Below, piece after piece: positions 1-64,000 of a DNA stretch of 64,000 nt; the stretch's first letter is position 1; each line of letters begins with the position of its first letter. Both the position numbers and the translations under genes were made by a program. The stretch is from Aurantiacibacter sp. D1-12 (lineage in GTDB: Bacteria; Pseudomonadota; Alphaproteobacteria; Sphingomonadales; Sphingomonadaceae). The stretch lies in assembly GCF_028858515.1 (NCBI RefSeq), contig NZ_JAPJZJ010000001.1:186001-250000 (forward strand). Direction: 5' to 3'. Below the pieces are notes generated by a model. It was not told the origin of the DNA. It saw nothing but the letters and a program-made list of their open reading frames with translations, and did no database searches.

Positions 1-1319
1 CGCAGGTTGATCCAGAAGGTGCCCGGGCGCGAGCCGTCAACCGCAGGCGCACCGCCATAGGCAGTGGGTGCGCCCAGCTCTTCATTGGGCGGAATGCGCT
101 TAACCTGCACCGCCGGATCGACCACGCGGCGGAAAGCGCGCGGCATCTCGCCACGGATCCACTCGATACGGTTCTCGAGGAATTCGATGATCTGCGCGCG
201 GCCTTCATCGCCTTCGGCAAATTTGAAGCGATCATCCTGCGAAAGCTGGATCATGCGCTGGCCGGGATTGCCTTCGGTATAGCCAAGGCTGCGCAGGATC
301 GGGTCCATCTCGCTGTGGATCTGTGCCAGCGTATCGAGGCCCAACTGGTGGATCTCGGCAGGCGTCATGGAAGTCGTGGTCGAGCTCTTGAGGCTCCAGC
401 GATACCACTCGTCACCCTCGGGCTGGGCATCCATTCCTGGCGCGCTTCCTGCCAAGCCGCGCTGCACGCGGAGTTCGGCAAGCTGTGCTTCGAGCGCCGG
501 CGCGATCTGGCCTGTCACGATGGCGCGGGCTCGTGCATCCCAGTCTCCGCCGATGCCTTCTGCAGCGGTGCGGCGGACAATCGATTCGACGAGCGAACCG
601 CCCTGCATCGCATCGGCCAGCTGGCGTTCCATCTGGTTGAGTGCGCGGTCGAGAAGGAAATCAGGCGGGATAACGCCCATCGCGCGGCCCGACTGCATCC
701 GGCCGAGCTCTCCAGCAAGGACACCGGGATAGTCCTCCAACCGTGAAATGTAGGCTTCGGCATCAGCCTCATCACGGATCGGGTGATCGCTATCGAGCGC
801 GCGCGGCAGATCGATATAGGCGCCGACATTCTGGATGACGGGGTAGGGCGCTGTGCGCCAGCTGCCCACCGGGATGTCGCCATAGGGCAGAGCGAAGCCT
901 TCTACGGCGGTTTCATATGCGCTTTCGACCACGGCGAAGCTGGTGCGTGTGGCATCGTCCAGACCTGCTTTGGGGAACTGGCGCGCGCGTTCGAGGTCGG
1001 CAGAGAGCGTAGCGGCGTAGGCATCCTGTCCGGCCTGCGTGGCATCGTGCAAACGGCTGCGCAGTCCGGCGTGTTCGCCCACATCAACGCCCATACTGGT
1101 GGCGCGCGTCGGCTCATGCTGCAGCAGGTTCCACGCGAACTCTTCCAGCAATCGCTCTCCGGCTGCCTGACCGGCTGGCGGCGTCATCGCGCTGGTAAAA
1201 GGCTCGACCGTTGTAACCTGCGTTCGCGCGCAGCCGGGCAGAACGGTAAGCGCGGAAGTGGCCCCGAGCGCCCCGATAAAGGAGCGGCGGGAAAGCGATG
1301 CGTTGGTGTTTTTGTCCAT
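1..1319 (-). CDS. DUF885 family Tat-exported lipoprotein (partial, C-terminus off the left edge)
   Basis: I translated this frame from the sequence, because it runs off the window. It opens with ATG at 1319 and stays open for about 439 codons. The N-terminus has a twin-arginine motif (SRRSFIG, residues 10-16), a hydrophobic stretch and a lipobox ending LPGC, so the product should be a Tat-dependent lipoprotein. The body matches the DUF885 family (about 600 residues, suspected metallopeptidase-like hydrolases): conserved stretches include EPTRATSMGVD near the start and later MTPAEIHQLGL and SQDDRFKF. The usual HExxH-like C-terminal part lies beyond the edge, so catalytic residues cannot be checked. 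The family call is from recognition only. Confidence 0.85.
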   Translation of the reverse strand, partial: MDKNTNASLSRRSFIGALGATSALTVLPGCARTQVTTVEPFTSAMTPPAGQAAGERLLEEFAWNLLQHEPTRATSMGVDVGEHAGLRSRLHDATQAGQDAYAATLSADLERARQFPKAGLDDATRTSFAVVESAYETAVEGFALPYGDIPVGSWRTAPYPVIQNVGAYIDLPRALDSDHPIRDEADAEAYISRLEDYPGVLAGELGRMQSGRAMGVIPPDFLLDRALNQMERQLADAMQGGSLVESIVRRTAAEGIGGDWDARARAIVTGQIAPALEAQLAELRVQRGLAGSAPGMDAQPEGDEWYRWSLKSSTTTSMTPAEIHQLGLDTLAQIHSEMDPILRSLGYTEGNPGQRMIQLSQDDRFKFAEGDEGRAQIIEFLENRIEWIRGEMPRAFRRVVDPAVQVKRIPPNEELGAPTAYGGAPAVDGSRPGTFWINL

Positions 1320-1381
1320 AATGCGAGTGGTCGCCCAAGGGCGCGCTTCCGTCAAGCCGGTAGCCGCGCTAGAACGCCGTG

Positions 1382-1585
1382 ATGTTCGATTTCATCGTCT
1401 CGCTCGTTATCCTTGCTGCCATCGCACTCGCTGCAGGTGGCTTCGTGTTGCTGCGCAAGGGCAATCGCAAACAGGCCGTGCTGATGTGGCTGCTCGCGGG
1501 CGTCATGGTGGCCAATGTCGCGATCTGGCTGGTGCCGACAGAAAGCGGCGAGTCCTTGGCAGACGTCGCTGCTGACGGTGATTGA
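1382..1585 (+). CDS. small two-helix membrane protein of unknown function
   Basis: A 67-residue protein, divergent from the DUF885 gene. It has two hydrophobic segments (about residues 3-23 and 33-50) separated by the basic loop RKGNRK, and a short acidic tail. GTG at 1379 could also start it; I prefer the ATG at 1382. There is no clear Shine-Dalgarno sequence. It looks like the small conserved inner-membrane proteins common in Erythrobacteraceae, but I do not recognise a family. Confidence 0.55.
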   Translation: MFDFIVSLVILAAIALAAGGFVLLRKGNRKQAVLMWLLAGVMVANVAIWLVPTESGESLADVAADGD

Positions 1586-1645
1586 ACAAAGTGGAGAGCG
1601 AACCCGAAGGCCCGCTCCCCTGGTGACGTAGTTCTGAACTTGGGA

Positions 1646-2326
1646 TTATTCAGGGATCTGCCAGGTCACCGTTCCTGTGTAAGTGCCAACAACCTCTTCA
1701 CCGCGATTGTTGGTCGCCGGATCAAAGCGCGCACGGCGCTGGATCAGACGACAGGTCGCGCGATCGAGCGAGCCGTGCCCGGTGGAGCGGGTGACTTCAC
1801 ATGCGTCCACTCGGCCATCACTGCCGACAACAAGGCGATAGCTCGCCGTGCCTTCATTGCCCCGCGTGAGGTCGCGGCGCGAATAGTCGTTGGTCGTGAT
1901 CCAGCTGCCCATCGCGTTGGATGGACGCGGAGGGGTGGGGGTATAGGTAGGGACCGGCGGCTCGACCGCGATAGGTCCATCATTGGGGATGACATCGGGA
2001 ATGGTGCGCGTCACCGGTGGGAGATCGTCGGTGACATTGACGACGTTGATCGGATTGTCGCGCGGAATGGGCACTGGCGGGATCGGTGCCGCTGGCGGCG
2101 TGTAGGGCACCACCGTGTCGGGAGGAACGTCGGTCGGCTCTGGCGGAGGGGGTGGTGGCAGTTCGATGAACACGCCCTCGACCTTGTCATCATCCGGCTC
2201 GATAATCGTTGCTGTCACCGCGAGACCGGCAACCAGACCGAACCCAATCAGTGCGTGCAGGCCGATAACCGATGCAGCGGCTTTTGCCCTTTCTGCAGGG
2301 GTAACTGTGGCGTTGGCGTATGACAT
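1646..2326 (-). CDS. energy transducer TonB family protein
   Basis: This 226-residue protein couples inner-membrane proton motive force to outer-membrane receptors. It has a short cytoplasmic N-terminus, one membrane helix (about 17-42) with the characteristic histidine (H24), and a proline-rich periplasmic spacer (about 55-95, with a run of six prolines). The C-terminal TonB domain (about 150-226) carries YRLVVGSDGRVDACEVTRSTG, shortened here to its ends YRLVVG and EVTRSTG, and a second cysteine near residue 186. The start is well supported by the purine-rich AGGAAGGAGAG just upstream. No ExbB or ExbD lies nearby, so it probably uses those encoded elsewhere. Confidence 0.92.
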   Translation of the reverse strand: MSYANATVTPAERAKAAASVIGLHALIGFGLVAGLAVTATIIEPDDDKVEGVFIELPPPPPPEPTDVPPDTVVPYTPPAAPIPPVPIPRDNPINVVNVTDDLPPVTRTIPDVIPNDGPIAVEPPVPTYTPTPPRPSNAMGSWITTNDYSRRDLTRGNEGTASYRLVVGSDGRVDACEVTRSTGHGSLDRATCRLIQRRARFDPATNNRGEEVVGTYTGTVTWQIPE

Positions 2327-2359
2327 GATCTCTCTCCTTCCTCTAACCCAATGGGAGTC

Positions 2360-2376
2360 ATGTTATACTGTAACAT
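2360..2376. promoter_or_regulatory. operator-like palindrome upstream of tonB
   Basis: ATGTTA-N5-TAACAT is a perfect 6-base inverted repeat, 34 bases upstream of the tonB ATG. On the minus strand it contains the -10-like TATAAC. The position fits a repressor site overlapping a promoter. The regulator is unknown, and it does not look like a standard Fur box. Confidence 0.4.
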
Positions 2377-2487
2377 ACATGAGGCATGAGGAATGGCAAG
2401 GGCTTGGTTTAACCTTGCTGTGACTCCAGTGGAAAAGCACCCCAGCGAGCGAGTGTGAACGCGCACTGCAATCGGGCGCTGAGAGCG

Positions 2488-2570
2488 ACCGACAGCCCGC
2501 GACTGCGGGCCAACCGGTAGGCCGAAAGCCAAGCGGCGCGGACCCGCCCCGTCCGGCGCCTGAGGGACAA
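2488..2570 (+). repeat. dispersed intergenic element, family A copy 1
   Basis: This is the gene-free stretch between tonB and the hydrolase. It shares a 3' block with copies near 10495 and 20752: gCCAAGcg, then CGGA, then CCGGCGC and a GAGGgac ending. A 5' block around GCGACCG is also shared. This copy folds through GGCGCGGAC against GTCCGGCGCC. Like the other two copies it lies just beyond the 3' end of a minus-strand gene. Confidence 0.55.
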
Positions 2571-2607
2571 ACAAAAAGGGCGCTCGAACCACCGTCCGAA
2601 CGCCCTT
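2566..2607 (-). terminator. rho-independent terminator of the alpha/beta hydrolase gene
   Basis: Arms 2576-2586 and 2597-2607 form an 11-base stem with one wobble pair and a 10-base loop. On the minus strand it is followed by TTTTTGTTTGT. Confidence 0.85.
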
Positions 2608-2628
2608 ATTGAGAACGTTGCGACCCGA

Positions 2629-3285
2629 TCAGGTGATCGGGCAGCTCGGGTCGAGGCGGAAGTCGAGATAGTTGTCGACCGACTTCATCAGCTCGTCCTG
2701 CTCGTTCTCGAAGAAGTGGTTGGCACGCGGGATCTCATCGTGATGGATCGTGATATGCTTCTGCGTGCGTAGCTTGTCGACGAGCTTCTGCACCGCGGTA
2801 GGCTGGACCACTGTGTCTGCCGTGCCTTGGATAAAGATGCCCGAGGCTGGGCAGGGGGCAAGGAAGCTGAAGTCGTACATGTTTGCCGGCGGCGCGATGC
2901 TGATAAAGCCGCGCACTTCGGGGCGACGCATCAGCAACTGCATGCCAATGAGCGCGCCAAACGATACGCCCGCGACCCATGTCACCTGCGCTTCGGGGTG
3001 GATCTGCTGCACCCAGTCGAGCGCGCTTGCGGCATCGGACAGTTCGCCAATACCGTTGTCAAAGCTGCCCTGGCTCTTGCCGACACCGCGGAAGTTGAAA
3101 CGCAGCGTGGCAAAACCACGGTTCACGAAAGTCTTGTACAGCTGCTGGACAATCCGGTCATTCATCGTGCCGCCGCCCTGTGAATGCGGGTGCAGGATCA
3201 TGGCGACCGGCGCGCGCGGGCGCGGACCGGGAGAGAAACGACCTTCAAGACGGCCTTCGGGGCCGGGAAAAATGACGTGCGGCAT
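2629..3285 (-). CDS. alpha/beta hydrolase
   Basis: A 218-residue single-domain serine hydrolase of the small dienelactone-hydrolase-like group found in Sphingomonadales. Visible features are the HPH oxyanion-side motif near residue 32, RFNFRGVGKSQG, the nucleophile elbow GVSFG, a candidate acid in QGTADTVVQP and the late histidine in ANHFF. I chose ATG 3285 (MPHVIFPGPEG), the usual family N-terminus, over the GTG at 3327, which would add 14 unlikely residues. No export signal is present, so it is probably cytoplasmic. The substrate is unknown. It is divergent from the desulfurase genes. Confidence 0.85.
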   Translation of the reverse strand: MPHVIFPGPEGRLEGRFSPGPRPRAPVAMILHPHSQGGGTMNDRIVQQLYKTFVNRGFATLRFNFRGVGKSQGSFDNGIGELSDAASALDWVQQIHPEAQVTWVAGVSFGALIGMQLLMRRPEVRGFISIAPPANMYDFSFLAPCPASGIFIQGTADTVVQPTAVQKLVDKLRTQKHITIHHDEIPRANHFFENEQDELMKSVDNYLDFRLDPSCPIT

Positions 3286-3399
3286 GGGCGGTATGGGCCT
3301 TGGCAGAATGGTTGACACGCGCGCCACTGGCGCTGCGCAAGTGGGCGGCTATATAGGCATTATGCGCAATTTCGCAATTATTCTCGCCAAAGTCCCGGC

Positions 3400-4464
3400 A
3401 TGAGCCGTATCTATCTGGATCACGCTGCCACTTCTCCGCTGCGCCCTGAAGCGCGGGCGGCGATGGAGGAGGGCTTTGCGATATGGGCCAATCCCAGCTC
3501 TCCGCATGCCGAAGGCCGCAAGGCCAAGGCCGCGCTGGAAGATGCGCGCGAGCGGTGCAAACGCGCCCTCGGATGGGATGGCGAGCTGATCTTTACGAGC
3601 GGGGCGAGTGAGGCGGCGCGTCTTGCATTCGATCAAGCGGACGTGATGCACGAGGCGGTGAGCGCGATAGAGCATGACGCGATTCACAACTTCGTGAAAG
3701 AGCGCGCCGTTGCCGAGATTCCGGTTGGGGTTGATGGCCAAGTCAACTTGACGTCTGTGGCAAGAGAGGCCGGACCGTCCGCCGTTGCAGGCGAGGTGGT
3801 TGAGAACCGCTCGCTCATCGCGATCCAGCACGTCAATTCCGAAACGGGCACAATGCAGAACATCGGGCAAGTTGCCGAAGTTGTTCACAGTTCCGGCGGT
3901 CTACTTCTCGTTGATTGCGCGCAAAGTGCGGGGAAGATGGAGATTCCAAAAGAGGCGGACATGGTCATTGTCGGCGCTCACAAATTTGGCGGCCCCATTG
4001 GAATTGGCGCTTTGTTAGTAAAGCAGTTCAACATGCTCACACCATCTGGTGGGCATGAGCGTGGCTATCGGCGCGGGACGGAAAACATGCCGGTTGTGCT
4101 TGGCATGGCGGCCGCGTTGGAAGCTGAGCCTTGGCCGAGTTTGGAATTTTCACATATCAGCTATTTTGATGAAAGGTTTGAGGAGACCCAGCCTGCAACC
4201 GGCCATAATCATGCCCATCACATCTTGGCACTCGAGCATCGCACCATGTCCGCACAAGCGCTTTTGATCCGCCTCGACGCAATGGGCTTTGCCGTTTCGG
4301 CAGGCAGCGCCTGTTCGTCGGGCACCCTGAAGAAAAGCCGCGTGCTCGATGCCTTTGGCGTTGATGATGACACCGCCAGCCGCACGATCCGTGTATCGCT
4401 TGGCTGGAGCACAACGCCCGAAGAACTCGACGCCTTCGCAGAAGCGTGGAACTCACTGACATGA
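3400..4464 (+). CDS. cysteine desulfurase-family aminotransferase (class V), paralog 1
   Basis: This 354-residue PLP enzyme of the NifS/IscS fold removes sulfur from cysteine for Fe-S clusters or thio-modifications. The PLP lysine is K195 (GAHKFGG) and the mobile-loop cysteine is C305 (SAGSACSSG). The usual FTSGATESNN loop reads FTSGASEAARLA, losing the Asn, and VNNEIG reads VNSETG, so this copy is more diverged than its neighbour. It overlaps the next desulfurase gene by 4 bases (ATGA) and is followed by a 2Fe-2S ferredoxin, forming a small Fe-S assembly operon. It may be a specialised or weak desulfurase. Confidence 0.87.
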   Translation: MSRIYLDHAATSPLRPEARAAMEEGFAIWANPSSPHAEGRKAKAALEDARERCKRALGWDGELIFTSGASEAARLAFDQADVMHEAVSAIEHDAIHNFVKERAVAEIPVGVDGQVNLTSVAREAGPSAVAGEVVENRSLIAIQHVNSETGTMQNIGQVAEVVHSSGGLLLVDCAQSAGKMEIPKEADMVIVGAHKFGGPIGIGALLVKQFNMLTPSGGHERGYRRGTENMPVVLGMAAALEAEPWPSLEFSHISYFDERFEETQPATGHNHAHHILALEHRTMSAQALLIRLDAMGFAVSAGSACSSGTLKKSRVLDAFGVDDDTASRTIRVSLGWSTTPEELDAFAEAWNSLT

Positions 4465-5549
4465 TCTATCTCGATTACCAGGCCACCACTCCGCTCGCGC
4501 CAGAGGCGCGCGATGCGATGTTGCAATGGCTCGACGGGCCGGATGGCACCGGGTTTGGCAATCCGCATTCGCCGCATCGCATGGGGCGTACCGCGGCGGC
4601 AGCGGTCGAATTAGCGCGCGATCGGGTCGCTGCGCTGATGCCGCCCGGCGGGCAGGTGCATTTTACCGGCAGCGCGTGCGAAGCGATCAATCTCGCCATG
4701 CGCGGTTCGGTACTGAAGGGCGGCAGTAAGCAGGGCCGTGTTGCCATTTCAGCTATCGAACATGCCGCCGTGCGAGACACCGCCTATGTGCTGGATGAGC
4801 CGCACATTATTCCGGTGGATCGGAACGGCATTGCCGACACCCGCAGCAATCTGCCCGGCGATACTGCGCTCGTCTGCGTGATGCAGGTGAACAATGAAAT
4901 CGGCACGCTCCAGCCTGTTGCCGAAATTGCCTCGCAGGCAAAAGAGGCAGGCGCACTGATGTTGTGCGATGCGGTGCAGGGAATGGGCAAATTCGCCGCC
5001 CCCGGCGGTGCTGACATGATCGCAGTGTCTGCGCATAAGCTTTACGGCCCCAAGGGCATCGGCGCGCTTTGGGTGCGAGACGGGGTGGAGCTTGACCCGC
5101 AGATTACCGGCGGGCTGCAGGAAAAATTTCGGTCGGGTACGCTCAGCACTGCGCTTTGTGCAGGGTTTGGTGCCGCTGCCCAGCTCGCTGGTGAACGGAT
5201 GCAGGCAGACAAAGATCACGCGAGAGACCTGTGGGATCGCGCTGTCGAACTGTTCGATGGGTGGGAGATCAATGGCAGCACTGAGGCGCGTAATCATGCC
5301 AATTTCAGTGTGCGCCGTGACGGTCTTGATGTCGCGCGCTTGATGAGCGATTGCCGCGAAGTGATGTTTTCCGCCGGTTCGGCTTGTGCCAGCGGATCGG
5401 GCAAACCGAGCCACGTGCTCAAGGCTATTGGGCTGACCGACCAGCAAGCAAAAAGTACCATCCGGATCGGCTGGGGCCGCTACACAACCATGGAAGAGCT
5501 TGAAGAGGCGGCGCAAAAGCTTATCAATGCTGCACTGCAGCAGATTTAG
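4461..5549 (+). CDS. cysteine desulfurase, paralog 2
   Basis: A 362-residue NifS/IscS-type enzyme. K193 (SAHKLYGPKG) binds PLP and C309 (SAGSACASG) carries the persulfide. It keeps VNNEIGTLQP, so it is the more canonical of the two tandem paralogs, although the cofactor loop reads TGSACEAIN. The start is ATG 4461, inside the ATGA overlap with the upstream paralog's stop. An ATG 15 bases upstream also exists, but the coupled start gives the normal MIYLDYQATTP N-terminus. The two gene products may form a heterodimer or divide sulfur delivery; that is inference from the coupling. Confidence 0.9.
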   Translation: MIYLDYQATTPLAPEARDAMLQWLDGPDGTGFGNPHSPHRMGRTAAAAVELARDRVAALMPPGGQVHFTGSACEAINLAMRGSVLKGGSKQGRVAISAIEHAAVRDTAYVLDEPHIIPVDRNGIADTRSNLPGDTALVCVMQVNNEIGTLQPVAEIASQAKEAGALMLCDAVQGMGKFAAPGGADMIAVSAHKLYGPKGIGALWVRDGVELDPQITGGLQEKFRSGTLSTALCAGFGAAAQLAGERMQADKDHARDLWDRAVELFDGWEINGSTEARNHANFSVRRDGLDVARLMSDCREVMFSAGSACASGSGKPSHVLKAIGLTDQQAKSTIRIGWGRYTTMEELEEAAQKLINAALQQI

Positions 5550-5898
5550 GGCAACAAGGACAGCGAGCATCAAAGTCACGTTTCTCACCCGCGATGGCGA
5601 CAAGATTGAGGCCGAGGCTTCGGATGGCGATCGCCTGCTCGAAGTCGGGCAGGCTGTTGGCATGCCGCTGGAGGGAACGTGCGAGGGACAGATGGCTTGC
5701 TCCACCTGCCATGTGATCGTGGCGCGTGAATGGTTCGGCAGGTTGCCAGAGGCGGTTGAAGAGGAGGAAGACATGCTCGACCTCGCTTCCGATGTGCAGG
5801 CGACAAGCCGCCTCGCTTGCCAGATCGTGCTGGTCGAGGAACTGGACGGACTGACCGTGCAAATCCCCGATGACAGCGTAGACGTTCAGGGATTTTGA
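5527..5898 (+). CDS. 2Fe-2S ferredoxin, adrenodoxin type
   Basis: An electron carrier, probably serving Fe-S assembly with the desulfurases upstream. The cluster motif is C-x5-C-x2-C (TCEGQMACSTC) with the fourth cysteine in RLACQ, the adrenodoxin or Isc-ferredoxin pattern, plus the acidic EEEEDMLD helix. The start is uncertain. ATG 5527 overlaps the upstream stop and adds about 14 atypical residues. The family N-terminus (IKVTFLTRDGD) begins exactly at an ATC codon at 5569, which has AAGGA at 5556-5560 with ideal 8-base spacing. I list the ATG form but suspect an ATC start. Confidence 0.9.
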   Translation: MLHCSRFRATRTASIKVTFLTRDGDKIEAEASDGDRLLEVGQAVGMPLEGTCEGQMACSTCHVIVAREWFGRLPEAVEEEEDMLDLASDVQATSRLACQIVLVEELDGLTVQIPDDSVDVQGF

Positions 5899-5943
5899 CC
5901 GCAAAAGCAGCGGCCAAGGCATTGGGGCAAGGAACCTTCCAAA

Positions 5944-6735
5944 GTGCGTGAAAAGGTCAGGCAGCTTGTCGAATCGAGCCGGTTCGAAAAGGCGATTATC
6001 GCTGTCATCATCCTCAACGCCATCGGGTTGGGCATGGAAACATCGCCCACAATCATGGCGCGCTTCGGTGATATCGTTGGCGCGCTGGACAAGATCGCGC
6101 TGACAATCTTCGTCGTCGAGCTGTTGCTCAAGTTCTTCGCTTACCGCCTTGCCTTCTTCAAGAACGGCTGGAATGTCTTCGATCTGGCGATTGTCAGCGC
6201 GGCGCTTTTCCCCGCATCACAAGAACTCTCTATCCTGCGTGCGCTGCGCATCCTGCGTGCGCTGCGGCTTGTCTCGGTTGTGCCCAGCATGCGCAAGGTG
6301 ATCGCCGGACTGTTCAGCGCCATTCCCAGCATCGGCACGGTAATCGTTATGCTGCTGCTGTTGTTCTATATTGCCGCTGTCATGGCGACGACGCTGTTCG
6401 GGGAGGCTTTCCCCGCATGGTTCGGCAATATCGGGCTGTCGCTCTACTCGCTGTTCCAGATCATGACGCTGGAAAGCTGGTCCATGGGCATCGTGCGCCC
6501 AGTGATGGAGGTCTACCCCTACGCTTGGGCCTTCTTCGTGCCTTTCATCCTGCTCACCAGCTTTATTGTGCTCAACCTGTTCATCGGTGTGATCGTCAAC
6601 GCAATGAGTGAAGCGACCAGCGAAGAGGCGCATGGCGAACGCGAGCTGATCATGAATGAATTGCGCGGATTGACTGCGGAAGTTGCCGCGATGCGGCGCG
6701 AGCTGGAAGCGAATGGGAAGAGGGGCGAGCGCTAG
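5944..6735 (+). CDS. voltage-gated sodium channel, BacNav (NaChBac/NavAb) family
   Basis: A 263-residue six-helix channel subunit that should assemble as a tetramer. S4 has arginines at every third residue (R99, R102, R105, R108). The pore filter reads TLESWSMG (175-182), the same TLESWS signature as known bacterial sodium channels. S6 ends in NLFIGVIVNAM, and a C-terminal helix (about 228-262) fits the family's four-helix coiled bundle. It starts at GTG 5944 with AAGGAA at 5929-5934. It lies 45 bases after the ferredoxin on the same strand, but a functional link is unclear. Na+ selectivity is inferred from the filter. Confidence 0.93.
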   Translation: MREKVRQLVESSRFEKAIIAVIILNAIGLGMETSPTIMARFGDIVGALDKIALTIFVVELLLKFFAYRLAFFKNGWNVFDLAIVSAALFPASQELSILRALRILRALRLVSVVPSMRKVIAGLFSAIPSIGTVIVMLLLLFYIAAVMATTLFGEAFPAWFGNIGLSLYSLFQIMTLESWSMGIVRPVMEVYPYAWAFFVPFILLTSFIVLNLFIGVIVNAMSEATSEEAHGERELIMNELRGLTAEVAAMRRELEANGKRGER

Positions 6736-6754
6736 ACCCGCCCCACTCGTCCCG

Positions 6755-7675
6755 TCAGGCTTCGACTGCCGAGCGACTGTCTAACCAGCGCAAGAAGCGG
6801 CGAGTGCCCCAAATGGCTCCGCCCACAGGCAACGCGATGCTGCCGAGAACAATGAATGCGGCAAGCAGGTAGCCTAGTATGCTGCCCAAGCTAGCGAAGG
6901 CAGTGCCGACCGGACCGAAGAAGTCGCTCGCCGGGGCATTGGCGGTGGAATAGGACACGTTGATGCGTGTGAATGCCACACGGCCGCGCATTTCTTCCAG
7001 CCAGCTGCGTGCTTGATCGATTTCTTCGTTGATCCGCGCAACCTGGCGTTCCGCTTCTACAATTTCCTCTACGCTGCCCTGCCGCGTGCGCAGGACTTCC
7101 ATCATCCGGTCGCGCAGTGCCACACGGCTGCGTAGGCGCGCTTCGGTGTCGACCATGCTGCGGGTCAGATCTTCGCCCGTAATCGCGGCGGTAATCTGTT
7201 CGCCCCCAGCATTGGTCGTAGCCGCGCTAAGCCGCCCGCCAAAGTCGCGCGCCTGATCGGCCACCACGGCCAGTTCCAGCCGCCCGGCCGCATATCCGTC
7301 TTCGACATTGCCGGAATGGCTTTGCGAGACAATCTGGCAAACATAGGGGCCTGCTGCAGCGCACATGTCGGCGTGCCGTTCCTGCATGGAAGCGATGTCG
7401 GCGGCATCCATGCGGAAGCCATAGTCATAGGTGTAGGCCATGCGCGGCAGATTAATCGAGACATCCGGCGCGGAGGGGGCAGGGCTGGGCGCCAGCACCT
7501 CGTCGGATGTCGTAATGGCCTCCTCATTGTCCGCCACAATCTCCGCAGAACCTGCTTCAAATGTGGCATCGCCTTCCACCATTTCGGCAGATTCGGTGTA
7601 ATCCGCCGACTCGCTACACGCTGTCAGAGTTATACATGCTACTGAAAGTACTAGATAAAATCCTCTCTTACGCAT
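6755..7675 (-). CDS. DUF4349 lipoprotein
   Basis: This 306-residue protein has a lipoprotein signal (lipobox LTAC, Cys about residue 20) and a low-complexity acidic linker to about residue 75. A DUF4349 domain follows, with a heptad-rich coiled coil around 200-235 (EEIVEAERQVARINEEIDQA), and one C-terminal membrane helix (about 265-290) ends before a basic tail. The helix after a lipobox suggests tethering at both ends to the inner membrane. The function of DUF4349 is unknown; coiled-coil members are seen near envelope genes. It converges on the sodium channel gene with a 19-base gap. Confidence 0.85.
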   Translation of the reverse strand: MRKRGFYLVLSVACITLTACSESADYTESAEMVEGDATFEAGSAEIVADNEEAITTSDEVLAPSPAPSAPDVSINLPRMAYTYDYGFRMDAADIASMQERHADMCAAAGPYVCQIVSQSHSGNVEDGYAAGRLELAVVADQARDFGGRLSAATTNAGGEQITAAITGEDLTRSMVDTEARLRSRVALRDRMMEVLRTRQGSVEEIVEAERQVARINEEIDQARSWLEEMRGRVAFTRINVSYSTANAPASDFFGPVGTAFASLGSILGYLLAAFIVLGSIALPVGGAIWGTRRFLRWLDSRSAVEA

Positions 7676-7745
7676 TATTGCCTCCTTTTGGCCTTATTGC
7701 TGCCATAATTTGGCCATAATTGAGGCAACTTGGCAAGAGGCAACG

Positions 7746-7779
7746 AAAAGGCCCCGCTTCGCTGCAGTGACGGAGCCTT
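7746..7779 (-). terminator. rho-independent terminator after the frameshifted micro-gene
   Basis: AAGGCCCCG (7748-7756) pairs with CGGAGCCTT (7771-7779), 8 of 9 bases. On the minus strand the stem is followed by TTTTCGTT. It lies 36 bases after the TGA of the minus-strand micro-gene at 7815. Confidence 0.65.
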
Positions 7780-7814
7780 AAAATTGGCCGGCCTGGATAG
7801 GCGGAAGAGTATTG

Positions 7815-7974
7815 TCATGCGGCTTCGAGGCTACGCTCTTCGCGCTGCGGTTGCTCCTCAAGCTGGTTGATGAACGCGGCGCTAAAGGCCGGAATGTCGC
7901 TTGGATTGCGGCTGGGGAAACGCCGCCGTTCCGTGCTGTCCGCTGGGGCGAGGCAGTGATAGGGCGATCGACAT
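7815..7974 (-). pseudogene. probable frameshifted 52-residue gene, divergent from parC
   Basis: The minus strand opens with AGGGG, 5 bases, then ATG at 7974 (MSIALSLPR). The frame soon leads to a stop. The +1 frame, entered at the CCCC run at 7942-7945, gives a protein-like tail through [14 protein letters not shown] to REERSLEAA and a TGA at 7815, followed by a good terminator. Dropping one C restores a 52-residue protein. The open tail frame has no start codon of its own. Possible readings are a decayed gene, a sequencing indel or programmed frameshifting. No family is recognised. Confidence 0.45.
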
Positions 7975-10270
7975 GGTCACCCCTGAAGACACTCCTGATT
8001 CTGAAAACGGCATCACGCGCCAGCCGTTCGATAGCGCGCTGTCGGAACGTTACCTTGTCTATGCGCTCTCCACGATCACAGCACGCTCGCTGCCCGATCT
8101 GCGGGATGGACTGAAACCGGTCCACCGCCGCCTGCTGTGGACAATGCGCCAATTGAAACTCTCGCCCGACAGCGCCTTCAAGAAGTCGGCCCGCGTCGTG
8201 GGTGATGTGATCGGCAAGTACCACCCGCACGGCGATACAGCGGTCTACGACGCGATGGTCCGCCTCGCCCAGCCGTTCACGCTGCGGTACCCGCTGGTCG
8301 AGGGGCAGGGGAACTTCGGCAATATCGACGGCGATAACGCTGCTGCCTATCGCTACACCGAAGCGCGGCTGACGAAGACCGCGATGCAGCTGATGGCGGG
8401 TCTGGATGAAGGCACCGTCGACTTCATCCCGACCTACAATGGCGAGGAAGAAGAGCCCGAGCTGATGCCCGGGCTGTTCCCGAACCTGCTTGCCAATGGC
8501 GCGAGCGGGATCGCGGTCGGCATGGCGACCTCCATTCCCAGCCACAACGTTGCCGAAGTTCTCGATGCGGCCGAGCTGGTGCTGTTCAACAAGGATGTGA
8601 CGCACGAAGAGCTGATGGGCGTGTTCCACGGCCCGGACTTTGCGACGGGTGGCCTGATTGTTGACGGGCCGGAGGCGATTTCCAAGGCCTATGAAACCGG
8701 GCGCGGGAGCTTCCGTGTGCGGGGGCGCTTCTACGCGGAAGAGTCGGAGAACGCGGAGGATCGCGATGCCGGGATCGAGCGGCAGAAGGGCGGCGGGTAT
8801 CAGCTCGTCATTTCCGAGATCCCCTATCAGGTGCCCAAGGGCAAGCTGATCGAGCAGATCGCGCAGGCGATTGCCGACAAGAAGCTGCCGATCCTCGATG
8901 ACGTGCGTGACGAGAGCGACGAGAACATCCGCATCGTGCTCGTCCCGCGCAGCCGCAATGTGGACCCCGATCTTCTCAAGGAAAGCGTCTACAAGCTCAC
9001 CGATCTGGAAACGCGCTTCGGCCTCAACATGAACGTGCTCGATCACACGCGCACGCCGATGGTCATGGGACTGAAGGAATTCCTGACGAACTGGATCGTC
9101 CACCAGATCGAGATCCTGCAGAAGCGCACGCAGCACCGCCTTGCGAAGATCGCCGACCGACTGGAGCTGCTTGAAGGCTATATCATCGCCTTCCTCAACC
9201 TCGACCGCGTGATCGAGATCATCCGCTACGAGGATGATCCCAAGGCCGAGCTGATGAAGGAATTCAAGCTCACCGACCGGCAGGCCGAAGCGATCCTCAA
9301 CATGCGGCTGCGCAGCTTGCGCAAGCTGGAGGAAATGGCGCTCCGCACAGAGAAGGACGAGCTTCTGAAGGAGCAGGAGGAGCTGGAGAAACTGCTCGCT
9401 TCACCCGCACGCCAGAAGACGCGCCTTAAGAAGGACATGGCCGCTCTGCGCAAGGAATATGGCGAGGATACCGCGCTGGGAGCACGCCGCACGACCATCA
9501 CCGATGAAACGCCTGCGGTGGAATTCGATCCGAACGCAATGATCGAGAAAGAGCCCGTGACCGTGGTGCTCAGCCAGAAGGGCTGGGTGCGCGGCGCGAA
9601 AGGGCATGTCGATCTGGGCAAGGATCGCTGCGGCGATTTCAAGTACAAGGAAGGCGACGGGCCTGCCTTCGCGGTTCATTGCCAGACAACCGACCGCGTG
9701 CTGCTCGCCTGCGATGATGGCCGCTTTTTCACGCTGGGTGCGGACAAGCTGCCCGGCGCACGCGGCTTTGGCGAGCCGGTGCGCAATACGCTCGATATAG
9801 ATGCCTCAGCCAACGTGATCGCGGTTGTGGTGCACGAGAAGGACAAGCAGATCCTGCTCGCGAACACGGTGGGCAAGGGCTTCGTTGCAGTGACCGACGA
9901 GCTGCTCGCCGAAACGCGGAAAGGTCGCCAGGTCGTGAACCTCAAGGGCGACGCTAAACTTACTGTCGCGCGAGCTGTGGCTGCCGCGCATGACCACGTC
10001 GCCGTGGTTGGCGAGAACCGCAAGCTTGTCGTCTTCGCGCTCGAAGAGATGCCCGTGATGACGCGCGGGCAGGGCGTGACGCTACAGCGATACCGCGATG
10101 GCGGCCTGTCCGATGCGACGACCTTCACGCTCGAGGAAGGCCTTAGCTGGGCAATGGGCGGCAAAGGCGATCGTACCCGGACCGAGACCGAGATCGGTAT
10201 GTGGAAAGTGGCGCGCGGTGCCGCCGGACGTTTGCCGCCACAGGGATTTCCTAAAACGAACACGTTTTAG
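7973..10270 (+). CDS. parC: DNA topoisomerase IV subunit A
   Basis: The breakage-reunion subunit of topoisomerase IV, which decatenates daughter chromosomes with ParE. It is 765 residues from ATG 7973; the open frame continues 24 codons upstream, but that stretch is not ParC-like. The catalytic tyrosine is Y128 ([10 protein letters not shown]). The quinolone region reads [11 protein letters not shown], so E. coli Ser80 and Glu84 correspond to Thr89 and Asp93. The tower and coiled-coil arms follow ([14 protein letters not shown]), then C-terminal beta-pinwheel repeats from about 500. Its ATG overlaps the start of the minus-strand micro-gene, so its promoter must lie inside that remnant. Confidence 0.97.
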
Positions 10271-10274
10271 GATT

Positions 10275-10316
10275 GTTTGTTTTTCGAAAGCGCCTCCGCG
10301 CTTTCGTCCTCGGTGC
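10275..10316. repeat. dispersed hairpin element, family B copy 1
   Basis: It starts with the 20-mer GTTTGTTTTTCGAAAGCGCC, also found exactly at 30758-30777. CGAAAGCGC-ctcc-GCGCTTTCG is a perfect 9-base hairpin. The reverse complement of 10287-10316 also resembles 30773-30803 (core CCGAGGACGAA). It lies directly after the parC stop. The T run is before the stem, so it is not an ordinary terminator for parC. Confidence 0.6.
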
Positions 10317-10439
10317 TATTCGCTCCGCTTCGCTGCGCGGCACCTGCGGTCGCCCGGTCGGGCTCTGTCGTGCGCTAGTCGCGCCCGATATCAGCTCAAC
10401 CACCCGCCTTTTCGCGGAGTACGGGCCGCGGGCCCGCAA

Positions 10440-10535
10440 GGGCGACCGCCCGCCCGCAGCCGCCCTGAAGCGTAGCGGAGGGATTCAGGCGAGGATAGCC
10501 AAGTGAGCGGACGCGAACGCCGGCGCGCGAGGCCC
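10440..10535 (+). repeat. dispersed intergenic element, family A copy 2
   Basis: Part of the gene-free 10271-10594 stretch. It carries the 5' block GGGCGACCG (near 10440) and the 3' block gCCAAGtg-AGCGGA-CGCCGGCGCgcGAGG that ends near 10533, just before the terminator of the neighbouring minus-strand gene. The rest of the stretch is GC-rich and structured, with no protein-like frame. Confidence 0.5.
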
Positions 10536-10568
10536 AAAAAAAGGCCCGATGGATCGCTCCACCGGGCC
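10536..10568 (-). terminator. rho-independent terminator of the secreted repeat-protein gene
   Basis: An 11-base stem (10543-10553 with 10558-10568, one mismatch) closes a four-base loop. It is followed on the minus strand by seven Ts. On the plus strand CTTTCTCTC follows, so it may also stop parC transcripts. Confidence 0.85.
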
Positions 10569-10594
10569 CTTTCTCTCAAATATCTGTGCCCGGG

Positions 10595-11107
10595 TTAGCG
10601 GACCCGCGTATCATTTACGGCGGCCATGATGTCGGCGTGATTTGCCATCACAACCACCGCGCCGTCTGCATCGAGCGCGAAGAGGGTTTTTGGCAGTGTG
10701 ACCAATGCATTAGCTTCGCTTGCGATCACAACATGCGTTTCGTTGACACTTGATACAGTGCCAAGAGCCATGGCGTCGGCCGAGGTGACTTCCGCACCTT
10801 CAACCATTGCGGCGGCCAGAGCGACGGCAGCTTCGGCTTCGGCCTGTGCCAGAACGTTTGCCCATGCCGCTTCGAGATCGGTCTTGGTCATGTTCATCGT
10901 CCACACGCCTTCACGCTCGGCAAAGCTCTCCACCGGAAGCGGGATTTCATAGGTGCCGGTGTTGAGGACGGCATTGGTGCCATCGTTGGAATCAATGGTG
11001 CCGATCACGACATCGTCATTGCCGACGATCTCTACGCCAGCATCCTGTGCCATAGCGGGGGTGGAGAAAGCGATTGCTGCAGCGGCGGCAGCGAAAGCGA
11101 TACGCAT
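10595..11107 (-). CDS. secreted protein with two PRC-barrel-like repeats
   Basis: A 170-residue exported protein. The Sec signal is MRIAFAAAAAAIAFSTPAMA with cleavage after AMA. I moved the start to ATG 11107, because the longer frame adds 31 non-signal residues. The mature part appears duplicated. Unit 1 (about 27-85) has DVVIGTIDS, a Pro-Leu strand (IPLPVESF) and DLEAAWANV. Unit 2 (about 108-168) has AMALGTVSS, VTLPKTLF and DIMAAVNDT. This beta-turn then helix pattern resembles PRC-barrel-like envelope proteins, but no named family is certain. It lies downstream of cca with its own spacer and terminator. Confidence 0.75.
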   Translation of the reverse strand: MRIAFAAAAAAIAFSTPAMAQDAGVEIVGNDDVVIGTIDSNDGTNAVLNTGTYEIPLPVESFAEREGVWTMNMTKTDLEAAWANVLAQAEAEAAVALAAAMVEGAEVTSADAMALGTVSSVNETHVVIASEANALVTLPKTLFALDADGAVVVMANHADIMAAVNDTRVR

Positions 11108-11340
11108 AGTACAAAAATTCCCTTCATTCGGGCGGCGGGTAAGCGCCACCCGGCTGTTCAAAATTCTTCCGACAAGGCCGGATTTCAAAGCGGGCGGCAC
11201 ACCCCGTCCGGGGTAGACACACGGCGCACCAGAAAGTGCGCACCCGTTATTGAAGGTAATACATGAAACCTTCTGAACGCTCCCTGTCTGACTTTACAAC
11301 GCGTATCAAGGGCTGCCTTGCAGATGCGAACAGGGTGGCT

Positions 11341-12522
11341 TCAGCATGCGAGTTCTTCCTCGAGCATGCAGAGCACTGCCTCTCGGGCCGGGAACCGTTC
11401 TTCGATCCAGCGGTTTTCAATTGCCTGCAGGATCCGTGCAACTTCCGGACCGGCAGCAACACCGTGAGCAACGATTTCGCCACCTTTGAGTGGGAATTCA
11501 GGAGCTTCCCAGCCCTGAAGGGGGGAAGTGTCTGCCCCATCTATCAGCAGTTTATCGATAGCTAGCGAGTTGCCCTCGCGGTAAGCGAGCGCGCGCGCCG
11601 CGTCGGCTGTATCAACCTGGGCTGCATCCAGCTCGGCGAGCCTAACAAGATGTTTGCGCTGTACGTTGGACAGACGCAGACGTGCGGCAACCTGTTCGCG
11701 CACTTTCGCATCGGCTGGCAAGAGCGCCGCCATCCGGCGTATTTCCACCGGCTCGAAGCCTTGCTTTGCTTCCTCATCCACCAGGCTGCTGAAGCGCGCA
11801 ATGTCCTCTGCACTTACCTCTGGTAAAATGACCTGCAGAACGCCTTGATCATGCATACGTGAAAGCGTTGCAGGAGCTGCGGCGGTCTTGAGCAGGTTAA
11901 GCAGTTCCGAGGCCACGCGTTCACGGCTCAGCCCTTTCAGCGTCGAGGCCAACTCTGCACAGGCCTCTTCGGCCTTGGCATCAAGCTCTGCCCCGAAGCG
12001 CGACTGGAAGCGGTAGTATCGCAGGATGCGCAGGTGGTCTTCGCGGATACGTTCACACGCATCCCCGATGAAGCGCACACGGCGTGCTGCCAGATCATCG
12101 AGCCCGCCGAAGTAGTCGGAAATCTCGAGCGTTTCAGGGTGGGCGAACAGCGCGTTGATTGTGAAATCACGTCGCGCAGCATCGTCCTTCCACTCGCTGG
12201 CGAATGCCACGGTCGCGCGGCGGCCATCGGTGGCGACATCCTTGCGCAGCGTGGTGATCTCGACATTGCCTTCGGGCAGGACGGCAGTAACCGTTCCGTG
12301 GTCGATTCCGGTGGGGACCGGCTTGATGCCCGCCGCCTTCAGCCGTTCCATCACCTCATCAGGAAGAAGTGTGGTCGCTGTATCGACATCGTGAACGTCC
12401 GAACCGAGCAGCGTATCGCGCACGACACCGCCCACCCAACGCAGGTTCTCTGCGCCGAGTATTGCGACGAGCTGCGCGAGGTCTGCGCGCTTGGTCCAGT
12501 CAGCATTTGGCAGCTTAGCCAC
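11341..12522 (-). CDS. cca: CCA tRNA nucleotidyltransferase / polyA-polymerase-type protein
   Basis: A 393-residue class II nucleotidyltransferase that adds or repairs the 3' CCA of tRNAs. The palm motif GGVVRDTLLG followed by DVHDVDTATTL gives the two metal-binding aspartates. KDDAARRDFTINALF and the flexible RIREDHLRILRYYRF segment follow, with an alpha-helical tRNA-binding tail from about 200. It lacks an HD phosphohydrolase domain. It is the last gene of a tight minus-strand run (GNAT, DUF1285, Nudix, cca) and its start overlaps the Nudix stop by 8 bases, so it is probably translationally coupled. Confidence 0.94.
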   Translation of the reverse strand: MAKLPNADWTKRADLAQLVAILGAENLRWVGGVVRDTLLGSDVHDVDTATTLLPDEVMERLKAAGIKPVPTGIDHGTVTAVLPEGNVEITTLRKDVATDGRRATVAFASEWKDDAARRDFTINALFAHPETLEISDYFGGLDDLAARRVRFIGDACERIREDHLRILRYYRFQSRFGAELDAKAEEACAELASTLKGLSRERVASELLNLLKTAAAPATLSRMHDQGVLQVILPEVSAEDIARFSSLVDEEAKQGFEPVEIRRMAALLPADAKVREQVAARLRLSNVQRKHLVRLAELDAAQVDTADAARALAYREGNSLAIDKLLIDGADTSPLQGWEAPEFPLKGGEIVAHGVAAGPEVARILQAIENRWIEERFPAREAVLCMLEEELAC

Positions 12523-13117
12523 CGATCAATTCCTCCCACACCAGCCGGTGCGACAAGTTGGCAATAATCCCGGCGGTGATCCCCCAGATGCGATGCCCCT
12601 CCCACATAATCTCGGTGTAGGGCAATCGCTGCGTGCCGAACATGCCCATTTTGCGCGTATGATTGCGCCGGTCGAGCACGTGGCGGAGCGGTGCTTCGAA
12701 CCAGCCATCGACCTCACGCGGATCGGGTGTGATTGGCAGATCGTGTGGAACGAGGCCCAGAACCGGGGTGAGGTTGAATCCGGTTCCCGTTGCAAAGGAT
12801 TCCGCATGTCCTACCACGCGTACCTGATCGGGCGGAATGGCGAGCTCTTCTTCTGCTTCGCGCAGTGCCGCACTGATCACATCCTCCCCCGGTTCCAGTT
12901 TGCCGCCCGGAAAAGAGACCTGACCCGGATGGTTCGCCATTGTCTGTGGACGGTGCGTGAGGAGCAGGCCGGGTTCTTCGCGGTCGGTTACCGCCATCAG
13001 AACGGCGGCATCGCGCAAGGGAGAGCGAGCCCAGCTGCTGTCATCGCGTATACCTTCGATGCCGACATGCTGGGTGGCATCGAACAGAGCGGAGAGGCGG
13101 TCGAACAGGTCGCTCAT
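12515..13117 (-). CDS. Nudix CoA pyrophosphatase
   Basis: A 200-residue Nudix hydrolase expected to cleave CoA or related dinucleotides. It carries the CoA-pyrophosphatase signature (LLLTHRPQTMANHPGQVSFPGG) just before the Nudix box, which reads GGKLEPGEDV then REAEEELAI. In the canonical REUxEExGU the glycine is alanine here, a mild change outside the metal ligands. It overlaps DUF1285 upstream by 4 bases (ATGA) and cca downstream by 8. The family normally has about 200 residues, so it looks complete. Confidence 0.92.
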   Translation of the reverse strand: MSDLFDRLSALFDATQHVGIEGIRDDSSWARSPLRDAAVLMAVTDREEPGLLLTHRPQTMANHPGQVSFPGGKLEPGEDVISAALREAEEELAIPPDQVRVVGHAESFATGTGFNLTPVLGLVPHDLPITPDPREVDGWFEAPLRHVLDRRNHTRKMGMFGTQRLPYTEIMWEGHRIWGITAGIIANLSHRLVWEELIGG

Positions 13118-13662
13118 TCCGGCACCAGCGGGAATTTGGTGCCCTGACTGGTAACGGTGAGGTCTTCGTCTTGCGTCAAGGCGATCTCGACCAGCTGCAA
13201 CCAGGTCGAGCGGTCAAGCCGCGCCTCGCATCCATGCCGGACCGCAAGATAGATGGCGGGGGCTTCAGGATCGCCTTCTGCGCGTAATGGGTTGTCCGGC
13301 CCTGCGAGCACCAGTTCATCTGTATTGAGTCGAAAGACAAGGGCATCGTCTTCTGCCTTTACATCGACTGCAACGAAGGCTGCGTCATCCACCGCGATGC
13401 TCTGCTTGTAATGCGGTGTGACAAGGAAGTAGCGCCCGTCCGCCTCGCGCCGCAGCAGGCTGGCGAAAGCGCGCACCATCGCCGGGCGATTGATCGGGCT
13501 GCCATCGTGAAACCAGGTTCCGTCTGCTGCCACACGCATCTTGCTGTCGCCATCTTCAGGAGGGTCCCATTGGTCAATCGGAGGCAACTTGCAGTCCGCG
13601 ACCTGCTCCGCAATTTCGGCGAGCGACAGTCCGGCAAGTTCTGGGGGCGGGGTGTAGGGCAT
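13114..13662 (-). CDS. DUF1285 domain protein
   Basis: A 182-residue protein matching DUF1285, a proteobacterial family with two beta-rich subdomains of unknown function. Conserved segments are LPPIDQWDPP near the start, DGTWFHDGSPI, YFLVTPHYKQSI and the late GCEARLDRSTWLQLVE. I chose ATG 13662 (MPYTPPPELAGL) over TTG 13701, because it gives the usual N-terminus and avoids running into the GNAT gene. It is coupled to the Nudix gene by an ATGA overlap. No membrane or export signals. Confidence 0.85.
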   Translation of the reverse strand: MPYTPPPELAGLSLAEIAEQVADCKLPPIDQWDPPEDGDSKMRVAADGTWFHDGSPINRPAMVRAFASLLRREADGRYFLVTPHYKQSIAVDDAAFVAVDVKAEDDALVFRLNTDELVLAGPDNPLRAEGDPEAPAIYLAVRHGCEARLDRSTWLQLVEIALTQDEDLTVTSQGTKFPLVPE

Positions 13663-13688
13663 TGGTGTGTATCCGATGCCAGAGCCGG

Positions 13689-14204
13689 TCAGCCAATCCA
13701 AGGGCCAAGCGTGCCTTCATCGGGGAGCACGCCCGGATTTGGCGCGCGGACCATCAGGCGATGCTTCTCGTGCGGACCGGGAAGAGACCAGCCTTGCGTT
13801 GGAGCCGAGATAAAGCCGAAGCGTTCGTAGTATTCGGGATCGCCGATCAGGACTTGCGGCAAGGCAGCCTGCGGATCGAGCGCACTGGTCATCGCCGCCA
13901 TCAGCGTATGGCCGAACCCCTCGCTCTGCCGCTCGGGCACGACCGCGACAGGCCCGACCATCAGCATGGGATGGCGGCGACCTTGGCTGTCTGTGAGTGC
14001 TAGAGGCCAGGTCTGGATCGTGCCCACCAGCATGTCGTCTGCATCAAGCGCGGCAAAGCTGAGCGCGGGCAGCCAGTCGACACCCTCACGGACTTTGTAC
14101 GCCGTCTTGCCTTGCCGGTCTTCGCCAAAGGCACGGTCGAGCAGTGCCTCGATCATGGCGGGTTCGACCGCTTCTAACGGGATCAGTTTGGCAGCATCAT
14201 GCGT
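13689..14204 (-). CDS. GNAT family N-acetyltransferase
   Basis: About 171 residues with the GNAT fold. The acetyl-CoA loop is in VGPVAVVPERQSEGFGHTLM (consensus Q/RxxGxG/A becomes QSEGFG), followed by a substrate-side segment with YYERFGF. This resembles the YhbS-type acetyltransferases. The start is uncertain: GTG 14204 (MTHDAAKL after conversion) gives the typical family N-terminus, while the frame stays open to TTG 14243. It is first in the GNAT-DUF1285-Nudix-cca run. The substrate is unknown. Confidence 0.85.
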   Translation of the reverse strand, partial: THDAAKLIPLEAVEPAMIEALLDRAFGEDRQGKTAYKVREGVDWLPALSFAALDADDMLVGTIQTWPLALTDSQGRRHPMLMVGPVAVVPERQSEGFGHTLMAAMTSALDPQAALPQVLIGDPEYYERFGFISAPTQGWSLPGPHEKHRLMVRAPNPGVLPDEGTLGPWIG

Positions 14205-14268
14205 CACCCGCGCGCCGATAGGGCGGGGCGGCGCCACACGCAATCACTTCCGGCTTTGGCGTGTGAAA

Positions 14269-15450
14269 CTAACCCTTGGGCGTCAAGCGCAGGAGGCGGC
14301 CATCTTCGCCATCCTCGATCACCCAGATCGCACCATCAGATGCGATCTCGATATCGCGCAAACGCGTCGGGAACGTGTAACGACCCAGTTCCTCTGCACT
14401 GTTGTTTGCAGAATCGGTCGAGAGATGGACAATCGAGCGGGTCGTCAGAGCGGCAACAAGCAGCTGGCCCTCCCAATCGGCGAACATGTCGCCGGTATAG
14501 AAATCCATGCCACCGGGGCCGATCACGGGAGTCCAGTGGATCGCGGGCTTGGTGAAGCCGTCATCTTCTGTGTGGTCGGGGATGTCGACGCCGTTGTAAT
14601 TGTCGCCATTGGAGCGGGTGGGCCAACCATAATTGGCACCCGCGACCACGAAGTTCAGCTCGTCACCACCTGCGGGGCCGTGTTCCAGCTCCCACAATTC
14701 GCCATCTTCGCGCATGGCGAGACCGAGGAGGTTGCGCTGGCCGTAAGACCAGATCTGGTCGGTCGGAGAGCCCTGATCGACGAAGGGGTTGCCGGCTGCG
14801 GGCGTACCATCAAGGTTGAGGCGAACGACTGCGCCAAGGTTGTTGCTGAGGTCCTGTGCTGGATCCTGCTCCTGCCGATCTCCGCTCGATACGAACATGT
14901 ACGCGCCATCGGGTGAGAACACGATGCGGTGCGAGTAGTGCCCGCGGCGCCCTCCTGCCATGCTCTGGTGCCAGATCTCCTGCAGATTATCGATGCGGCA
15001 CTCGTCGGCTACTTCGCAGACGAGCGTTCCCCTGCCGATGGTGGCGAAGGTACCGTTCCCGCCATCGCTTTGCGCCCAGCTAAGGTAGATCATTCCGCTT
15101 TCGGCGAAGTCTGGCGCAAAGGCGAGATCGCCGAGGCCGCCCTGACCTTCGTATGCCACTTCGGGCAGGCCTGTGACGGTGCCCAAGCGGCCGCTTTCCG
15201 GTTCATAGAACTTCATGGTCCCGGCTTTTTCGGTGATGAAGACGGTGCCTGTCTCAGGATGGACTTTAACGGCCCAAGGCTCGGCAAAATTGCCATGCGC
15301 TTCGGCAGCGAAAGGCGAACTTTCTTCAAGCTCAACCGGTTCACCGGGAGTGACCACCAGTGGCGGAGTTTCCCCCGATTGCGCGAAGCTGCAGCTTGCG
15401 AGTGCGAGTGCGGCGGAGGATAGGGCGGATGCGAGGACGAGTTTTTTCAT
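14269..15450 (-). CDS. PQQ-dependent sugar dehydrogenase (soluble aldose dehydrogenase) lipoprotein
   Basis: A 393-residue periplasmic six-bladed beta-propeller expected to oxidise aldoses with PQQ. The lipobox is LALASC (Cys about 20). Family segments include GNFAEPWAVKVHP, EGQGGLGDLAFAPDF, GRRGHYSHRIVFSPDG, SSGDRQEQDP, YGQRNLLGLA, LEHGPAGGDELNF and ANYGWP. The frame stays open about 150 codons upstream of ATG 15450, but that part is the antisense of rnhB, and the signal peptide fixes the start. The ATG overlaps the rnhB ATG on the other strand in the sequence CATG. Confidence 0.92.
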   Translation of the reverse strand: MKKLVLASALSSAALALASCSFAQSGETPPLVVTPGEPVELEESSPFAAEAHGNFAEPWAVKVHPETGTVFITEKAGTMKFYEPESGRLGTVTGLPEVAYEGQGGLGDLAFAPDFAESGMIYLSWAQSDGGNGTFATIGRGTLVCEVADECRIDNLQEIWHQSMAGGRRGHYSHRIVFSPDGAYMFVSSGDRQEQDPAQDLSNNLGAVVRLNLDGTPAAGNPFVDQGSPTDQIWSYGQRNLLGLAMREDGELWELEHGPAGGDELNFVVAGANYGWPTRSNGDNYNGVDIPDHTEDDGFTKPAIHWTPVIGPGGMDFYTGDMFADWEGQLLVAALTTRSIVHLSTDSANNSAEELGRYTFPTRLRDIEIASDGAIWVIEDGEDGRLLRLTPKG

Positions 15451-16087
15451 GCTGTCAGGTACGCCTTCTGCTGATTTTTGTGCCCGTTTGGGTGACGCGC
15501 CGCTTGTCGCCGGGGTGGACGAGGCGGGGCGCGGCCCGTTGGCTGGCCCGGTTGTGGCCGCTGCCGTGCTGCTATGCAAGCCTACGCCTAAGGGCGTGAA
15601 CGATTCCAAAAAGCTATCCGCCAAGGCGAGGGCAGAGGCCGAAGCGCGCATTCGTGAAAGCTGCGCATTCGGCATTGGCGTGGTCGATGTGGAGGAGATC
15701 GACCGGCTTAATATCTTCCAGGCGACCATGCTGGCGATGAGCATTGCGATGGAGCGCTTGTGTGAGGCTGTAGACGAGACCGGTTTCGCCACCCTGATCG
15801 ACGGCAATCTGACGCCGGATGGCCGCTGCGATCGCTGGCAATGGCCCGCAACGCCTATCGTCGGCGGGGACGGGAAAGAGGCGTGCATCGGTGCTGCCTC
15901 GATCCTCGCCAAGGAATATCGCGACCGGCTGATGGTTGAAGCGGCAGAGCGCCATCCCCACTACGGTTGGGAACGCAACAAGGGCTACGGTTCGAAGGAA
16001 CATATGGAAGCGCTGCGCATCCACGGTCCAACACCCCTGCACAGACAGTCTTTCGCCCCTGTCGCACAAATGGAGCTGAGCCTGTAA
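15449..16087 (+). CDS. rnhB: ribonuclease HII
   Basis: Removes RNA primers and misincorporated ribonucleotides from DNA. It has 212 residues from ATG 15449, preceded by GAGGACGAG. The first catalytic acids are in GVDEAGRGPLAGPVVAAAV (Asp and Glu of DEAGRG), the next in LIDGN, and the last Asp region in IGAASILAKEYRD. The C-terminal HPHYGWERNKGYGSKEH is typical of the family. The frame is open well upstream, but that part is antisense to the sugar dehydrogenase gene. It lies 10 bases before the Ca/Na antiporter. Confidence 0.95.
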   Translation: MLSGTPSADFCARLGDAPLVAGVDEAGRGPLAGPVVAAAVLLCKPTPKGVNDSKKLSAKARAEAEARIRESCAFGIGVVDVEEIDRLNIFQATMLAMSIAMERLCEAVDETGFATLIDGNLTPDGRCDRWQWPATPIVGGDGKEACIGAASILAKEYRDRLMVEAAERHPHYGWERNKGYGSKEHMEALRIHGPTPLHRQSFAPVAQMELSL

Positions 16088-16097
16088 GGGCGCCCTC

Positions 16098-17018
16098 ATG
16101 CTGATCCTGATCGCAACCATCATCGGCGGCCTGGTGGGCCTGTTTGTCGGCGGAGAACTGCTTGTGCGCGGAGCAGTCGCTATCGCGCACCGCCTTGGCA
16201 TTTCGCACCTGGTGACAGGACTGGTGATCGTCGGCGCAGCCACCAGCATGCCCGAAATGGTGGCGAGCGTGCAGGCGGCGCTTGCAGGTTCACCCGGCAT
16301 TGCATGGGGCAACGTTGTGGGGTCCAACCTCGCCAACACACTATTGATCCTTGGCGCGACTGCGCTGGTCTCGCCCATTCTGTTGCACGGCGTGGGCAAG
16401 CGCGATGCGGTGGTCGCTTTGATCGCCACGCTGGCGCTATGGGCACTCGCCTTCAGCCAGCTCGGCTCGCCGTGGCTGGGCGCGGCACTGCTGGCGGCAC
16501 TTGTCGTCTACATAGTGTGGCGAGTGAACCACCCGCCAGAGGATCGCGAGGACGAAGAGGAAGGCAAGGAGCCCGGCCTTGCGTTGGCGGGGCTGCTTTT
16601 TGTCGCTGGTGTCACCATCCTGATTTTCGGCGGCGATTTACTGGTAGGCGGAGCGATCGAGTTGGCGACGCTCGCCGGCGTGTCCGAAACCGCAATCGGT
16701 CTAACAGTCGTTGCGGTCGGCACGTCGCTCCCCGAACTGGCCGCAACGCTTGCGGCCGCGCTTAAAGGCCGTTCGGACATGGCGGTCGGCAATGTCGTGG
16801 GCTCCAACATCTACAACCTGCTGCTGATCGGTGGTGCGACAATGACCATTGCGCCGATCCCCATCCCGGCAGACCTGCTCGATATCGAGCTGCCGATCCT
16901 CGCTGCATCGGCGGTATTGATGCTACTCTTCTGCCGCTACGCCCACTCCATCGGGCGCGGTCTGGGAGTGGTGCTGCTTGCCGCCTTTGCCGGAACCGTG
17001 GCGATCCAATTTGTCTGA
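16098..17018 (+). CDS. calcium/sodium antiporter (CaCA family, YrbG-like)
   Basis: A 306-residue inner-membrane cation exchanger with ten predicted helices and the two inverted alpha-repeats of the family. Repeat 1 has GAATSMPEMVASVQAA then GNVVGSNLANT. Repeat 2 has VGTSLPELAATLAAAL then GNVVGSNIYNLL. The conserved glutamates in SMPE and SLPE are the ion ligands. An acidic cytoplasmic loop (about 147-158, EDREDEEEGKE) separates the halves. It follows rnhB by 10 bases and is probably co-transcribed with it. Confidence 0.93.
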   Translation: MLILIATIIGGLVGLFVGGELLVRGAVAIAHRLGISHLVTGLVIVGAATSMPEMVASVQAALAGSPGIAWGNVVGSNLANTLLILGATALVSPILLHGVGKRDAVVALIATLALWALAFSQLGSPWLGAALLAALVVYIVWRVNHPPEDREDEEEGKEPGLALAGLLFVAGVTILIFGGDLLVGGAIELATLAGVSETAIGLTVVAVGTSLPELAATLAAALKGRSDMAVGNVVGSNIYNLLLIGGATMTIAPIPIPADLLDIELPILAASAVLMLLFCRYAHSIGRGLGVVLLAAFAGTVAIQFV

Positions 17019-17029
17019 ATTTGACAGGC

Positions 17030-17171
17030 GAGTCATTCACGCCACACCACAGGATCATGAGTCCTGCTTAGGCAAAGAGACTCAACATCTTGTAGTAGAC
17101 TCGTTTTGTTCCCCTCTAGCGGTTGCGGTGCGGCGTAAAATTGCTGCTTGACCGGGGAGTCCCGCGGACTC
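17030..17171. promoter_or_regulatory. GANTC cluster in the ccrM upstream region
   Basis: Six GANTC sites occur in 142 bases: GAGTC at 17030, 17059 and 17157, GACTC at 17079, 17098 and 17167. Fewer than one would be expected by chance. GANTC is the CcrM target, so methylation-state control of ccrM transcription is likely, as known for the smaller pair of sites in the Caulobacter ccrM leader. Confidence 0.7.
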
Positions 17172-17187
17172 TACCCCCTGTGGATAA

Positions 17188-18342
<1,155 letters not shown>

Positions 18343-18416
18343 TGTACGAATGATGTTGGACTGTGCAAGTTGGCATCGAATTTAAGATTACGACGGGCTT
18401 TTGTGGCTCACGAAAT

Positions 18417-19214
18417 TCAGTTCGCTGCGTCTTGTAAGATACTGAGTGCTCTTAAGACTGATGCGTGTAACTTGCGAACAGTCGATACAACTTCCTTACC
18501 TTCAAAAGGCTGTCCGTCACCAAAACAAATCTTCAAAGCTTCTCGAAGATCACCTCGGCACACGGCCCCATGAGGACCAAAATTAAAGAATTCCTGACCT
18601 TTTCCGGGCTCCGGCATACCTAGATGCCCGTCTATTGTAACTTTGCGCCCGCTTGGTAACCCCGATGCATCAAGCAACTCTATCGTAATTCCGCCTCCGA
18701 GGAACGCGCTTGTAGGAATCAAGACGAGGTGTTTGTCAGTGATGTCGAGTTGATGCAGACCATACAGATTTAGGGCACCTGAAGGGTAAGGTTGGATTTC
18801 GTCTAATATCGCTCTAATTACTTTGTTGCTTGGCGTGGTGCCCTGCTTTTGATACCCGTTCAGCGAGCCCTTTAGAGACTCCTTGTCCCCGCCAAACGGG
18901 AACCGGCGGTATGGGTTGAACGTGGCCCCGTTTTTTTCCGCAACAATGTGGTAGGCGTGGTCGAGAGCGACCCGCAGATTATGGATAGCATCACCTAGTG
19001 TTGTTGAGGTGTGCCTTGGAAAAGTCGCCGGTTCTTTTCTTGATACAAGCCTATTTCGCTTCGGACGCATGCGCTGCGCATTCCGACGAAGGTAATCACG
19101 TGCAATCGCCTCTAGGGCATGAATGTGATGTTCCGCTCTTTCAACTTTGAGCTGCGGCCCATAAAAATCGACGTTAGCCACGAGAGCTCCAAAAAATAGA
19201 GTGATGTCGTTCAT
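18417..19214 (-). CDS. unknown protein, low-GC, probably acquired
   Basis: A 265-residue protein of no family I can name. A recognisable segment is DAIHNLRVALDHAYHIV (about 74-90); this A-x-HNLR-x-ALDH pattern recurs in uncharacterised proteins scattered on bacterial genomic islands. The N-terminus (LFFGALVANVDF) is mildly hydrophobic but not a clear signal. Base composition drops sharply: two sampled 60-base lines are 42-45 % GC, against 57 % in ccrM and 67 % in folP. It converges on ccrM and has nothing mobile beside it. Horizontal transfer is inferred from composition. Confidence 0.7.
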   Translation of the reverse strand: MNDITLFFGALVANVDFYGPQLKVERAEHHIHALEAIARDYLRRNAQRMRPKRNRLVSRKEPATFPRHTSTTLGDAIHNLRVALDHAYHIVAEKNGATFNPYRRFPFGGDKESLKGSLNGYQKQGTTPSNKVIRAILDEIQPYPSGALNLYGLHQLDITDKHLVLIPTSAFLGGGITIELLDASGLPSGRKVTIDGHLGMPEPGKGQEFFNFGPHGAVCRGDLREALKICFGDGQPFEGKEVVSTVRKLHASVLRALSILQDAAN

Positions 19215-19304
19215 CGCAAGGAGAAGGCTTGCTTTCTGACGTGAATAGTCCGCAACACTGATTGCACAAGGTTTGGCTTAACGTCCGACCTCAGCAGAAC
19301 GACA

Positions 19305-19324
19305 GTGTGTGTGTGTGTGTGTGT
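19305..19324. repeat. (GT)10 microsatellite
   Basis: Ten perfect GT units within the 297-base gene-free stretch 19215-19511, about 190 bases upstream of folP. No other feature was seen in that stretch. Its position between the low-GC gene and folP fits an insertion boundary or a phase-variable upstream tract. Confidence 0.9.
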
Positions 19325-19511
19325 CGAAACTGCCCTTTCACTTTCCTACAATCCTCTCCCTATGCTCAATCCCGTGCATGACCTTTACCAGCCCCTTGAT
19401 TGCGGCTCGTTTGCGCGCTTCAACAGCGCCAAAATCGCTGCCTAAGAATTTCTTCGCCAGGACACTGTCACACCTGTCACACCCTCCCGCTAACCCGTTG
19501 AAAGCAAAGCC

Positions 19512-20624
19512 ATGAGCCAGTCCGTCTACATCCAGCCGATTACTACGGTCACCGGTCCGCAGGCGGTTGAGGGGGATGCGGTGCGGCTGGCGGGTGGCAT
19601 GGTCTATGCGCGCGAGTTCGCGGTGGTGGTGCGCGAGGGCGGGGTGGTGACCTCTCGCCGGATCGCGACCAAGGCGACGATGGGCGAGGTGATCGGTGGC
19701 TTGCCTGACGCGCTGGGCGGCGAGGCGGAGGCGCAGTGGGTGGGTCTTGCCAAGGTACACCAGCCGTTGGAGCTTGGCGGGCGCACCGTCCGGCTCGATC
19801 AGCCGCAGGTGATGGGGATTCTCAACGTCACGCCGGACAGCTTCAGCGACGGCGGCGAGTTCATGGACGACCCCGAGACGATGAAGGCCCACGCCGCGAA
19901 GATGCACGAGGCGGGTGCGGCGATCATCGACATCGGAGGGGAGAGCACGCGCCCAGGCGCAAAAGCAGTGTGGGAAGGCGAGGAGGTCAAGCGCGTCGTC
20001 CCCGCTATCGAGCATTGCGTTGCAATGGGCGCGGCTGTGAGTGTCGACACGCGGCGACCTGCGGTAATGGAAGCGGCGCTGGAGGTAGGCGCGCATGTGA
20101 TCAACGACGTATCAGCCTTGCGCTACGACCCGCGCAGCCTCGAGTTCGCGGCATCGAGCGGCAAGCCGGTGGTGCTGATGCATGCGCCGGGCACGGGTGA
20201 GGATCTGCATGCGGATCCGGACTACACTGCAGTAGCGTTCGACGTGTTCGACATGCTCAAAGACGCTCGCGACCGGGCGATTGGTGCTGGCATTGCGGCA
20301 GACCGAGTGGTGCTCGATCCCGGTATCGGCTTTGGCAAGACGCTGGCGGACAACCTCGCGGTGCTCAACGCGCTGCCTATGTACCACGCACTCGGCTGTC
20401 CGTTGCTGCTGGGTGCAAGCCGCAAACGTATGATCGGTGCACTGAGCAACGAGGTAGCGGCGCACGAAAGGGTAGGTGGCTCGCTCACACTGGCACAGCT
20501 CGGCATGGACGCAGGCGTGCAACTGCTGCGCGTGCATGATGTGTTCGAGACGGTGCAGGCAAGGAACGTGTGGCGCGGCCTGAGGGATGCGGCGTTGACG
20601 GACTTCGGCGGGTTGGAAGCTTAG
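19512..20624 (+). CDS. folP: dihydropteroate synthase
   Basis: Joins 6-hydroxymethyl-dihydropterin diphosphate and p-aminobenzoate in folate synthesis, the sulfonamide target. The TIM-barrel signatures are GILNVTPDSFSDGG, DIGGESTRPGA, VSVDTRRPAV, NDVSALRYDP, VLDPGIGFGKT and LGASRKRMIG. It has 370 residues, about 90 longer at the N-terminus than the minimal enzyme. That extension (VYIQPITTVTG onward) has no recognised domain but is common in Sphingomonadales. It stands alone here, followed by repeat elements rather than folate genes. Confidence 0.95.
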   Translation: MSQSVYIQPITTVTGPQAVEGDAVRLAGGMVYAREFAVVVREGGVVTSRRIATKATMGEVIGGLPDALGGEAEAQWVGLAKVHQPLELGGRTVRLDQPQVMGILNVTPDSFSDGGEFMDDPETMKAHAAKMHEAGAAIIDIGGESTRPGAKAVWEGEEVKRVVPAIEHCVAMGAAVSVDTRRPAVMEAALEVGAHVINDVSALRYDPRSLEFAASSGKPVVLMHAPGTGEDLHADPDYTAVAFDVFDMLKDARDRAIGAGIAADRVVLDPGIGFGKTLADNLAVLNALPMYHALGCPLLLGASRKRMIGALSNEVAAHERVGGSLTLAQLGMDAGVQLLRVHDVFETVQARNVWRGLRDAALTDFGGLEA

Positions 20625-20654
20625 GGCTTTCCTACAGGTTTGGATCACCGCCAA

Positions 20655-20791
20655 CGTCCTTCGACAAGCTCAGGACGAACGGAGATTAGGTGCAAGGAAA
20701 CCGAACCGAAGGTGAGGCAAGGCCGACCGGCCGCCCGAGCTTTTGTGAGGAGCCAAGCGCACGGATGTGCGTGCCCGGCGCTTGAGGGACT
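20655..20791 (+). repeat. composite intergenic repeat: family C plus family A copy 3
   Basis: The first part (20656-20682) is GTCCTTCGACAAGC...AGGACGAACGG, a short inverted-repeat element I know as common in Sphingomonadales and other proteobacteria. After a spacer with GCCGACCGGCCGCCC comes the family A 3' block: gCCAAGCGCACGGA, then CCCGGCGCTTGAGGGAC (ends about 20791). It folds through AAGCGC and GCGCTT. It lies beyond the 3' end of the response-regulator gene. Confidence 0.6.
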
Positions 20792-20796
20792 ACAAG

Positions 20797-22215
20797 CTAT
20801 GCAGCGTTGTCTATGCCCAGATCGCTCAGCTTGCGGTAGAGCGTCGAGCGGCCAATGCCGAGGCGGCGGGCGACTTCGGTCATACGGCCGCGGTAGTGGC
20901 CGATGGCGAGGCGAATGACGTCGGCTTCGATGTCCTCGAGCGAACGCAGGTTGCCGTCTTCGCAGTAGAGCTGAACTCCGGCACTCTCACGCATCGGAGT
21001 GGCAGGCGCTTCGCATTCGCCGACGATCTCCTTGAGTTGCGGGAAGTCTTCGGTGGTCAGTGCATCGCCATCGCAGAAAACGGCAGCTCGGAAGAGCACG
21101 GCTTGCAGCTGGCGGACGTTGCCCGGCCATTCGAAGGCGGAAAGGAGGCGTAAGGCGTCATCGGTGATACCCAGCGGGCGCAGACCCGGCTGATCGCCGA
21201 TGCGGCCAAGGAAATGGCGGGTAAGCGCGGGCACGTCCTCGCTACGCTGGCGAAGCGGTGGCAGCAGGATGCTGGTGCGCGAAAGGGCGGAGAGCAGACT
21301 CTCGCGGAAGTGCCCTGTGGCGACAAGGTCTGCCAGCGGAAGGTTGGAGGCGGCGATGATGCGGACATCGACCTTGAAGGCGTACTGCGCACCCAGCGGC
21401 TTCACCTGTCCGGTCTCGATCACCTCGGCAAGGCGATCCTGCAGGTCCATCGACAGGCGGTCGATCTCGTCGAGGACGAGCGTCCCACCGTCGCAATGCT
21501 GCAAAGCGCCGACCTGCTGGTCAAATGCGCCGGGGAAGGCACCCTTCTCGTGTCCGAACAGCACGCTCTCGAGGCTGCTTGCCGGCACACCGGCGATGTT
21601 GAGCATGCGGAAAGCGGTCTTGGCGCGGGGGGAGGCGGCATGCATGGCGCGGACCAGCATCTCCTTGCCGGTGCCGCTTTCGCCTTCGATCAGGACGTGG
21701 CCGTGGCCGCGCGCAGCTTTGGCTGCCTTGGCCAGGGCGTCGCGGAACGGGGTGGCGGTACCCACCATCGCGTCGAAATCGAGATCGGCATCGAACTTCT
21801 CGGCCAGCGGCGTCAACTCGTCCTGCGGCGTCTCGCGCGTCGTCGCATTGCGCATTGCCTGCATCAGGCGGTCGGGAGCGACGGGTTTGACGAGGTAATC
21901 GGTAGCACCGGCACGCATGGCCTCTACGGCGAGCTGCGGGCTGGTGCTTGTGGTGAGCATCAGGATCGGCAGCGCGGGGCGGCGTTCCTTGAGCTCGGCG
22001 ATCAGTTCGCAGGCGCGGTCCCCTGGCACCCACTGATCGAGGATAATGGCGGAAAGCTGCATGCCCTGCCGTGTGCCGAGCGTGGCAATTGCGGTCTCCG
22101 AGTCGCTGACAACGAGTGTGCGCCATCCCTCACGCCCGGCGAGCGCGGAAATGAGCCGGCTTTGCGCCGGTTCGTCGTCAATCAGCATCAGCAGGCGCTG
22201 TTCAGCCTCGGCCAT
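20797..22215 (-). CDS. sigma-54-type response regulator with altered GAFTGA loop
   Basis: A 472-residue NtrC-like protein. The receiver (1-125) has acidic pocket D13-D14, phospho-acceptor D60 and lysine in LVKP. The AAA+ domain (about 145-375) has Walker A GESGTGKE, DEIDRL as Walker B and the arginine-finger region RIIAASN with FR. A Fis-type helix-turn-helix (about 425-470, VARRLGIGRSTLYRKL) ends it. The sigma-54 contact loop GAFTGA reads GAFPGA. The threonine contacts sigma-54 in studied members, so this regulator may not drive sigma-54 promoters. No partner kinase lies nearby. Confidence 0.9.
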   Translation of the reverse strand: MAEAEQRLLMLIDDEPAQSRLISALAGREGWRTLVVSDSETAIATLGTRQGMQLSAIILDQWVPGDRACELIAELKERRPALPILMLTTSTSPQLAVEAMRAGATDYLVKPVAPDRLMQAMRNATTRETPQDELTPLAEKFDADLDFDAMVGTATPFRDALAKAAKAARGHGHVLIEGESGTGKEMLVRAMHAASPRAKTAFRMLNIAGVPASSLESVLFGHEKGAFPGAFDQQVGALQHCDGGTLVLDEIDRLSMDLQDRLAEVIETGQVKPLGAQYAFKVDVRIIAASNLPLADLVATGHFRESLLSALSRTSILLPPLRQRSEDVPALTRHFLGRIGDQPGLRPLGITDDALRLLSAFEWPGNVRQLQAVLFRAAVFCDGDALTTEDFPQLKEIVGECEAPATPMRESAGVQLYCEDGNLRSLEDIEADVIRLAIGHYRGRMTEVARRLGIGRSTLYRKLSDLGIDNAA

Positions 22216-22393
22216 GCACTCTCACCTATGCGACCCGCACAATGCGGGTGTGAAGCGGTTGGAGTAGCAGCGAGGGGTAAAGACCCGATTAAGCGCGTTT
22301 ACAAAGCTTGTGCGGGGGGCTTGAGCGCGGAGCTTTGCGTCGATAGAGATATGACCAACACATATTCGCCAAGCAGAAGGGCAACATAGAACA

Positions 22394-22516
22394 ATGGGCA
22401 ATCCGCACGACATGAAAGCCGCAAATGGCACGTACGATGGCTTTATCGGCATGCTGAAATGGTCGATCCCGCTGATCCTGGTGATCGTTGCTATCATTGT
22501 CGTGCTGATCTCCTGA
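22394..22516 (+). CDS. aa3-type cytochrome c oxidase subunit IV
   Basis: A 40-residue protein. It reads MGNPHDMKAANGTYDGF and then a single hydrophobic helix (about 22-40). The DMK-x-A-x-x-TY-x-GF-x-x-x-x-KW pattern is that of the small bacterial aa3 oxidase subunit IV, a one-helix accessory to subunits I-III. It lies 10 bases before pntAA on the same strand, a common alphaproteobacterial association with the transhydrogenase genes, and far from any other oxidase gene in this window. Confidence 0.85.
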   Translation: MGNPHDMKAANGTYDGFIGMLKWSIPLILVIVAIIVVLIS

Positions 22517-22526
22517 TTGCTCGCGG

Positions 22527-23648
22527 ATGCGGATAGCGGTTCTTAAAGAGCAGGCAGCAGGGGAAACCCGCGTTGCCGCCACTCCCGAAACGGTCAAGAA
22601 ACTGAGCGCTCTGGGCGCGACGCTGGCCGTTGAAACAGGCGCTGGAGAGAGTGCCGCAATCTCCGATGATGCATTTCGCGACGCCGGGGCAGAGCTTGGC
22701 TCCGCCGCTGCTGTCGTGAAAGATGCTGACATTGTTATGGGTGTGCAGGCGCCTGACGTCAGCGCGCTTGCCGGGGCGAAGAAGGGCGCGTGGGTTGCCG
22801 CCGTGTTCGATCCCTTCGGCCAGGCTGATCGGGTGAAGGCCTATGCCGATGCCGGTTACGAAGCGCTGGCGATGGAATTCATGCCGCGCATCACCCGTGC
22901 GCAGAGCATGGACGTGCTCTCCAGCCAGTCCAACCTCTCAGGCTACAAAGCGGTGATCTCTGCTGGCGATGTCTACGGACGCGCCTTTCCGATGATGATG
23001 ACCGCTGCCGGCACAATCAGCGCTGCAAAGGTCTTTGTGATGGGCGTGGGCGTTGCAGGGCTGCAGGCCATCGCAACCGCCAAGCGTCTCGGCGCGCAGG
23101 TGAGCGCGACAGACGTGCGCTCTGCCACCAAGGAGCAGATCATGTCGCTCGGCGCAAAGCCGGTCTTCGTCGAAAGCGTCGAAGGGATCGAGGGCGAGGG
23201 CAGCGGCGGCTATGCCACCGAAATGAGCGAGGAATACCAGAAGGCGCAGGCCGAACTGGTGAGCGCGCATATCGCCAAGCAGGACATCGTCATCACCACC
23301 GCGCTGATCCCGGGCCGCGCAGCACCTCGCCTCATTTCCGACGCGCAGATTGCGACGATGCGGCAAGGCAGCGTGATCTTCGATCTCGCGGTTGCGCAGG
23401 GTGGCAATGTTGAAGGCAGCGTTGCCGACCAGATCGTAGAAAAACATGGCGTGAAGATCATGGGCTATTCTAACACCCCCGCGCACTTGGCCGCCGATGC
23501 GAGTGCACTTTTCGCGCGCAACTTGTTCAACTTCCTCAATGCCTTCTGGGATGCAGAGAGGAAAGCACCTGAACTCGACGAAGAGATCGGCGATGCGATC
23601 CGGCTGACCAAGGATGGGGCCATAGTGAACGAGAGGCTGAAGGGATAA
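22527..23648 (+). CDS. pntAA: NAD(P) transhydrogenase subunit alpha part 1 (NAD-binding domain I)
   Basis: The peripheral NAD(H)-binding component of proton-translocating transhydrogenase, which makes NADPH from NADH using the proton gradient. It has 373 residues. Signatures are RVAATPETVKKL near the N-terminus, QSNLSGYKAVI, the Rossmann loop GVGVAGLQAIATAKRLGA, DVRSATKEQ and TALIPGRAAPRLI. The shorter length and separate pntAB show the three-gene form typical of alphaproteobacteria (as in Rhodospirillum). The genes pntAA, pntAB and pntB are spaced by 2 bases each. Confidence 0.95.
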   Translation: MRIAVLKEQAAGETRVAATPETVKKLSALGATLAVETGAGESAAISDDAFRDAGAELGSAAAVVKDADIVMGVQAPDVSALAGAKKGAWVAAVFDPFGQADRVKAYADAGYEALAMEFMPRITRAQSMDVLSSQSNLSGYKAVISAGDVYGRAFPMMMTAAGTISAAKVFVMGVGVAGLQAIATAKRLGAQVSATDVRSATKEQIMSLGAKPVFVESVEGIEGEGSGGYATEMSEEYQKAQAELVSAHIAKQDIVITTALIPGRAAPRLISDAQIATMRQGSVIFDLAVAQGGNVEGSVADQIVEKHGVKIMGYSNTPAHLAADASALFARNLFNFLNAFWDAERKAPELDEEIGDAIRLTKDGAIVNERLKG

Positions 23649-23650
23649 TC

Positions 23651-23932
23651 ATGGACTTCATATCAATCCTCTCGATCTTCGTGCTGGCGTGTTTCGTCGG
23701 CTATTACGTGGTCTGGTCGGTTACGCCGGCGCTGCATACGCCGCTGATGGCTGTGACCAATGCGATCTCCTCGGTGATCATTGTGGGCGGGCTCGTCGCC
23801 GCGGCTGAAGCCGAGAGCGATGTTGCCAAGTGGCTGGGGCTGGGCGCAGTGGTGCTCGCCAGCGTCAATATCTTCGGCGGGTTTGCGGTCACAGAGCGGA
23901 TGCTCGCGATGTACAAGAAGAAGGAGAAGTGA
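23651..23932 (+). CDS. pntAB: NAD(P) transhydrogenase subunit alpha part 2 (membrane)
   Basis: The 93-residue membrane piece, with helices at about 4-22, 34-52 and 58-80. It carries family segments YYVVWSVTPALHTPLMAVTNAISS and NIFGGFAVTERML followed by a basic MYKKKEK end. With PntB it forms the proton channel domain II. Its stop lies 2 bases from the pntB ATG. Confidence 0.95.
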   Translation: MDFISILSIFVLACFVGYYVVWSVTPALHTPLMAVTNAISSVIIVGGLVAAAEAESDVAKWLGLGAVVLASVNIFGGFAVTERMLAMYKKKEK

Positions 23933-23934
23933 CG

Positions 23935-25479
23935 ATGACTATCGCTCCTCCAGATCGCGGCTCGCTCGAGCAATGCACGCCGGAAATGACTGCACGCGAA
24001 TGCAATGAATTGATTGACTGGTTTGACGGCACCGGCGCTGAAATGGCCGAGGGTGCAGCAGCGCATGGCTCGGTAAACCCGTGGGTTGCACTTGCATACC
24101 TCGCGGCGGGTGTGTTTTTCATCCTCGCGCTGCGTGGCCTTTCGAGCCCGCAAACGAGCCGTACGGGCAACCGTTTCGGCATGATCGGTATGGCGATTGC
24201 AGTCGTCACCACACTGGTAACGCACGATCTGGCAACACTCCCCGAGATCGGGATTGCTATGTTCCTTGGCGGCGTCGTGGGCGTCACCGTTGCGCGTAAG
24301 ATCGCCATGACTTCGATGCCCGAGCTGGTGGCGGGTTTCCACTCGCTGGTTGGTCTTGCCGCTGTGCTGGTTGGCTGGGCTGCCTATCTCGATCCGGGTG
24401 CGTTTGACCTGTTGGTGGGCGATGCTATCTCTCCGGTTTCGAAGGTCGAAATGGGTCTCGGCATTGCAATCGGTGCGATCACATTCTCGGGCTCGGTTAT
24501 CGCCTTTGCCAAGCTGAGCGGGAAGATGAGCGGGTCACCGATCCTGCTGCCCGCGCGCCATGTGATCAATCTTGGAACGCTGGCGGCAATTCTGGTGCTG
24601 ACGGCGATGTTTGCGCACACGCCCGGTATGGAAGCGAACCTGCCATTCATCATTGCGCTTACCGTCCTCGCCTTCATCATCGGCTTCCTGCTGATCATCC
24701 CGATTGGCGGCGCGGACATGCCGGTCGTTGTGTCGATGCTCAACTCGTACTCGGGCTGGGCGGCAGCGGCGATGGGCTTCACGCTCGGCAACACTGCAAT
24801 GATTATCACCGGTGCGTTGGTCGGCTCTTCGGGTGCGATCCTCAGTTACATCATGTGCCGCGCGATGAACCGCAGCTTCATCAGCGTGATCGCAGGTGGC
24901 TTTGGCGCTGACGACAGCGGCGGCGGTGACGGAGAACCGCGCGAGCAGCGGCCATACAAGCAGGGCAGCGCGGCAGATGCGGCCTTCATGCTCGAGCAGG
25001 CCGAAAAGGTCATCATCATCCCCGGCTACGGCATGGCGGTAGCGCAGGCGCAGCATGCCTTGCGTGAGATGACCGATATCCTCGAAGAAAAGGGTGTCGA
25101 AGTGAAGTTCGCCATCCACCCTGTTGCAGGGCGTATGCCTGGGCACATGAACGTTCTGCTCGCCGAAGCATCGGTCGACTATGACAAGGTGTTCGAGCTG
25201 GAAGACATCAACAGCGAGTTCGCACAGGCGGACGTAGCCTTCATCATCGGTGCGAACGACGTGGTCAATCCGGCTGCGAAGACGGACAAGTCCAGCCCGA
25301 TCTACGGCATGCCCGTGTTCGATGTAGACAAGGCCAAGCAGGTCTTCTTCATCAAGCGCAGCATGGGTGGTGTGGGTTATGCCGGTGTGGACAACGATGT
25401 GTTCTATATGGACCAGACCATGATGCTGCTGTCCGATGCCAAGAAGATGGTCGAGGAAATCGTGAAGGCGCTCGACTAG
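23935..25479 (+). CDS. pntB: NAD(P) transhydrogenase subunit beta
   Basis: A 514-residue protein with the rest of membrane domain II (about nine helices, 47-310) and the NADP(H)-binding domain III (about 335-514). Signatures are GGADMPVVVSMLNSYSGWAAA, VIIIPGYGMAVAQAQ, HPVAGRMPGHMNVLLAEA, FIIGANDVVNPAA and KRSMGGVGYAGVDN. The start is ATG 23935, 2 bases after the pntAB stop. The roughly 45 residues before GSVNPWVALAYL are longer than usual, so an internal start is possible. Together with the aa3 subunit IV gene this forms one plus-strand operon. Confidence 0.95.
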   Translation: MTIAPPDRGSLEQCTPEMTARECNELIDWFDGTGAEMAEGAAAHGSVNPWVALAYLAAGVFFILALRGLSSPQTSRTGNRFGMIGMAIAVVTTLVTHDLATLPEIGIAMFLGGVVGVTVARKIAMTSMPELVAGFHSLVGLAAVLVGWAAYLDPGAFDLLVGDAISPVSKVEMGLGIAIGAITFSGSVIAFAKLSGKMSGSPILLPARHVINLGTLAAILVLTAMFAHTPGMEANLPFIIALTVLAFIIGFLLIIPIGGADMPVVVSMLNSYSGWAAAAMGFTLGNTAMIITGALVGSSGAILSYIMCRAMNRSFISVIAGGFGADDSGGGDGEPREQRPYKQGSAADAAFMLEQAEKVIIIPGYGMAVAQAQHALREMTDILEEKGVEVKFAIHPVAGRMPGHMNVLLAEASVDYDKVFELEDINSEFAQADVAFIIGANDVVNPAAKTDKSSPIYGMPVFDVDKAKQVFFIKRSMGGVGYAGVDNDVFYMDQTMMLLSDAKKMVEEIVKALD

Positions 25480-25545
25480 GTTAACCTGCTGGATTTGTTA
25501 GTATAGCCTCGCTACCCTCAACCTGAGAAACTGGAATGGGGGCAC

Positions 25546-26244
25546 TTGGCTTTGCGTAAACTTGGAATGATTGGCGGGATGAGCTGGGTTTCGACCCACC
25601 GCTATTACGAACGCATCAACCGCCAGATCCAGCGCGAGGTCGACCCGAAGGCGTCAGCTCCCTTGCTAATCGAAAGCCTCAACTTTGCAGAGATCTATTG
25701 CCTGGAGAGCGATGAGGACTGGGAACGCGCGGTGGGGGTTCTGTCCGACGCGGCCAACCGTCTTGCCGATGCGGGGGCTCAGCAGCTCATCATTTGCGCG
25801 AACTCGATGCACAAGGTCTATCGCGAGGTGCAGGCGCGCGTCGAGGTGCCCATGCTCCACATTGCCGAATGTGTGGGCGAGCGCATGAAGGCGGACGGAA
25901 TCGAGCAGGCAGCGCTGATCGGATCGCGTAATGTGATGACGGAAAGCTTCTATCGCCGGAGGCTCATCGCACATGGCGTGCGTCTGTTGCCTCCTGAAAT
26001 GAGCGACGTCGATGATCTCAATCGCATCATTTATGATGAACTGATGGTCGGCAAAGCGCGCAAGGATTCCGAGCGTGTGCTCAAATCCATGCTGACGCGG
26101 TACGAAAGCAACGGTGCCAAGGGGATTGTGCTCGCAAATACCGAGCTGGAGCTGATCGTTGATGTGAATGCCAACGTTCTGCCGATCTACGATTGCATGC
26201 GTATCCACGCCGATGCGGCGGCGAAGTGGATTATCGGCGGATAA
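25546..26244 (+). CDS. aspartate/glutamate racemase family protein lacking the second catalytic cysteine
   Basis: A 232-residue protein of the Asp/Glu racemase superfamily, YgeA-like, with the N-terminal GMIGGMSWVSTHRYY. The first catalytic cysteine is present (IICANSMHK). The second site, usually GCTE, reads ANTE, so racemisation by two cysteines seems impossible. Related single-cysteine members can act as isomerases, decarboxylases or lyases, but I cannot say which applies. The start is probably TTG 25546 behind a G-rich tract; ATG 25567 would cut into the first beta strand. It follows pntB by 66 bases. Confidence 0.85.
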   Translation: MALRKLGMIGGMSWVSTHRYYERINRQIQREVDPKASAPLLIESLNFAEIYCLESDEDWERAVGVLSDAANRLADAGAQQLIICANSMHKVYREVQARVEVPMLHIAECVGERMKADGIEQAALIGSRNVMTESFYRRRLIAHGVRLLPPEMSDVDDLNRIIYDELMVGKARKDSERVLKSMLTRYESNGAKGIVLANTELELIVDVNANVLPIYDCMRIHADAAAKWIIGG

Positions 26245-26332
26245 TCGCGCCCAAATGCGCCTCTGAAGCGTCAATTCTGCGGCGTTCTCCCCCTGTTCCC
26301 GTTGTCACGGCTTAGTCTCTGACTTAGCCAGC

Positions 26333-27499
26333 ATGGCCATGTCCCGCGCGCCTTTTGCAGCTGACCCCGCCAAGAGCCGCGGGCGCGAATTCGATCAGCC
26401 CGGCCATACCGCGCGCGGCCCTCGCAGCGCCTTCCAGCGGGACCGGGACCGTATCATCCATTCGATCGCCTTCCGCCGCCTTGCTGGTAAGACGCAGGTC
26501 TTCATCGCGCCTGATGGTGATCACTACCGGGTACGCCTGACGCATAGCCTTGAGGTTGCGCAGATCGGCCGTGTCATCGCGCGTGCTCTCGGATTGGACG
26601 AAGACCTGACCGAGGCACTGTGCCTTGCGCATGATCTGGGTCATCCGCCGTTCGGCCATTCGGGGGAGGACGCACTTGATGCCGCGCTCGCCCCGCGTGG
26701 AGGGTTCGATCACAACGGACATACACTGCGCACCATAATGCGGCTCGACAGCCCATATTGTGACATGCAGGGGCTCAATCTCAGCTGGGAAGTGCTGGAA
26801 GGGCTCGCCAAGCACAATGGCCCTGTGACGCAGCCCAAATGGGCGATGGCAGAGCTTGATGCAGCCTTTCCGCTCGACCTTGCCAAATGGTCCTCACTGG
26901 AGGCGCAGGTCGCTGCGCTGGCGGACGATATTGCCTACGACAATCACGATATCGACGATGGCCTGCGGGCGGGTTTTCTTGATCTGGAAGACCTGCTCTC
27001 GCTCGATTTTCTGGCCGAACTCTGGCGCGAGGTCGAAGGGCGCTTCCCGCGTGCGACCAAAGAACAATTGCTGCGCGAGTTCACCCGCACCCAGATCGGT
27101 GTAATGGTGAACGACCTGCTCGAAACGACTACGGCGAACCTGCATGGCATCACCAGTATCGATCAGGTGCGTGGCGCGGGCGGGGCGATTGCCGCGTTCT
27201 CTACCGAGATGGCGGCGCGCGAACGACGACTGAAGGCCTTCATGTACGAACGGCTGTATCACCATGAAGAGCAATTGCGCACGGCCAACCTGGCCAAGGA
27301 CGTGATCGCGCAGCTGTTTGCTGCCTACGAGCAGAAGCCAGACCTCATGCCGGGCGAGTGGGTCCATCGCTTGCCGGAGGGAGAGCCCGCGCGAGGCCGC
27401 CATATCGCAGACTTCATTGCCGGGATGACGGACAGGTATGCGATGCGCCAATATGCGAAAATATTTGGATCGGTGCCCGAAGGGCTATCCAATGTGTAA
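26333..27499 (+). CDS. dgt: deoxyguanosinetriphosphate triphosphohydrolase-like protein
   Basis: A 388-residue HD-domain enzyme expected to hydrolyse dNTPs to nucleoside and triphosphate. Metal ligands are in RLTHSLEVAQ and LAHDLGHPPFGHSGED, with the later ADDIAYDNHDIDDG. The N-terminal RDRDRIIHSIAFRRLAGKTQVF is characteristic of the dGTPase-like subgroup. Starts at ATG 26333 or 26339 differ by two residues. It begins a plus-strand run with an NAD(P)-binding protein, DUF4281 and DUF938 genes, each gap or overlap being 8 bases or less. Confidence 0.94.
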   Translation: MAMSRAPFAADPAKSRGREFDQPGHTARGPRSAFQRDRDRIIHSIAFRRLAGKTQVFIAPDGDHYRVRLTHSLEVAQIGRVIARALGLDEDLTEALCLAHDLGHPPFGHSGEDALDAALAPRGGFDHNGHTLRTIMRLDSPYCDMQGLNLSWEVLEGLAKHNGPVTQPKWAMAELDAAFPLDLAKWSSLEAQVAALADDIAYDNHDIDDGLRAGFLDLEDLLSLDFLAELWREVEGRFPRATKEQLLREFTRTQIGVMVNDLLETTTANLHGITSIDQVRGAGGAIAAFSTEMAARERRLKAFMYERLYHHEEQLRTANLAKDVIAQLFAAYEQKPDLMPGEWVHRLPEGEPARGRHIADFIAGMTDRYAMRQYAKIFGSVPEGLSNV

Positions 27500-27507
27500 A
27501 GTGACGC

Positions 27508-28230
27508 ATGGCTGATCAATCCATACCACGCAGACGAGTTTTGCTGGTCGGCGCGACCGGTCTGGTCGGGCGCAGTGTGATTGCGCGTACCGCAGACCTT
27601 CCGCAGCTGGTATTGCAGGGTCTCGCGCGGCGGGAAATGCAGTTTCCCGAGGGCGCGCGGATGGAGCTGGTGCTGGCTGATACAGAGGACTGGGGCGAAG
27701 TCGTCTCTTCCATTCAGCCAGAAGCTGTCATTTGCGCTTTGGGCACGACGATCAGAAAGGCTGGCAGTCAGGAAGCGTTCCGCAAGGTCGATTATGATCT
27801 GGTGATGCAGGTAGCACGCGCTGCCAAGGAAGCCGGAACGCGAGGGTTTGTGCATGTTTCATCGGTCGGCGCGGAGACGGGCACCAAGAACTTCTATCTG
27901 CGCACGAAGGGAGAGGTCGAGCGCGACCTGAAGGCGCTGCATTTCAAACGGCTCGATGTGCTGCGGCCCGGTCTGCTGCGCGGGACGCGCGAGGGCGATG
28001 TTCGTTTCCTGGAGGGCATGGGGCGGTTGCTTGCTCCTGTCGCCGATCTGTTCCTGCAAGGAAGCTGGACCAAATACCGCTCTATCCGCGCAAGCGACCT
28101 GACCACCGCCGCGCTGCAATGCGTGTGGGAGAAAGCGGACGGACAGTTTGTTCACGAGCACGAGGGGCTACAAAGGCTGATCACCAAGTTTGAGAAAGCA
28201 CAGGCCGCAGCGAAGGAGAATGCGCAATGA
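27508..28230 (+). CDS. NAD(P)-binding oxidoreductase (atypical SDR, HTATIP2-like)
   Basis: A 240-residue Rossmann protein. The dinucleotide loop VLLVGATGLVGRSV is at about 11-24. VICALGTTIRKAGS and VDYDLVMQVARAAKEAGTRGFVHVSSVGA follow, then YLRTKGEVERDL with the YxxxK-like position replaced by a T/K pattern. DVLRPGLLRGTRE completes the atypical SDR-a5 core. It is close to oxidoreductases of the TIP30/HTATIP2 group. The substrate is unknown. It is coupled to the next gene by an ATGA overlap. Confidence 0.85.
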   Translation: MADQSIPRRRVLLVGATGLVGRSVIARTADLPQLVLQGLARREMQFPEGARMELVLADTEDWGEVVSSIQPEAVICALGTTIRKAGSQEAFRKVDYDLVMQVARAAKEAGTRGFVHVSSVGAETGTKNFYLRTKGEVERDLKALHFKRLDVLRPGLLRGTREGDVRFLEGMGRLLAPVADLFLQGSWTKYRSIRASDLTTAALQCVWEKADGQFVHEHEGLQRLITKFEKAQAAAKENAQ

Positions 28231-28697
28231 GCTGGGACACGATCTTCTCCATTGCCAACGGTTGGGCGCTGCTGATGTGGATCGTGCTGATCGCCCTGCC
28301 GCGAACCCAATTGGTGCAGACTTTCGTATTCTACGCGGGTGTTGGCCTGCTGTGCTTCGCCTATGTGCTGACGATGGGGTTGGTGCTGGGCGACTTTGTT
28401 GATCCGGCGCCGGTGGGCGAAGGCGGTGGCGGGGGTACTTTCACCAGCATCGCCGGAGTACGCGCGCTGTTCGCCTCAGACGGCGGTATCGTGATCGGGT
28501 GGATACACTACCTTGCCTTCGATCTGTTCGCCGGAATCTGGATCGCGAAAGACGCGGATCACAAGCATTTCTCGCGTCTGGTTCAGGCGCCAGTGCTCTT
28601 GCTCACGTTCATGGCCGGGCCGGCGGGGTTGCTCCTCTGGTTCCTGATCCGCGAACGGCGTGCGCGGGCGTCCGCCGGACCGCGACGCGTCAATTGA
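28227..28697 (+). CDS. DUF4281 (ABA4-like) membrane protein
   Basis: A 156-residue protein with four predicted helices (about 10-24, 32-52, 85-105, 118-142). Signature segments are WALLMWIVLIALPR and GWIHYLAFDLFAGIWIAKDA, characteristic of the DUF4281/ABA4 family. The plant member ABA4 is needed for neoxanthin formation, so a role with carotenoids or isoprenoids is conceivable in a pigmented Erythrobacter relative, but that is inference. A glycine-rich loop occurs near residue 65-71. The ATGA overlap upstream and TTGA overlap downstream suggest strict co-translation. Confidence 0.88.
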   Translation: MSWDTIFSIANGWALLMWIVLIALPRTQLVQTFVFYAGVGLLCFAYVLTMGLVLGDFVDPAPVGEGGGGGTFTSIAGVRALFASDGGIVIGWIHYLAFDLFAGIWIAKDADHKHFSRLVQAPVLLLTFMAGPAGLLLWFLIRERRARASAGPRRVN

Positions 28698-29287
28698 AAC
28701 GCCACGCACCCGCTACCGAGCGTAACCGCAAGCCCATTGCAACGGTCCTGGAGCTTGAACTGCCTGCTAACGGGACGGTACTTGAGATAGCCAGTGGTTC
28801 TGGCGAGCATGCAGTCTACTTTGCGGAACGGTTTCCGCAGTTGATATGGCAGCCGAGCGATTGCGAGCCAGAGGCGATTGCCTCGATCTCTGCCTATCGG
28901 GATGAGGTCGGACTGCCCAACCTTGCCGAGCCGCTGGAGTTCTTCACTGTCGATCCGCAATGGCCGATTGATGCGTGCGATGCGATCTTTTGCGCGAACA
29001 TGATCCACATCAGCCCGTGGGCATCGGCTCATGGCCTGTTTCACCACGCGGGCAACCTGCTCGCACGCGGAGCCCCGCTTATTCTGTACGGTCCGTTCTT
29101 TGAGGATGGGACCGCGACCGCCGCATCAAACCTTGCGTTTGACCAAAGCCTCAAGGCGCGTAATCCCGATTGGGGCATTCGTCACATCAACGATGTGGAT
29201 GCTCTGGCCGAGGAAACAGGTTTCCAGCGGGCCGAGCGTTACGAGATGCCTGCGAACAACCTAACGCTGGTCTATCGCCGCTGCTGA
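28694..29287 (+). CDS. DUF938 family SAM-dependent methyltransferase-like protein
   Basis: A 197-residue protein of the DUF938 family. AdoMet loop VLEIASGSGEHAVYFA follows the N-terminal APATERNRKPIATVLE. FCANMIHISPW and LYGPFFEDG are family signatures. I place the start at TTG 28694, overlapping the DUF4281 TGA (TTGA), which yields the family N-terminus. The open frame extends upstream, but only as a shadow of DUF4281. No substrate is established for the family. It ends 60 bases before the convergent entericidin gene, with a terminator hairpin between. Confidence 0.88.
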   Translation: MKRHAPATERNRKPIATVLELELPANGTVLEIASGSGEHAVYFAERFPQLIWQPSDCEPEAIASISAYRDEVGLPNLAEPLEFFTVDPQWPIDACDAIFCANMIHISPWASAHGLFHHAGNLLARGAPLILYGPFFEDGTATAASNLAFDQSLKARNPDWGIRHINDVDALAEETGFQRAERYEMPANNLTLVYRRC

Positions 29288-29290
29288 TAC

Positions 29291-29327
29291 AAGAAGCGCC
29301 CACCAGCGGGGCTGATGGGCGTCTTGT
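29291..29327. terminator. bidirectional terminator between DUF938 and entericidin genes
   Basis: Arms 29294-29307 and 29311-29325 form an about 12-base stem with wobble pairs and a GGG loop. T-rich tracts flank both sides (CTTGTGT on plus, TTCTTGT on minus). Confidence 0.75.
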
Positions 29328-29346
29328 GTGCAGCATTGCACAAGGT

Positions 29347-29475
29347 TCAAGTTTCGTCGTCGACCGCGTCTGCAGCTGAATCGAGGTCGGCAGCGATGCC
29401 GCGGACAGTGTTGCAGGCTGTCGTGCTCAGTGCGAGGACGCCAGCCGTAATTGCGATAACAATCTTACGAGCCAT
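29347..29475 (-). CDS. entericidin EcnA/B-like lipopeptide
   Basis: A 42-residue protein. It reads MARKIVIAITAGVLALSTTAC and then NTVRGIAADLDSAADAVDDE. The lipobox (TTAC, Cys21) followed by NT-V-x-G-x-x-x-D is the entericidin pattern: small membrane lipoproteins, of which EcnB is a bacteriolytic toxin and EcnA its antidote in enterobacteria. Only one copy is here and no partner, so a housekeeping envelope role is as likely as toxicity. Confidence 0.85.
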   Translation of the reverse strand: MARKIVIAITAGVLALSTTACNTVRGIAADLDSAADAVDDET

Positions 29476-29538
29476 GGTTCATTCCTTTGCGACACCGAGA
29501 GCTAGCCCGGTCATGGAAGAGAAACGAAGTGCTAAGCC

Positions 29539-30465
29539 TCAGGTTCCTGCGGCAGGATGTTCTGCGGCGAAGCGTTCTTTGCGCAGGACATTCTCCCTCC
29601 AGGCGATGATGATGCCAGCCGCGATGATCAGTGGTGCTCCGAACCACAGATAAGGCGTTGGCAACACGGCAAAAAACAACCAACCGTAGAGCGTCGCCCA
29701 GATCAGGCTGGAATAGTCCATCACGATGACGGTGGAGACCTTGCCGTAACGCAGGGCGACAGTGATGAATACCTGTCCCCAGGTACCTGTGAGTCCGACC
29801 CCGAGCATCAGAAGCCATTGTCTGGTGGAAAGCGGTTCATGCACAACAAGCAAGACGGGCAGCATGACAAGCACGGTCGCAAGGCTGAACCAGAACACGA
29901 TCACCAGTGGTTTGTCCGTCCGCCCGAGGTCGCGGATCTGGATCGAGATCAGCGCGATCATGAAGGCTGCGCCAAGGGCCACCAGCGCGCCATCCAACGG
30001 GATGGTACCGCCGCCCGGCTGCGCGATGATCACGATCCCGGCAAAGCCTGCTAAGACGGCGGACCAGCGCCAGATGCCGACGCTTTCCTTGAGCAGGATG
30101 GTGGAGAGGATCACCGCAAATATGGGCGCGGAAAAGCCGATTGTTGTCGCTTCGGCGAGTGGCAGCATCACCACGGCGCCGAAGTTCAGCACCATGCCCA
30201 CTATCCCGTAAATCGCGCGGACCGCGTGGGCTCTTGGTCGCTGGGTAGCCAGCCGCCCGAGCCCTCCCGTGGCGAGGGCGAATCCGATCAGCAGGGGTAG
30301 CGATACAGCCTGCCGCCAGAAGACGATTTCGAGCAGATGGACGCCGCTTTCGGAAGCGAGCTTTATCAGCGCTGCCATCAGGGCGAATCCGGCGATGCCG
30401 AACAAACGGATGGCAAGCGCCATTAATGGCCTGTCGGTTGCATCTTCGCTCACGCGAATGGCCAT
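29539..30465 (-). CDS. EamA/DMT family transporter
   Basis: A 308-residue inner-membrane transporter with ten predicted helices in two EamA repeats (about 15-145 and 158-290). Family segments include FWRQAVSLPLL, LPLAEATTIGFSAPIFAVILS and TGTWGQVFITVALRYGKVSTV near the end of repeat 2. It probably exports a metabolite or amino acid; the substrate cannot be read from sequence. The start ATG 30465 gives a soluble 15-residue leader. It is divergent from a small membrane gene, with only 62 bases between the chosen starts. Confidence 0.9.
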   Translation of the reverse strand: MAIRVSEDATDRPLMALAIRLFGIAGFALMAALIKLASESGVHLLEIVFWRQAVSLPLLIGFALATGGLGRLATQRPRAHAVRAIYGIVGMVLNFGAVVMLPLAEATTIGFSAPIFAVILSTILLKESVGIWRWSAVLAGFAGIVIIAQPGGGTIPLDGALVALGAAFMIALISIQIRDLGRTDKPLVIVFWFSLATVLVMLPVLLVVHEPLSTRQWLLMLGVGLTGTWGQVFITVALRYGKVSTVIVMDYSSLIWATLYGWLFFAVLPTPYLWFGAPLIIAAGIIIAWRENVLRKERFAAEHPAAGT

Positions 30466-30527
30466 AGGCCAGAGTGGTCGCAGATCAACTATTGTCGTTA
30501 CAATGTGCGCTCGCCATATCGCGCGAC

Positions 30528-30758
30528 ATGCACTGGCCCAATTTCATTCTGCTTGCGAGCGATGCCACCCGTTACGCGCTGGCAGGTGGAGCATTGCTGC
30601 TGATTTCGGGCATTGCCATAATCGGTGACAGACGACGCTCGCGCCGCAAGGATCCCGATGCAGTCGGGATCATGCCCTGGCGTGACATCATCGCGCTCAG
30701 CACCTTTGCCGGGTTGGCACTATTGGCCTACGGCGCGGTCGGCTGGTTGAAGGGCTAG
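30528..30758 (+). CDS. small membrane protein of unknown function
   Basis: A 76-residue protein. Two hydrophobic segments (about 13-28 and 53-70) flank a strongly basic loop (RRRSRRK) and IMPWRDI. I chose ATG 30528 (MHWPNFILL) over GTG 30474, because the extra 18 residues overlap the divergent gene's promoter region. It is followed directly by a family B repeat. No family recognised. Confidence 0.6.
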   Translation: MHWPNFILLASDATRYALAGGALLLISGIAIIGDRRRSRRKDPDAVGIMPWRDIIALSTFAGLALLAYGAVGWLKG

Positions 30759-30803
30759 TTTGTTTTTCGAAAGCGCCGAGGACGAAGCCGCGGAGGCGGC
30801 TTT
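30758..30803 (+). repeat. dispersed hairpin element, family B copy 2
   Basis: It begins with the exact 20-mer shared with 10275-10294. It then carries CCGAGGACGAAGCC and a perfect hairpin AAGCCGC-ggag-GCGGCTT. It fills the gap between the small membrane gene and the cpaF stop. Confidence 0.6.
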
Positions 30804-30813
30804 ATGCGACAAA

Positions 30814-32340
30814 TTACAAACACGCCTCAAGATAAGCCTGGTCGAAACCGAACTGGCGGGCCTTTTCGAGCGTATAGGGGCGCAGACCGGACGAGCGGTG
30901 CTCGCCGATGATCTTGCCGTCATCACCTTCATCGAGGTATTCGAAGGTGAACAGTTCCTGCGTCACGATCACGTCGCCTTCCATGCCGATCACTTCAGTG
31001 ACGTTGGTCGTACGACGCGAACCATCACGCAGACGCTTCACCTGCACGATCAGATCAACCGATTCAGCGATCTGGCGCGAAATGGCTTCCTTCGGGATCT
31101 TGATGTCGCCCATCAGGATCATGTTTTCCATACGGCCCAGGCACTCACGCGGTGAGTTGGCGTGGAGCGTACACATGGAGCCATCGTGGCCGGTGTTCAT
31201 GGCGGCGAGAAGGTCGAAACACTCAGCGCCACGAATCTCACCCAGGATGATGCGGTCAGGACGCATACGCAGGGCGTTCTTCACAAGGTCGCCGATGGTA
31301 ATGGCACCCTGGCCTTCAAGGTTCGGTGGACGGGTTTCCAGCGGCAGCCAGTGTGGCTGCTGCAGGCGAAGCTCGGCGGCGTCTTCAATCGTCAGCACGC
31401 GCTCGCCCGGATCGATCATCTTCGACAGGGCGTTGAGCATGGTGGTTTTACCCGAACCCGTACCGCCCGAGATAACCACGTTCATCCGGCACGCACCGGC
31501 GATTTTCAGCGCGGTACACATCTTCTCGTCCATCGAGCCCCAACCTTTAAGGTTGTCGAGCGTGATGGGCTTTTCGGAGAACTTACGAATAGAGATCGCG
31601 GTGCCGCGCAGCGACAGCGGGGGAACGATGACGTTCACACGTGAGCCGTCTTTCAAACGGGCGTCGGCCAGCGGCGTGGTCTGGTCGACGCGGCGGCCGA
31701 CCTGGTTCACAATGCGCTGGGCAATCTGGAAAAGGTGAGCCTCGTCGCGGAACTTGATCGGTGCGACAACCAGCTTGCCGCCTTTTTCGATATAGGTCTG
31801 GTCGGGACCGTTGACCATGATATCGGACACGTCGGGGTCGCCGAGCAGCTCTTCGAGCGGACCGAAGCCGAGCAGCTCGTCGATCAGCACCTTTTCCAGC
31901 GCGAATTGCTCGCGGCGGTTCAGGGTGACCTTCAGCTCGGCGAGCACTTCCATGATGATCGGGCGGAATTCCTCGCTCAGCTCTTCCTTGGAGAGCGTTG
32001 CAGCCGCTTCCGGATCGACACGTTCGAGCAGGCGCGGCAGCACCTGTTCCTTGATCTTGTGGACACTGGCTTCAAACCCGCCAACTTCCTGCTTTTCGTG
32101 CACTGCATCGGAACGCTGTTGCAGGCGATCAAGCGCATCTGCGTTCTTGTCGGCGCCTGGGCTTGCGACAGGGGTGCCTTCGGCAGGGACGGGCGGGAAC
32201 TGCTCGCCGCCGGCGTCTGCAGCCTTGTCGGCTTCAGGAGCGGCACCGCCGCCACCACGCATAGGCTTGGCCACGCCGAAACTCGGGCGTGCGCCCTTGT
32301 TCATGCCGCCAGGTCCGTTCTTGCGTCCGAAAGCGCTCAT
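30814..32340 (-). CDS. cpaF: CpaF family pilus/type II secretion ATPase
   Basis: A 508-residue secretion ATPase of the Tad/Flp pilus type. A disordered Gly/Pro/Ala-rich N-terminus (1-75) precedes the N-terminal domain. The core has GGTGSGKTTMLNAL (Walker A), EDAAELRL, an RMRPDRIILGEIRGAE Walker B region and GHDGSMCTLHANS with the histidine box. It normally works with CpaE, CpaB, CpaC and TadBC, but none of those genes is adjacent, so cpaF is separated from the rest of the pilus locus within this window. The gene-free 184 bases upstream (32341-32524) show no further feature. Confidence 0.95.
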   Translation of the reverse strand: MSAFGRKNGPGGMNKGARPSFGVAKPMRGGGGAAPEADKAADAGGEQFPPVPAEGTPVASPGADKNADALDRLQQRSDAVHEKQEVGGFEASVHKIKEQVLPRLLERVDPEAAATLSKEELSEEFRPIIMEVLAELKVTLNRREQFALEKVLIDELLGFGPLEELLGDPDVSDIMVNGPDQTYIEKGGKLVVAPIKFRDEAHLFQIAQRIVNQVGRRVDQTTPLADARLKDGSRVNVIVPPLSLRGTAISIRKFSEKPITLDNLKGWGSMDEKMCTALKIAGACRMNVVISGGTGSGKTTMLNALSKMIDPGERVLTIEDAAELRLQQPHWLPLETRPPNLEGQGAITIGDLVKNALRMRPDRIILGEIRGAECFDLLAAMNTGHDGSMCTLHANSPRECLGRMENMILMGDIKIPKEAISRQIAESVDLIVQVKRLRDGSRRTTNVTEVIGMEGDVIVTQELFTFEYLDEGDDGKIIGEHRSSGLRPYTLEKARQFGFDQAYLEACL

Positions 32341-32524
32341 TCCATGCCTCTCAATTCATCCCACGATGCGGATCTCAATAGGGATACCCGCCAAGTTGAA
32401 GAACGGTGTCGCCGAGTTTGGTAAATATTTCGCAAACCTTTTGCATTTTTGCCGGTCTGTTTCGGATGGGAGCAGGCAATTCCTGAATCGCGCGTTCACC
32501 ATTCTCGACAAAAAAGTTGCGTCG

Positions 32525-33196
32525 TCAGACCTTGGCTTCGATCAGCAACCGCGCCTGCAGCCATTTTCCCAGAAAAGGCAGGTGCGAAAGCGGGTGGAGA
32601 AAGCGCAGCACATTGTAATGGGCAATGTACCGCACCGTGATCCCCGCCTCGGGAAAACCCGCTGCCACCAGCATTGCAACCGTGTCCTTGGCATCGCGGA
32701 CCGCGATATGCTCCGGAAACTGTGCAATAATGCCCTTGTCTTTCGCCTGCTCAAGGAAGAACGCTGCGTTGGGAGTGTGGAGGTAGAGTTTTCCGCCGTC
32801 CGCTAGCGCACTCCGGATAGCGGCATAGATCGGCACCGCCTCTGCATCACTAACGTGCTCGGAAAAATCGAGCGTACAGGCGACATCGAACTGTTTCTGA
32901 TGCTCGCCGCAAAAGTCGACAACATCCGCGCAGTGGAAACGGTAGTTCTTCCGGCCCTCACGCTCTGCCCAGGCATTGGCGGAATCGATGAAATCGGCGG
33001 AGAAATCGACACCCTCATAGGTGCCTTCACGGTCCCCTAAAGCGTGCAGTAGCATGCCGTTACCACAGGCGAAATCGGCGAGTCGCGTGTCACTTGATAT
33101 GTCCATCATGCTGACAAGGTTTCGCACCCGATCGAGCGGTTTGCGGTTGTAGCGCTCGACATAGTCGCCGCTGTGCAAGGACAGGCTATCAGTCAT
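32525..33196 (-). CDS. class I SAM-dependent methyltransferase, last gene of the glycan cassette
   Basis: A 223-residue protein. The AdoMet-binding motif is LADFACGNGMLLHALG (about 39-54), the acidic loop at VDFSADFI, and motif IV-like VACTLDFSEHV. The C-terminus (SHLPFLGKWLQARLLIEAKV) could lie on the membrane. It resembles methyltransferases found in polysaccharide and glycolipid loci, so it could cap a sugar or lipid made by its neighbours. Its start overlaps the stop of the GT4 fusion gene by 8 bases. The acceptor is unknown. Confidence 0.85.
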   Translation of the reverse strand: MTDSLSLHSGDYVERYNRKPLDRVRNLVSMMDISSDTRLADFACGNGMLLHALGDREGTYEGVDFSADFIDSANAWAEREGRKNYRFHCADVVDFCGEHQKQFDVACTLDFSEHVSDAEAVPIYAAIRSALADGGKLYLHTPNAAFFLEQAKDKGIIAQFPEHIAVRDAKDTVAMLVAAGFPEAGITVRYIAHYNVLRFLHPLSHLPFLGKWLQARLLIEAKV

Positions 33197-35135
33197 GGAC
33201 GGCGACCTTGGAAGTAGAATGGAATTTGAGCTCGACGAATGGCGCCAGCAAGGCAGTCCCCAGAAATTGTGAGATGCGATTGATGGCTACTGCAAGGAAG
33301 GCGATCTGCGGTGCGCTTCCCAGAGTCTCTGCCATCAGCGCGCCTAGGGCCTCGCTGATGCCGAGCCCGCCGGGGGCAATCGAAGACGCAGAGCCTGCAA
33401 TGGCTGCCAACACATAGGGGAACGTGGCTGAGAGCGGCAGAATGGCCTTGAGGACGGCAAACGCCAGCCACAGCCTCACCGAAGCAAGGGCTAGACCCAA
33501 GATTCGCAACAACAATGCAAGCCAGGCGCTCAGCCATCCGCCTACCGCAGTGAGATAAGCAAACGCTCCCAGCGAGACTGCTCCGCCCCCAAGGAGCAGA
33601 GGCCATGCAGCGGCGGGAACAGCGGTAAGCATGAACAGGCCCGCAGCAAGGCACGCGAGGGCAATCCACATCATGGCGGAACTTATGATCAGCGCAGCGC
33701 CTCTGGAGACCGAGCATCCGGCTGAAATCAGGGCCGCAGACCGCACAATCGCTCCGCCCGGGATGGGTAAGGCTTCGGCCATCTGCGCATGAACAGAAGT
33801 GCGCATGCCTTGGACAAAGCTCATGCGAACCTGCGCGATGCGCGCGAGGACCATGAGTGAAAGAGCGCTGTAGGCAACCAGCACAAGGCCCATCGGTACG
33901 GTGAGCGCAAGCAACGCTAGGAAATCGAGATCACTTACGTCGAGGCTAAGCGAGACGAATGACCATACTGATCCGCTGATGAACAGTAGCACGGCCAGTA
34001 CCAGAAGCAGCTTTTTGAACGAACCGGTGCTGGAAGGGCTTTGCGCAGGTGCGGGTGCAGGACTGCTATCAGACTCAACATAGGCCGCATACGTCTCGCG
34101 TGCGACGCGCTGCCAGCTGAATTGCTCCCGCGCGCGGTTTGTCGCAGTTTCGGTGAAATCACGCCGTTCCGCGTCGGACCAATTGGCAACTCTCTCAATG
34201 GCTGAAGCCCACGCGGCGGCATCTCCGCTTGGCAGCAGCAGCCCCGTTTCCCCGTCGAGAACCGCATCAGTCAGACCGCCATGATTGGCTGCAAGAACAA
34301 CACCGCCTGCTGCTGCAGCCTCCGGCGCGACAAGGCCGAAGCCCTCGTACTCGCCATTCCCGGCATCGATGTTGGGCACCACGACGCACAAAGCGTTAGC
34401 ATAGCGCTGCGCGAGTTCTCGCTGATCGACCGAGCCGAGGAATCGGACGCGTGGATTGTCCAGCGCAGCACGCTCGCTCTCGTCCCAGGCGGTGCCTGCT
34501 ACGTCGAGCGTGATGTCTTGCGGCAAGAGTGGGAGGGCATTCTCAATGAACCACGCGCAGCCTTTGCGGCGCACCAGCCTACCCGCGAATAGGATCGTTC
34601 GGGATCCCGAGGTTGCGGTTTGTGGCGCGGGTAGGTCGCTCGCGAGCGGAACGATTTCGATGTGTTGCCAGCCAGTCTCCTGCGTGACAGCCCTGGTGGC
34701 GTGCGAATTGGCGATGATCGTGGCGCGCCTGTTCAGCAGCCGCGCGCCAAGACGCAGATAGGCGCCATAGAGCGTCCCTGTGATGCCGCCACGACGGTGA
34801 AACGCCACATCAGTACCATGTGCGGACAGGATCAGTCGCGTTTCGGGCCAGAGCCACGCAACCAGTCCGAGAGGCCAAATCGCCATGTCGGCCAGATGAA
34901 GGACGTGCGGGTTGTTTACACGCTGCAAGCTCGCGGCGAGGAAAGTGAAGGGGAAAAACAGCAGCGCCAGCAGACCGGGCGGCATACCGTTTGCATGCCC
35001 GGGCAGGGCGATGACCTGCACCTCGCCATGCTCGTCCAGAGCCTCGGTCAGGCGCAGGCAATAGGTCTCCATGCCGCCGGTGGCTGGGGCCCATTTGCGG
35101 GTGACAAACATGATTGGGGCACTACGTTCACTCAT
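33189..35135 (-). CDS. GT4 glycosyltransferase fused to an MprF/UPF0104-type membrane domain
   Basis: A 648-residue two-domain protein. Residues 1-365 are a GT-B glycosyltransferase of family 4 type: N-terminal loop PATGGMETYCLRL, a middle SAHGTDVAF, ILFAGRLVRRKG and the donor-site E-x7-E in EGFGLVAPE. A Ser/Pro/Ala linker (about 370-390) leads to a membrane part with about seven helices. That part has EALPIPGGAIVR and APGGLGISEALGALM, the PGG signatures of the lysylphosphatidylglycerol-synthase/flippase family. It overlaps its neighbours at both ends. Sugar transfer on the inner face coupled to lipid handling is inferred. Confidence 0.85.
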   Translation of the reverse strand: MSERSAPIMFVTRKWAPATGGMETYCLRLTEALDEHGEVQVIALPGHANGMPPGLLALLFFPFTFLAASLQRVNNPHVLHLADMAIWPLGLVAWLWPETRLILSAHGTDVAFHRRGGITGTLYGAYLRLGARLLNRRATIIANSHATRAVTQETGWQHIEIVPLASDLPAPQTATSGSRTILFAGRLVRRKGCAWFIENALPLLPQDITLDVAGTAWDESERAALDNPRVRFLGSVDQRELAQRYANALCVVVPNIDAGNGEYEGFGLVAPEAAAAGGVVLAANHGGLTDAVLDGETGLLLPSGDAAAWASAIERVANWSDAERRDFTETATNRAREQFSWQRVARETYAAYVESDSSPAPAPAQSPSSTGSFKKLLLVLAVLLFISGSVWSFVSLSLDVSDLDFLALLALTVPMGLVLVAYSALSLMVLARIAQVRMSFVQGMRTSVHAQMAEALPIPGGAIVRSAALISAGCSVSRGAALIISSAMMWIALACLAAGLFMLTAVPAAAWPLLLGGGAVSLGAFAYLTAVGGWLSAWLALLLRILGLALASVRLWLAFAVLKAILPLSATFPYVLAAIAGSASSIAPGGLGISEALGALMAETLGSAPQIAFLAVAINRISQFLGTALLAPFVELKFHSTSKVAVHD

Positions 35136-36793
35136 CAGAACTGCACCCAGATTGGGCCTTCGGGAGGGGATGCAGAAGGTGGTGCGATGTTGTCACCCCA
35201 GATGATCCGACTATCTGCTTGCCAGCCCTCGAGTACATAGGTGCCGCGACCTAGTTGTACGGTATCACCAGCGCGAACGAGCTCACCATCAATCGACATG
35301 CCTGCACCTGTGACGGTGAATGCTCCAGGGACCAGGTTTTTGTAGATGACCGTCGATCCGGCAGGCACGTGGCGTCCGGCGATCCAGAGTGGTCCCCAGA
35401 AGCGCACATAGTTGCCTTGCAGCGCGGCACGGTCTTCAGGCGCAAGCCACACGTCTTCGCGATCCGTGAGCACAGACGTCAGGATAAAGTTGTTTTCGAT
35501 CACCAGCGGAACAGGCTCTGCCTGCATGGCGGGTTCGATCATTGTCAGACCGGCATTATCGTGGATCATCACTGTCAGGGGCGACATGAAGGGGTTGGCT
35601 TTGCCTCGCGTACCCAGGAAGCCGGGGAAGTCGAAGTAGCGCACTTCGTCGCCGAAAGTGGCGATCGTCACCTCGTGTAGCGCACGTTGCTGATCGAGCG
35701 GGCTAGGCTCTTCTGTGATCAGCGTCACAACGGTGCTTGCGCAGAGGATTGCTGCGATCAGCGGTGCGGAAAGGCGTGTTAGGGCTGCACTCATCACCGG
35801 CCCACAGGCGGCCAGCACGGGTGCGAGCATGAAGACGAAGTAGTAGGGTGCTGTATTGACGTAGATAATCGGCGTCAGCGCCACCGTGAACAGTCCTCCC
35901 AGCGCGAGCTTCTCGGCCGGCCGCCTTTCTGCTTTGGCAATGACGAAGGGGAAGGCTGCCACCACCAGCGTGACGAGCGGATTTGTTGTCGCCGCACGCA
36001 AAATGCGGCTCCAGTTGGGATTGTCGAAGAAGGTGAAGACAGCGCCAGCGGCGCGGCTGGTGGTCGCAGTGTCCTCTGCTCCGGCAGGGCCTGCAATCCA
36101 CTGTGAAAGCAGCGCAAACAGGGCTGCGAATGCCGCAAGCGCCACAGCCCCGATGACCGCAAGTCTCAGAGGTGTCTGGCTGGTGAACCCATCATCTGCC
36201 CAGCGTAGGTAGGCGACCCCGGCAAAAGCAGGCGCGTAAAGCACAGCCTTGATCGAAATAAGCGGAAGCAGCGCGACGAGCAGTCCGGCGCCGACAATCA
36301 CCTTTGCATCCAGCCTTGCGCTCAAGAACAGCCAGAGTAGACCCATAAGCGCAGCGGTGAGTGGCGGGTCGTAGCGGAAGGATGCACCGTGCTGGAACAC
36401 GTAGCTGAATGAAATGTAGGCGAGGCCGCAAAGCAATGCGGGGGTGCGCTCCGCAAAGCGCGCCGCAATGCCGACTATCGCTGCCAGGGCCACCATTTCG
36501 CAAGCGAACATGAACAGGCGGATCACGATGATGTGGTCAATCGGGCTGCCGGGCAGGGCGGTCACCCAGCTGTAGGCGAAGGCGTGGAAGCGTTGCAGGA
36601 CCTGCGGCAGAGTGCCTGCATGGAGTTGAACGATATGGTTGTAATGCCCGAACTCGTCCCAGTTGATCGATCGGGTAAAGACTTGCGCAAATTGCAGTGC
36701 CGCCACCGCGACGATGGCCAGCTTCACCCACGTCGCGGCTGCGATGCGGGGAGTGGCTGTGTCAGCAGGCATGGTGGGGGCAGCGTTGGTCAC
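35135..36793 (-). CDS. GT-C type membrane glycosyltransferase
   Basis: A 552-residue protein with about ten helices (20-385) and a soluble C-terminal domain (about 400-552), beta-rich toward the end. The first periplasmic loop has NWDEFGHYNHI, an acidic motif placed like the catalytic Asp/Glu of PMT/ArnT-type GT-C enzymes. Such enzymes use polyprenyl-phosphate sugars as donors, matching the GT2 gene upstream. The start is GTG 36793 in a GTGA overlap with the GT2 stop; an ATG seven codons later is also possible. It shares one base (TGATG) with the fusion gene downstream. Confidence 0.8.
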   Translation of the reverse strand: MTNAAPTMPADTATPRIAAATWVKLAIVAVAALQFAQVFTRSINWDEFGHYNHIVQLHAGTLPQVLQRFHAFAYSWVTALPGSPIDHIIVIRLFMFACEMVALAAIVGIAARFAERTPALLCGLAYISFSYVFQHGASFRYDPPLTAALMGLLWLFLSARLDAKVIVGAGLLVALLPLISIKAVLYAPAFAGVAYLRWADDGFTSQTPLRLAVIGAVALAAFAALFALLSQWIAGPAGAEDTATTSRAAGAVFTFFDNPNWSRILRAATTNPLVTLVVAAFPFVIAKAERRPAEKLALGGLFTVALTPIIYVNTAPYYFVFMLAPVLAACGPVMSAALTRLSAPLIAAILCASTVVTLITEEPSPLDQQRALHEVTIATFGDEVRYFDFPGFLGTRGKANPFMSPLTVMIHDNAGLTMIEPAMQAEPVPLVIENNFILTSVLTDREDVWLAPEDRAALQGNYVRFWGPLWIAGRHVPAGSTVIYKNLVPGAFTVTGAGMSIDGELVRAGDTVQLGRGTYVLEGWQADSRIIWGDNIAPPSASPPEGPIWVQF

Positions 36794-37791
36794 GCAGCGT
36801 CCTGTCGCTTGCGCTCCTGCTTGGCGGGGGCATCGGACTGCAGCTCGGCAATGCGATCCTCTAGCGCTCGGGTGCGGCGCAGGTTTTCCTCGATCAGCTT
36901 GCGGTTCGCGGCAACAAGGTCTGCCACCATGCCCATGATCGCGACGAGCGTTCCGAGCACTAGCAATGCGCCGCCGATGACCAGCGACTGGATATGTCCC
37001 GTCCCGTCACCCTGGGCGAAGAACCACAGGAACCGCAGGATCGGCAGCAGTCCGATAAAGGCGATGAGTGATCCCGTGCCGACAAAGGCGCGCAGTGGCT
37101 TGTGAGCGGTGAAGGCGCGGATCATCGTGATGCCGGTCTGCGAGATGAAGCGCGGGATCGACTTGAACAGCCGGCTGGGGCGGACAGCGGCGTGCGTGCG
37201 CACGGGCACCGTCAGGATCGCCATGCGCTTGCGCCCGGCCTGGATCAGCATATCGGTGGTGTAGGAAAATTCGGTGGTGATATTGATCCGCTGCGCTGCA
37301 TCGCGGCTGATCGCACGGAAACCGCTGACGGCATCGGTCACCTTCGTCCCGGCGAGCGATTGTACGACGCCTGATCCAATGCGCTGCATCAGGCGTTTGG
37401 GAACGGAGAAATGGGCGTTATCGGCAACACCGCGATCGCCGATCACGATATCTGCGCGGCCTTCGACTACCGGCGTCACCAGGGCAGCGATATCCGCGCC
37501 TTCATACTGCCCGTCCCCATCGGTGTTGACGATGATGTCTGCGCCCTCGGCCAGCGCCTTGTCGATGCCCGAGCGAAAAGCTGCGGCAAGGCCGCGGTTG
37601 CGGCGATGTGTCTCCACGTGATGCGCGCCATGGCGGCGGGCGACGTTCGCGGTATCATCGCTGCTGCCATCGTCGATCACGAGGAATTCGATCACATCCA
37701 CGCCATCGATCCGGCGCGGCAGGCGCGCCAGCGTTTCAGGCAGGCTCTCCGCCTCGTTAAGGCAGGGGATCTGGATGATCAGTTTAACCAC
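36790..37791 (-). CDS. GT2 polyprenyl-phosphate glycosyltransferase (DPM1/GtrB-like)
   Basis: A 333-residue protein. Its cytoplasmic GT2 domain (1-225) has IIQIPCLNEAESLPETL, FLVIDDGSSDDT, NRGLAAAFRSGID and the DxD-like NTDGDGQY, then SGFRAISRDAA. Two C-terminal membrane helices (about 228-250 and 262-285) and a coiled tail (AANRKLIEENLRRTRALEDRI) follow. This is the layout of enzymes that load a sugar onto undecaprenyl phosphate. The start is GTG 37791 with GGAG 5 bases upstream; TTG 37806 is less likely. It is first of the coupled four-gene cassette; 37792-37953 holds its promoter region. Confidence 0.88.
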   Translation of the reverse strand: MVKLIIQIPCLNEAESLPETLARLPRRIDGVDVIEFLVIDDGSSDDTANVARRHGAHHVETHRRNRGLAAAFRSGIDKALAEGADIIVNTDGDGQYEGADIAALVTPVVEGRADIVIGDRGVADNAHFSVPKRLMQRIGSGVVQSLAGTKVTDAVSGFRAISRDAAQRINITTEFSYTTDMLIQAGRKRMAILTVPVRTHAAVRPSRLFKSIPRFISQTGITMIRAFTAHKPLRAFVGTGSLIAFIGLLPILRFLWFFAQGDGTGHIQSLVIGGALLVLGTLVAIMGMVADLVAANRKLIEENLRRTRALEDRIAELQSDAPAKQERKRQDAA

Positions 37792-37953
37792 GCACACTCC
37801 GCGCAAATCGGCCTTTGAGTGGGCCAGGATAGGCTTCTGTTAAGCATGACCGTTTAAGGCTTCGTAAACTTCGACAGCAGGCGTTAAAGCGATTGCGGCA
37901 AGGGCGCTGCGCCCCTAAGCGACCCCGACACACCGCGTGAGGGGCTTTCACAC

Positions 37954-38856
37954 ATGCAACAATCAGATCGGGCAGGACTGCTCTTCGCGCTGACGGGTTT
38001 TGTCCTGCTGTCGGTTGGTGATGTGATAGTGAAGGGCATCTCGGACGAGTGGACACCCACCGCACTGGGGGCATTCCGGTATTGCCTCGGCGCGGCGGTG
38101 CTCTCGGCCTTGTTGCTCGCGAAAGAAGGGACTGCGCCCTTCCTGAACGTACCAAAGCCCGGGGTGCAGGCTCTGCGCGGGCTGGGCGTTGGCGTGGCGA
38201 CGCTCACGTTCTTTGGCAGTGTATGGCTGATGCCGCTGGCCGATGCCGTGGCGATTACCTTCACCCAGCCGATGATCACCGCGATCCTGGCATCGGTGTT
38301 CCTCGGAGAAAAACTACGCCCGAGCACTGTGGTTGCTACGGTAGTAGCCTTCATCGGGGTGTTAATCGTACTGCGACCCAATTTTGCGGAGATCGGCTGG
38401 GCAGCGTTGCTTCCTGTCGTCTGCGCATTCGGCATGGCTACGCTGATGACTGCCAACCGAGCAGCACGGGGAGCGGGGAGCGCGCTGGCGGCACAAGTTT
38501 ACGTTGCGATCGGAGCGTCGGTCGTCCTCGTGATCGGCGCGGCGATTGGCGATGCGAGCGGTGTTCAAGGTGCCGAGTGGTACTGGCCCGAATGGCATGT
38601 GTTGGCGCGCACAGCGGTGGTCGCGTTTACTGCCACAACGGCGCATTGGCTGATCTTCAAGGGTACGCAGCGGGCGGGTGCGGCGACGGTTGCTCCGATG
38701 ACATACGTGCAGATCCTCGTCGCGGCATCGCTTGCATGGATATTCTTTGGCGAGGCGCCCGATGCCATCGCGATGGGCGGTGCTTCGCTGATTATCGGCG
38801 CCGGGCTGTGGCTCTGGTACCTCGGTCGCAAGCGCGACATTCTCGCGGAGCACTAG
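37954..38856 (+). CDS. EamA/DMT family transporter
   Basis: A 300-residue protein with ten predicted helices in two EamA domains (about 5-138 and 150-288). Segments such as FRYCLGAAVLSALLLA, LPLADAVAITFTQPMITAILASVFLGEKL and TYVQILVAASLAWIFFGEAPDA are typical. It is divergent from the glycan cassette and its stop overlaps that of the next minus-strand gene (CTAG, 38853-38856). The substrate is unknown; linkage to the sugar genes hints at a lipid-linked or nucleotide-sugar-related solute but does not prove it. Confidence 0.9.
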   Translation: MQQSDRAGLLFALTGFVLLSVGDVIVKGISDEWTPTALGAFRYCLGAAVLSALLLAKEGTAPFLNVPKPGVQALRGLGVGVATLTFFGSVWLMPLADAVAITFTQPMITAILASVFLGEKLRPSTVVATVVAFIGVLIVLRPNFAEIGWAALLPVVCAFGMATLMTANRAARGAGSALAAQVYVAIGASVVLVIGAAIGDASGVQGAEWYWPEWHVLARTAVVAFTATTAHWLIFKGTQRAGAATVAPMTYVQILVAASLAWIFFGEAPDAIAMGGASLIIGAGLWLWYLGRKRDILAEH

Positions 38857-40343
38857 TCGCGGCGGATCCACGCGGTGAGCGTGCGGTTGTGCATTTCGAC
38901 CGAGAGGCGTTCCTCGTAACTTTCGGCGAGTGCCGCTTCGACCAGCGCCGTCGCCTCGGCATTCTGCAGTGTCATCGGGCGGCTGGCAGTGACGATAGCT
39001 CCCGGCTCACCCGCCAGAATGCGCGCGACTTCCTCTACCTGATCGACTTCGAGCGCATTGACCTCAAGCGCATTGTTTAGGTGATCAGGATAGACATAGC
39101 GCGTCGGCACGCAGCTGCCTGTCATGCGGTAGAGCGCGGTTGGGCCATCCCACAGCCACAGGCAATTGTCTTCGGCATCAACGTGCGGCGCGATCACTTC
39201 TGCCAGAGCATCGGCGGCGGAGCGCTCTTCCAGAGAAACCTCGCGCCTGTCGGGGAGGGACAGGAGCGCGAAGAAAGCGGCGACGATCAGTAGGCCGGGG
39301 AAAGCCTTGGCAGGACTGCGGCTGTCGAGCAGGGGCAGCGCCACCAGCGCGCACGGTGCGGCAAGCGCGGCATAGTAGTAGAGGTAGACCGTACCGGGCA
39401 GCAGAACGCTCGCGAGCGTGGATGCGGCCCAGCCGACGAAGAACAGCCAGTCGCGGAACGGTTCCGGACGGCGCATGCGGAAGGCAGCGTAGGTGCCGGT
39501 AATCACCAGCAGAGCCAGTGGCGCAACGCCCAGCGCGTGCTCGCTCGCCCAGCGGCCTTGCGGGGCGGGCATGCGGTCGAAGAAGGAGAGGAAGTTGGCG
39601 AACATGAAGGCGTTGAACTCGCCCGCAGCCGCGTAGAATGCCGCCACCGCCAGCGTGGGCAGCAGGCCAAGGAAAGCGAACAGCGCGCCCAGCGTGGCAA
39701 TGCGCGGTAGCCTGGCTCCGCGCTTCCACTCCACCCACAGCGCGTAGAGGCCGAAGAACATGCATTGCGGCACCACCGTGTATTTGACCTGCAGCGCAAT
39801 GCCACCCAACAGCATCGCCCACATGGCGCGGCGCGTGAATTGGGGGTGGTCGGAATCTATCAGCAGCATGACCATGCCGAGCATGAGCGGCAGGAAGAAT
39901 ACCTCGCTTTGCCCCGAATAGCTGGCGTAGGCACACAGCAGCATGGTGGAGATCGCCGCCGCCATCCATGCCGACAGAGGGCCGACAAGGCGGCGCGATA
40001 GCTTGTAGACCATCACCGCTCCGGCAAAAGCGAACAGCGTTGCAACGATCTGGTAGGCGAGGGGGCCGGGACCGAACAGCGCGTGGGCCACGCCGAAGAT
40101 AGCGAACAGGCCAAACGGTTTGCGGTCCCACCAGTCGACAAAGGGCAATTCGCCCTCGCTCATGCGCCAGCCGATGAAGCTGTAGAGCTGCTCGTCGAAA
40201 TCGGCGACGGGATCGCCAAACCAGATGCCGCGGGTGACGAGCACCAGCATCGCGAGCACGGCAAGCGGCAGCGCATCGCCGCGCATCAGCGCCGCAAAGC
40301 CCCCGGTCTTGTCCGTATCTGGCATGGCTGCCACTGTCGTCAT
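38853..40343 (-). CDS. glycosyltransferase family 39-like (PMT_2) membrane protein
   Basis: A 496-residue protein with about ten helices. The first extracytoplasmic loop has VADFDEQLYSF, and WWDRKPFGLFAIFG follows at about 69-82, like the HxKPP motif of PMT/ArnT enzymes. A soluble tail begins at about 365. It should transfer a sugar from a polyprenyl-phosphate carrier on the periplasmic side. It has no close sequence similarity to the other GT-C gene that I can see, but both could use the GT2 product. It stands alone, divergent from the HNH gene. Confidence 0.85.
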   Translation of the reverse strand: MTTVAAMPDTDKTGGFAALMRGDALPLAVLAMLVLVTRGIWFGDPVADFDEQLYSFIGWRMSEGELPFVDWWDRKPFGLFAIFGVAHALFGPGPLAYQIVATLFAFAGAVMVYKLSRRLVGPLSAWMAAAISTMLLCAYASYSGQSEVFFLPLMLGMVMLLIDSDHPQFTRRAMWAMLLGGIALQVKYTVVPQCMFFGLYALWVEWKRGARLPRIATLGALFAFLGLLPTLAVAAFYAAAGEFNAFMFANFLSFFDRMPAPQGRWASEHALGVAPLALLVITGTYAAFRMRRPEPFRDWLFFVGWAASTLASVLLPGTVYLYYYAALAAPCALVALPLLDSRSPAKAFPGLLIVAAFFALLSLPDRREVSLEERSAADALAEVIAPHVDAEDNCLWLWDGPTALYRMTGSCVPTRYVYPDHLNNALEVNALEVDQVEEVARILAGEPGAIVTASRPMTLQNAEATALVEAALAESYEERLSVEMHNRTLTAWIRRD

Positions 40344-40401
40344 CGCGTCAACACGCCTCCTGTCGGCCCCGCTTTGCGCGAAACATGGTTAAGGAAGCTT
40401 T

Positions 40402-40695
40402 ATGAAATCGGCGGAGGAGCAAATTTGCTGGCTGTGTGAGAGACCGCTCGGGAAGCGCGTGCAGCATCATCACGCGGTGCCCAAGTCGAAGAAGGGGCGC
40501 GAGACGGTGCCTGTCCACCCGATTTGCCACCGCACGATCCATGCGCACTTCACCAATGCTGAACTGGTGCGGCTGGATGGCGAACGTGAGCCCCTGCTTG
40601 AGAACGAGGAGGTGGCCAGGTTCCTGTACTGGATTGCCGACAAACCACCCGATTTCCACGCGCCCACGAAAAAGGGCGCCAAGCGGCGCCCTTGA
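40402..40695 (+). CDS. HNH endonuclease-type small protein
   Basis: A 97-residue protein. It has a CWLC zinc knuckle pair near residues 9-12, the HHHAVPKSKKG segment (first His of HNH), VPVHPICHRTIH (Asn position replaced by a Pro/Ile context, second Cys and His) and a basic tail KKGAKRRP. The layout fits a minimal HNH nuclease or nuclease-like zinc protein. No phage or restriction genes are adjacent. Its last eight codons also encode, on the other strand, the terminator of the atp operon. Confidence 0.75.
   Translation: MKSAEEQICWLCERPLGKRVQHHHAVPKSKKGRETVPVHPICHRTIHAHFTNAELVRLDGEREPLLENEEVARFLYWIADKPPDFHAPTKKGAKRRP
40669..40693 (-). terminator. rho-independent terminator of the atp F1 operon, inside the HNH coding end
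   Basis: A perfect 9-base stem AAGGGCGCC-aagc-GGCGCCCTT (40672-40693) is followed on the minus strand by five Ts. It overlaps the last codons and stop of the HNH gene. Confidence 0.85.
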
Positions 40696-40718
40696 TCATG
40701 AGTTGATGCCGGAAGCGA

Positions 40719-40976
40719 TCAGCCTTCGACGTGTTCTGCCAGAACCGTCAGGCCCTTTTCGCCCACTTCGGCAAAGCCGCCGCGCACTTCGATGCTTTCC
40801 GGCTCTCCGCCTTCGGTCTTGTAGACCTGCACCGCGCCGTCGCGGATCGTGGACATGAAAGGCGCATGGCCTTCCAGCACGCCGAATTCGCCTTCGCTGC
40901 CGGGGACGACCACCATGTGGACTTCCTCGGAACGGACGAGCTTGCTCGGCGTGACCAGTTCGAAGTGAAGTGCCAT
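40719..40976 (-). CDS. atpC: ATP synthase F1 subunit epsilon
   Basis: An 85-residue central-stalk subunit. [39 protein letters not shown] is the standard beta-sandwich N-terminus, cut here to its ends LHFELVTP and [10 protein letters not shown]. It ends soon after [17 protein letters not shown], so the C-terminal two-helix inhibitory domain (about 45 residues in E. coli) is missing, as in many alphaproteobacteria. The gap to atpD is 5 bases. Confidence 0.95.
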
Positions 40977-40981
40977 GGTGA

Positions 40982-42481
<1,500 letters not shown>

Positions 42482-42817
42482 TTACTGGGCGCAAACGGCT
42501 TCTGCGTCGACGATCATCCAGTTCTCACCGGTGTCATCGACGGCAATCGTTGCGTCATTGCGGAGAAATTCGTCTTCGCCGAGGCCGTACTCGCAAAGCG
42601 CCTCGTCAGAGCCCATTGCGCGGCGGCAAATGGCGGTGTTGACCGGCTCTGCATTGGGGCAGGCATTGGCCAGCAGCTCGGTGAAAAGTGCCTGATCGGG
42701 AGCAGCGAGCTCAACCACGGGCTCCGGAGCAACGGTTTCCACCGGCTCGGGCGCGGGTTCTTCACCGCAAGCAGCGAGAGCGAGGATCGGGAGGAGGAGG
42801 GGGGTAAACTTCTTCAT
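42482..42817 (-). CDS. small lipoprotein inserted between atpG and atpD
   Basis: A 111-residue protein starting at ATG 42817. Signal MKKFTPLLLPILALAAC with lipobox LAAC (Cys17), then a Pro/Glu/Val linker (EEPAPEPVETVAPEPVVE), then about 70 residues with four cysteines (LANACPN, AICRRAM, ALCEYGL, AVCAQ). These could make two disulfides in the periplasm. No family recognised. It lies 16 bases after atpG and 42 bases before atpD on the same strand, so it must be co-transcribed with the F1 genes. Confidence 0.8.
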   Translation of the reverse strand: MKKFTPLLLPILALAACGEEPAPEPVETVAPEPVVELAAPDQALFTELLANACPNAEPVNTAICRRAMGSDEALCEYGLGEDEFLRNDATIAVDDTGENWMIVDAEAVCAQ

Positions 42818-42833
42818 GATGTCTCTCTCGGCC

Positions 42834-43703
42834 TTACAGTGCTTCTGCACCGGCGATGATTTCAATGAGCTCGGTGGTAATCGCGGCCTGGCGGCTGCGG
42901 TTGTACTGGATGGTCAGCTTGTCGATCAGCTCACCCGCGTTGCGCGTGGCGTTGTCCATCGCGGTCATCGAGGCGCCTTGCTCTGATGCTTCACGCTCGA
43001 GTAGAGCACCAAACAGCTGCGTCTTGACGTAACGCGGGAGCAGTTCGGCGAGGATTTCTTCCTCGTCGGGCTCGTATTCCACGGCGGCGTCCGATTCTTC
43101 TGCCGTTTCGGGCGAGGGAACTGGCAGCAGTTGAACCGTCGTCGGGTCCTGCGCCAGCGCGCTCTTGAAGATCGGGTAGACGAGGTGGGCAACGTCGAAT
43201 TCGCCAGCTTCGAAACGAGCGACCAGATCGTCTGCAATACCTTCGGCTTCGTCGAAACCGATGTTCTTCACCGTGCTGGTGTCAAAGTGGTGACCGATGC
43301 GATCGGCGTAATCACGTTTGATCGGCGCGCGGCCCTTCTTGCCGACGAGGTAGAAGACCACGTCCTTGCCTTCGGCGATCAGCTTGGCAGCCTGCTTCTT
43401 GGCTTCCTTGACCACGTTCGAGTTGAGACCGCCGCAGAGGCCCTTGTCGGTGTTCACGACCACCAGCAGGTGCTTCTGGTCGCTACCCGTGCCGCGCAGC
43501 AGCAGCGGGGCGCTGTCACCGCTCACCTTGCTGGCGAGCGAGCCCATGACGTCAGCCAGGCGATTGGCATAGGGGCGCGCAGCTTCCGCCGCCGCCTGCG
43601 CCTTGCGCAGCTTCGCAGCGGCGACCATCTGCTTCGCCTTGGTGATCTTCTGGGTCGATTTAACCGACCCGATCCGATCCTTGAGTTCCTTCAAAGAGGC
43701 CAT
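42834..43703 (-). CDS. atpG: ATP synthase F1 subunit gamma
   Basis: The 289-residue rotor shaft. The N-terminal [29 protein letters not shown] and the C-terminal helix with [32 protein letters not shown] are hallmark segments, here cut to [11 protein letters not shown]-like and ATRNAGELI. An acidic insertion around 195-215 ([18 protein letters not shown]) is typical of sphingomonads. It follows atpA by 30 bases. Confidence 0.97.
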
Positions 43704-43733
43704 GGTGGCTCCCTAGTCGTCTCGTTTGCGGCC

Positions 43734-45852
<2,119 letters not shown>

Positions 45853-46009
45853 GCGTGATGGTCCTTCTAGGTCCGAGAAACGGTAAAATTCGGATGCGAT
45901 GGAATCGGATGCACGAAGCACCCTGCCAAAGCTGGCGCGCGCCTAGCATCGGGTGGCATGGGATGCAAGCCGAGTCCGGGCGGGTTTTCGCCACCTTCTG
46001 CCCTTAATG

Positions 46010-46564
46010 TTAAAGTGCGCGAGTAAGCCAGCTGAGAGACAATGTCGCCAACCCGGCGAATCCCACTGCCACAAGCCACCATTTCCGGGCAAAGAACAGG
46101 AACACAAAGGCACAAAGGCCGAGCATGTCTCCTGAGATCAATTGGACAAACTGGCTAATGTTTTCAGCCCGCCGCATGGAATAGACAAACCAGTTTACGC
46201 CCAGCGGCAGGAAGAAGAGGATATAAAGGCCCCACATGTAACGCTGATTGGCCTGATAGTATTCGGCCAGGTCGATGCCTTCCTCGGGGATCTTGTCGGG
46301 CAGAGCGACTGCAGCAAGCAGGTTCAGCATCACCAGCCCCCACATGATAGGCATGAATCGGGCAAGTGTCATTTCCCCTTCGATTTCTCGTCCGGCGATC
46401 ATCCACCATATCGACATGATCGAAAGCAAAACAAAGAATGCGAAAAGCGGCTGCGCCCAATGCCACCTGATATTGGGTGCGCGAAGCAGCTGGTGGAGGT
46501 GCTGCAGCTCAAAGGCTACGGCAATGCCGAGGACAATTGAGGCGAAGACGAGAGCTTGTTCCAT
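46010..46564 (-). CDS. multi-helix membrane protein of unknown function
   Basis: A 184-residue protein with about five helices (2-20, 40-58, 70-90, 110-128, 140-180 possibly two). It begins MEQALVFASIVLGIAVAFELQHLHQLL, an N-terminal helix then His-rich turn. It lies 5 bases downstream of the trypsin-like protease gene on the same strand, so they probably share a transcript. No family recognised; the 88 bases between it and atpH are a promoter region. Confidence 0.7.
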   Translation of the reverse strand: MEQALVFASIVLGIAVAFELQHLHQLLRAPNIRWHWAQPLFAFFVLLSIMSIWWMIAGREIEGEMTLARFMPIMWGLVMLNLLAAVALPDKIPEEGIDLAEYYQANQRYMWGLYILFFLPLGVNWFVYSMRRAENISQFVQLISGDMLGLCAFVFLFFARKWWLVAVGFAGLATLSLSWLTRAL

Positions 46565-46569
46565 GTATG

Positions 46570-48135
46570 TTACTCTGCTGGCTTTGGCGGGCCCAGCTCA
46601 CACCGGTATACCAGCCGCTCGTTCGGGCGGTCGGGAAGGGCGGAGGTGATGGCGATTTGTCGGCTGCCGAGCTCACGGGCGGCCTGTTCGCCCACTCCGC
46701 AAGACGGGGCCTGATACTCGCCACGTGCACTGCGGGCAGCGGTCATTGGAGCGCGCGACAGCAGGTAGCGTTCCATCACAAATTCGCCCTCTGCCGGATT
46801 GAATGTGTTCACAGAAACCGCAGCCTCGCTTCCGGGCACAAACACGCGGGTCCAGCTGCCGTTGTCGAGGCCGTATTGGGTGCGACCGTTGACGCAGCCT
46901 TCGTCAGTCCAACCGAGGGTCATGTCTTCCTGTGGATCACCGACAAAGCGACTGCGATCTGTTTGCAGGACACAGGTGTACTCGCCGGCAGACGTGCTCA
47001 CCGCGATGGGCCCGGCGTTGCCTTGTCCATCATCCACGCCCTCACGCAATTGCTCTTCGACGCGGGTATCGATCTCGGAGAAGGCGGGGCGGGTGAGCCA
47101 TGCCACCAACGCGCCGACCACTGCGACCAGTGCCACACCGCCGGCGATTGCGCGCATGCGATAGTCTTTCGACTGGTGCGCAAAAGCAGCCGTGCCACCC
47201 GCGCCGCTGGCGATCAGCAGCAATAGAAAAGAGAGGGCAAGCTTGTTGGAGCGTTCGTCCATCACTTCATAAGTGGCGTTGCGGCGCAGCTCAGCAGTGC
47301 GCTGTTCCAGCGCCTCTGCCTCGGCCTCTGCGCGGCGTTCCTCGGCTTCGCGTTCGGCATCTTCGCGAGCACGCTCTTCGGCGTCGAGATCGGCAATGCT
47401 GCGGCATTCTGACGAATTGAGACGCGGGGACACGTTGTTGGCGCGCAAGAAGGGCAGCAGCTCGCGCGTCGAAACAGCGAAGAAGAACTCGGCATCCGAT
47501 CCCTGGCTTTCAGCACCGAAGGAATTGACCCCCATCACCCGTCCGCAGGCGTCTACAAGCGGGCCACCGCTATTGCCCGCAGCAATCGGCGCGGTGTGGA
47601 GCAGCGTATCGAAATCGCGGCTCGGGCGACGACCCGAAAGGAAACCGGTAGCTGTAACCGGCGGCTGGGCGCGGAACATGTCGGAGAAGGAAAGACCCTG
47701 CGCGCGGTCCACATTCATCGGGTAACCGATAGCGGTCACTTGCCCGTCCTGTTGCGGATTTCCGGCGATGGTGAGCGGAGGCAGACCGAGAGGTTCGGTC
47801 GTCGCCAACAGCGCGAGGTCGTTGCGCGTGCTGACGGTGACAATGCGGGCGTAGACCGCCTCGCTTCCGTCTGCGGGGACAATGCCGATGGCCAGGCGAT
47901 CATCACGCACCGCTTCGGCCACGACATGGGCGTTGGTAACAATCCGCTCTCCACCCACCGAAAAGCCCGTGCCGTGCGAAATAGGGAAGATCTCTGGCCC
48001 GTCATTCCCGATGATGACCACGCGAACGACGCCGCGCGATGCGGCTTCGATGTCGGCGGGATCGGCGAGAGCCGGGGCAGGGCGCAACAGCGTTACGCAC
48101 AGCGCCAGAGCGAAGAGAGCGAGAATCCTTTGCAT
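46570..48135 (-). CDS. trypsin-like serine protease with coiled coil and membrane anchor
   Basis: A 521-residue protein. Signal peptide 1-25 (ALA cut), then an S1C-type protease fold: His in TNAHVV, Asp in TRNDLALL, Ser in AAGNSGGPLV. After it comes an Arg/Glu/Ala coiled coil (about 252-290), two hydrophobic helices (about 302-320 and 330-350) and a C-terminal cysteine-containing domain. No PDZ domain is seen, unlike DegP. ATG 48135 is chosen over TTG 48144. It is probably co-transcribed with the membrane gene downstream. The target is unknown. Confidence 0.87.
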   Translation of the reverse strand: MQRILALFALALCVTLLRPAPALADPADIEAASRGVVRVVIIGNDGPEIFPISHGTGFSVGGERIVTNAHVVAEAVRDDRLAIGIVPADGSEAVYARIVTVSTRNDLALLATTEPLGLPPLTIAGNPQQDGQVTAIGYPMNVDRAQGLSFSDMFRAQPPVTATGFLSGRRPSRDFDTLLHTAPIAAGNSGGPLVDACGRVMGVNSFGAESQGSDAEFFFAVSTRELLPFLRANNVSPRLNSSECRSIADLDAEERAREDAEREAEERRAEAEAEALEQRTAELRRNATYEVMDERSNKLALSFLLLLIASGAGGTAAFAHQSKDYRMRAIAGGVALVAVVGALVAWLTRPAFSEIDTRVEEQLREGVDDGQGNAGPIAVSTSAGEYTCVLQTDRSRFVGDPQEDMTLGWTDEGCVNGRTQYGLDNGSWTRVFVPGSEAAVSVNTFNPAEGEFVMERYLLSRAPMTAARSARGEYQAPSCGVGEQAARELGSRQIAITSALPDRPNERLVYRCELGPPKPAE

Positions 48136-48216
48136 TGCGCACAATGTCTACCGTGGATTGCATTGACCGCAAGCTTCGGGACGCGCAGCAATGTTGTTTG
48201 TGGTTGAAAGCGTGGC

Positions 48217-49257
48217 ATGACGAAATCAGACAAACTCACCGATGATGATCGTTGGCAGATTACGCTGGCAAAGGATCGCCGCTTCGATGGCGTCTTTGTA
48301 ACCGGCGTGCATTCGACCGGCATCTATTGTCGTCCCAGCTGCCCCGCGCGCGCTCCCAAGCGGGAGAATGTGCAATTCTACGCCACGCCTGAAGCGGCGG
48401 AGGCCGCGGGACTGCGAGCGTGCAAACGTTGCGCTCCAGACCAGCAAAGCCGGGACGAGGCTGCGGTGTTGCAGGTAATTGCAATGGTCCGCGAGGCAGA
48501 CACTCCAGTTTCGCTCGACAGGCTTGGTACTGCCACCGGATACTCCCCCGCCCATTTGCAGCGCGTATTCAAGCGGGCGGTCGGCATGTCCCCTGCGGCC
48601 TATTTCCGCGCCTTGCGGGAAGAACGGGCCAAACACGCGCTTGGCGAAGCGGAGCGCGTGACCGATGCGATTTACGATGCAGGCTATGAAGCGCCGAGCC
48701 GCTTTTACGAAGCAATGGAGGGAAAGATGGGCATGACGGCCAGTGACTGGAAGAATGGCGGGGCGGGCCGGGTGGTCCACTATGCTCTGATCGGCACAAC
48801 GCTCGGCGACATGCTGGTTGCGGCGACAGAGAAAGGCGTGTGCTGCCTCAGCTTCAACGAAGGTGTAACGGAGTTACAGGCACGCTTCCCGAGAGCTGAA
48901 CTGGTCGAAGGCGGTGAAGAATTCCGCGCGCTGTTCGAGCGGGTGGCGTCAGCGGTCGAAGATCCGGCCTCTCCTGCTACCGCCGAAATACCGCTCGATG
49001 TGAAGGGCACCGCATTCCAGCAGAAATGCTGGCAGGCTTTGCGTGAAATCCCGCCTGGCGAAACCCGGTCCTATGGCGAGCAGGCGGCGATGCTAGGTAA
49101 TCCCAAGGCCAGCCGCGCGGTCGGCAGCGCCAACGGAGCCAATAATATTGCCGTGCTGATCCCTTGCCACCGTGTCGTGCCCGCAAGCGGAGGCGTGGGA
49201 GGGTACGCCTATGGACCAGAAATCAAGGCAGAACTGCTGCGGCGGGAAGGAAACTAG
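48217..49257 (+). CDS. ada: Ada DNA repair methyltransferase / transcriptional activator
   Basis: A 346-residue sensor and repair protein for alkylated DNA. The N-domain has the four zinc cysteines (YCRPSCPAR and ACKRC), the first being the phosphotriester acceptor. An AraC-type helix-turn-helix covers about 85-180 (LGTATGYSPAHLQRVFKRAVG). The C-domain methyltransferase carries acceptor Cys in IPCHRVV and the helix FQQKCWQALREIPPGETRSYGE. All parts are present, so it should both repair O6-methylguanine and activate the adaptive response. It is followed after 4 bases by a PEP-mutase-like gene. Confidence 0.95.
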   Translation: MTKSDKLTDDDRWQITLAKDRRFDGVFVTGVHSTGIYCRPSCPARAPKRENVQFYATPEAAEAAGLRACKRCAPDQQSRDEAAVLQVIAMVREADTPVSLDRLGTATGYSPAHLQRVFKRAVGMSPAAYFRALREERAKHALGEAERVTDAIYDAGYEAPSRFYEAMEGKMGMTASDWKNGGAGRVVHYALIGTTLGDMLVAATEKGVCCLSFNEGVTELQARFPRAELVEGGEEFRALFERVASAVEDPASPATAEIPLDVKGTAFQQKCWQALREIPPGETRSYGEQAAMLGNPKASRAVGSANGANNIAVLIPCHRVVPASGGVGGYAYGPEIKAELLRREGN

Positions 49258-49261
49258 AACG

Positions 49262-50005
49262 ATGACCGAACAGGGATTTGCAGCCTTGCACAGCAGTGTC
49301 GATCCGCTGGTGCTGTTCAACATCTGGGATGCGGGCAGTGCGCGAGCGGTCGCCAAAGCGGGGGCAAAGGCAATTGCGACAGGCAGCCACTCGGTTGCCG
49401 GAGCGCAGGGTTTCGATGATGGCGAATTTCTTCCTTGGCCATTGCTGGTGCAGACCGTGCGCCAGATTGCGGAGGCTGTGGACCTGCCGCTCACCGTCGA
49501 TATCGAAACTGGTTATGCGGAGGATTGTGAGGCGCTGGCAGCCAACGGCCGCGAGCTGGCCGCGCTGGGCGTTGTCGGCTGCAACCTTGAAGACCGGCTG
49601 TTTTCGGGCGGAATGCGTGATGCTGGGGAACAGGCAGAGCGTATCGGGGCGCTGTCTTCGACAGGCTTGTTCGTCAACGCGCGGACCGATGTCTTCCTCG
49701 GGCCACTGATGGAGGGTGACAATCCCAACCGGCAGGAACTGGTCGATCATGCGCTCGAGCGTGCGGCGGTCTATGCTGATGCAGGCGCGGGTGGCTTGTT
49801 CGTTCCCGGCCTCAGCGATCCGCAGATGATAGCGGCCGTTTGCCAAGCGACGCCACTGCCGGTGAATGTGATGCATTTGCCGGGGATGGTAGGTAATGCC
49901 GAACTTGGCCGATTGGGCGTGGCCCGCATCAGCCACGGGCCGTGGCCGTGGAAGAATGCGATGTCGGCGCTGGAAAAGGCCGCGCAAGAAGCCATGCAGA
50001 GCTAA
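49262..50005 (+). CDS. isocitrate lyase / PEP mutase family protein
   Basis: A 247-residue TIM-barrel protein of the PEP mutase/ICL superfamily. LVLFNIWDAGSARAVAKAGAKAIATGS is the first barrel segment. DIETGYAED has the metal-binding acidic residues, and NLEDRLFSGGMRD and VNARTDVFLG follow. The KKCGH-type active-site cysteine loop of isocitrate lyase is absent, so it resembles the uncharacterised 2-methylisocitrate-lyase-like or oxaloacetate-hydrolase-like members. The start is ATG 49262, 4 bases after ada. The reaction is unknown. Confidence 0.87.
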   Translation: MTEQGFAALHSSVDPLVLFNIWDAGSARAVAKAGAKAIATGSHSVAGAQGFDDGEFLPWPLLVQTVRQIAEAVDLPLTVDIETGYAEDCEALAANGRELAALGVVGCNLEDRLFSGGMRDAGEQAERIGALSSTGLFVNARTDVFLGPLMEGDNPNRQELVDHALERAAVYADAGAGGLFVPGLSDPQMIAAVCQATPLPVNVMHLPGMVGNAELGRLGVARISHGPWPWKNAMSALEKAAQEAMQS

Positions 50006-50110
50006 CGGCAGTGTCGGGCTGCTAATCTATCCACGCAAACCTGCCTTTACCCCCTTGTCACTCCTTACTAGGCACCTGATGCAGGACTCTGAGAAAAGGC
50101 GGAGGCGTAA

Positions 50111-51043
50111 GTGGGTGCAGGAGATGTGGAAGAGGTAGCACAGGATAAGGCTGTGCAAGCGGAGAGCCGCCCTATCTGGCGCAAGGTATGGGAATTCCCG
50201 CTGGTGGCGATGGTCGTGGGTGTGGCGCTGATGGTTGGCGCCATCTATCTCGCGTCGACAATCATGCAATTGCTCGTTCTGCCGCGAGTCGAAGCGCCTT
50301 GGGATGACATCATTGGCGCGGTGCTCATCGTCCTGATCAGCGGGCTGACATACAAGCTGCTCGTCACACGGCTTGGTCGAAAAAGGCACGATGATCTGCC
50401 GTTCGATGGCCGCATGTTGCGCGATACTCTGGCGGGCTTTGGTGTCGGCGGACTGCTTATCTCGATCTGCGTTGCCCTCGCGGCTCTCTTTGGCGCCTAT
50501 ACCATTTTGGGTGGTGACGGATTTGGCGACTGGCCGATGATCATTTTCGTTTTCGGCCTCTACGCGGGTTTCTTCGAGGAAGTCGTGACCCGCGGAATTA
50601 TCCTGCGCTGGCTGGAAGAGTTTGCCGGCACGTGGATTGCCCTTGCTCTGAGTTCGCTGTTCTTCGGTTTCATGCATGCCAGCAATGACAATGCGACCTT
50701 CTTCTCCTCGCTTGCGATTTCGATCGAGGCGGGCATCCTGCTCGGTGCGGCCTATATCCTTACCCGCTCACTATGGCTGGCCATCGGCATCCACGCCGGC
50801 TGGAATGTCGTGCAGGCGTTGTGGGATATCCCAGTTTCCGGCAATCCGACCGAAGGCCCTGTTGCCGCCACGCTGGAAGGCCACTGGCTGCTGGCCGGCG
50901 GCGGGTTCGGGCTTGAAGCGACGATCTTCGCACTTGTGGTAGCGACAAGCGCGGGGATCTGGATGCTATGGAAAGCCGCCAAGGCGGGCCGCATCGTTAA
51001 ACCGATGTGGAGCCGCAAGGGTGAAGGCATTACCGCCTACTGA
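50111..51043 (+). CDS. CPBP family intramembrane metalloprotease, copy 1
   Basis: A 310-residue CAAX-prenyl-protease-2/bacteriocin-processing type protein with about eight helices. Catalytic motifs are EEVVTRG (EExxxR), FGFMHA (FxxxH) and HAGWN (HxxxN/D). A soluble 25-residue N-terminus precedes the first helix. The start is GTG 50111 behind GGAGG. It resembles the copy at 53209 in N-terminal layout (IWRKVWEFPLVAM against WLKIWHFPLVTM), in RRKRHDDLP-like HDDLP and in the active site, so the two are probably a duplication. Possible roles are lipoprotein or peptide processing. Confidence 0.9.
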   Translation: MGAGDVEEVAQDKAVQAESRPIWRKVWEFPLVAMVVGVALMVGAIYLASTIMQLLVLPRVEAPWDDIIGAVLIVLISGLTYKLLVTRLGRKRHDDLPFDGRMLRDTLAGFGVGGLLISICVALAALFGAYTILGGDGFGDWPMIIFVFGLYAGFFEEVVTRGIILRWLEEFAGTWIALALSSLFFGFMHASNDNATFFSSLAISIEAGILLGAAYILTRSLWLAIGIHAGWNVVQALWDIPVSGNPTEGPVAATLEGHWLLAGGGFGLEATIFALVVATSAGIWMLWKAAKAGRIVKPMWSRKGEGITAY

Positions 51044-51282
51044 TCGCGTTCGAGGAACCGGAACAGTTGATCGTAGATCGCGTCGGCGGATTCGATCTTC
51101 ACCTGGATGCTCGCAATGACTTTTGGGGCACGCGCTTTTTCTTCGGGGCCGTAAATGCTTGCCTGCGCTTCGATCAGCGCGACCGTGTCTTCCATATCGG
51201 CACGAAACTGCTTGCGCGCCCGGATTACGAGCTTGCGCAGTTCGTCTTTGATATCGGCATCTGTGAGTTCGCGTGTGGCCAT
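51037..51282 (-). CDS. small helical protein of unknown function
   Basis: An 81-residue charged protein predicted to be mostly helical (LTDADIKDELRKLVIRARKQF, cut here at LVIRARKQF; IQVKIESADAIYDQLFRFLE). It converges on the CPBP gene and their stops overlap by 7 bases. Codon use matches the neighbours, supporting a real gene. No family recognised. Confidence 0.6.
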   Translation of the reverse strand: MATRELTDADIKDELRKLVIRARKQFRADMEDTVALIEAQASIYGPEEKARAPKVIASIQVKIESADAIYDQLFRFLERDQ

Positions 51283-51399
51283 CGGGGGCTGGGCTCCATT
51301 GCTTTGCCGGACCCAATGGCTATTGCGCCCGTTACAGCAACGGCTTGTCGATCAGCGGGACTACGCACTCTGCCAGCGACGTGTCGGTTCGACGAACGA

Positions 51400-52962
51400 C
51401 TACCCGGCGCGTGCCCAGCCTTTGTTGGCGGGTGTTAGCGTGCCCAGAAAGGCCTCTGCAGAGTCGAGATATTCGCGCTGCTTGTCTTCTCCCATGCGAT
51501 CCCAGGTCGAGAAGATGCGACCCACACGCGGGTTTGCTTCCAGCCGTTCGCGGTGGCGATCCATGAAGCGCCAGTAGAGCGCGTTGAACGGGCACGCGCC
51601 TTCGCCTGTCTTCTTGCTGACCGAATAGGCGCAATCGGCACAATAGTTGCTCATCTTGTTGATGTAATTGCCGCTCGCCGCATAGGGCTTGCTCGCCAGC
51701 TTTCCGCCATCGGCATAGAGCACCATCGCAGCGACATTGGGCAGCTCGACCCATTCGAAGGCATCGGCATAGACCGCGAGATACCAGTCCTGCACATCGC
51801 GAGGGCTGATCCCTGCGATAAGAGCGAAATTGCCGAGCACCATCAGCCGCTGGATGTGATGGGCGTGGGCGTTCGCGCGCGTCGAGCGAATGCTGTCTGC
51901 AAGGCAGCGCATGTCGGTTTCGCCGGTCCAGAAGAATTCAGGCAGGCTGCGCTGCGCATTCAATGCATTGTCGCTTTCAAGCCCGGGCATGAAGCGCCAA
52001 TAAAAGCCGCGCACATATTCGCGCCAACCGATCAGCTGCCGGATGAAACCCTCGACAGCGTTCAGCGGGGCATTGCCCTTATTGTATTCTTCTTCGGCGC
52101 GGCGGCACAGCTCTACGGGATCGAGCAGGCCTACGTTAATGCTGGTGGAGAGCATCGAGTGGAAGAGATCGTCCTCCCCGTGCACCATCGCATCCTGATA
52201 GTCGCCGAATTTGGGCAGTCGCTCTGCAAAGAAAGCATCGGCGGCTTCTTCTGCCTGATCGCGCGTGACCGGCCAGCAGAAGGGTTCGAGATTGCCAAAA
52301 TGATCGCCGAATTTCTCCTCGACCAGATCGAGCACCTCGCGTGTCACGTCGTCAGGCTCGAACAGCGGGCGCTGCGGGGCTGACAGTCCGTCCTTGGGTG
52401 GCTTGCGGTTTTCGCTGTCGTAGTTCCATTCGCCGCCTTCGGGCTTGCCTTCATCATCGACAAGAATGCCCGTCTTACGTCGCATTTCGCGGTAGAAATA
52501 CTCCATCCGCAGTGTCTTACGGCCCTCTGCCCAGCTGTTGAATTCGGCCTTGGAGCAGAGGAAGCGGTCATCCGGCTGAATGTCGATCTCGCAGTCGAAT
52601 TTGTCGGGCCATTCTTCGATAGCTTCCTGCACCCGCCATTCGCCTGCCTCGACCACATGTATCGCACGCGGGGAATGGCGCTCGACAGCGCGCGCGACTT
52701 CGCCGGTGAAGCTGTGTGCGTTGTCTTCATCGGTCAGCCGGACGTAGTCGACCTGCCACCCCGCCTGTCCCAGTTCGGCAGCAAAGTGGCGCATGGCAGA
52801 CAACACCAGCGCAATCTTTTGTTTGTGATGTTTGACGTAGGTCGCTTCGTCCCAGACCTCCATCATTAGAATGACGGTATCATCCTTGGTGCGCCCGCGC
52901 AGGGATGCGAGATCACGCGTGAGCTGATCACCGAGGATCGGAACGAGAATGGGGGAGGCCAT
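51400..52962 (-). CDS. FeS-type bacterial cryptochrome/photolyase
   Basis: A 520-residue protein of the FeS-BCP/CryPro clade (like PhrB of Agrobacterium), probably a (6-4) photolyase. The N-terminal domain opens with VPILGDQLTRDLA. The 4Fe-4S cysteines match: one in MRCLADS, then C-x2-C-x12-C in NYCADCAY...GACPFN. FAD-domain segments FIRQLIGWREYVRG and ANAHAHHIQRLMVLGNFALI are present. I use ATG 52962 because the 25 preceding residues are not family-like. It sits between two CPBP protease genes, the nearer one divergent with 246 bases between. Confidence 0.9.
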   Translation of the reverse strand: MASPILVPILGDQLTRDLASLRGRTKDDTVILMMEVWDEATYVKHHKQKIALVLSAMRHFAAELGQAGWQVDYVRLTDEDNAHSFTGEVARAVERHSPRAIHVVEAGEWRVQEAIEEWPDKFDCEIDIQPDDRFLCSKAEFNSWAEGRKTLRMEYFYREMRRKTGILVDDEGKPEGGEWNYDSENRKPPKDGLSAPQRPLFEPDDVTREVLDLVEEKFGDHFGNLEPFCWPVTRDQAEEAADAFFAERLPKFGDYQDAMVHGEDDLFHSMLSTSINVGLLDPVELCRRAEEEYNKGNAPLNAVEGFIRQLIGWREYVRGFYWRFMPGLESDNALNAQRSLPEFFWTGETDMRCLADSIRSTRANAHAHHIQRLMVLGNFALIAGISPRDVQDWYLAVYADAFEWVELPNVAAMVLYADGGKLASKPYAASGNYINKMSNYCADCAYSVSKKTGEGACPFNALYWRFMDRHRERLEANPRVGRIFSTWDRMGEDKQREYLDSAEAFLGTLTPANKGWARAG

Positions 52963-53208
52963 GCATTCCCAATGCGTAAAGACGCAGCCGTTTCCCGATC
53001 TATTGATGAACACAACTCCGCTACACATTTCTGCCAACTGCAGTTGGGGTCAGACGAGTGCCGTTGTCCGGGCGAATGCCCCGCACCATCTCCGCCAAGA
53101 GTACGACTGAAAAACCATCCGATTGGCTGATCAGAGAAGGCCATCGGCGAGAGTGAAAAGCGAACCAAATTGGCCCGCTAATGTGGCCATGAAGCAGGAG
53201 GGGGTTCT

Positions 53209-54090
53209 GTGCAAAACGAAAGAGAAGATGATCGCGGGGCTTGGTTGAAAATCTGGCATTTTCCGCTTGTCACGATGTGCGTCGCCGCAACGGCCATGAT
53301 CGCCGTGCTTGGCCTTAGCGAGTGGGTCATGCGGTTCGTCCCGGAAGGCCTGGACAGAAATGTGGATGTCATCGTCCGCTACGGTTTCACAATTCTGGCG
53401 GCGATCCTTGTTTACAAGCTCGTGATTCCTCGTTTGGGCGCGCACAAGCACGATGATCTGCCAATGCGCGGCGCGATATCCGGCATGTCTCTTGGTCTGG
53501 GCGCAGGAATAGTAGTGTTCAGCTGTGTCATCGCGGCTGCGGCCATTGGCGGTTATTATACCATCGTTGGTCCGGGCAGCTGGGTTGATTTCATCGAGAT
53601 ACTGATGACCACTGGTCTGGCTGCGAGCGTGATAGAGGAAATCCTGTTTAGGGGTATCCTATTCCGTTGGCTTGAAGAGTTTTCCGGTAGCTGGATTGCC
53701 CTTTTCCTGAGTTCGGCCATTTTCGGCTTCATGCATCTGCCTTCGGACAACCCCAATCTACTGATCGGTGTGATCATCGCGTTGGAGGGCGGAATGCTCT
53801 TGACTGCAGCCTATATGCTGACGCGCAATCTGTGGCTTGCCATCGGTCTTCACGCAGGCTGGAACATCGCGCAGGCATTCATCTGGGGGGTCCCGATGAA
53901 GGGGTTTGAATTCGAAGGCTTGGTGCAAGGGCAAACAAGCGGACCCGCATGGCTTTCCGGCGGCACGTTCGGCATGGAAATGTCCGTGTTCGGCGTCGTG
54001 GTAACCGTGACGGCAGGGCTATTGCTATTGCGAGCTGCCTACCGGAAAGGCCGGTTTGTGCCCCCGATGTGGAAGCAAGAACGCAGTTGA
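53209..54090 (+). CDS. CPBP family intramembrane metalloprotease, copy 2
   Basis: A 293-residue paralog of the protein at 50111. Motifs are EEILFRG (EExxxR), FGFMHL (FxxxH) and HAGWN (HxxxN). The pair shares HDDLP before the core, RWLEEFSGSWIALFLSS against RWLEEFAGTWIALALSS, and a C-terminal VPPMW / VKPMW end. The start is GTG 53209 with a strong GGAGGGGG upstream. It seems an old tandem duplication now separated by the photolyase and the small helical gene. Confidence 0.9.
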   Translation: MQNEREDDRGAWLKIWHFPLVTMCVAATAMIAVLGLSEWVMRFVPEGLDRNVDVIVRYGFTILAAILVYKLVIPRLGAHKHDDLPMRGAISGMSLGLGAGIVVFSCVIAAAAIGGYYTIVGPGSWVDFIEILMTTGLAASVIEEILFRGILFRWLEEFSGSWIALFLSSAIFGFMHLPSDNPNLLIGVIIALEGGMLLTAAYMLTRNLWLAIGLHAGWNIAQAFIWGVPMKGFEFEGLVQGQTSGPAWLSGGTFGMEMSVFGVVVTVTAGLLLLRAAYRKGRFVPPMWKQERS

Positions 54091-54156
54091 ATGGATTGTC
54101 CTGAGTAAGGGGCGAGAACGGGGGTGTGGATGATGCCATCCCCGTTCAAATGACTC

Positions 54157-54203
54157 TGGGCGGCGCATGCTTCTGTCTTCCGACAGAATTCATGCGCCGC
54201 CCA
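54157..54203. terminator. long perfect hairpin between convergent genes
   Basis: Outer arms TGGGCGGCGCATG and CATGCGCCGCCCA match over 13 bases. Inner arms TTCTGTC and GACAGAA match over 7 bases around a TTCC loop. Short T-rich flanks follow. It probably acts as a bidirectional terminator for the CPBP and metallopeptidase genes. Confidence 0.7.
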
Positions 54204-54235
54204 GACATTTTCAGGCAGCAGGTTGCCGCTAGGGA

Positions 54236-55882
54236 TCAGTCGTCGATTTCGCAGCCGTATTCTTCGGCAGCTGCCTCGAACTCTTCACGATCTGCTTCTC
54301 GGCGTGCCTCGCGGGCATCTTCATCGAGGTATTCGCCCGGGTGATCGGGGCGGGCAGCTTCCATCAGCGGCTCGGTATCACCCTGTTCGAATAGGTCGAA
54401 ACGCGCGCGTGTGACGCAGGCACGGGTGCTGTTGCCCGACAGGTATTCGGCCCCGACAACACGTGCTTCTGCCACGCGGTTTTCCATCAGGAGATGATAG
54501 ACCAGCGTACTCCGCACGCCGGCGTCAAACGCGGCATAGCGGAAGGCCTGTTCCAGCGCTGCGCGCGCACCTTCTGGCGGCTCCTCCAAATTCTCGTCGA
54601 AGAGAAATGTGAGGTAGTAGCGATACAGTGGATAGGCGTGATCGTTCTCCATCAGGTTGGCATCGATGAAGCGATCACGCGCTACTTCCAGTTGCGATGG
54701 ATCGGTGAACGACCGGCGAAATGCTGCTTCGGCATAGTAGATCGCCGCCTCTGTCGATTCAGGATCAATCGCAAGCACGCGCTGCGCCAGTTCTTCGACT
54801 GCATCGTAATTGCGGACATCAAGCTCGGCCTCTGTCGCGGCGAGCAATACTGCGGCACTGTTCGGGTAACTCTCGACAAGACGGCGCGCTTCACGAACCC
54901 ACCGTTGTGCCTCGTCCTCGTCCACACCGGCCTTGGAATTGATCATGAGCCGCATGCGGGCCTCTTCGGCCTCGTTCAGGCGATGTATCTCTACCGGCGG
55001 GTCGGCTTCAACCACGTAGGGCACGCGCAATGTGCGCGCTGCGCCCTGACGAAACTCTTCCAGTTCCTCGTGCAGCACGTCCAGATCGCCAAAGGCCATT
55101 TCGGCGGCTTCCATCGGCGGGTGCCCGGCAACAATGGCCTGGATATAGGTTGCCATCTGGCCGCGGCGATCGGGGTTGAGATCTAGGTGGCTCGCAATCA
55201 ACCAGCCGTGGGCGTAGGTGCGCCCGGTGGTGTAACGATCCCGCTCGCGTGGCGGATCAAAGGTCGCTTCCAGATCGATCGGAATGGTGGCGAGTGACGC
55301 GCTACGCCAAGTCGGCACGTCACCGATTACGAAGCCGTCTTCCTCGAACCGGAGATTGGAATAGAGCTCTGCATAGCCCTCGCTGTACCACAGCGGGTAG
55401 GGCGCATCGCGATGCTGGAACATGAAGTAGTGGACATACTCATGGAACAGAATGCCACGCGGTTCGAGCAACATTTCCGAATCCACATCCTGCTGGCGGC
55501 TGCGCCCGCGGCGGACATTGAATTGGCGTGGCACGAAGGCAACGGCGCCTGATGCGCGAGGAATAAAGAAACCGCCGATACCGGCGTTACGATTACCGAC
55601 AGCAAGCACTGCCATGTCGCTTGTCTGGCCATAGCGGAAGACGGTGACCTTGGTGGACTCCGGCAATGCTTCGTCCGAACCCACGCCGGTCATGAAGCGC
55701 AGGACTTCGTCCAGCCGCTCAAGATCCTGCACAAACTCGCGTGTGTTCTGCTCGGTATCTTCCGAATAGACGATGAAGTGGGCGCTCTCTGCCCGATACC
55801 AGTCGCGCGCCGCCGCCGTTTGTGCGGTCAGCCCGATTGAAAGGATGATGACGGCAAAACCGCCGAATATACGCTTAAACAT
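54236..55882 (-). CDS. secreted HExxH metallopeptidase-like protein with TPR-like tail
   Basis: A 548-residue protein starting at ATG 55882, signal peptide about 1-26. A gluzincin-like domain has HEYVH (HExxH, about 160) and E in YSEGYAELYSNL about 20 residues on, the third-ligand position. The remaining roughly 250 residues are helical repeats resembling TPRs (DEDEAQRWVREARRLVESYPNSAAVLLAATEAE, cut here at RRLVESYPNSA). An acidic tail ends in GCEIDD. The open frame upstream of 55882 is antisense to metH. Likely a periplasmic zinc peptidase of DUF1570 type; the activity is inferred. Confidence 0.85.
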   Translation of the reverse strand: MFKRIFGGFAVIILSIGLTAQTAAARDWYRAESAHFIVYSEDTEQNTREFVQDLERLDEVLRFMTGVGSDEALPESTKVTVFRYGQTSDMAVLAVGNRNAGIGGFFIPRASGAVAFVPRQFNVRRGRSRQQDVDSEMLLEPRGILFHEYVHYFMFQHRDAPYPLWYSEGYAELYSNLRFEEDGFVIGDVPTWRSASLATIPIDLEATFDPPRERDRYTTGRTYAHGWLIASHLDLNPDRRGQMATYIQAIVAGHPPMEAAEMAFGDLDVLHEELEEFRQGAARTLRVPYVVEADPPVEIHRLNEAEEARMRLMINSKAGVDEDEAQRWVREARRLVESYPNSAAVLLAATEAELDVRNYDAVEELAQRVLAIDPESTEAAIYYAEAAFRRSFTDPSQLEVARDRFIDANLMENDHAYPLYRYYLTFLFDENLEEPPEGARAALEQAFRYAAFDAGVRSTLVYHLLMENRVAEARVVGAEYLSGNSTRACVTRARFDLFEQGDTEPLMEAARPDHPGEYLDEDAREARREADREEFEAAAEEYGCEIDD

Positions 55883-55962
55883 TCCAGTGCCCGTCCCGTT
55901 AGCTTTCTGGTGAGATTCGCCACAATATTGATCCACCGCCGCGATGCAAGTGGGCGGAGTCC

Positions 55963-58562
<2,600 letters not shown>

Positions 58563-58566
<4 letters not shown>

Positions 58567-58955
58567 TTCTTGGCCCATCGTCCGGGGAAATCTTCTGGCA
58601 GTCCGCCGAGTGCGTTGATCAGTCTTCGCGCCTGATCGCGGATGCCGCTCCAAGTGGCATTGGTTGCGGTGGGATCGGCCCAAGCATCGTCTTCGATTTT
58701 TGGGAGGGACTTTTCGTATTCGATATAGCTCTCAATTGCTGCCTGTTCGTCCGGGTCAAAGAGTGACTTCCAACCTGTGTTGTAGTGCAGATCCATCTCG
58801 CCCGTCTGATCTGTCAGGATCGAGGGGTGCACTCTCTTCTCTCCAATTCGAGCGGCATCGAGCGCCTCATCCGGATCGAGCGCGAGTTCGTGGACCAACC
58901 CAATAAAGTATCGTCTTGGGTAGAGCGGATCATCGAAAGGCGGCTTTCTGTCCAT
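58563..58955 (-). CDS. unknown protein encoded between the two metH genes
   Basis: A 130-residue soluble, acidic protein with no recognised family. N-terminus [23 protein letters not shown], middle [22 protein letters not shown], and a helical C-terminus ([24 protein letters not shown]). I cut those only where needed: the key residues are the Tyr/Arg-rich start and the DLHYNTGW stretch. It is joined to metH1 by TGATG (one shared base) and to metH2 by ATGA. Strict coupling suggests a product needed with MetH, for example as a connector or stability factor, but this is inference. Confidence 0.75.
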
Positions 58956-60001
58956 CACGCAGCCAGCACAAACGGTTCGAGGCCTGCAAGCCGCATCGTA
59001 TTGTCGCCCTCGGGCACCTTGCGCGGTGCCTTGCCTTTCACGCGTGCCGCAATCGCGGCGATATGTTCGGGCGTCGAGCCGCAGCAGCCGCCGAGGATGT
59101 TCACGCGGCCATTGTCGGCCCAGATGCCGGTGAGCTCTGCGGTCGTTTCGGGCAGCTCGTCATACTCGCCAAGCTCGTTGGGCAGACCTGCGTTCGGGTA
59201 TGCGAGAAGCAGCGTGTCGGCGATGTCGGAAAGCACCTGCACATGCGGACGAAGCTGGTCGGCGCCGAAGCTGCAGTTGAGGCCAATGGTGACAGGGTTC
59301 GCGTGGCGCACTGCGTTCCAGAACGCCTCGACCGTGTGGCCTGACAGGTTGCGACCCGACAGATCGGTCAGCGTCATAGAGACCATGATCGGCACTTCAC
59401 GGCCCAGCTTTTCGGAAAGCTGCTTTACCGCCATGATCCCGGCCTTGGCGTTGAGCGTATCGAAGATCGTTTCGATCAGGATGAAATCCGCGCCGCCTTC
59501 GACCAGCGCCTCGGCCTGCTCGAAATAGACCTCGGTCAGATAGTCGAAATCGATCTCGCGAAAGCCTGGATCTTCCACGTCAGGGCTGAGTGACAGCGTC
59601 TTGTTGGTCGGCCCGATGGCTCCGGCAACGAAGCGCGGCTTGTCGTCCTTCGCCGCATACTCGTCGGCCAGTTCGCGCGCGATCCGGCCCGATGCCACGT
59701 TGATCTCTTTCACCATCCCTTCGGCGGCATAATCGGCCTGCGAAATGCGATTGGCGGAAAAGGTATTGGTCGAAACGAGGTCCGCGCCAGCATCGAGATA
59801 GGCGCGCGTGATATCGGCGATCACATCAGGGCGGGTAAGGGCGAGGATATCGTTATTGCCCTTCTGGTCCGCACCAAGGCCCAGATCACCTGCGTAATCT
59901 TCTTCTGTCAGCTTACGGTCCTGGATCTGCGTGCCAAACGCACCATCGAAAATCAGCACGCGTTTGGCTGCCGCTGCGTTGAGTTCTTCGCGCTTGCTCA
60001 T
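58955..60001 (-). CDS. metH: methionine synthase, homocysteine-binding half
   Basis: A 348-residue protein. The barrel starts LIFDGAFGTQIQDRKL. Zinc cysteines are in GLNCSFGADQ and LGGCCGSTPEH. It ends after the homocysteine domain, so it must act with the separate C-terminal half at 55963. The start ATG 60001 overlaps the metF stop (ATGA). The split form is common in alphaproteobacteria such as sphingomonads; having an extra gene between the halves is what stands out here. Confidence 0.94.
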   Translation of the reverse strand: MSKREELNAAAAKRVLIFDGAFGTQIQDRKLTEEDYAGDLGLGADQKGNNDILALTRPDVIADITRAYLDAGADLVSTNTFSANRISQADYAAEGMVKEINVASGRIARELADEYAAKDDKPRFVAGAIGPTNKTLSLSPDVEDPGFREIDFDYLTEVYFEQAEALVEGGADFILIETIFDTLNAKAGIMAVKQLSEKLGREVPIMVSMTLTDLSGRNLSGHTVEAFWNAVRHANPVTIGLNCSFGADQLRPHVQVLSDIADTLLLAYPNAGLPNELGEYDELPETTAELTGIWADNGRVNILGGCCGSTPEHIAAIAARVKGKAPRKVPEGDNTMRLAGLEPFVLAA

Positions 60002-60960
60002 GCTGATTGCTCCTTTGGACGGCGGCCCAGCATATGGCAGATCGCATAGGCCAGATCGGCCCGGTTCAATGTGTAGAAATGGAAGTCGCGTACGCCGCCA
60101 GCGTAAAGGCGGCGACACAGTTCGGCGGCCACCGTCGCGGCGACCAGTTGGCGTGCGGCGGGGCGCTCGTCCAGCCCTTCGAACAGGCCATCCATCCAGT
60201 CAGGAATCACCGTGCCGCATTGCCCGGCGAATTTGCGCGCCTGCGCCACATTGGTGACCGGCAGGATGCCCGGCACCATCGGCGCATCGATACCTGCCGC
60301 AACGCATTTGTCCTGGAAGTCGAAGAATTTTTCGGCGGAGAAGAAGAACTGGGTGATGCCGCGCGTCGCCCCTGCATCGATCTTGCGCTTCAGGTTGTCG
60401 AGATCGCTCTGCGGGCAATCTGCGTCGGGATGTGTTTCTGGGTAGGCCGCGACCGAAATCTCGAAGTCAGCCACCTCTTTCAGGCCTGATACGAGCTCCG
60501 CGGCGTTCCTGTAGCCTTCAGGGTGCGGCACGAACGGCGCGCCCGGCTCCCCCGCATCACCGCGCAGTGCGACAATATGGCGAACACCCGCTTCCCAATA
60601 TGCCTCGGCGATCTTCTGCGTCTCCGCCTTTGTGGCATCCACGCATGTAAGGTGGGCGGCGGCTGGAATGCCCGCTTCCCTGATCAGCCGCGCGACTGTG
60701 TTGTGGGTGCGCTCGCGGGTCGAACCGCCCGCGCCATAGGTGACGGAGACGAAATCCGGCGAGAGCGGCGCGAGTTCCTGCACGGCTTCCCACAGTTTGG
60801 CTTCCATCTTCTCCGTCTTGGGCGGGAAGAATTCAAAGCTTACGGCAATATCGCCCGGCAAGCCGCTGAAAAGCGGTGTTTCGCGGGAGCGGCGCGCCTC
60901 TTGTGTGGCGTCCAGTGGTACTGCGCCGGGGAAGGGGGCAATGGGAGGGGCGGAGCTCAT
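59998..60960 (-). CDS. metF: 5,10-methylenetetrahydrofolate reductase
   Basis: A 320-residue FAD enzyme that makes the 5-methyl-THF used by MetH. Family segments are VSFEFFPPKTEKME, DFVSVTYGAGGSTRERT, HLTCVDATKAE, VALRGDAGEPG, AAYPETHPDA, QFFFSAEKFFDF and the C-terminal FHFYTLNR. About 38 residues precede the core. The ATG shares one base with the regulator's TGA (TGATG) and its stop overlaps metH1, so all five genes are coupled. Confidence 0.95.
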   Translation of the reverse strand: MSSAPPIAPFPGAVPLDATQEARRSRETPLFSGLPGDIAVSFEFFPPKTEKMEAKLWEAVQELAPLSPDFVSVTYGAGGSTRERTHNTVARLIREAGIPAAAHLTCVDATKAETQKIAEAYWEAGVRHIVALRGDAGEPGAPFVPHPEGYRNAAELVSGLKEVADFEISVAAYPETHPDADCPQSDLDNLKRKIDAGATRGITQFFFSAEKFFDFQDKCVAAGIDAPMVPGILPVTNVAQARKFAGQCGTVIPDWMDGLFEGLDERPAARQLVAATVAAELCRRLYAGGVRDFHFYTLNRADLAYAICHMLGRRPKEQSA

Positions 60961-61928
60961 CAGGCGATTTCTCTTTCTTGTGGAGCGGGGTGCTGGGCGC
61001 GCGTTGCGGACCAGATCTTTACGGTCAATTCACGCCCCGGAACTTCGACCGGGGCGGCCGGATCGAAACCGGCTTTGGAAAGCAGTTTGTTCATGGTGTC
61101 ATCGGCAAAGCCCAGCCGCGCATGGGCGTGGCGGGTACGCAGCTCGTCCAGCTCGTGCCGCGCCAGATCGACCACCGCAATACGGCCACCGGGGCGGGTG
61201 ACGCGGGCAGCTTCCTTGATCGCGAGCGCCGGATCCTGCGCGAAATGCAGAACTTGATGCAGCAGCACCGTGTCAAAGCTCGCTGCAGGGAAGGGCAGGT
61301 TGGTGAAGTCTCCCTGTGCCAGCTCTACCTTTTCAGGGGCCAGCGCTTGCAGGCGCGCACGGGCAACGCGCAGCATATCGAGGCTCTTGTCGAGCGCGAC
61401 GATGTGTTCGGCGTGGGGTGCTAGCAGTTCGGCAATGCGGCCAGTGCCGGTGCCGATATCAAGCAGGCGACCGGGCGGCGTATCGGAAAGCAAGGCAAGA
61501 AGGGCTTCCTCGCTGGCTCTCTCCGGCCCGTGGATTTCGCGCAATGTGTCCCATTCGTCAGCATGGCGGGCAAAATAGCGGTCAGCTTCCTTTTCGCGCG
61601 TATCGCGGATTGCGGCGAGGCGGTTGCGGTCGGTTTCGGATTGCTCGGCAAAGGCGGGGTCTTCGCGCTCGGCTGTTGCAAGAAGGCGGGCAAAGGCGTC
61701 ACCCAGTGGGCAAGGTGCGGCTTCGCGAAGATAAACCGAATTGCCTTCCTTGCGCCTTTCAACCAGCCCTGCATCGACAAGGCGCGCGACGTGCTGGGAG
61801 ACGCGCGGCTGGCTCTGACCCAGTACTTGCGCGATCTCTCCCACCGACAATTCCATCTGCCCGACCAAGCGCATCACGCGGAGGCGCGAGGCATCGGAAA
61901 GGGCACGAAGGGCAGGTTCGATCTGCAT
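60960..61928 (-). CDS. ArsR-type regulator fused to a methyltransferase domain (SahR-like)
   Basis: A 322-residue two-domain protein. Residues 1-90 are an ArsR winged helix (ELSVGEIAQVLGQSQPRVSQHVARL, cut here at the recognition helix SQPRVSQHVARL) without metal cysteines. Residues 140-310 are a class I AdoMet/SAH-binding fold (LLDIGTGTGRIAELL, ALDKSLDM). This pairing is that of SahR, the SAH-responsive repressor of methionine genes in proteobacteria. It heads the met operon and has a perfect palindrome upstream. ATG 61928 is preferred; ATG 61940 lies inside the palindrome. Confidence 0.88.
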   Translation of the reverse strand: MQIEPALRALSDASRLRVMRLVGQMELSVGEIAQVLGQSQPRVSQHVARLVDAGLVERRKEGNSVYLREAAPCPLGDAFARLLATAEREDPAFAEQSETDRNRLAAIRDTREKEADRYFARHADEWDTLREIHGPERASEEALLALLSDTPPGRLLDIGTGTGRIAELLAPHAEHIVALDKSLDMLRVARARLQALAPEKVELAQGDFTNLPFPAASFDTVLLHQVLHFAQDPALAIKEAARVTRPGGRIAVVDLARHELDELRTRHAHARLGFADDTMNKLLSKAGFDPAAPVEVPGRELTVKIWSATRAQHPAPQEREIA

Positions 61929-61935
61929 AGATATA

Positions 61936-61961
61936 AGCATATAACGAAATTGTTATATGCT
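61936..61961. promoter_or_regulatory. operator of the methionine operon (SahR-like site)
   Basis: AGCATATAAC-N6-GTTATATGCT is a perfect 10-base inverted repeat, 8 bases upstream of the regulator ATG. It contains -10-like TATAAC on the minus strand. Repressor binding here would block the whole operon. The leader is too short for a normal Shine-Dalgarno site, so a leaderless or near-leaderless mRNA is possible. Confidence 0.75.
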
Positions 61962-62024
61962 GAAAGAGGGTAATGCGGTTTCTTTGGAAACCGGTTTTGG
62001 CAAAGTTGCCAAATCGCTGAGCGA

Positions 62025-64000
62025 TTAGACGAAACTGTATGGATCGATATCCACGCCCACGCGCACGCCGGGCGGATGATCGATCCTGCCTAGCCAGTCG
62101 CGGATCACAGCTTGCAGGTTGGCGGTGCGTTTGGCGTTGATCAGCAGGCGGTAGCGGTAGCGATTGCGCAGGAGTGCGAGCGGTGCAGGAGCAGGGCCGA
62201 GGATCATTACATCGTCCAGATGCGGACGGGTGTCTCCGATGCGGTTGGCGGCTTCGCGGGCTTCCTTGTCGTGTTCGGAGGAAACGATGATCGCGGCCCA
62301 GCGGCCGAACGGTGGAGCACCCGCATGGCGGCGTGCGTCGGTTTCGGCTTCGTAGAAGGCATCGCGATCTCCCGCTTCGAGCGCAGCGATGACGGGCGCG
62401 TCGGGGTGGCGAGTCTGGATCAGCACTTCGCCGGGTTTTGAGCCTCTCCCCGCCCGCCCGGCGACCTGTGCGACTTGCTGGTAGGTGCGTTCGGCAGCGC
62501 GCAGGTCTCCACCTTCGAGGCCGAGGTCGGCGTCTATCACCCCCACCAGCGTCAGCTCGGGGAAATGAAAGCCCTTGGTTACGAGCTGCGTGCCGACAAT
62601 CACATCAATCGCTTTGGCTTCCGCCATCGCGACGAACTCCGCCGCCTTCTCGGGCGAATTGAGCGTGTCCGACGTAACCAGCGCCACCCGCGCATCGGGC
62701 AGGACTTCGGCAACCTCGTCCGCGATCCGCTCCACGCCGGGGCCACAGGCGACAAGGCAATCGGGCTCGCCGCATTCGGGGCAGACTTCGGGCGGCTTGG
62801 TTTCGTGCCCGCAGTGGTGGCAGGCGAGGCGGCGCGAAAGGCGGTGCTCGACGAGCCATGCGCTGCAATTGGGGCACTGAAAGCGGAAGCCGCAGTTGCG
62901 GCACAGCGTCAGCGGCGCATAGCCCCGGCGGTTGAGGAAAAGCAGCGATTGCTCGCCTTTCTCCAGCCGGTCCTCCAGCGCGGCGCGCAAGGGGGCCGCA
63001 ATCCATGCGCCACGCCCGGGTTGCTCTTCGGTCAGGTTGATCAGTTTGATCGTGGGCAGTGTCGCGCCACCATAACGGCTCGGCAGCACGAGTTTTTCGT
63101 AAGTCCCGCTATCCGCCATATGCAGGTTTTCGAGCGCAGGCGTGGCGCTGGCGAGCACCACGGGGATCGCTTCAAAATGCGCGCGCATCACCGCGACATC
63201 ACGAGCGTTGTAGCGCACGCCGTCTTCCTGCTTGAAGCTGATCTCGTGCGCCTCGTCGACCACGATCAGGCCGAGGTTGGCATAGGGCAGGAACAGCGCC
63301 GAGCGCGCGCCGACCACCACCTGTGCTTCGCCACTGGCAATGGCGCGCCACGCGCGGCGGCGCTCGGTCGATTTGAGGCTGGAATGCCAGACGATGGGCG
63401 GAGTCCCGAAGCGCGCCTCGAACCGGGAGAGGAACGCCTCGGTCAGCGCGATCTCGGGCAGCAGGACGAGTACCTGGCGATCCTGTCGCAGCGCCTGCGC
63501 TACCGCTTCGAAGTACGTCTCCGTCTTGCCCGATCCGGTCACACCATCGAGCAGGAACGGCGCGAACTCCTCGGCTTCTACTGCCTCAACCAGCCGCGCG
63601 GACACCTCTTGCTGGTCTTCGGAGAGGTCCACCGTCGCATGGCCCGGCTCGGCGCGGGGGTAGGGGCGGTCGACATCGACCTCCACCGGCTCCAGCACGC
63701 CCTGATTGACGAGGCCACGCAGCACGCCTTCGCTCACACCCGCAATCCCCGCCAATTCGCGGATCGTCGCTTGCTCGCCTTCAAGCGCCTCAATGGCGAC
63801 CTGACGTTGCGGTGTCATGCGTTCAGGCACTCCGCCGGACAGGCGATATTCGGTCATCGTTGCCGGACCGCGCAGCGCGCCGCCGCTCGAAATCACCATC
63901 CGGGCCACTGCGGCCATTGGGGCGATGTAGTAGTCGGCCGTCCATTCGATCAGCCGCCGCAGCTCATTGCGAAGGGGCGGCACGTCGAGCATCGCCAGCA
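62025..64000 (-). CDS. priA: primosomal replication protein N-prime, PriA (partial, N-terminus off the right edge)
   Basis: About 658 visible residues of the restart helicase that reloads the replisome at stalled forks. Walker A is DGVTGSGKTETYFEA, Walker B DEAH in VVDEAHEISFKQEDG. Eight zinc cysteines are arranged as in the family (CRNCGFRFQCPNC then CHHCG and CPECGEPDC). QLVTKGFHFPELTLVGVIDAD and RTYQQVAQVAGRAGRG are helicase motifs V-VI. The N-terminal DNA-binding part, normally about 60-100 residues more, lies beyond the window. An ATG at 63992 is internal. 61962-62024 carries nothing else seen. Confidence 0.95.
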   Translation of the reverse strand, partial: LAMLDVPPLRNELRRLIEWTADYYIAPMAAVARMVISSGGALRGPATMTEYRLSGGVPERMTPQRQVAIEALEGEQATIRELAGIAGVSEGVLRGLVNQGVLEPVEVDVDRPYPRAEPGHATVDLSEDQQEVSARLVEAVEAEEFAPFLLDGVTGSGKTETYFEAVAQALRQDRQVLVLLPEIALTEAFLSRFEARFGTPPIVWHSSLKSTERRRAWRAIASGEAQVVVGARSALFLPYANLGLIVVDEAHEISFKQEDGVRYNARDVAVMRAHFEAIPVVLASATPALENLHMADSGTYEKLVLPSRYGGATLPTIKLINLTEEQPGRGAWIAAPLRAALEDRLEKGEQSLLFLNRRGYAPLTLCRNCGFRFQCPNCSAWLVEHRLSRRLACHHCGHETKPPEVCPECGEPDCLVACGPGVERIADEVAEVLPDARVALVTSDTLNSPEKAAEFVAMAEAKAIDVIVGTQLVTKGFHFPELTLVGVIDADLGLEGGDLRAAERTYQQVAQVAGRAGRGSKPGEVLIQTRHPDAPVIAALEAGDRDAFYEAETDARRHAGAPPFGRWAAIIVSSEHDKEAREAANRIGDTRPHLDDVMILGPAPAPLALLRNRYRYRLLINAKRTANLQAVIRDWLGRIDHPPGVRVGVDIDPYSFV

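Follow-up and report, generated by a model that had tools for sequence, protein, structure and literature searches.

Gene content and borders of the locus

The window, i.e. the whole stretch of 64,000 nucleotides that was analysed, carries four minus-strand genes that span positions 32525-37791 in overlapping order. They encode a GT2 polyprenyl-phosphate glycosyltransferase of the ArnC/DPMS/AglJ-like kind (36790..37791), a GT-C glycosyltransferase whose predicted fold is nearest to ArnT (35135..36793), a fusion of a GT4 with an MprF-flippase-like membrane domain (33189-35135), and a SAM-dependent class I methyltransferase (32525..33196). The GT2 and GT-C genes overlap by 4 bases (GTGA), those of the GT-C and the fusion share 1 base (TGATG), and those of the fusion and the methyltransferase overlap by 8 bases; an alternative open TTG start for the GT2 lies at 37806. 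All four reading frames and their overlaps are as given by an earlier sequence-only reading of the window, and its proposal of translational coupling is further supported by recurrence of the GT2/GT-C arrangement. Among 77 surveyed loci, window included, each fetched for matching one cassette protein, 60 have recognisable GT2 and GT-C genes. In 57 of these 60, both genes share a strand and the GT-C gene is at most 400 bases away from that of the GT2; in 35 of the 57, a start codon creates the same 4-base overlap as in the window. A promoter and terminator scan gave no signal above shuffles.

The variable segment to which these genes belong is bordered on the left by EamA2, a DMT transporter gene (37954..38856, plus strand; EamA 1e-24), and on the right by a cpaF-type ATPase gene (30814..32340, minus strand; T2SSE 1.2e-60). 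A second PMT_2-family GT-C gene, GTC2 (38853..40343, minus strand; PMT_2 6.9e-09), flanks the segment. Third-position GC content is 0.77 for the GT2, 0.69 for the GT-C, 0.68 for the GT4 half of the fusion, 0.65 for its membrane half and 0.67 for the methyltransferase; except for the GT2, these values are slightly lower than those of eight other genes of the window (0.71-0.80). A recent foreign island is not supported by this difference in composition (0.65-0.77 versus 0.71-0.80).

The encoded proteins

The GT2 matches Pfam Glycos_transf_2 above the cut-off (6.7e-22, 78.6 bits). Its top NCBIfam match is AglJ (108 bits, below the cut-off of 325 for that family), and its PDB relatives include DPMS (5mlz, 1.9e-10) and ArnC (9hwj, 3.3e-09). 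Judged by homology, it is a polyprenyl-phosphate glycosyltransferase of the kind that belongs to Gtr-like three-component systems. For the GT-C, the PMT_2 score stays below the cut-off (23.5 versus 26.1 bits), and the assignment is supported by the predicted fold. The model (pLDDT 91.4), which includes a C-terminal beta region, is nearest to ArnT (5f15, Z 22.0, 421 residues aligned). Since no more than about 1.3 Z separates the entries of ArnT, PMT and OST, the fold of the GT-C does not show its function. Residues N44, W45, D46, E47, R140, D142 and K182 are invariant in 47 sequences, namely the window's and 46 of the 62 listed; with D46 and E47 as the invariant Asp-Glu pair, the protein combines a GT-C fold with conserved first-loop acidic residues.

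The third protein is encoded by a single open frame, in which a Pro/Ala/Ser-rich linker (residues 353-376) joins two halves. The GT4 half, of GT-B type (34065..35135, about residues 1-357), matches Glyco_trans_1_4 above the cut-off (1.9e-25, 90.2 bits) and carries an E(x7)E motif at 264. Stand-alone orthologues, 57-60% identical, directly follow the GT-C in four genomes of the genus. The membrane half (33189..34064), with about 8 transmembrane segments by hydropathy, was aligned and modelled alone; an alignment of the whole fusion (A1) had matched the GT4 half with PF03706 proteins that stand alone. Its model (pLDDT 87.8) matches six MprF entries with Z 14.7-17.3, the next, unrelated entry having Z 7.0. 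LPG_synthase_TM (PF03706) gave 29.0 and 30.8 bits on the fusion and did not reach the gathering score of 33.4. All 17 members of set A3, including the window's protein with its score below that threshold, match PF03706 at E <=0.001, and the homologue in locus L071 scores 44.2 bits. Pfam at E <=0.01 gave only GT4 domains and PF03706 on the fusion, with no DUF2156 aminoacyltransferase domain. The domain assignments of the sequence-only reading are thereby upheld, that of the MprF-type half by fold similarity to the six MprF entries.

In searches of 61, 397 and 385 genomes (overlapping sets), the sole match spanning both halves of the fusion was the window itself; the searches of 397 and 385 genomes scored at most three candidates per genome, and misses are possible. 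A genome scan with six peptide patterns returned three Croceicoccus loci, whose similarity is confined to the GT4 half, and a weak match in Propionibacterium. The titles and abstract openings of the literature considered contain no account of this locus or of a GT4-PF03706 fusion.

The methyltransferase matches Methyltransf_25 above the cut-off (2e-12, 48.1 bits). Among 91 loci read, strong orthologues (E <1e-90) occur only in genomes G208 and G289, 60-61% identical and each encoded directly after a stand-alone PF03706 gene; two further matches are weak (3.6e-5 and 1.8e-4).

An exchange site next to cpaF

The GT2-GTC pair is found in 25 of 40 genomes of the genus, where it is followed by variable cargo up to cpaF; the GT2 is present in 26, including one 73-residue remnant and one copy that is partial at its contig. 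EamA2 was called in 24 of the 25 cassette loci, GTC2 in 19, and cpaF in 21, the other four showing a contig end or an uncalled piece at that place. In the 15 cassette-less genomes, cpaF is present in 14 and GTC2 has a match at E <=1e-50 in 12. Fourteen cassette-less sites could be read: 12 are empty, one holds a scar and one is replaced, and at 10 empty sites EamA2 directly adjoins cpaF. The window's cassette is thus one allele of a variable locus rather than a fixed unit. The sequence-only reading had proposed a conserved four-gene pathway, which is rejected because relatives keep the GT2-GTC pair alone while the cargo is exchanged, and this genome is the only one in which the full set including the fusion was encountered. 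It had also named the scattering of the genes in relatives as an observation that would speak against it, and this is half of what is seen: the GT2-GTC core is syntenic, and the cargo is swapped. The serotype loci of gut bacteria vary in a similar fashion.

The cargo nevertheless follows a rule. Each complete cassette of the genus encodes exactly one further polytopic protein (21 of 21, versus a random mean of 8.5, P ~5e-5; unchanged in nine of 12 threshold settings). This protein is of PF03706 type in nine cassettes, Wzx-like in 10, and in the remaining two of a family, c32, that is Wzx-like by profile comparison. In the window's cassette, the membrane half of the fusion is the only polytopic cargo protein. 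Outside the genus, with EamA2 set aside, 14 of the 19 cassettes that were parsed obey the rule, and one genome (G135) carries the GT4 only. In the cassettes of G010, G277 and G095, only a GT2, a GT-C, a PF03706-like protein and a methyltransferase are encoded between EamA2 and cpaF, and no second cytosolic glycosyltransferase was called. G208 has the same four kinds of genes together with one of 288 aa downstream and one of 322 aa between EamA2 and the GT2.

The two genes of the shared pair behave differently. The GT-C varies fast and co-varies with the cargo (r 0.42) and not with the flanks (r ~0), whereas the GT2, the constant gene of the locus, tracks the chromosome (r 0.43 with CpaF identity) and not the cargo (r 0). 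The GT-C tree required 18 changes of crude cargo labels, versus 29.7 after shuffling, with as low a value in 0 of 200 shuffles; these labels, taken from the first recognised genes, are superseded by the cargo-similarity test.

A proposed pathway and its alternatives

From the gene set, predicted folds, synteny, exchange and co-variation, we infer substrates, a direction of flow, a flipping step and an acceptor, in a reading to which we give about even chances: the cassette, an exchangeable unit, would serve extracytoplasmic glycosylation in the manner of the Arn and Gtr pathways. The GT2 would load a sugar onto polyprenyl phosphate at the cytosolic face; the GT4 would add a second sugar and the methyltransferase would methylate the lipid-linked product, in either order. 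The MprF-flippase-like domain fused to the GT4 would then carry this product to the periplasmic face, where the ArnT-like GT-C would transfer it to an acceptor in the envelope, which is probably a molecule other than lipid A. In favour of this reading count the ArnC/DPMS-like GT2, the GT-C fold nearest to ArnT with its invariant Asp-Glu pair, the predicted MprF flippase fold of the membrane half, the rule of one polytopic protein, the opposite co-variation of GT2 and GT-C, and the small cassettes of G010, G277 and G095, in which the PF03706-like protein most simply flips the product of the GT2. The outline of the sequence-only reading, in which a lipid carrier is charged with sugar and the product is elaborated, flipped and transferred, is supported as an outline. 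Its remark that sphingomonads use glycosphingolipids in place of LPS, a possible target, is consistent with the genome of the organism, in which no LpxC match was found (the control gave matches in four of 14 genomes, among them those of E. coli and Caulobacter), so that lipid A is an unlikely acceptor.

Several points count against this Arn/Gtr-like reading. The rule of one polytopic protein has its exceptions outside the genus, the PF03706-like protein of G010, at just 21.5 bits, falls short of the cut-off of 33.4, the GT4 may act on a phospholipid, like GpgS, and two GtrA-family proteins encoded elsewhere in the genome could flip the product of the GT2. The last two lead to a fairly unlikely alternative, in which the GT4 and its fused flippase would make and flip a separate glycolipid tailored by the methyltransferase, to which the GT-C would add the GT2-donor sugar outside, the donor being flipped by a GtrA protein or by EamA2. 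Such acceptor building predicts what is observed, a GT-C that varies with the acceptor beside a constant GT2. PimA is among the PDB relatives of the GT4 half, which also matches the GlcN-PG synthase family NF053787 (43 bits, far below the cut-off of 480), and in gpgSDF a UPF0104 protein is the partner of a GT4 (PMC12713373, cited from an excerpt). Against it, most GT4-led cassettes among those listed have no PF03706 gene, and in G010, G277 and G095, where no second cytosolic glycosyltransferase was called, the PF03706-like protein would have nothing else to flip.

The Wzx-like proteins of 12 of the 21 genus cassettes (c32 included), which are accompanied by further glycosyltransferases in the annotated ones, and three Wzy_C proteins above the cut-off elsewhere in the genome point instead to an accessory O-unit or exopolysaccharide site, where the GT2-GTC pair would attach a side-chain sugar to a repeat unit that is assembled at another place and leaves the cell through Wzx/Wzy. 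As Pfam found no Wzx, Wzy or initiating phosphoglycosyltransferase in the window's cassette, this appears improbable. Glycosylation of a Flp/Tad pilus, suggested by cpaF bordering the site in the genus wherever the border was read, is highly improbable: empty sites have cpaF just as well, so that it looks like a border only.

A further, more novel reading is less likely than not. The locus would belong to an undescribed serotype-like class in bacteria apparently devoid of lipid A, where a constant GT2 starts polyprenyl-monophosphate-linked oligosaccharides, exchangeable enzymes elaborate them, a protein of one of two unrelated families (PF03706 or Wzx-like) exports them, and a glycan-matched GT-C transfers them whole. 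This would be a bacterial parallel of the archaeal AglJ-type lipid-monophosphate pathways, with enzyme and flippase here merged into one GT4-flippase. If true, nature provides a library in which GT-C, flippase and tailoring enzymes come as matched sets behind one constant GT2, and the specificity rules of GT-C enzymes, as well as those of PF03706 proteins as glycan-lipid flippases, become directly testable. The fusion, which binds an enzyme and a flippase into the same pathway, would make the question of flippase activity easier to test, and the locus would suggest how sphingomonads apparently without lipid A diversify their surface.

Comparison with known systems

In the Arn pathway (ArnC-ArnD-ArnE/F-ArnT), the tailoring enzyme is a deformylase and the flippase is ArnE/F. 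The cassette shares with it a GT2 predicted to act on polyprenyl phosphate, a cytosolic tailoring enzyme and an ArnT-like GT-C fold, and it has a candidate flippase, but its tailoring would rely on a methyltransferase and a GT4, its flippase would be of PF03706 type, and the lipid A target is probably absent. The flippase-like domain is predicted to have the fold of that of MprF, the bifunctional aminoacyl-PG synthase, without the aminoacyltransferase domain, and it is not GtrA by Pfam. For MprF, a scrambling assay has been used (PMC11980842). The enzyme part of AglD of Haloferax is GT2-type.

Three-component glycosylation systems have been described (PMC11127046, here and below from an excerpt), and the Gtr or O-antigen modification systems among them (GtrA-GtrB-Gtr*; GT136 systems) share with the cassette a GT2 donor synthase and a serotype-type GT-C; their set includes a flippase, a role for which the cassette has a candidate. 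They differ in using GtrA, or MATE in pentofuranose systems, instead of a PF03706 or Wzx-like flippase, and the cassettes have extra cytosolic glycosyltransferases and tailoring genes as well as a fixed chromosomal site. In gpgSDF of Pseudomonas aeruginosa, thought to make and flip a phosphatidylglycerol-based glycolipid, a GT4 is coupled with a UPF0104/PF03706 protein (PMC12713373); there, the genes are separate and include a deacetylase, which Pfam did not find among the four cassette proteins, whereas here GT4 and PF03706 form a single protein that accompanies a GT2, a GT-C and a methyltransferase. According to the respective excerpts, no direct demonstration of flippase activity existed for the transporters that PMC11127046 treats, and GpgF was still in the same position (PMC12713373). 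UPF0104 proteins have been proposed as flippases in glycosylation and adjoin PMT/STT3-type enzymes in archaeal neighbourhoods (PMC5898192, from an excerpt). AglD resembles the fusion in that a glycosyltransferase is likewise joined to a UPF0104 flippase-type domain (PMC5898192); unlike AglD, the protein described here carries a GT4, in a bacterial host and at an exchangeable locus.

Genes and predicted folds of the cassette

The sequence-only reading had placed four overlapping open frames on the minus strand at 32525-37791, and an ORF check bore out both the frames and their overlaps. Pfam and NCBIfam assign them to a GT2, a GT4 with a weak LPG_synthase_TM match, a weak GT-C (PMT_2), and a class I methyltransferase. 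Structure prediction backs both weak assignments. By fold, the GT-C model (47 sequences, pLDDT 91.4) lies nearest to ArnT (Z 22.0, 421 residues aligned), and PMT and OST entries score only slightly lower. Residues invariant across 47 sequences (the window's and 46 of the 62 listed GT-C genes) include Asn44-Trp45-Asp46-Glu47, Arg140, Asp142, and Lys182. The model of the membrane half, the C-terminal part of the GT4 fusion (17 sequences, pLDDT 87.8), aligns to six MprF entries with Z between 14.7 and 17.3; no unrelated entry scores above 7.0. The GT2 resembles ArnC, DPMS, and AglJ. Elsewhere in the window, an 802-residue open frame at 54236-56644 has zero Pfam matches at E up to 1e-4 and may not be a gene.

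Layout and distribution of the locus in the genus

GT-C is present in 25 of the 40 genus genomes and GT2 in 26, namely the same 25 (partial in G004) and, as a remnant, G007. Where the flanks are readable, the order is atpD-atpC, GTC2 (a second GT-C), one or two divergent EamA2 transporter genes, the GT2-GTC pair, the exchangeable cargo genes, and the ATPase gene cpaF. Among the 25 cassette loci, GTC2 was called in 19, EamA2 in 24, and cpaF in 21, the four others stopping at a contig end or containing an uncalled piece. A cpaF match was found in 14 of the 15 genomes lacking GT-C (the exception, G005, is 69% complete), and 12 of these 14 sites are empty, with zero genes of at least 60 codons called before cpaF, which adjoins EamA2 at 10 sites and GTC2 at two. 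In G061, three other genes (516, 71, and 461 aa; L203 6519-9736) replace the cassette in the EamA2-cpaF interval. In G007 (L211 5337-6551), GT2 residues 1-72 are joined in frame to CpaF residues 177-508, giving 404 residues; if the assembly is right, this is an apparent scar of a cassette deletion that also removed the N-terminal part of CpaF. On a FastTree flank-gene tree of 36 tips (cassette genomes G004, G006, and G024 were dropped for lack of sequence), explaining cassette presence and absence takes 8 changes; shuffled labels need 11.5 on average, and 7 of 500 shuffles reach a value as low. GTC2 itself (window 38853-40343), a moderately conserved flank gene of the PMT_2 family, is kept in 12 of the 15 cassette-less genomes and may be part of a separate, more constant glycosylation step.

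Different histories of GT2 and GT-C

The two halves of the locus have different histories, GT2 following the chromosomal flank and GT-C the cargo. Within the genus, pairwise identities have medians of 0.95 for AtpD, 0.91 for CpaF, 0.78 for GT2, 0.66 for EamA1, 0.65 for GTC2, 0.57 for EamA2 (paralogues are probably mixed within both EamA sets), and 0.42 for GT-C. Whereas GT2 identity tracks CpaF (0.43, p 0.003) and AtpD (0.44, p 0.017), GT-C identity is uncorrelated with CpaF (0.04), AtpD (0.02), or GTC2, EamA1, and EamA2 (-0.05 to 0.08). Across 21 cassettes, cargo similarity tracks GT-C (r 0.42, p 0.0005) and not GT2 (r 0.00). Partial tests on 19 genomes give 0.43 both for GT-C against cargo with CpaF held constant and for GT2 against CpaF with cargo held constant.

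The window itself is a direct case of such GT-C/cargo exchange. Its identities to G002 and G025, its relatives on the flank-gene tree, are 0.87 and 0.84 for EamA1, 0.82 and 0.81 for GTC2, and 0.88 and 0.89 for GT2, but only 0.34 and 0.37 for GT-C. In 60-column steps, DNA identity to both is 0.67-0.92 across GT2 until the last ~50 bases, and mostly 0.3-0.6 in GT-C, with single steps reaching 0.75. Compared with G010, from another branch, identity in GT-C is 0.6-0.8 starting ~50 bases in, and the GT-C tree joins the window and G010 at 100/100. Because the 3' tail of GT2 diverges from G010 too (0.58), the exact breakpoint is not fixed.

Cargo modules and the single polytopic protein

All 21 complete genus cassettes (81 cargo genes; G001, G004, G006, and G024 left out as incomplete) carry exactly one polytopic cargo protein, defined by at least six TM segments by hydropathy (random mean 8.5, P about 5e-5). 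Of 12 threshold settings, 9 leave this count unchanged, and the rest yield 20, 20, and 14. Assigned by Pfam for representatives and by BLAST for the remainder, nine are PF03706-type (the G010 match, at 21.5 bits, being below cut-off), ten Wzx-like, and two belong to group c32, which has no Pfam match and aligns by profile to the Wzx-like set with 95.7% probability over 379 columns. Outside the genus, with EamA2 set aside, a single such protein is found in 14 of the 19 cassettes parsed, including G402, whose parse is doubtful. The five that deviate are G135 (GT4 only), G280 (none), G289 (two), G277 (a PF03706-like protein with four predicted segments), and G205, whose inverted order makes the parse not meaningful. 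The cassettes L071 (G018) and L074 (G034), assigned by Pfam and by BLAST, respectively, hold an unusual tailoring set: a polysaccharide pyruvyl transferase, a methyltransferase, a PF03706 protein, and an asparagine-synthase-like protein.

A GT4 without the flippase half directly follows GT-C in G016, G019, G035, and G004 (57-60%) and also in other genera, and in G208 and G289 GT-C is followed by a stand-alone PF03706 gene and then a methyltransferase orthologue (60-61%). The window's allele combines both modules, as a GT4-PF03706 fusion plus methyltransferase. The fusion was met only in the window among 61, 397, and 385 genomes (overlapping sets; the larger two cover at most three candidates per genome, so misses are possible). 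One other genus (G151, L137; G214, L132; G302, L184) has GT2, PF03706, a 232-residue gene (in G214 an FkbM methyltransferase by Pfam), GT-C, and GT4, all separate, with neither cpaF nor atpC called within the stretches read.

Proposed mechanism and acceptor

The cassettes of G010, G277, and G095 consist solely of GT2, GT-C, a PF03706-like protein, and a methyltransferase; G208 has these four kinds and, in addition, two unassigned genes (288 and 322 residues). Since no second cytosolic GT was called in the first three, the PF03706-like protein would most simply flip the GT2 product there, and the methyltransferase would most simply tailor it. In the Arn pathway ArnE/F flip and ArnD tailors, and these are the roles proposed for the two proteins.

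With GT4 added, the window's cassette would probably add a second sugar. Alternatively, GT4 and its fused flippase may make a separate glycolipid acceptor, an arrangement with a precedent in gpgSDF, going by the available text of PMC12713373. The argument for a necessarily cassette-borne flippase is weakened by two GtrA-family proteins elsewhere in the genome (G000:C6:506159-506512, within a 391-codon open frame, and C7:190543-190896). Lipid A is an unlikely acceptor because LpxC was not found in the window's genome. A glycosphingolipid, an exopolysaccharide, or a protein are possible acceptors, and three Wzy_C proteins over cut-off in this genome bear on the exopolysaccharide.

Comparison with known systems

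The accessible parts of three sphingolipid studies (PMC13318209, PMC13028669, PMC6445935) name Sgt1/Sgt2-type enzymes and describe no locus of the cassette kind. UPF0104/PF03706, in the portion of PMC5898192 available, is proposed as a flippase in glycosylation pathways, among other cases as the C-terminal domain of AglD and in neighbourhoods that contain PMT/STT3-type enzymes. P. aeruginosa MprF scrambles several lipids in vitro, according to the available text of PMC11980842. Set against the three-component frame, as outlined in the accessible part of PMC11127046, the GT2 and GT-C fit, whereas the cassette differs in its flippase family and its added cytosolic enzymes.
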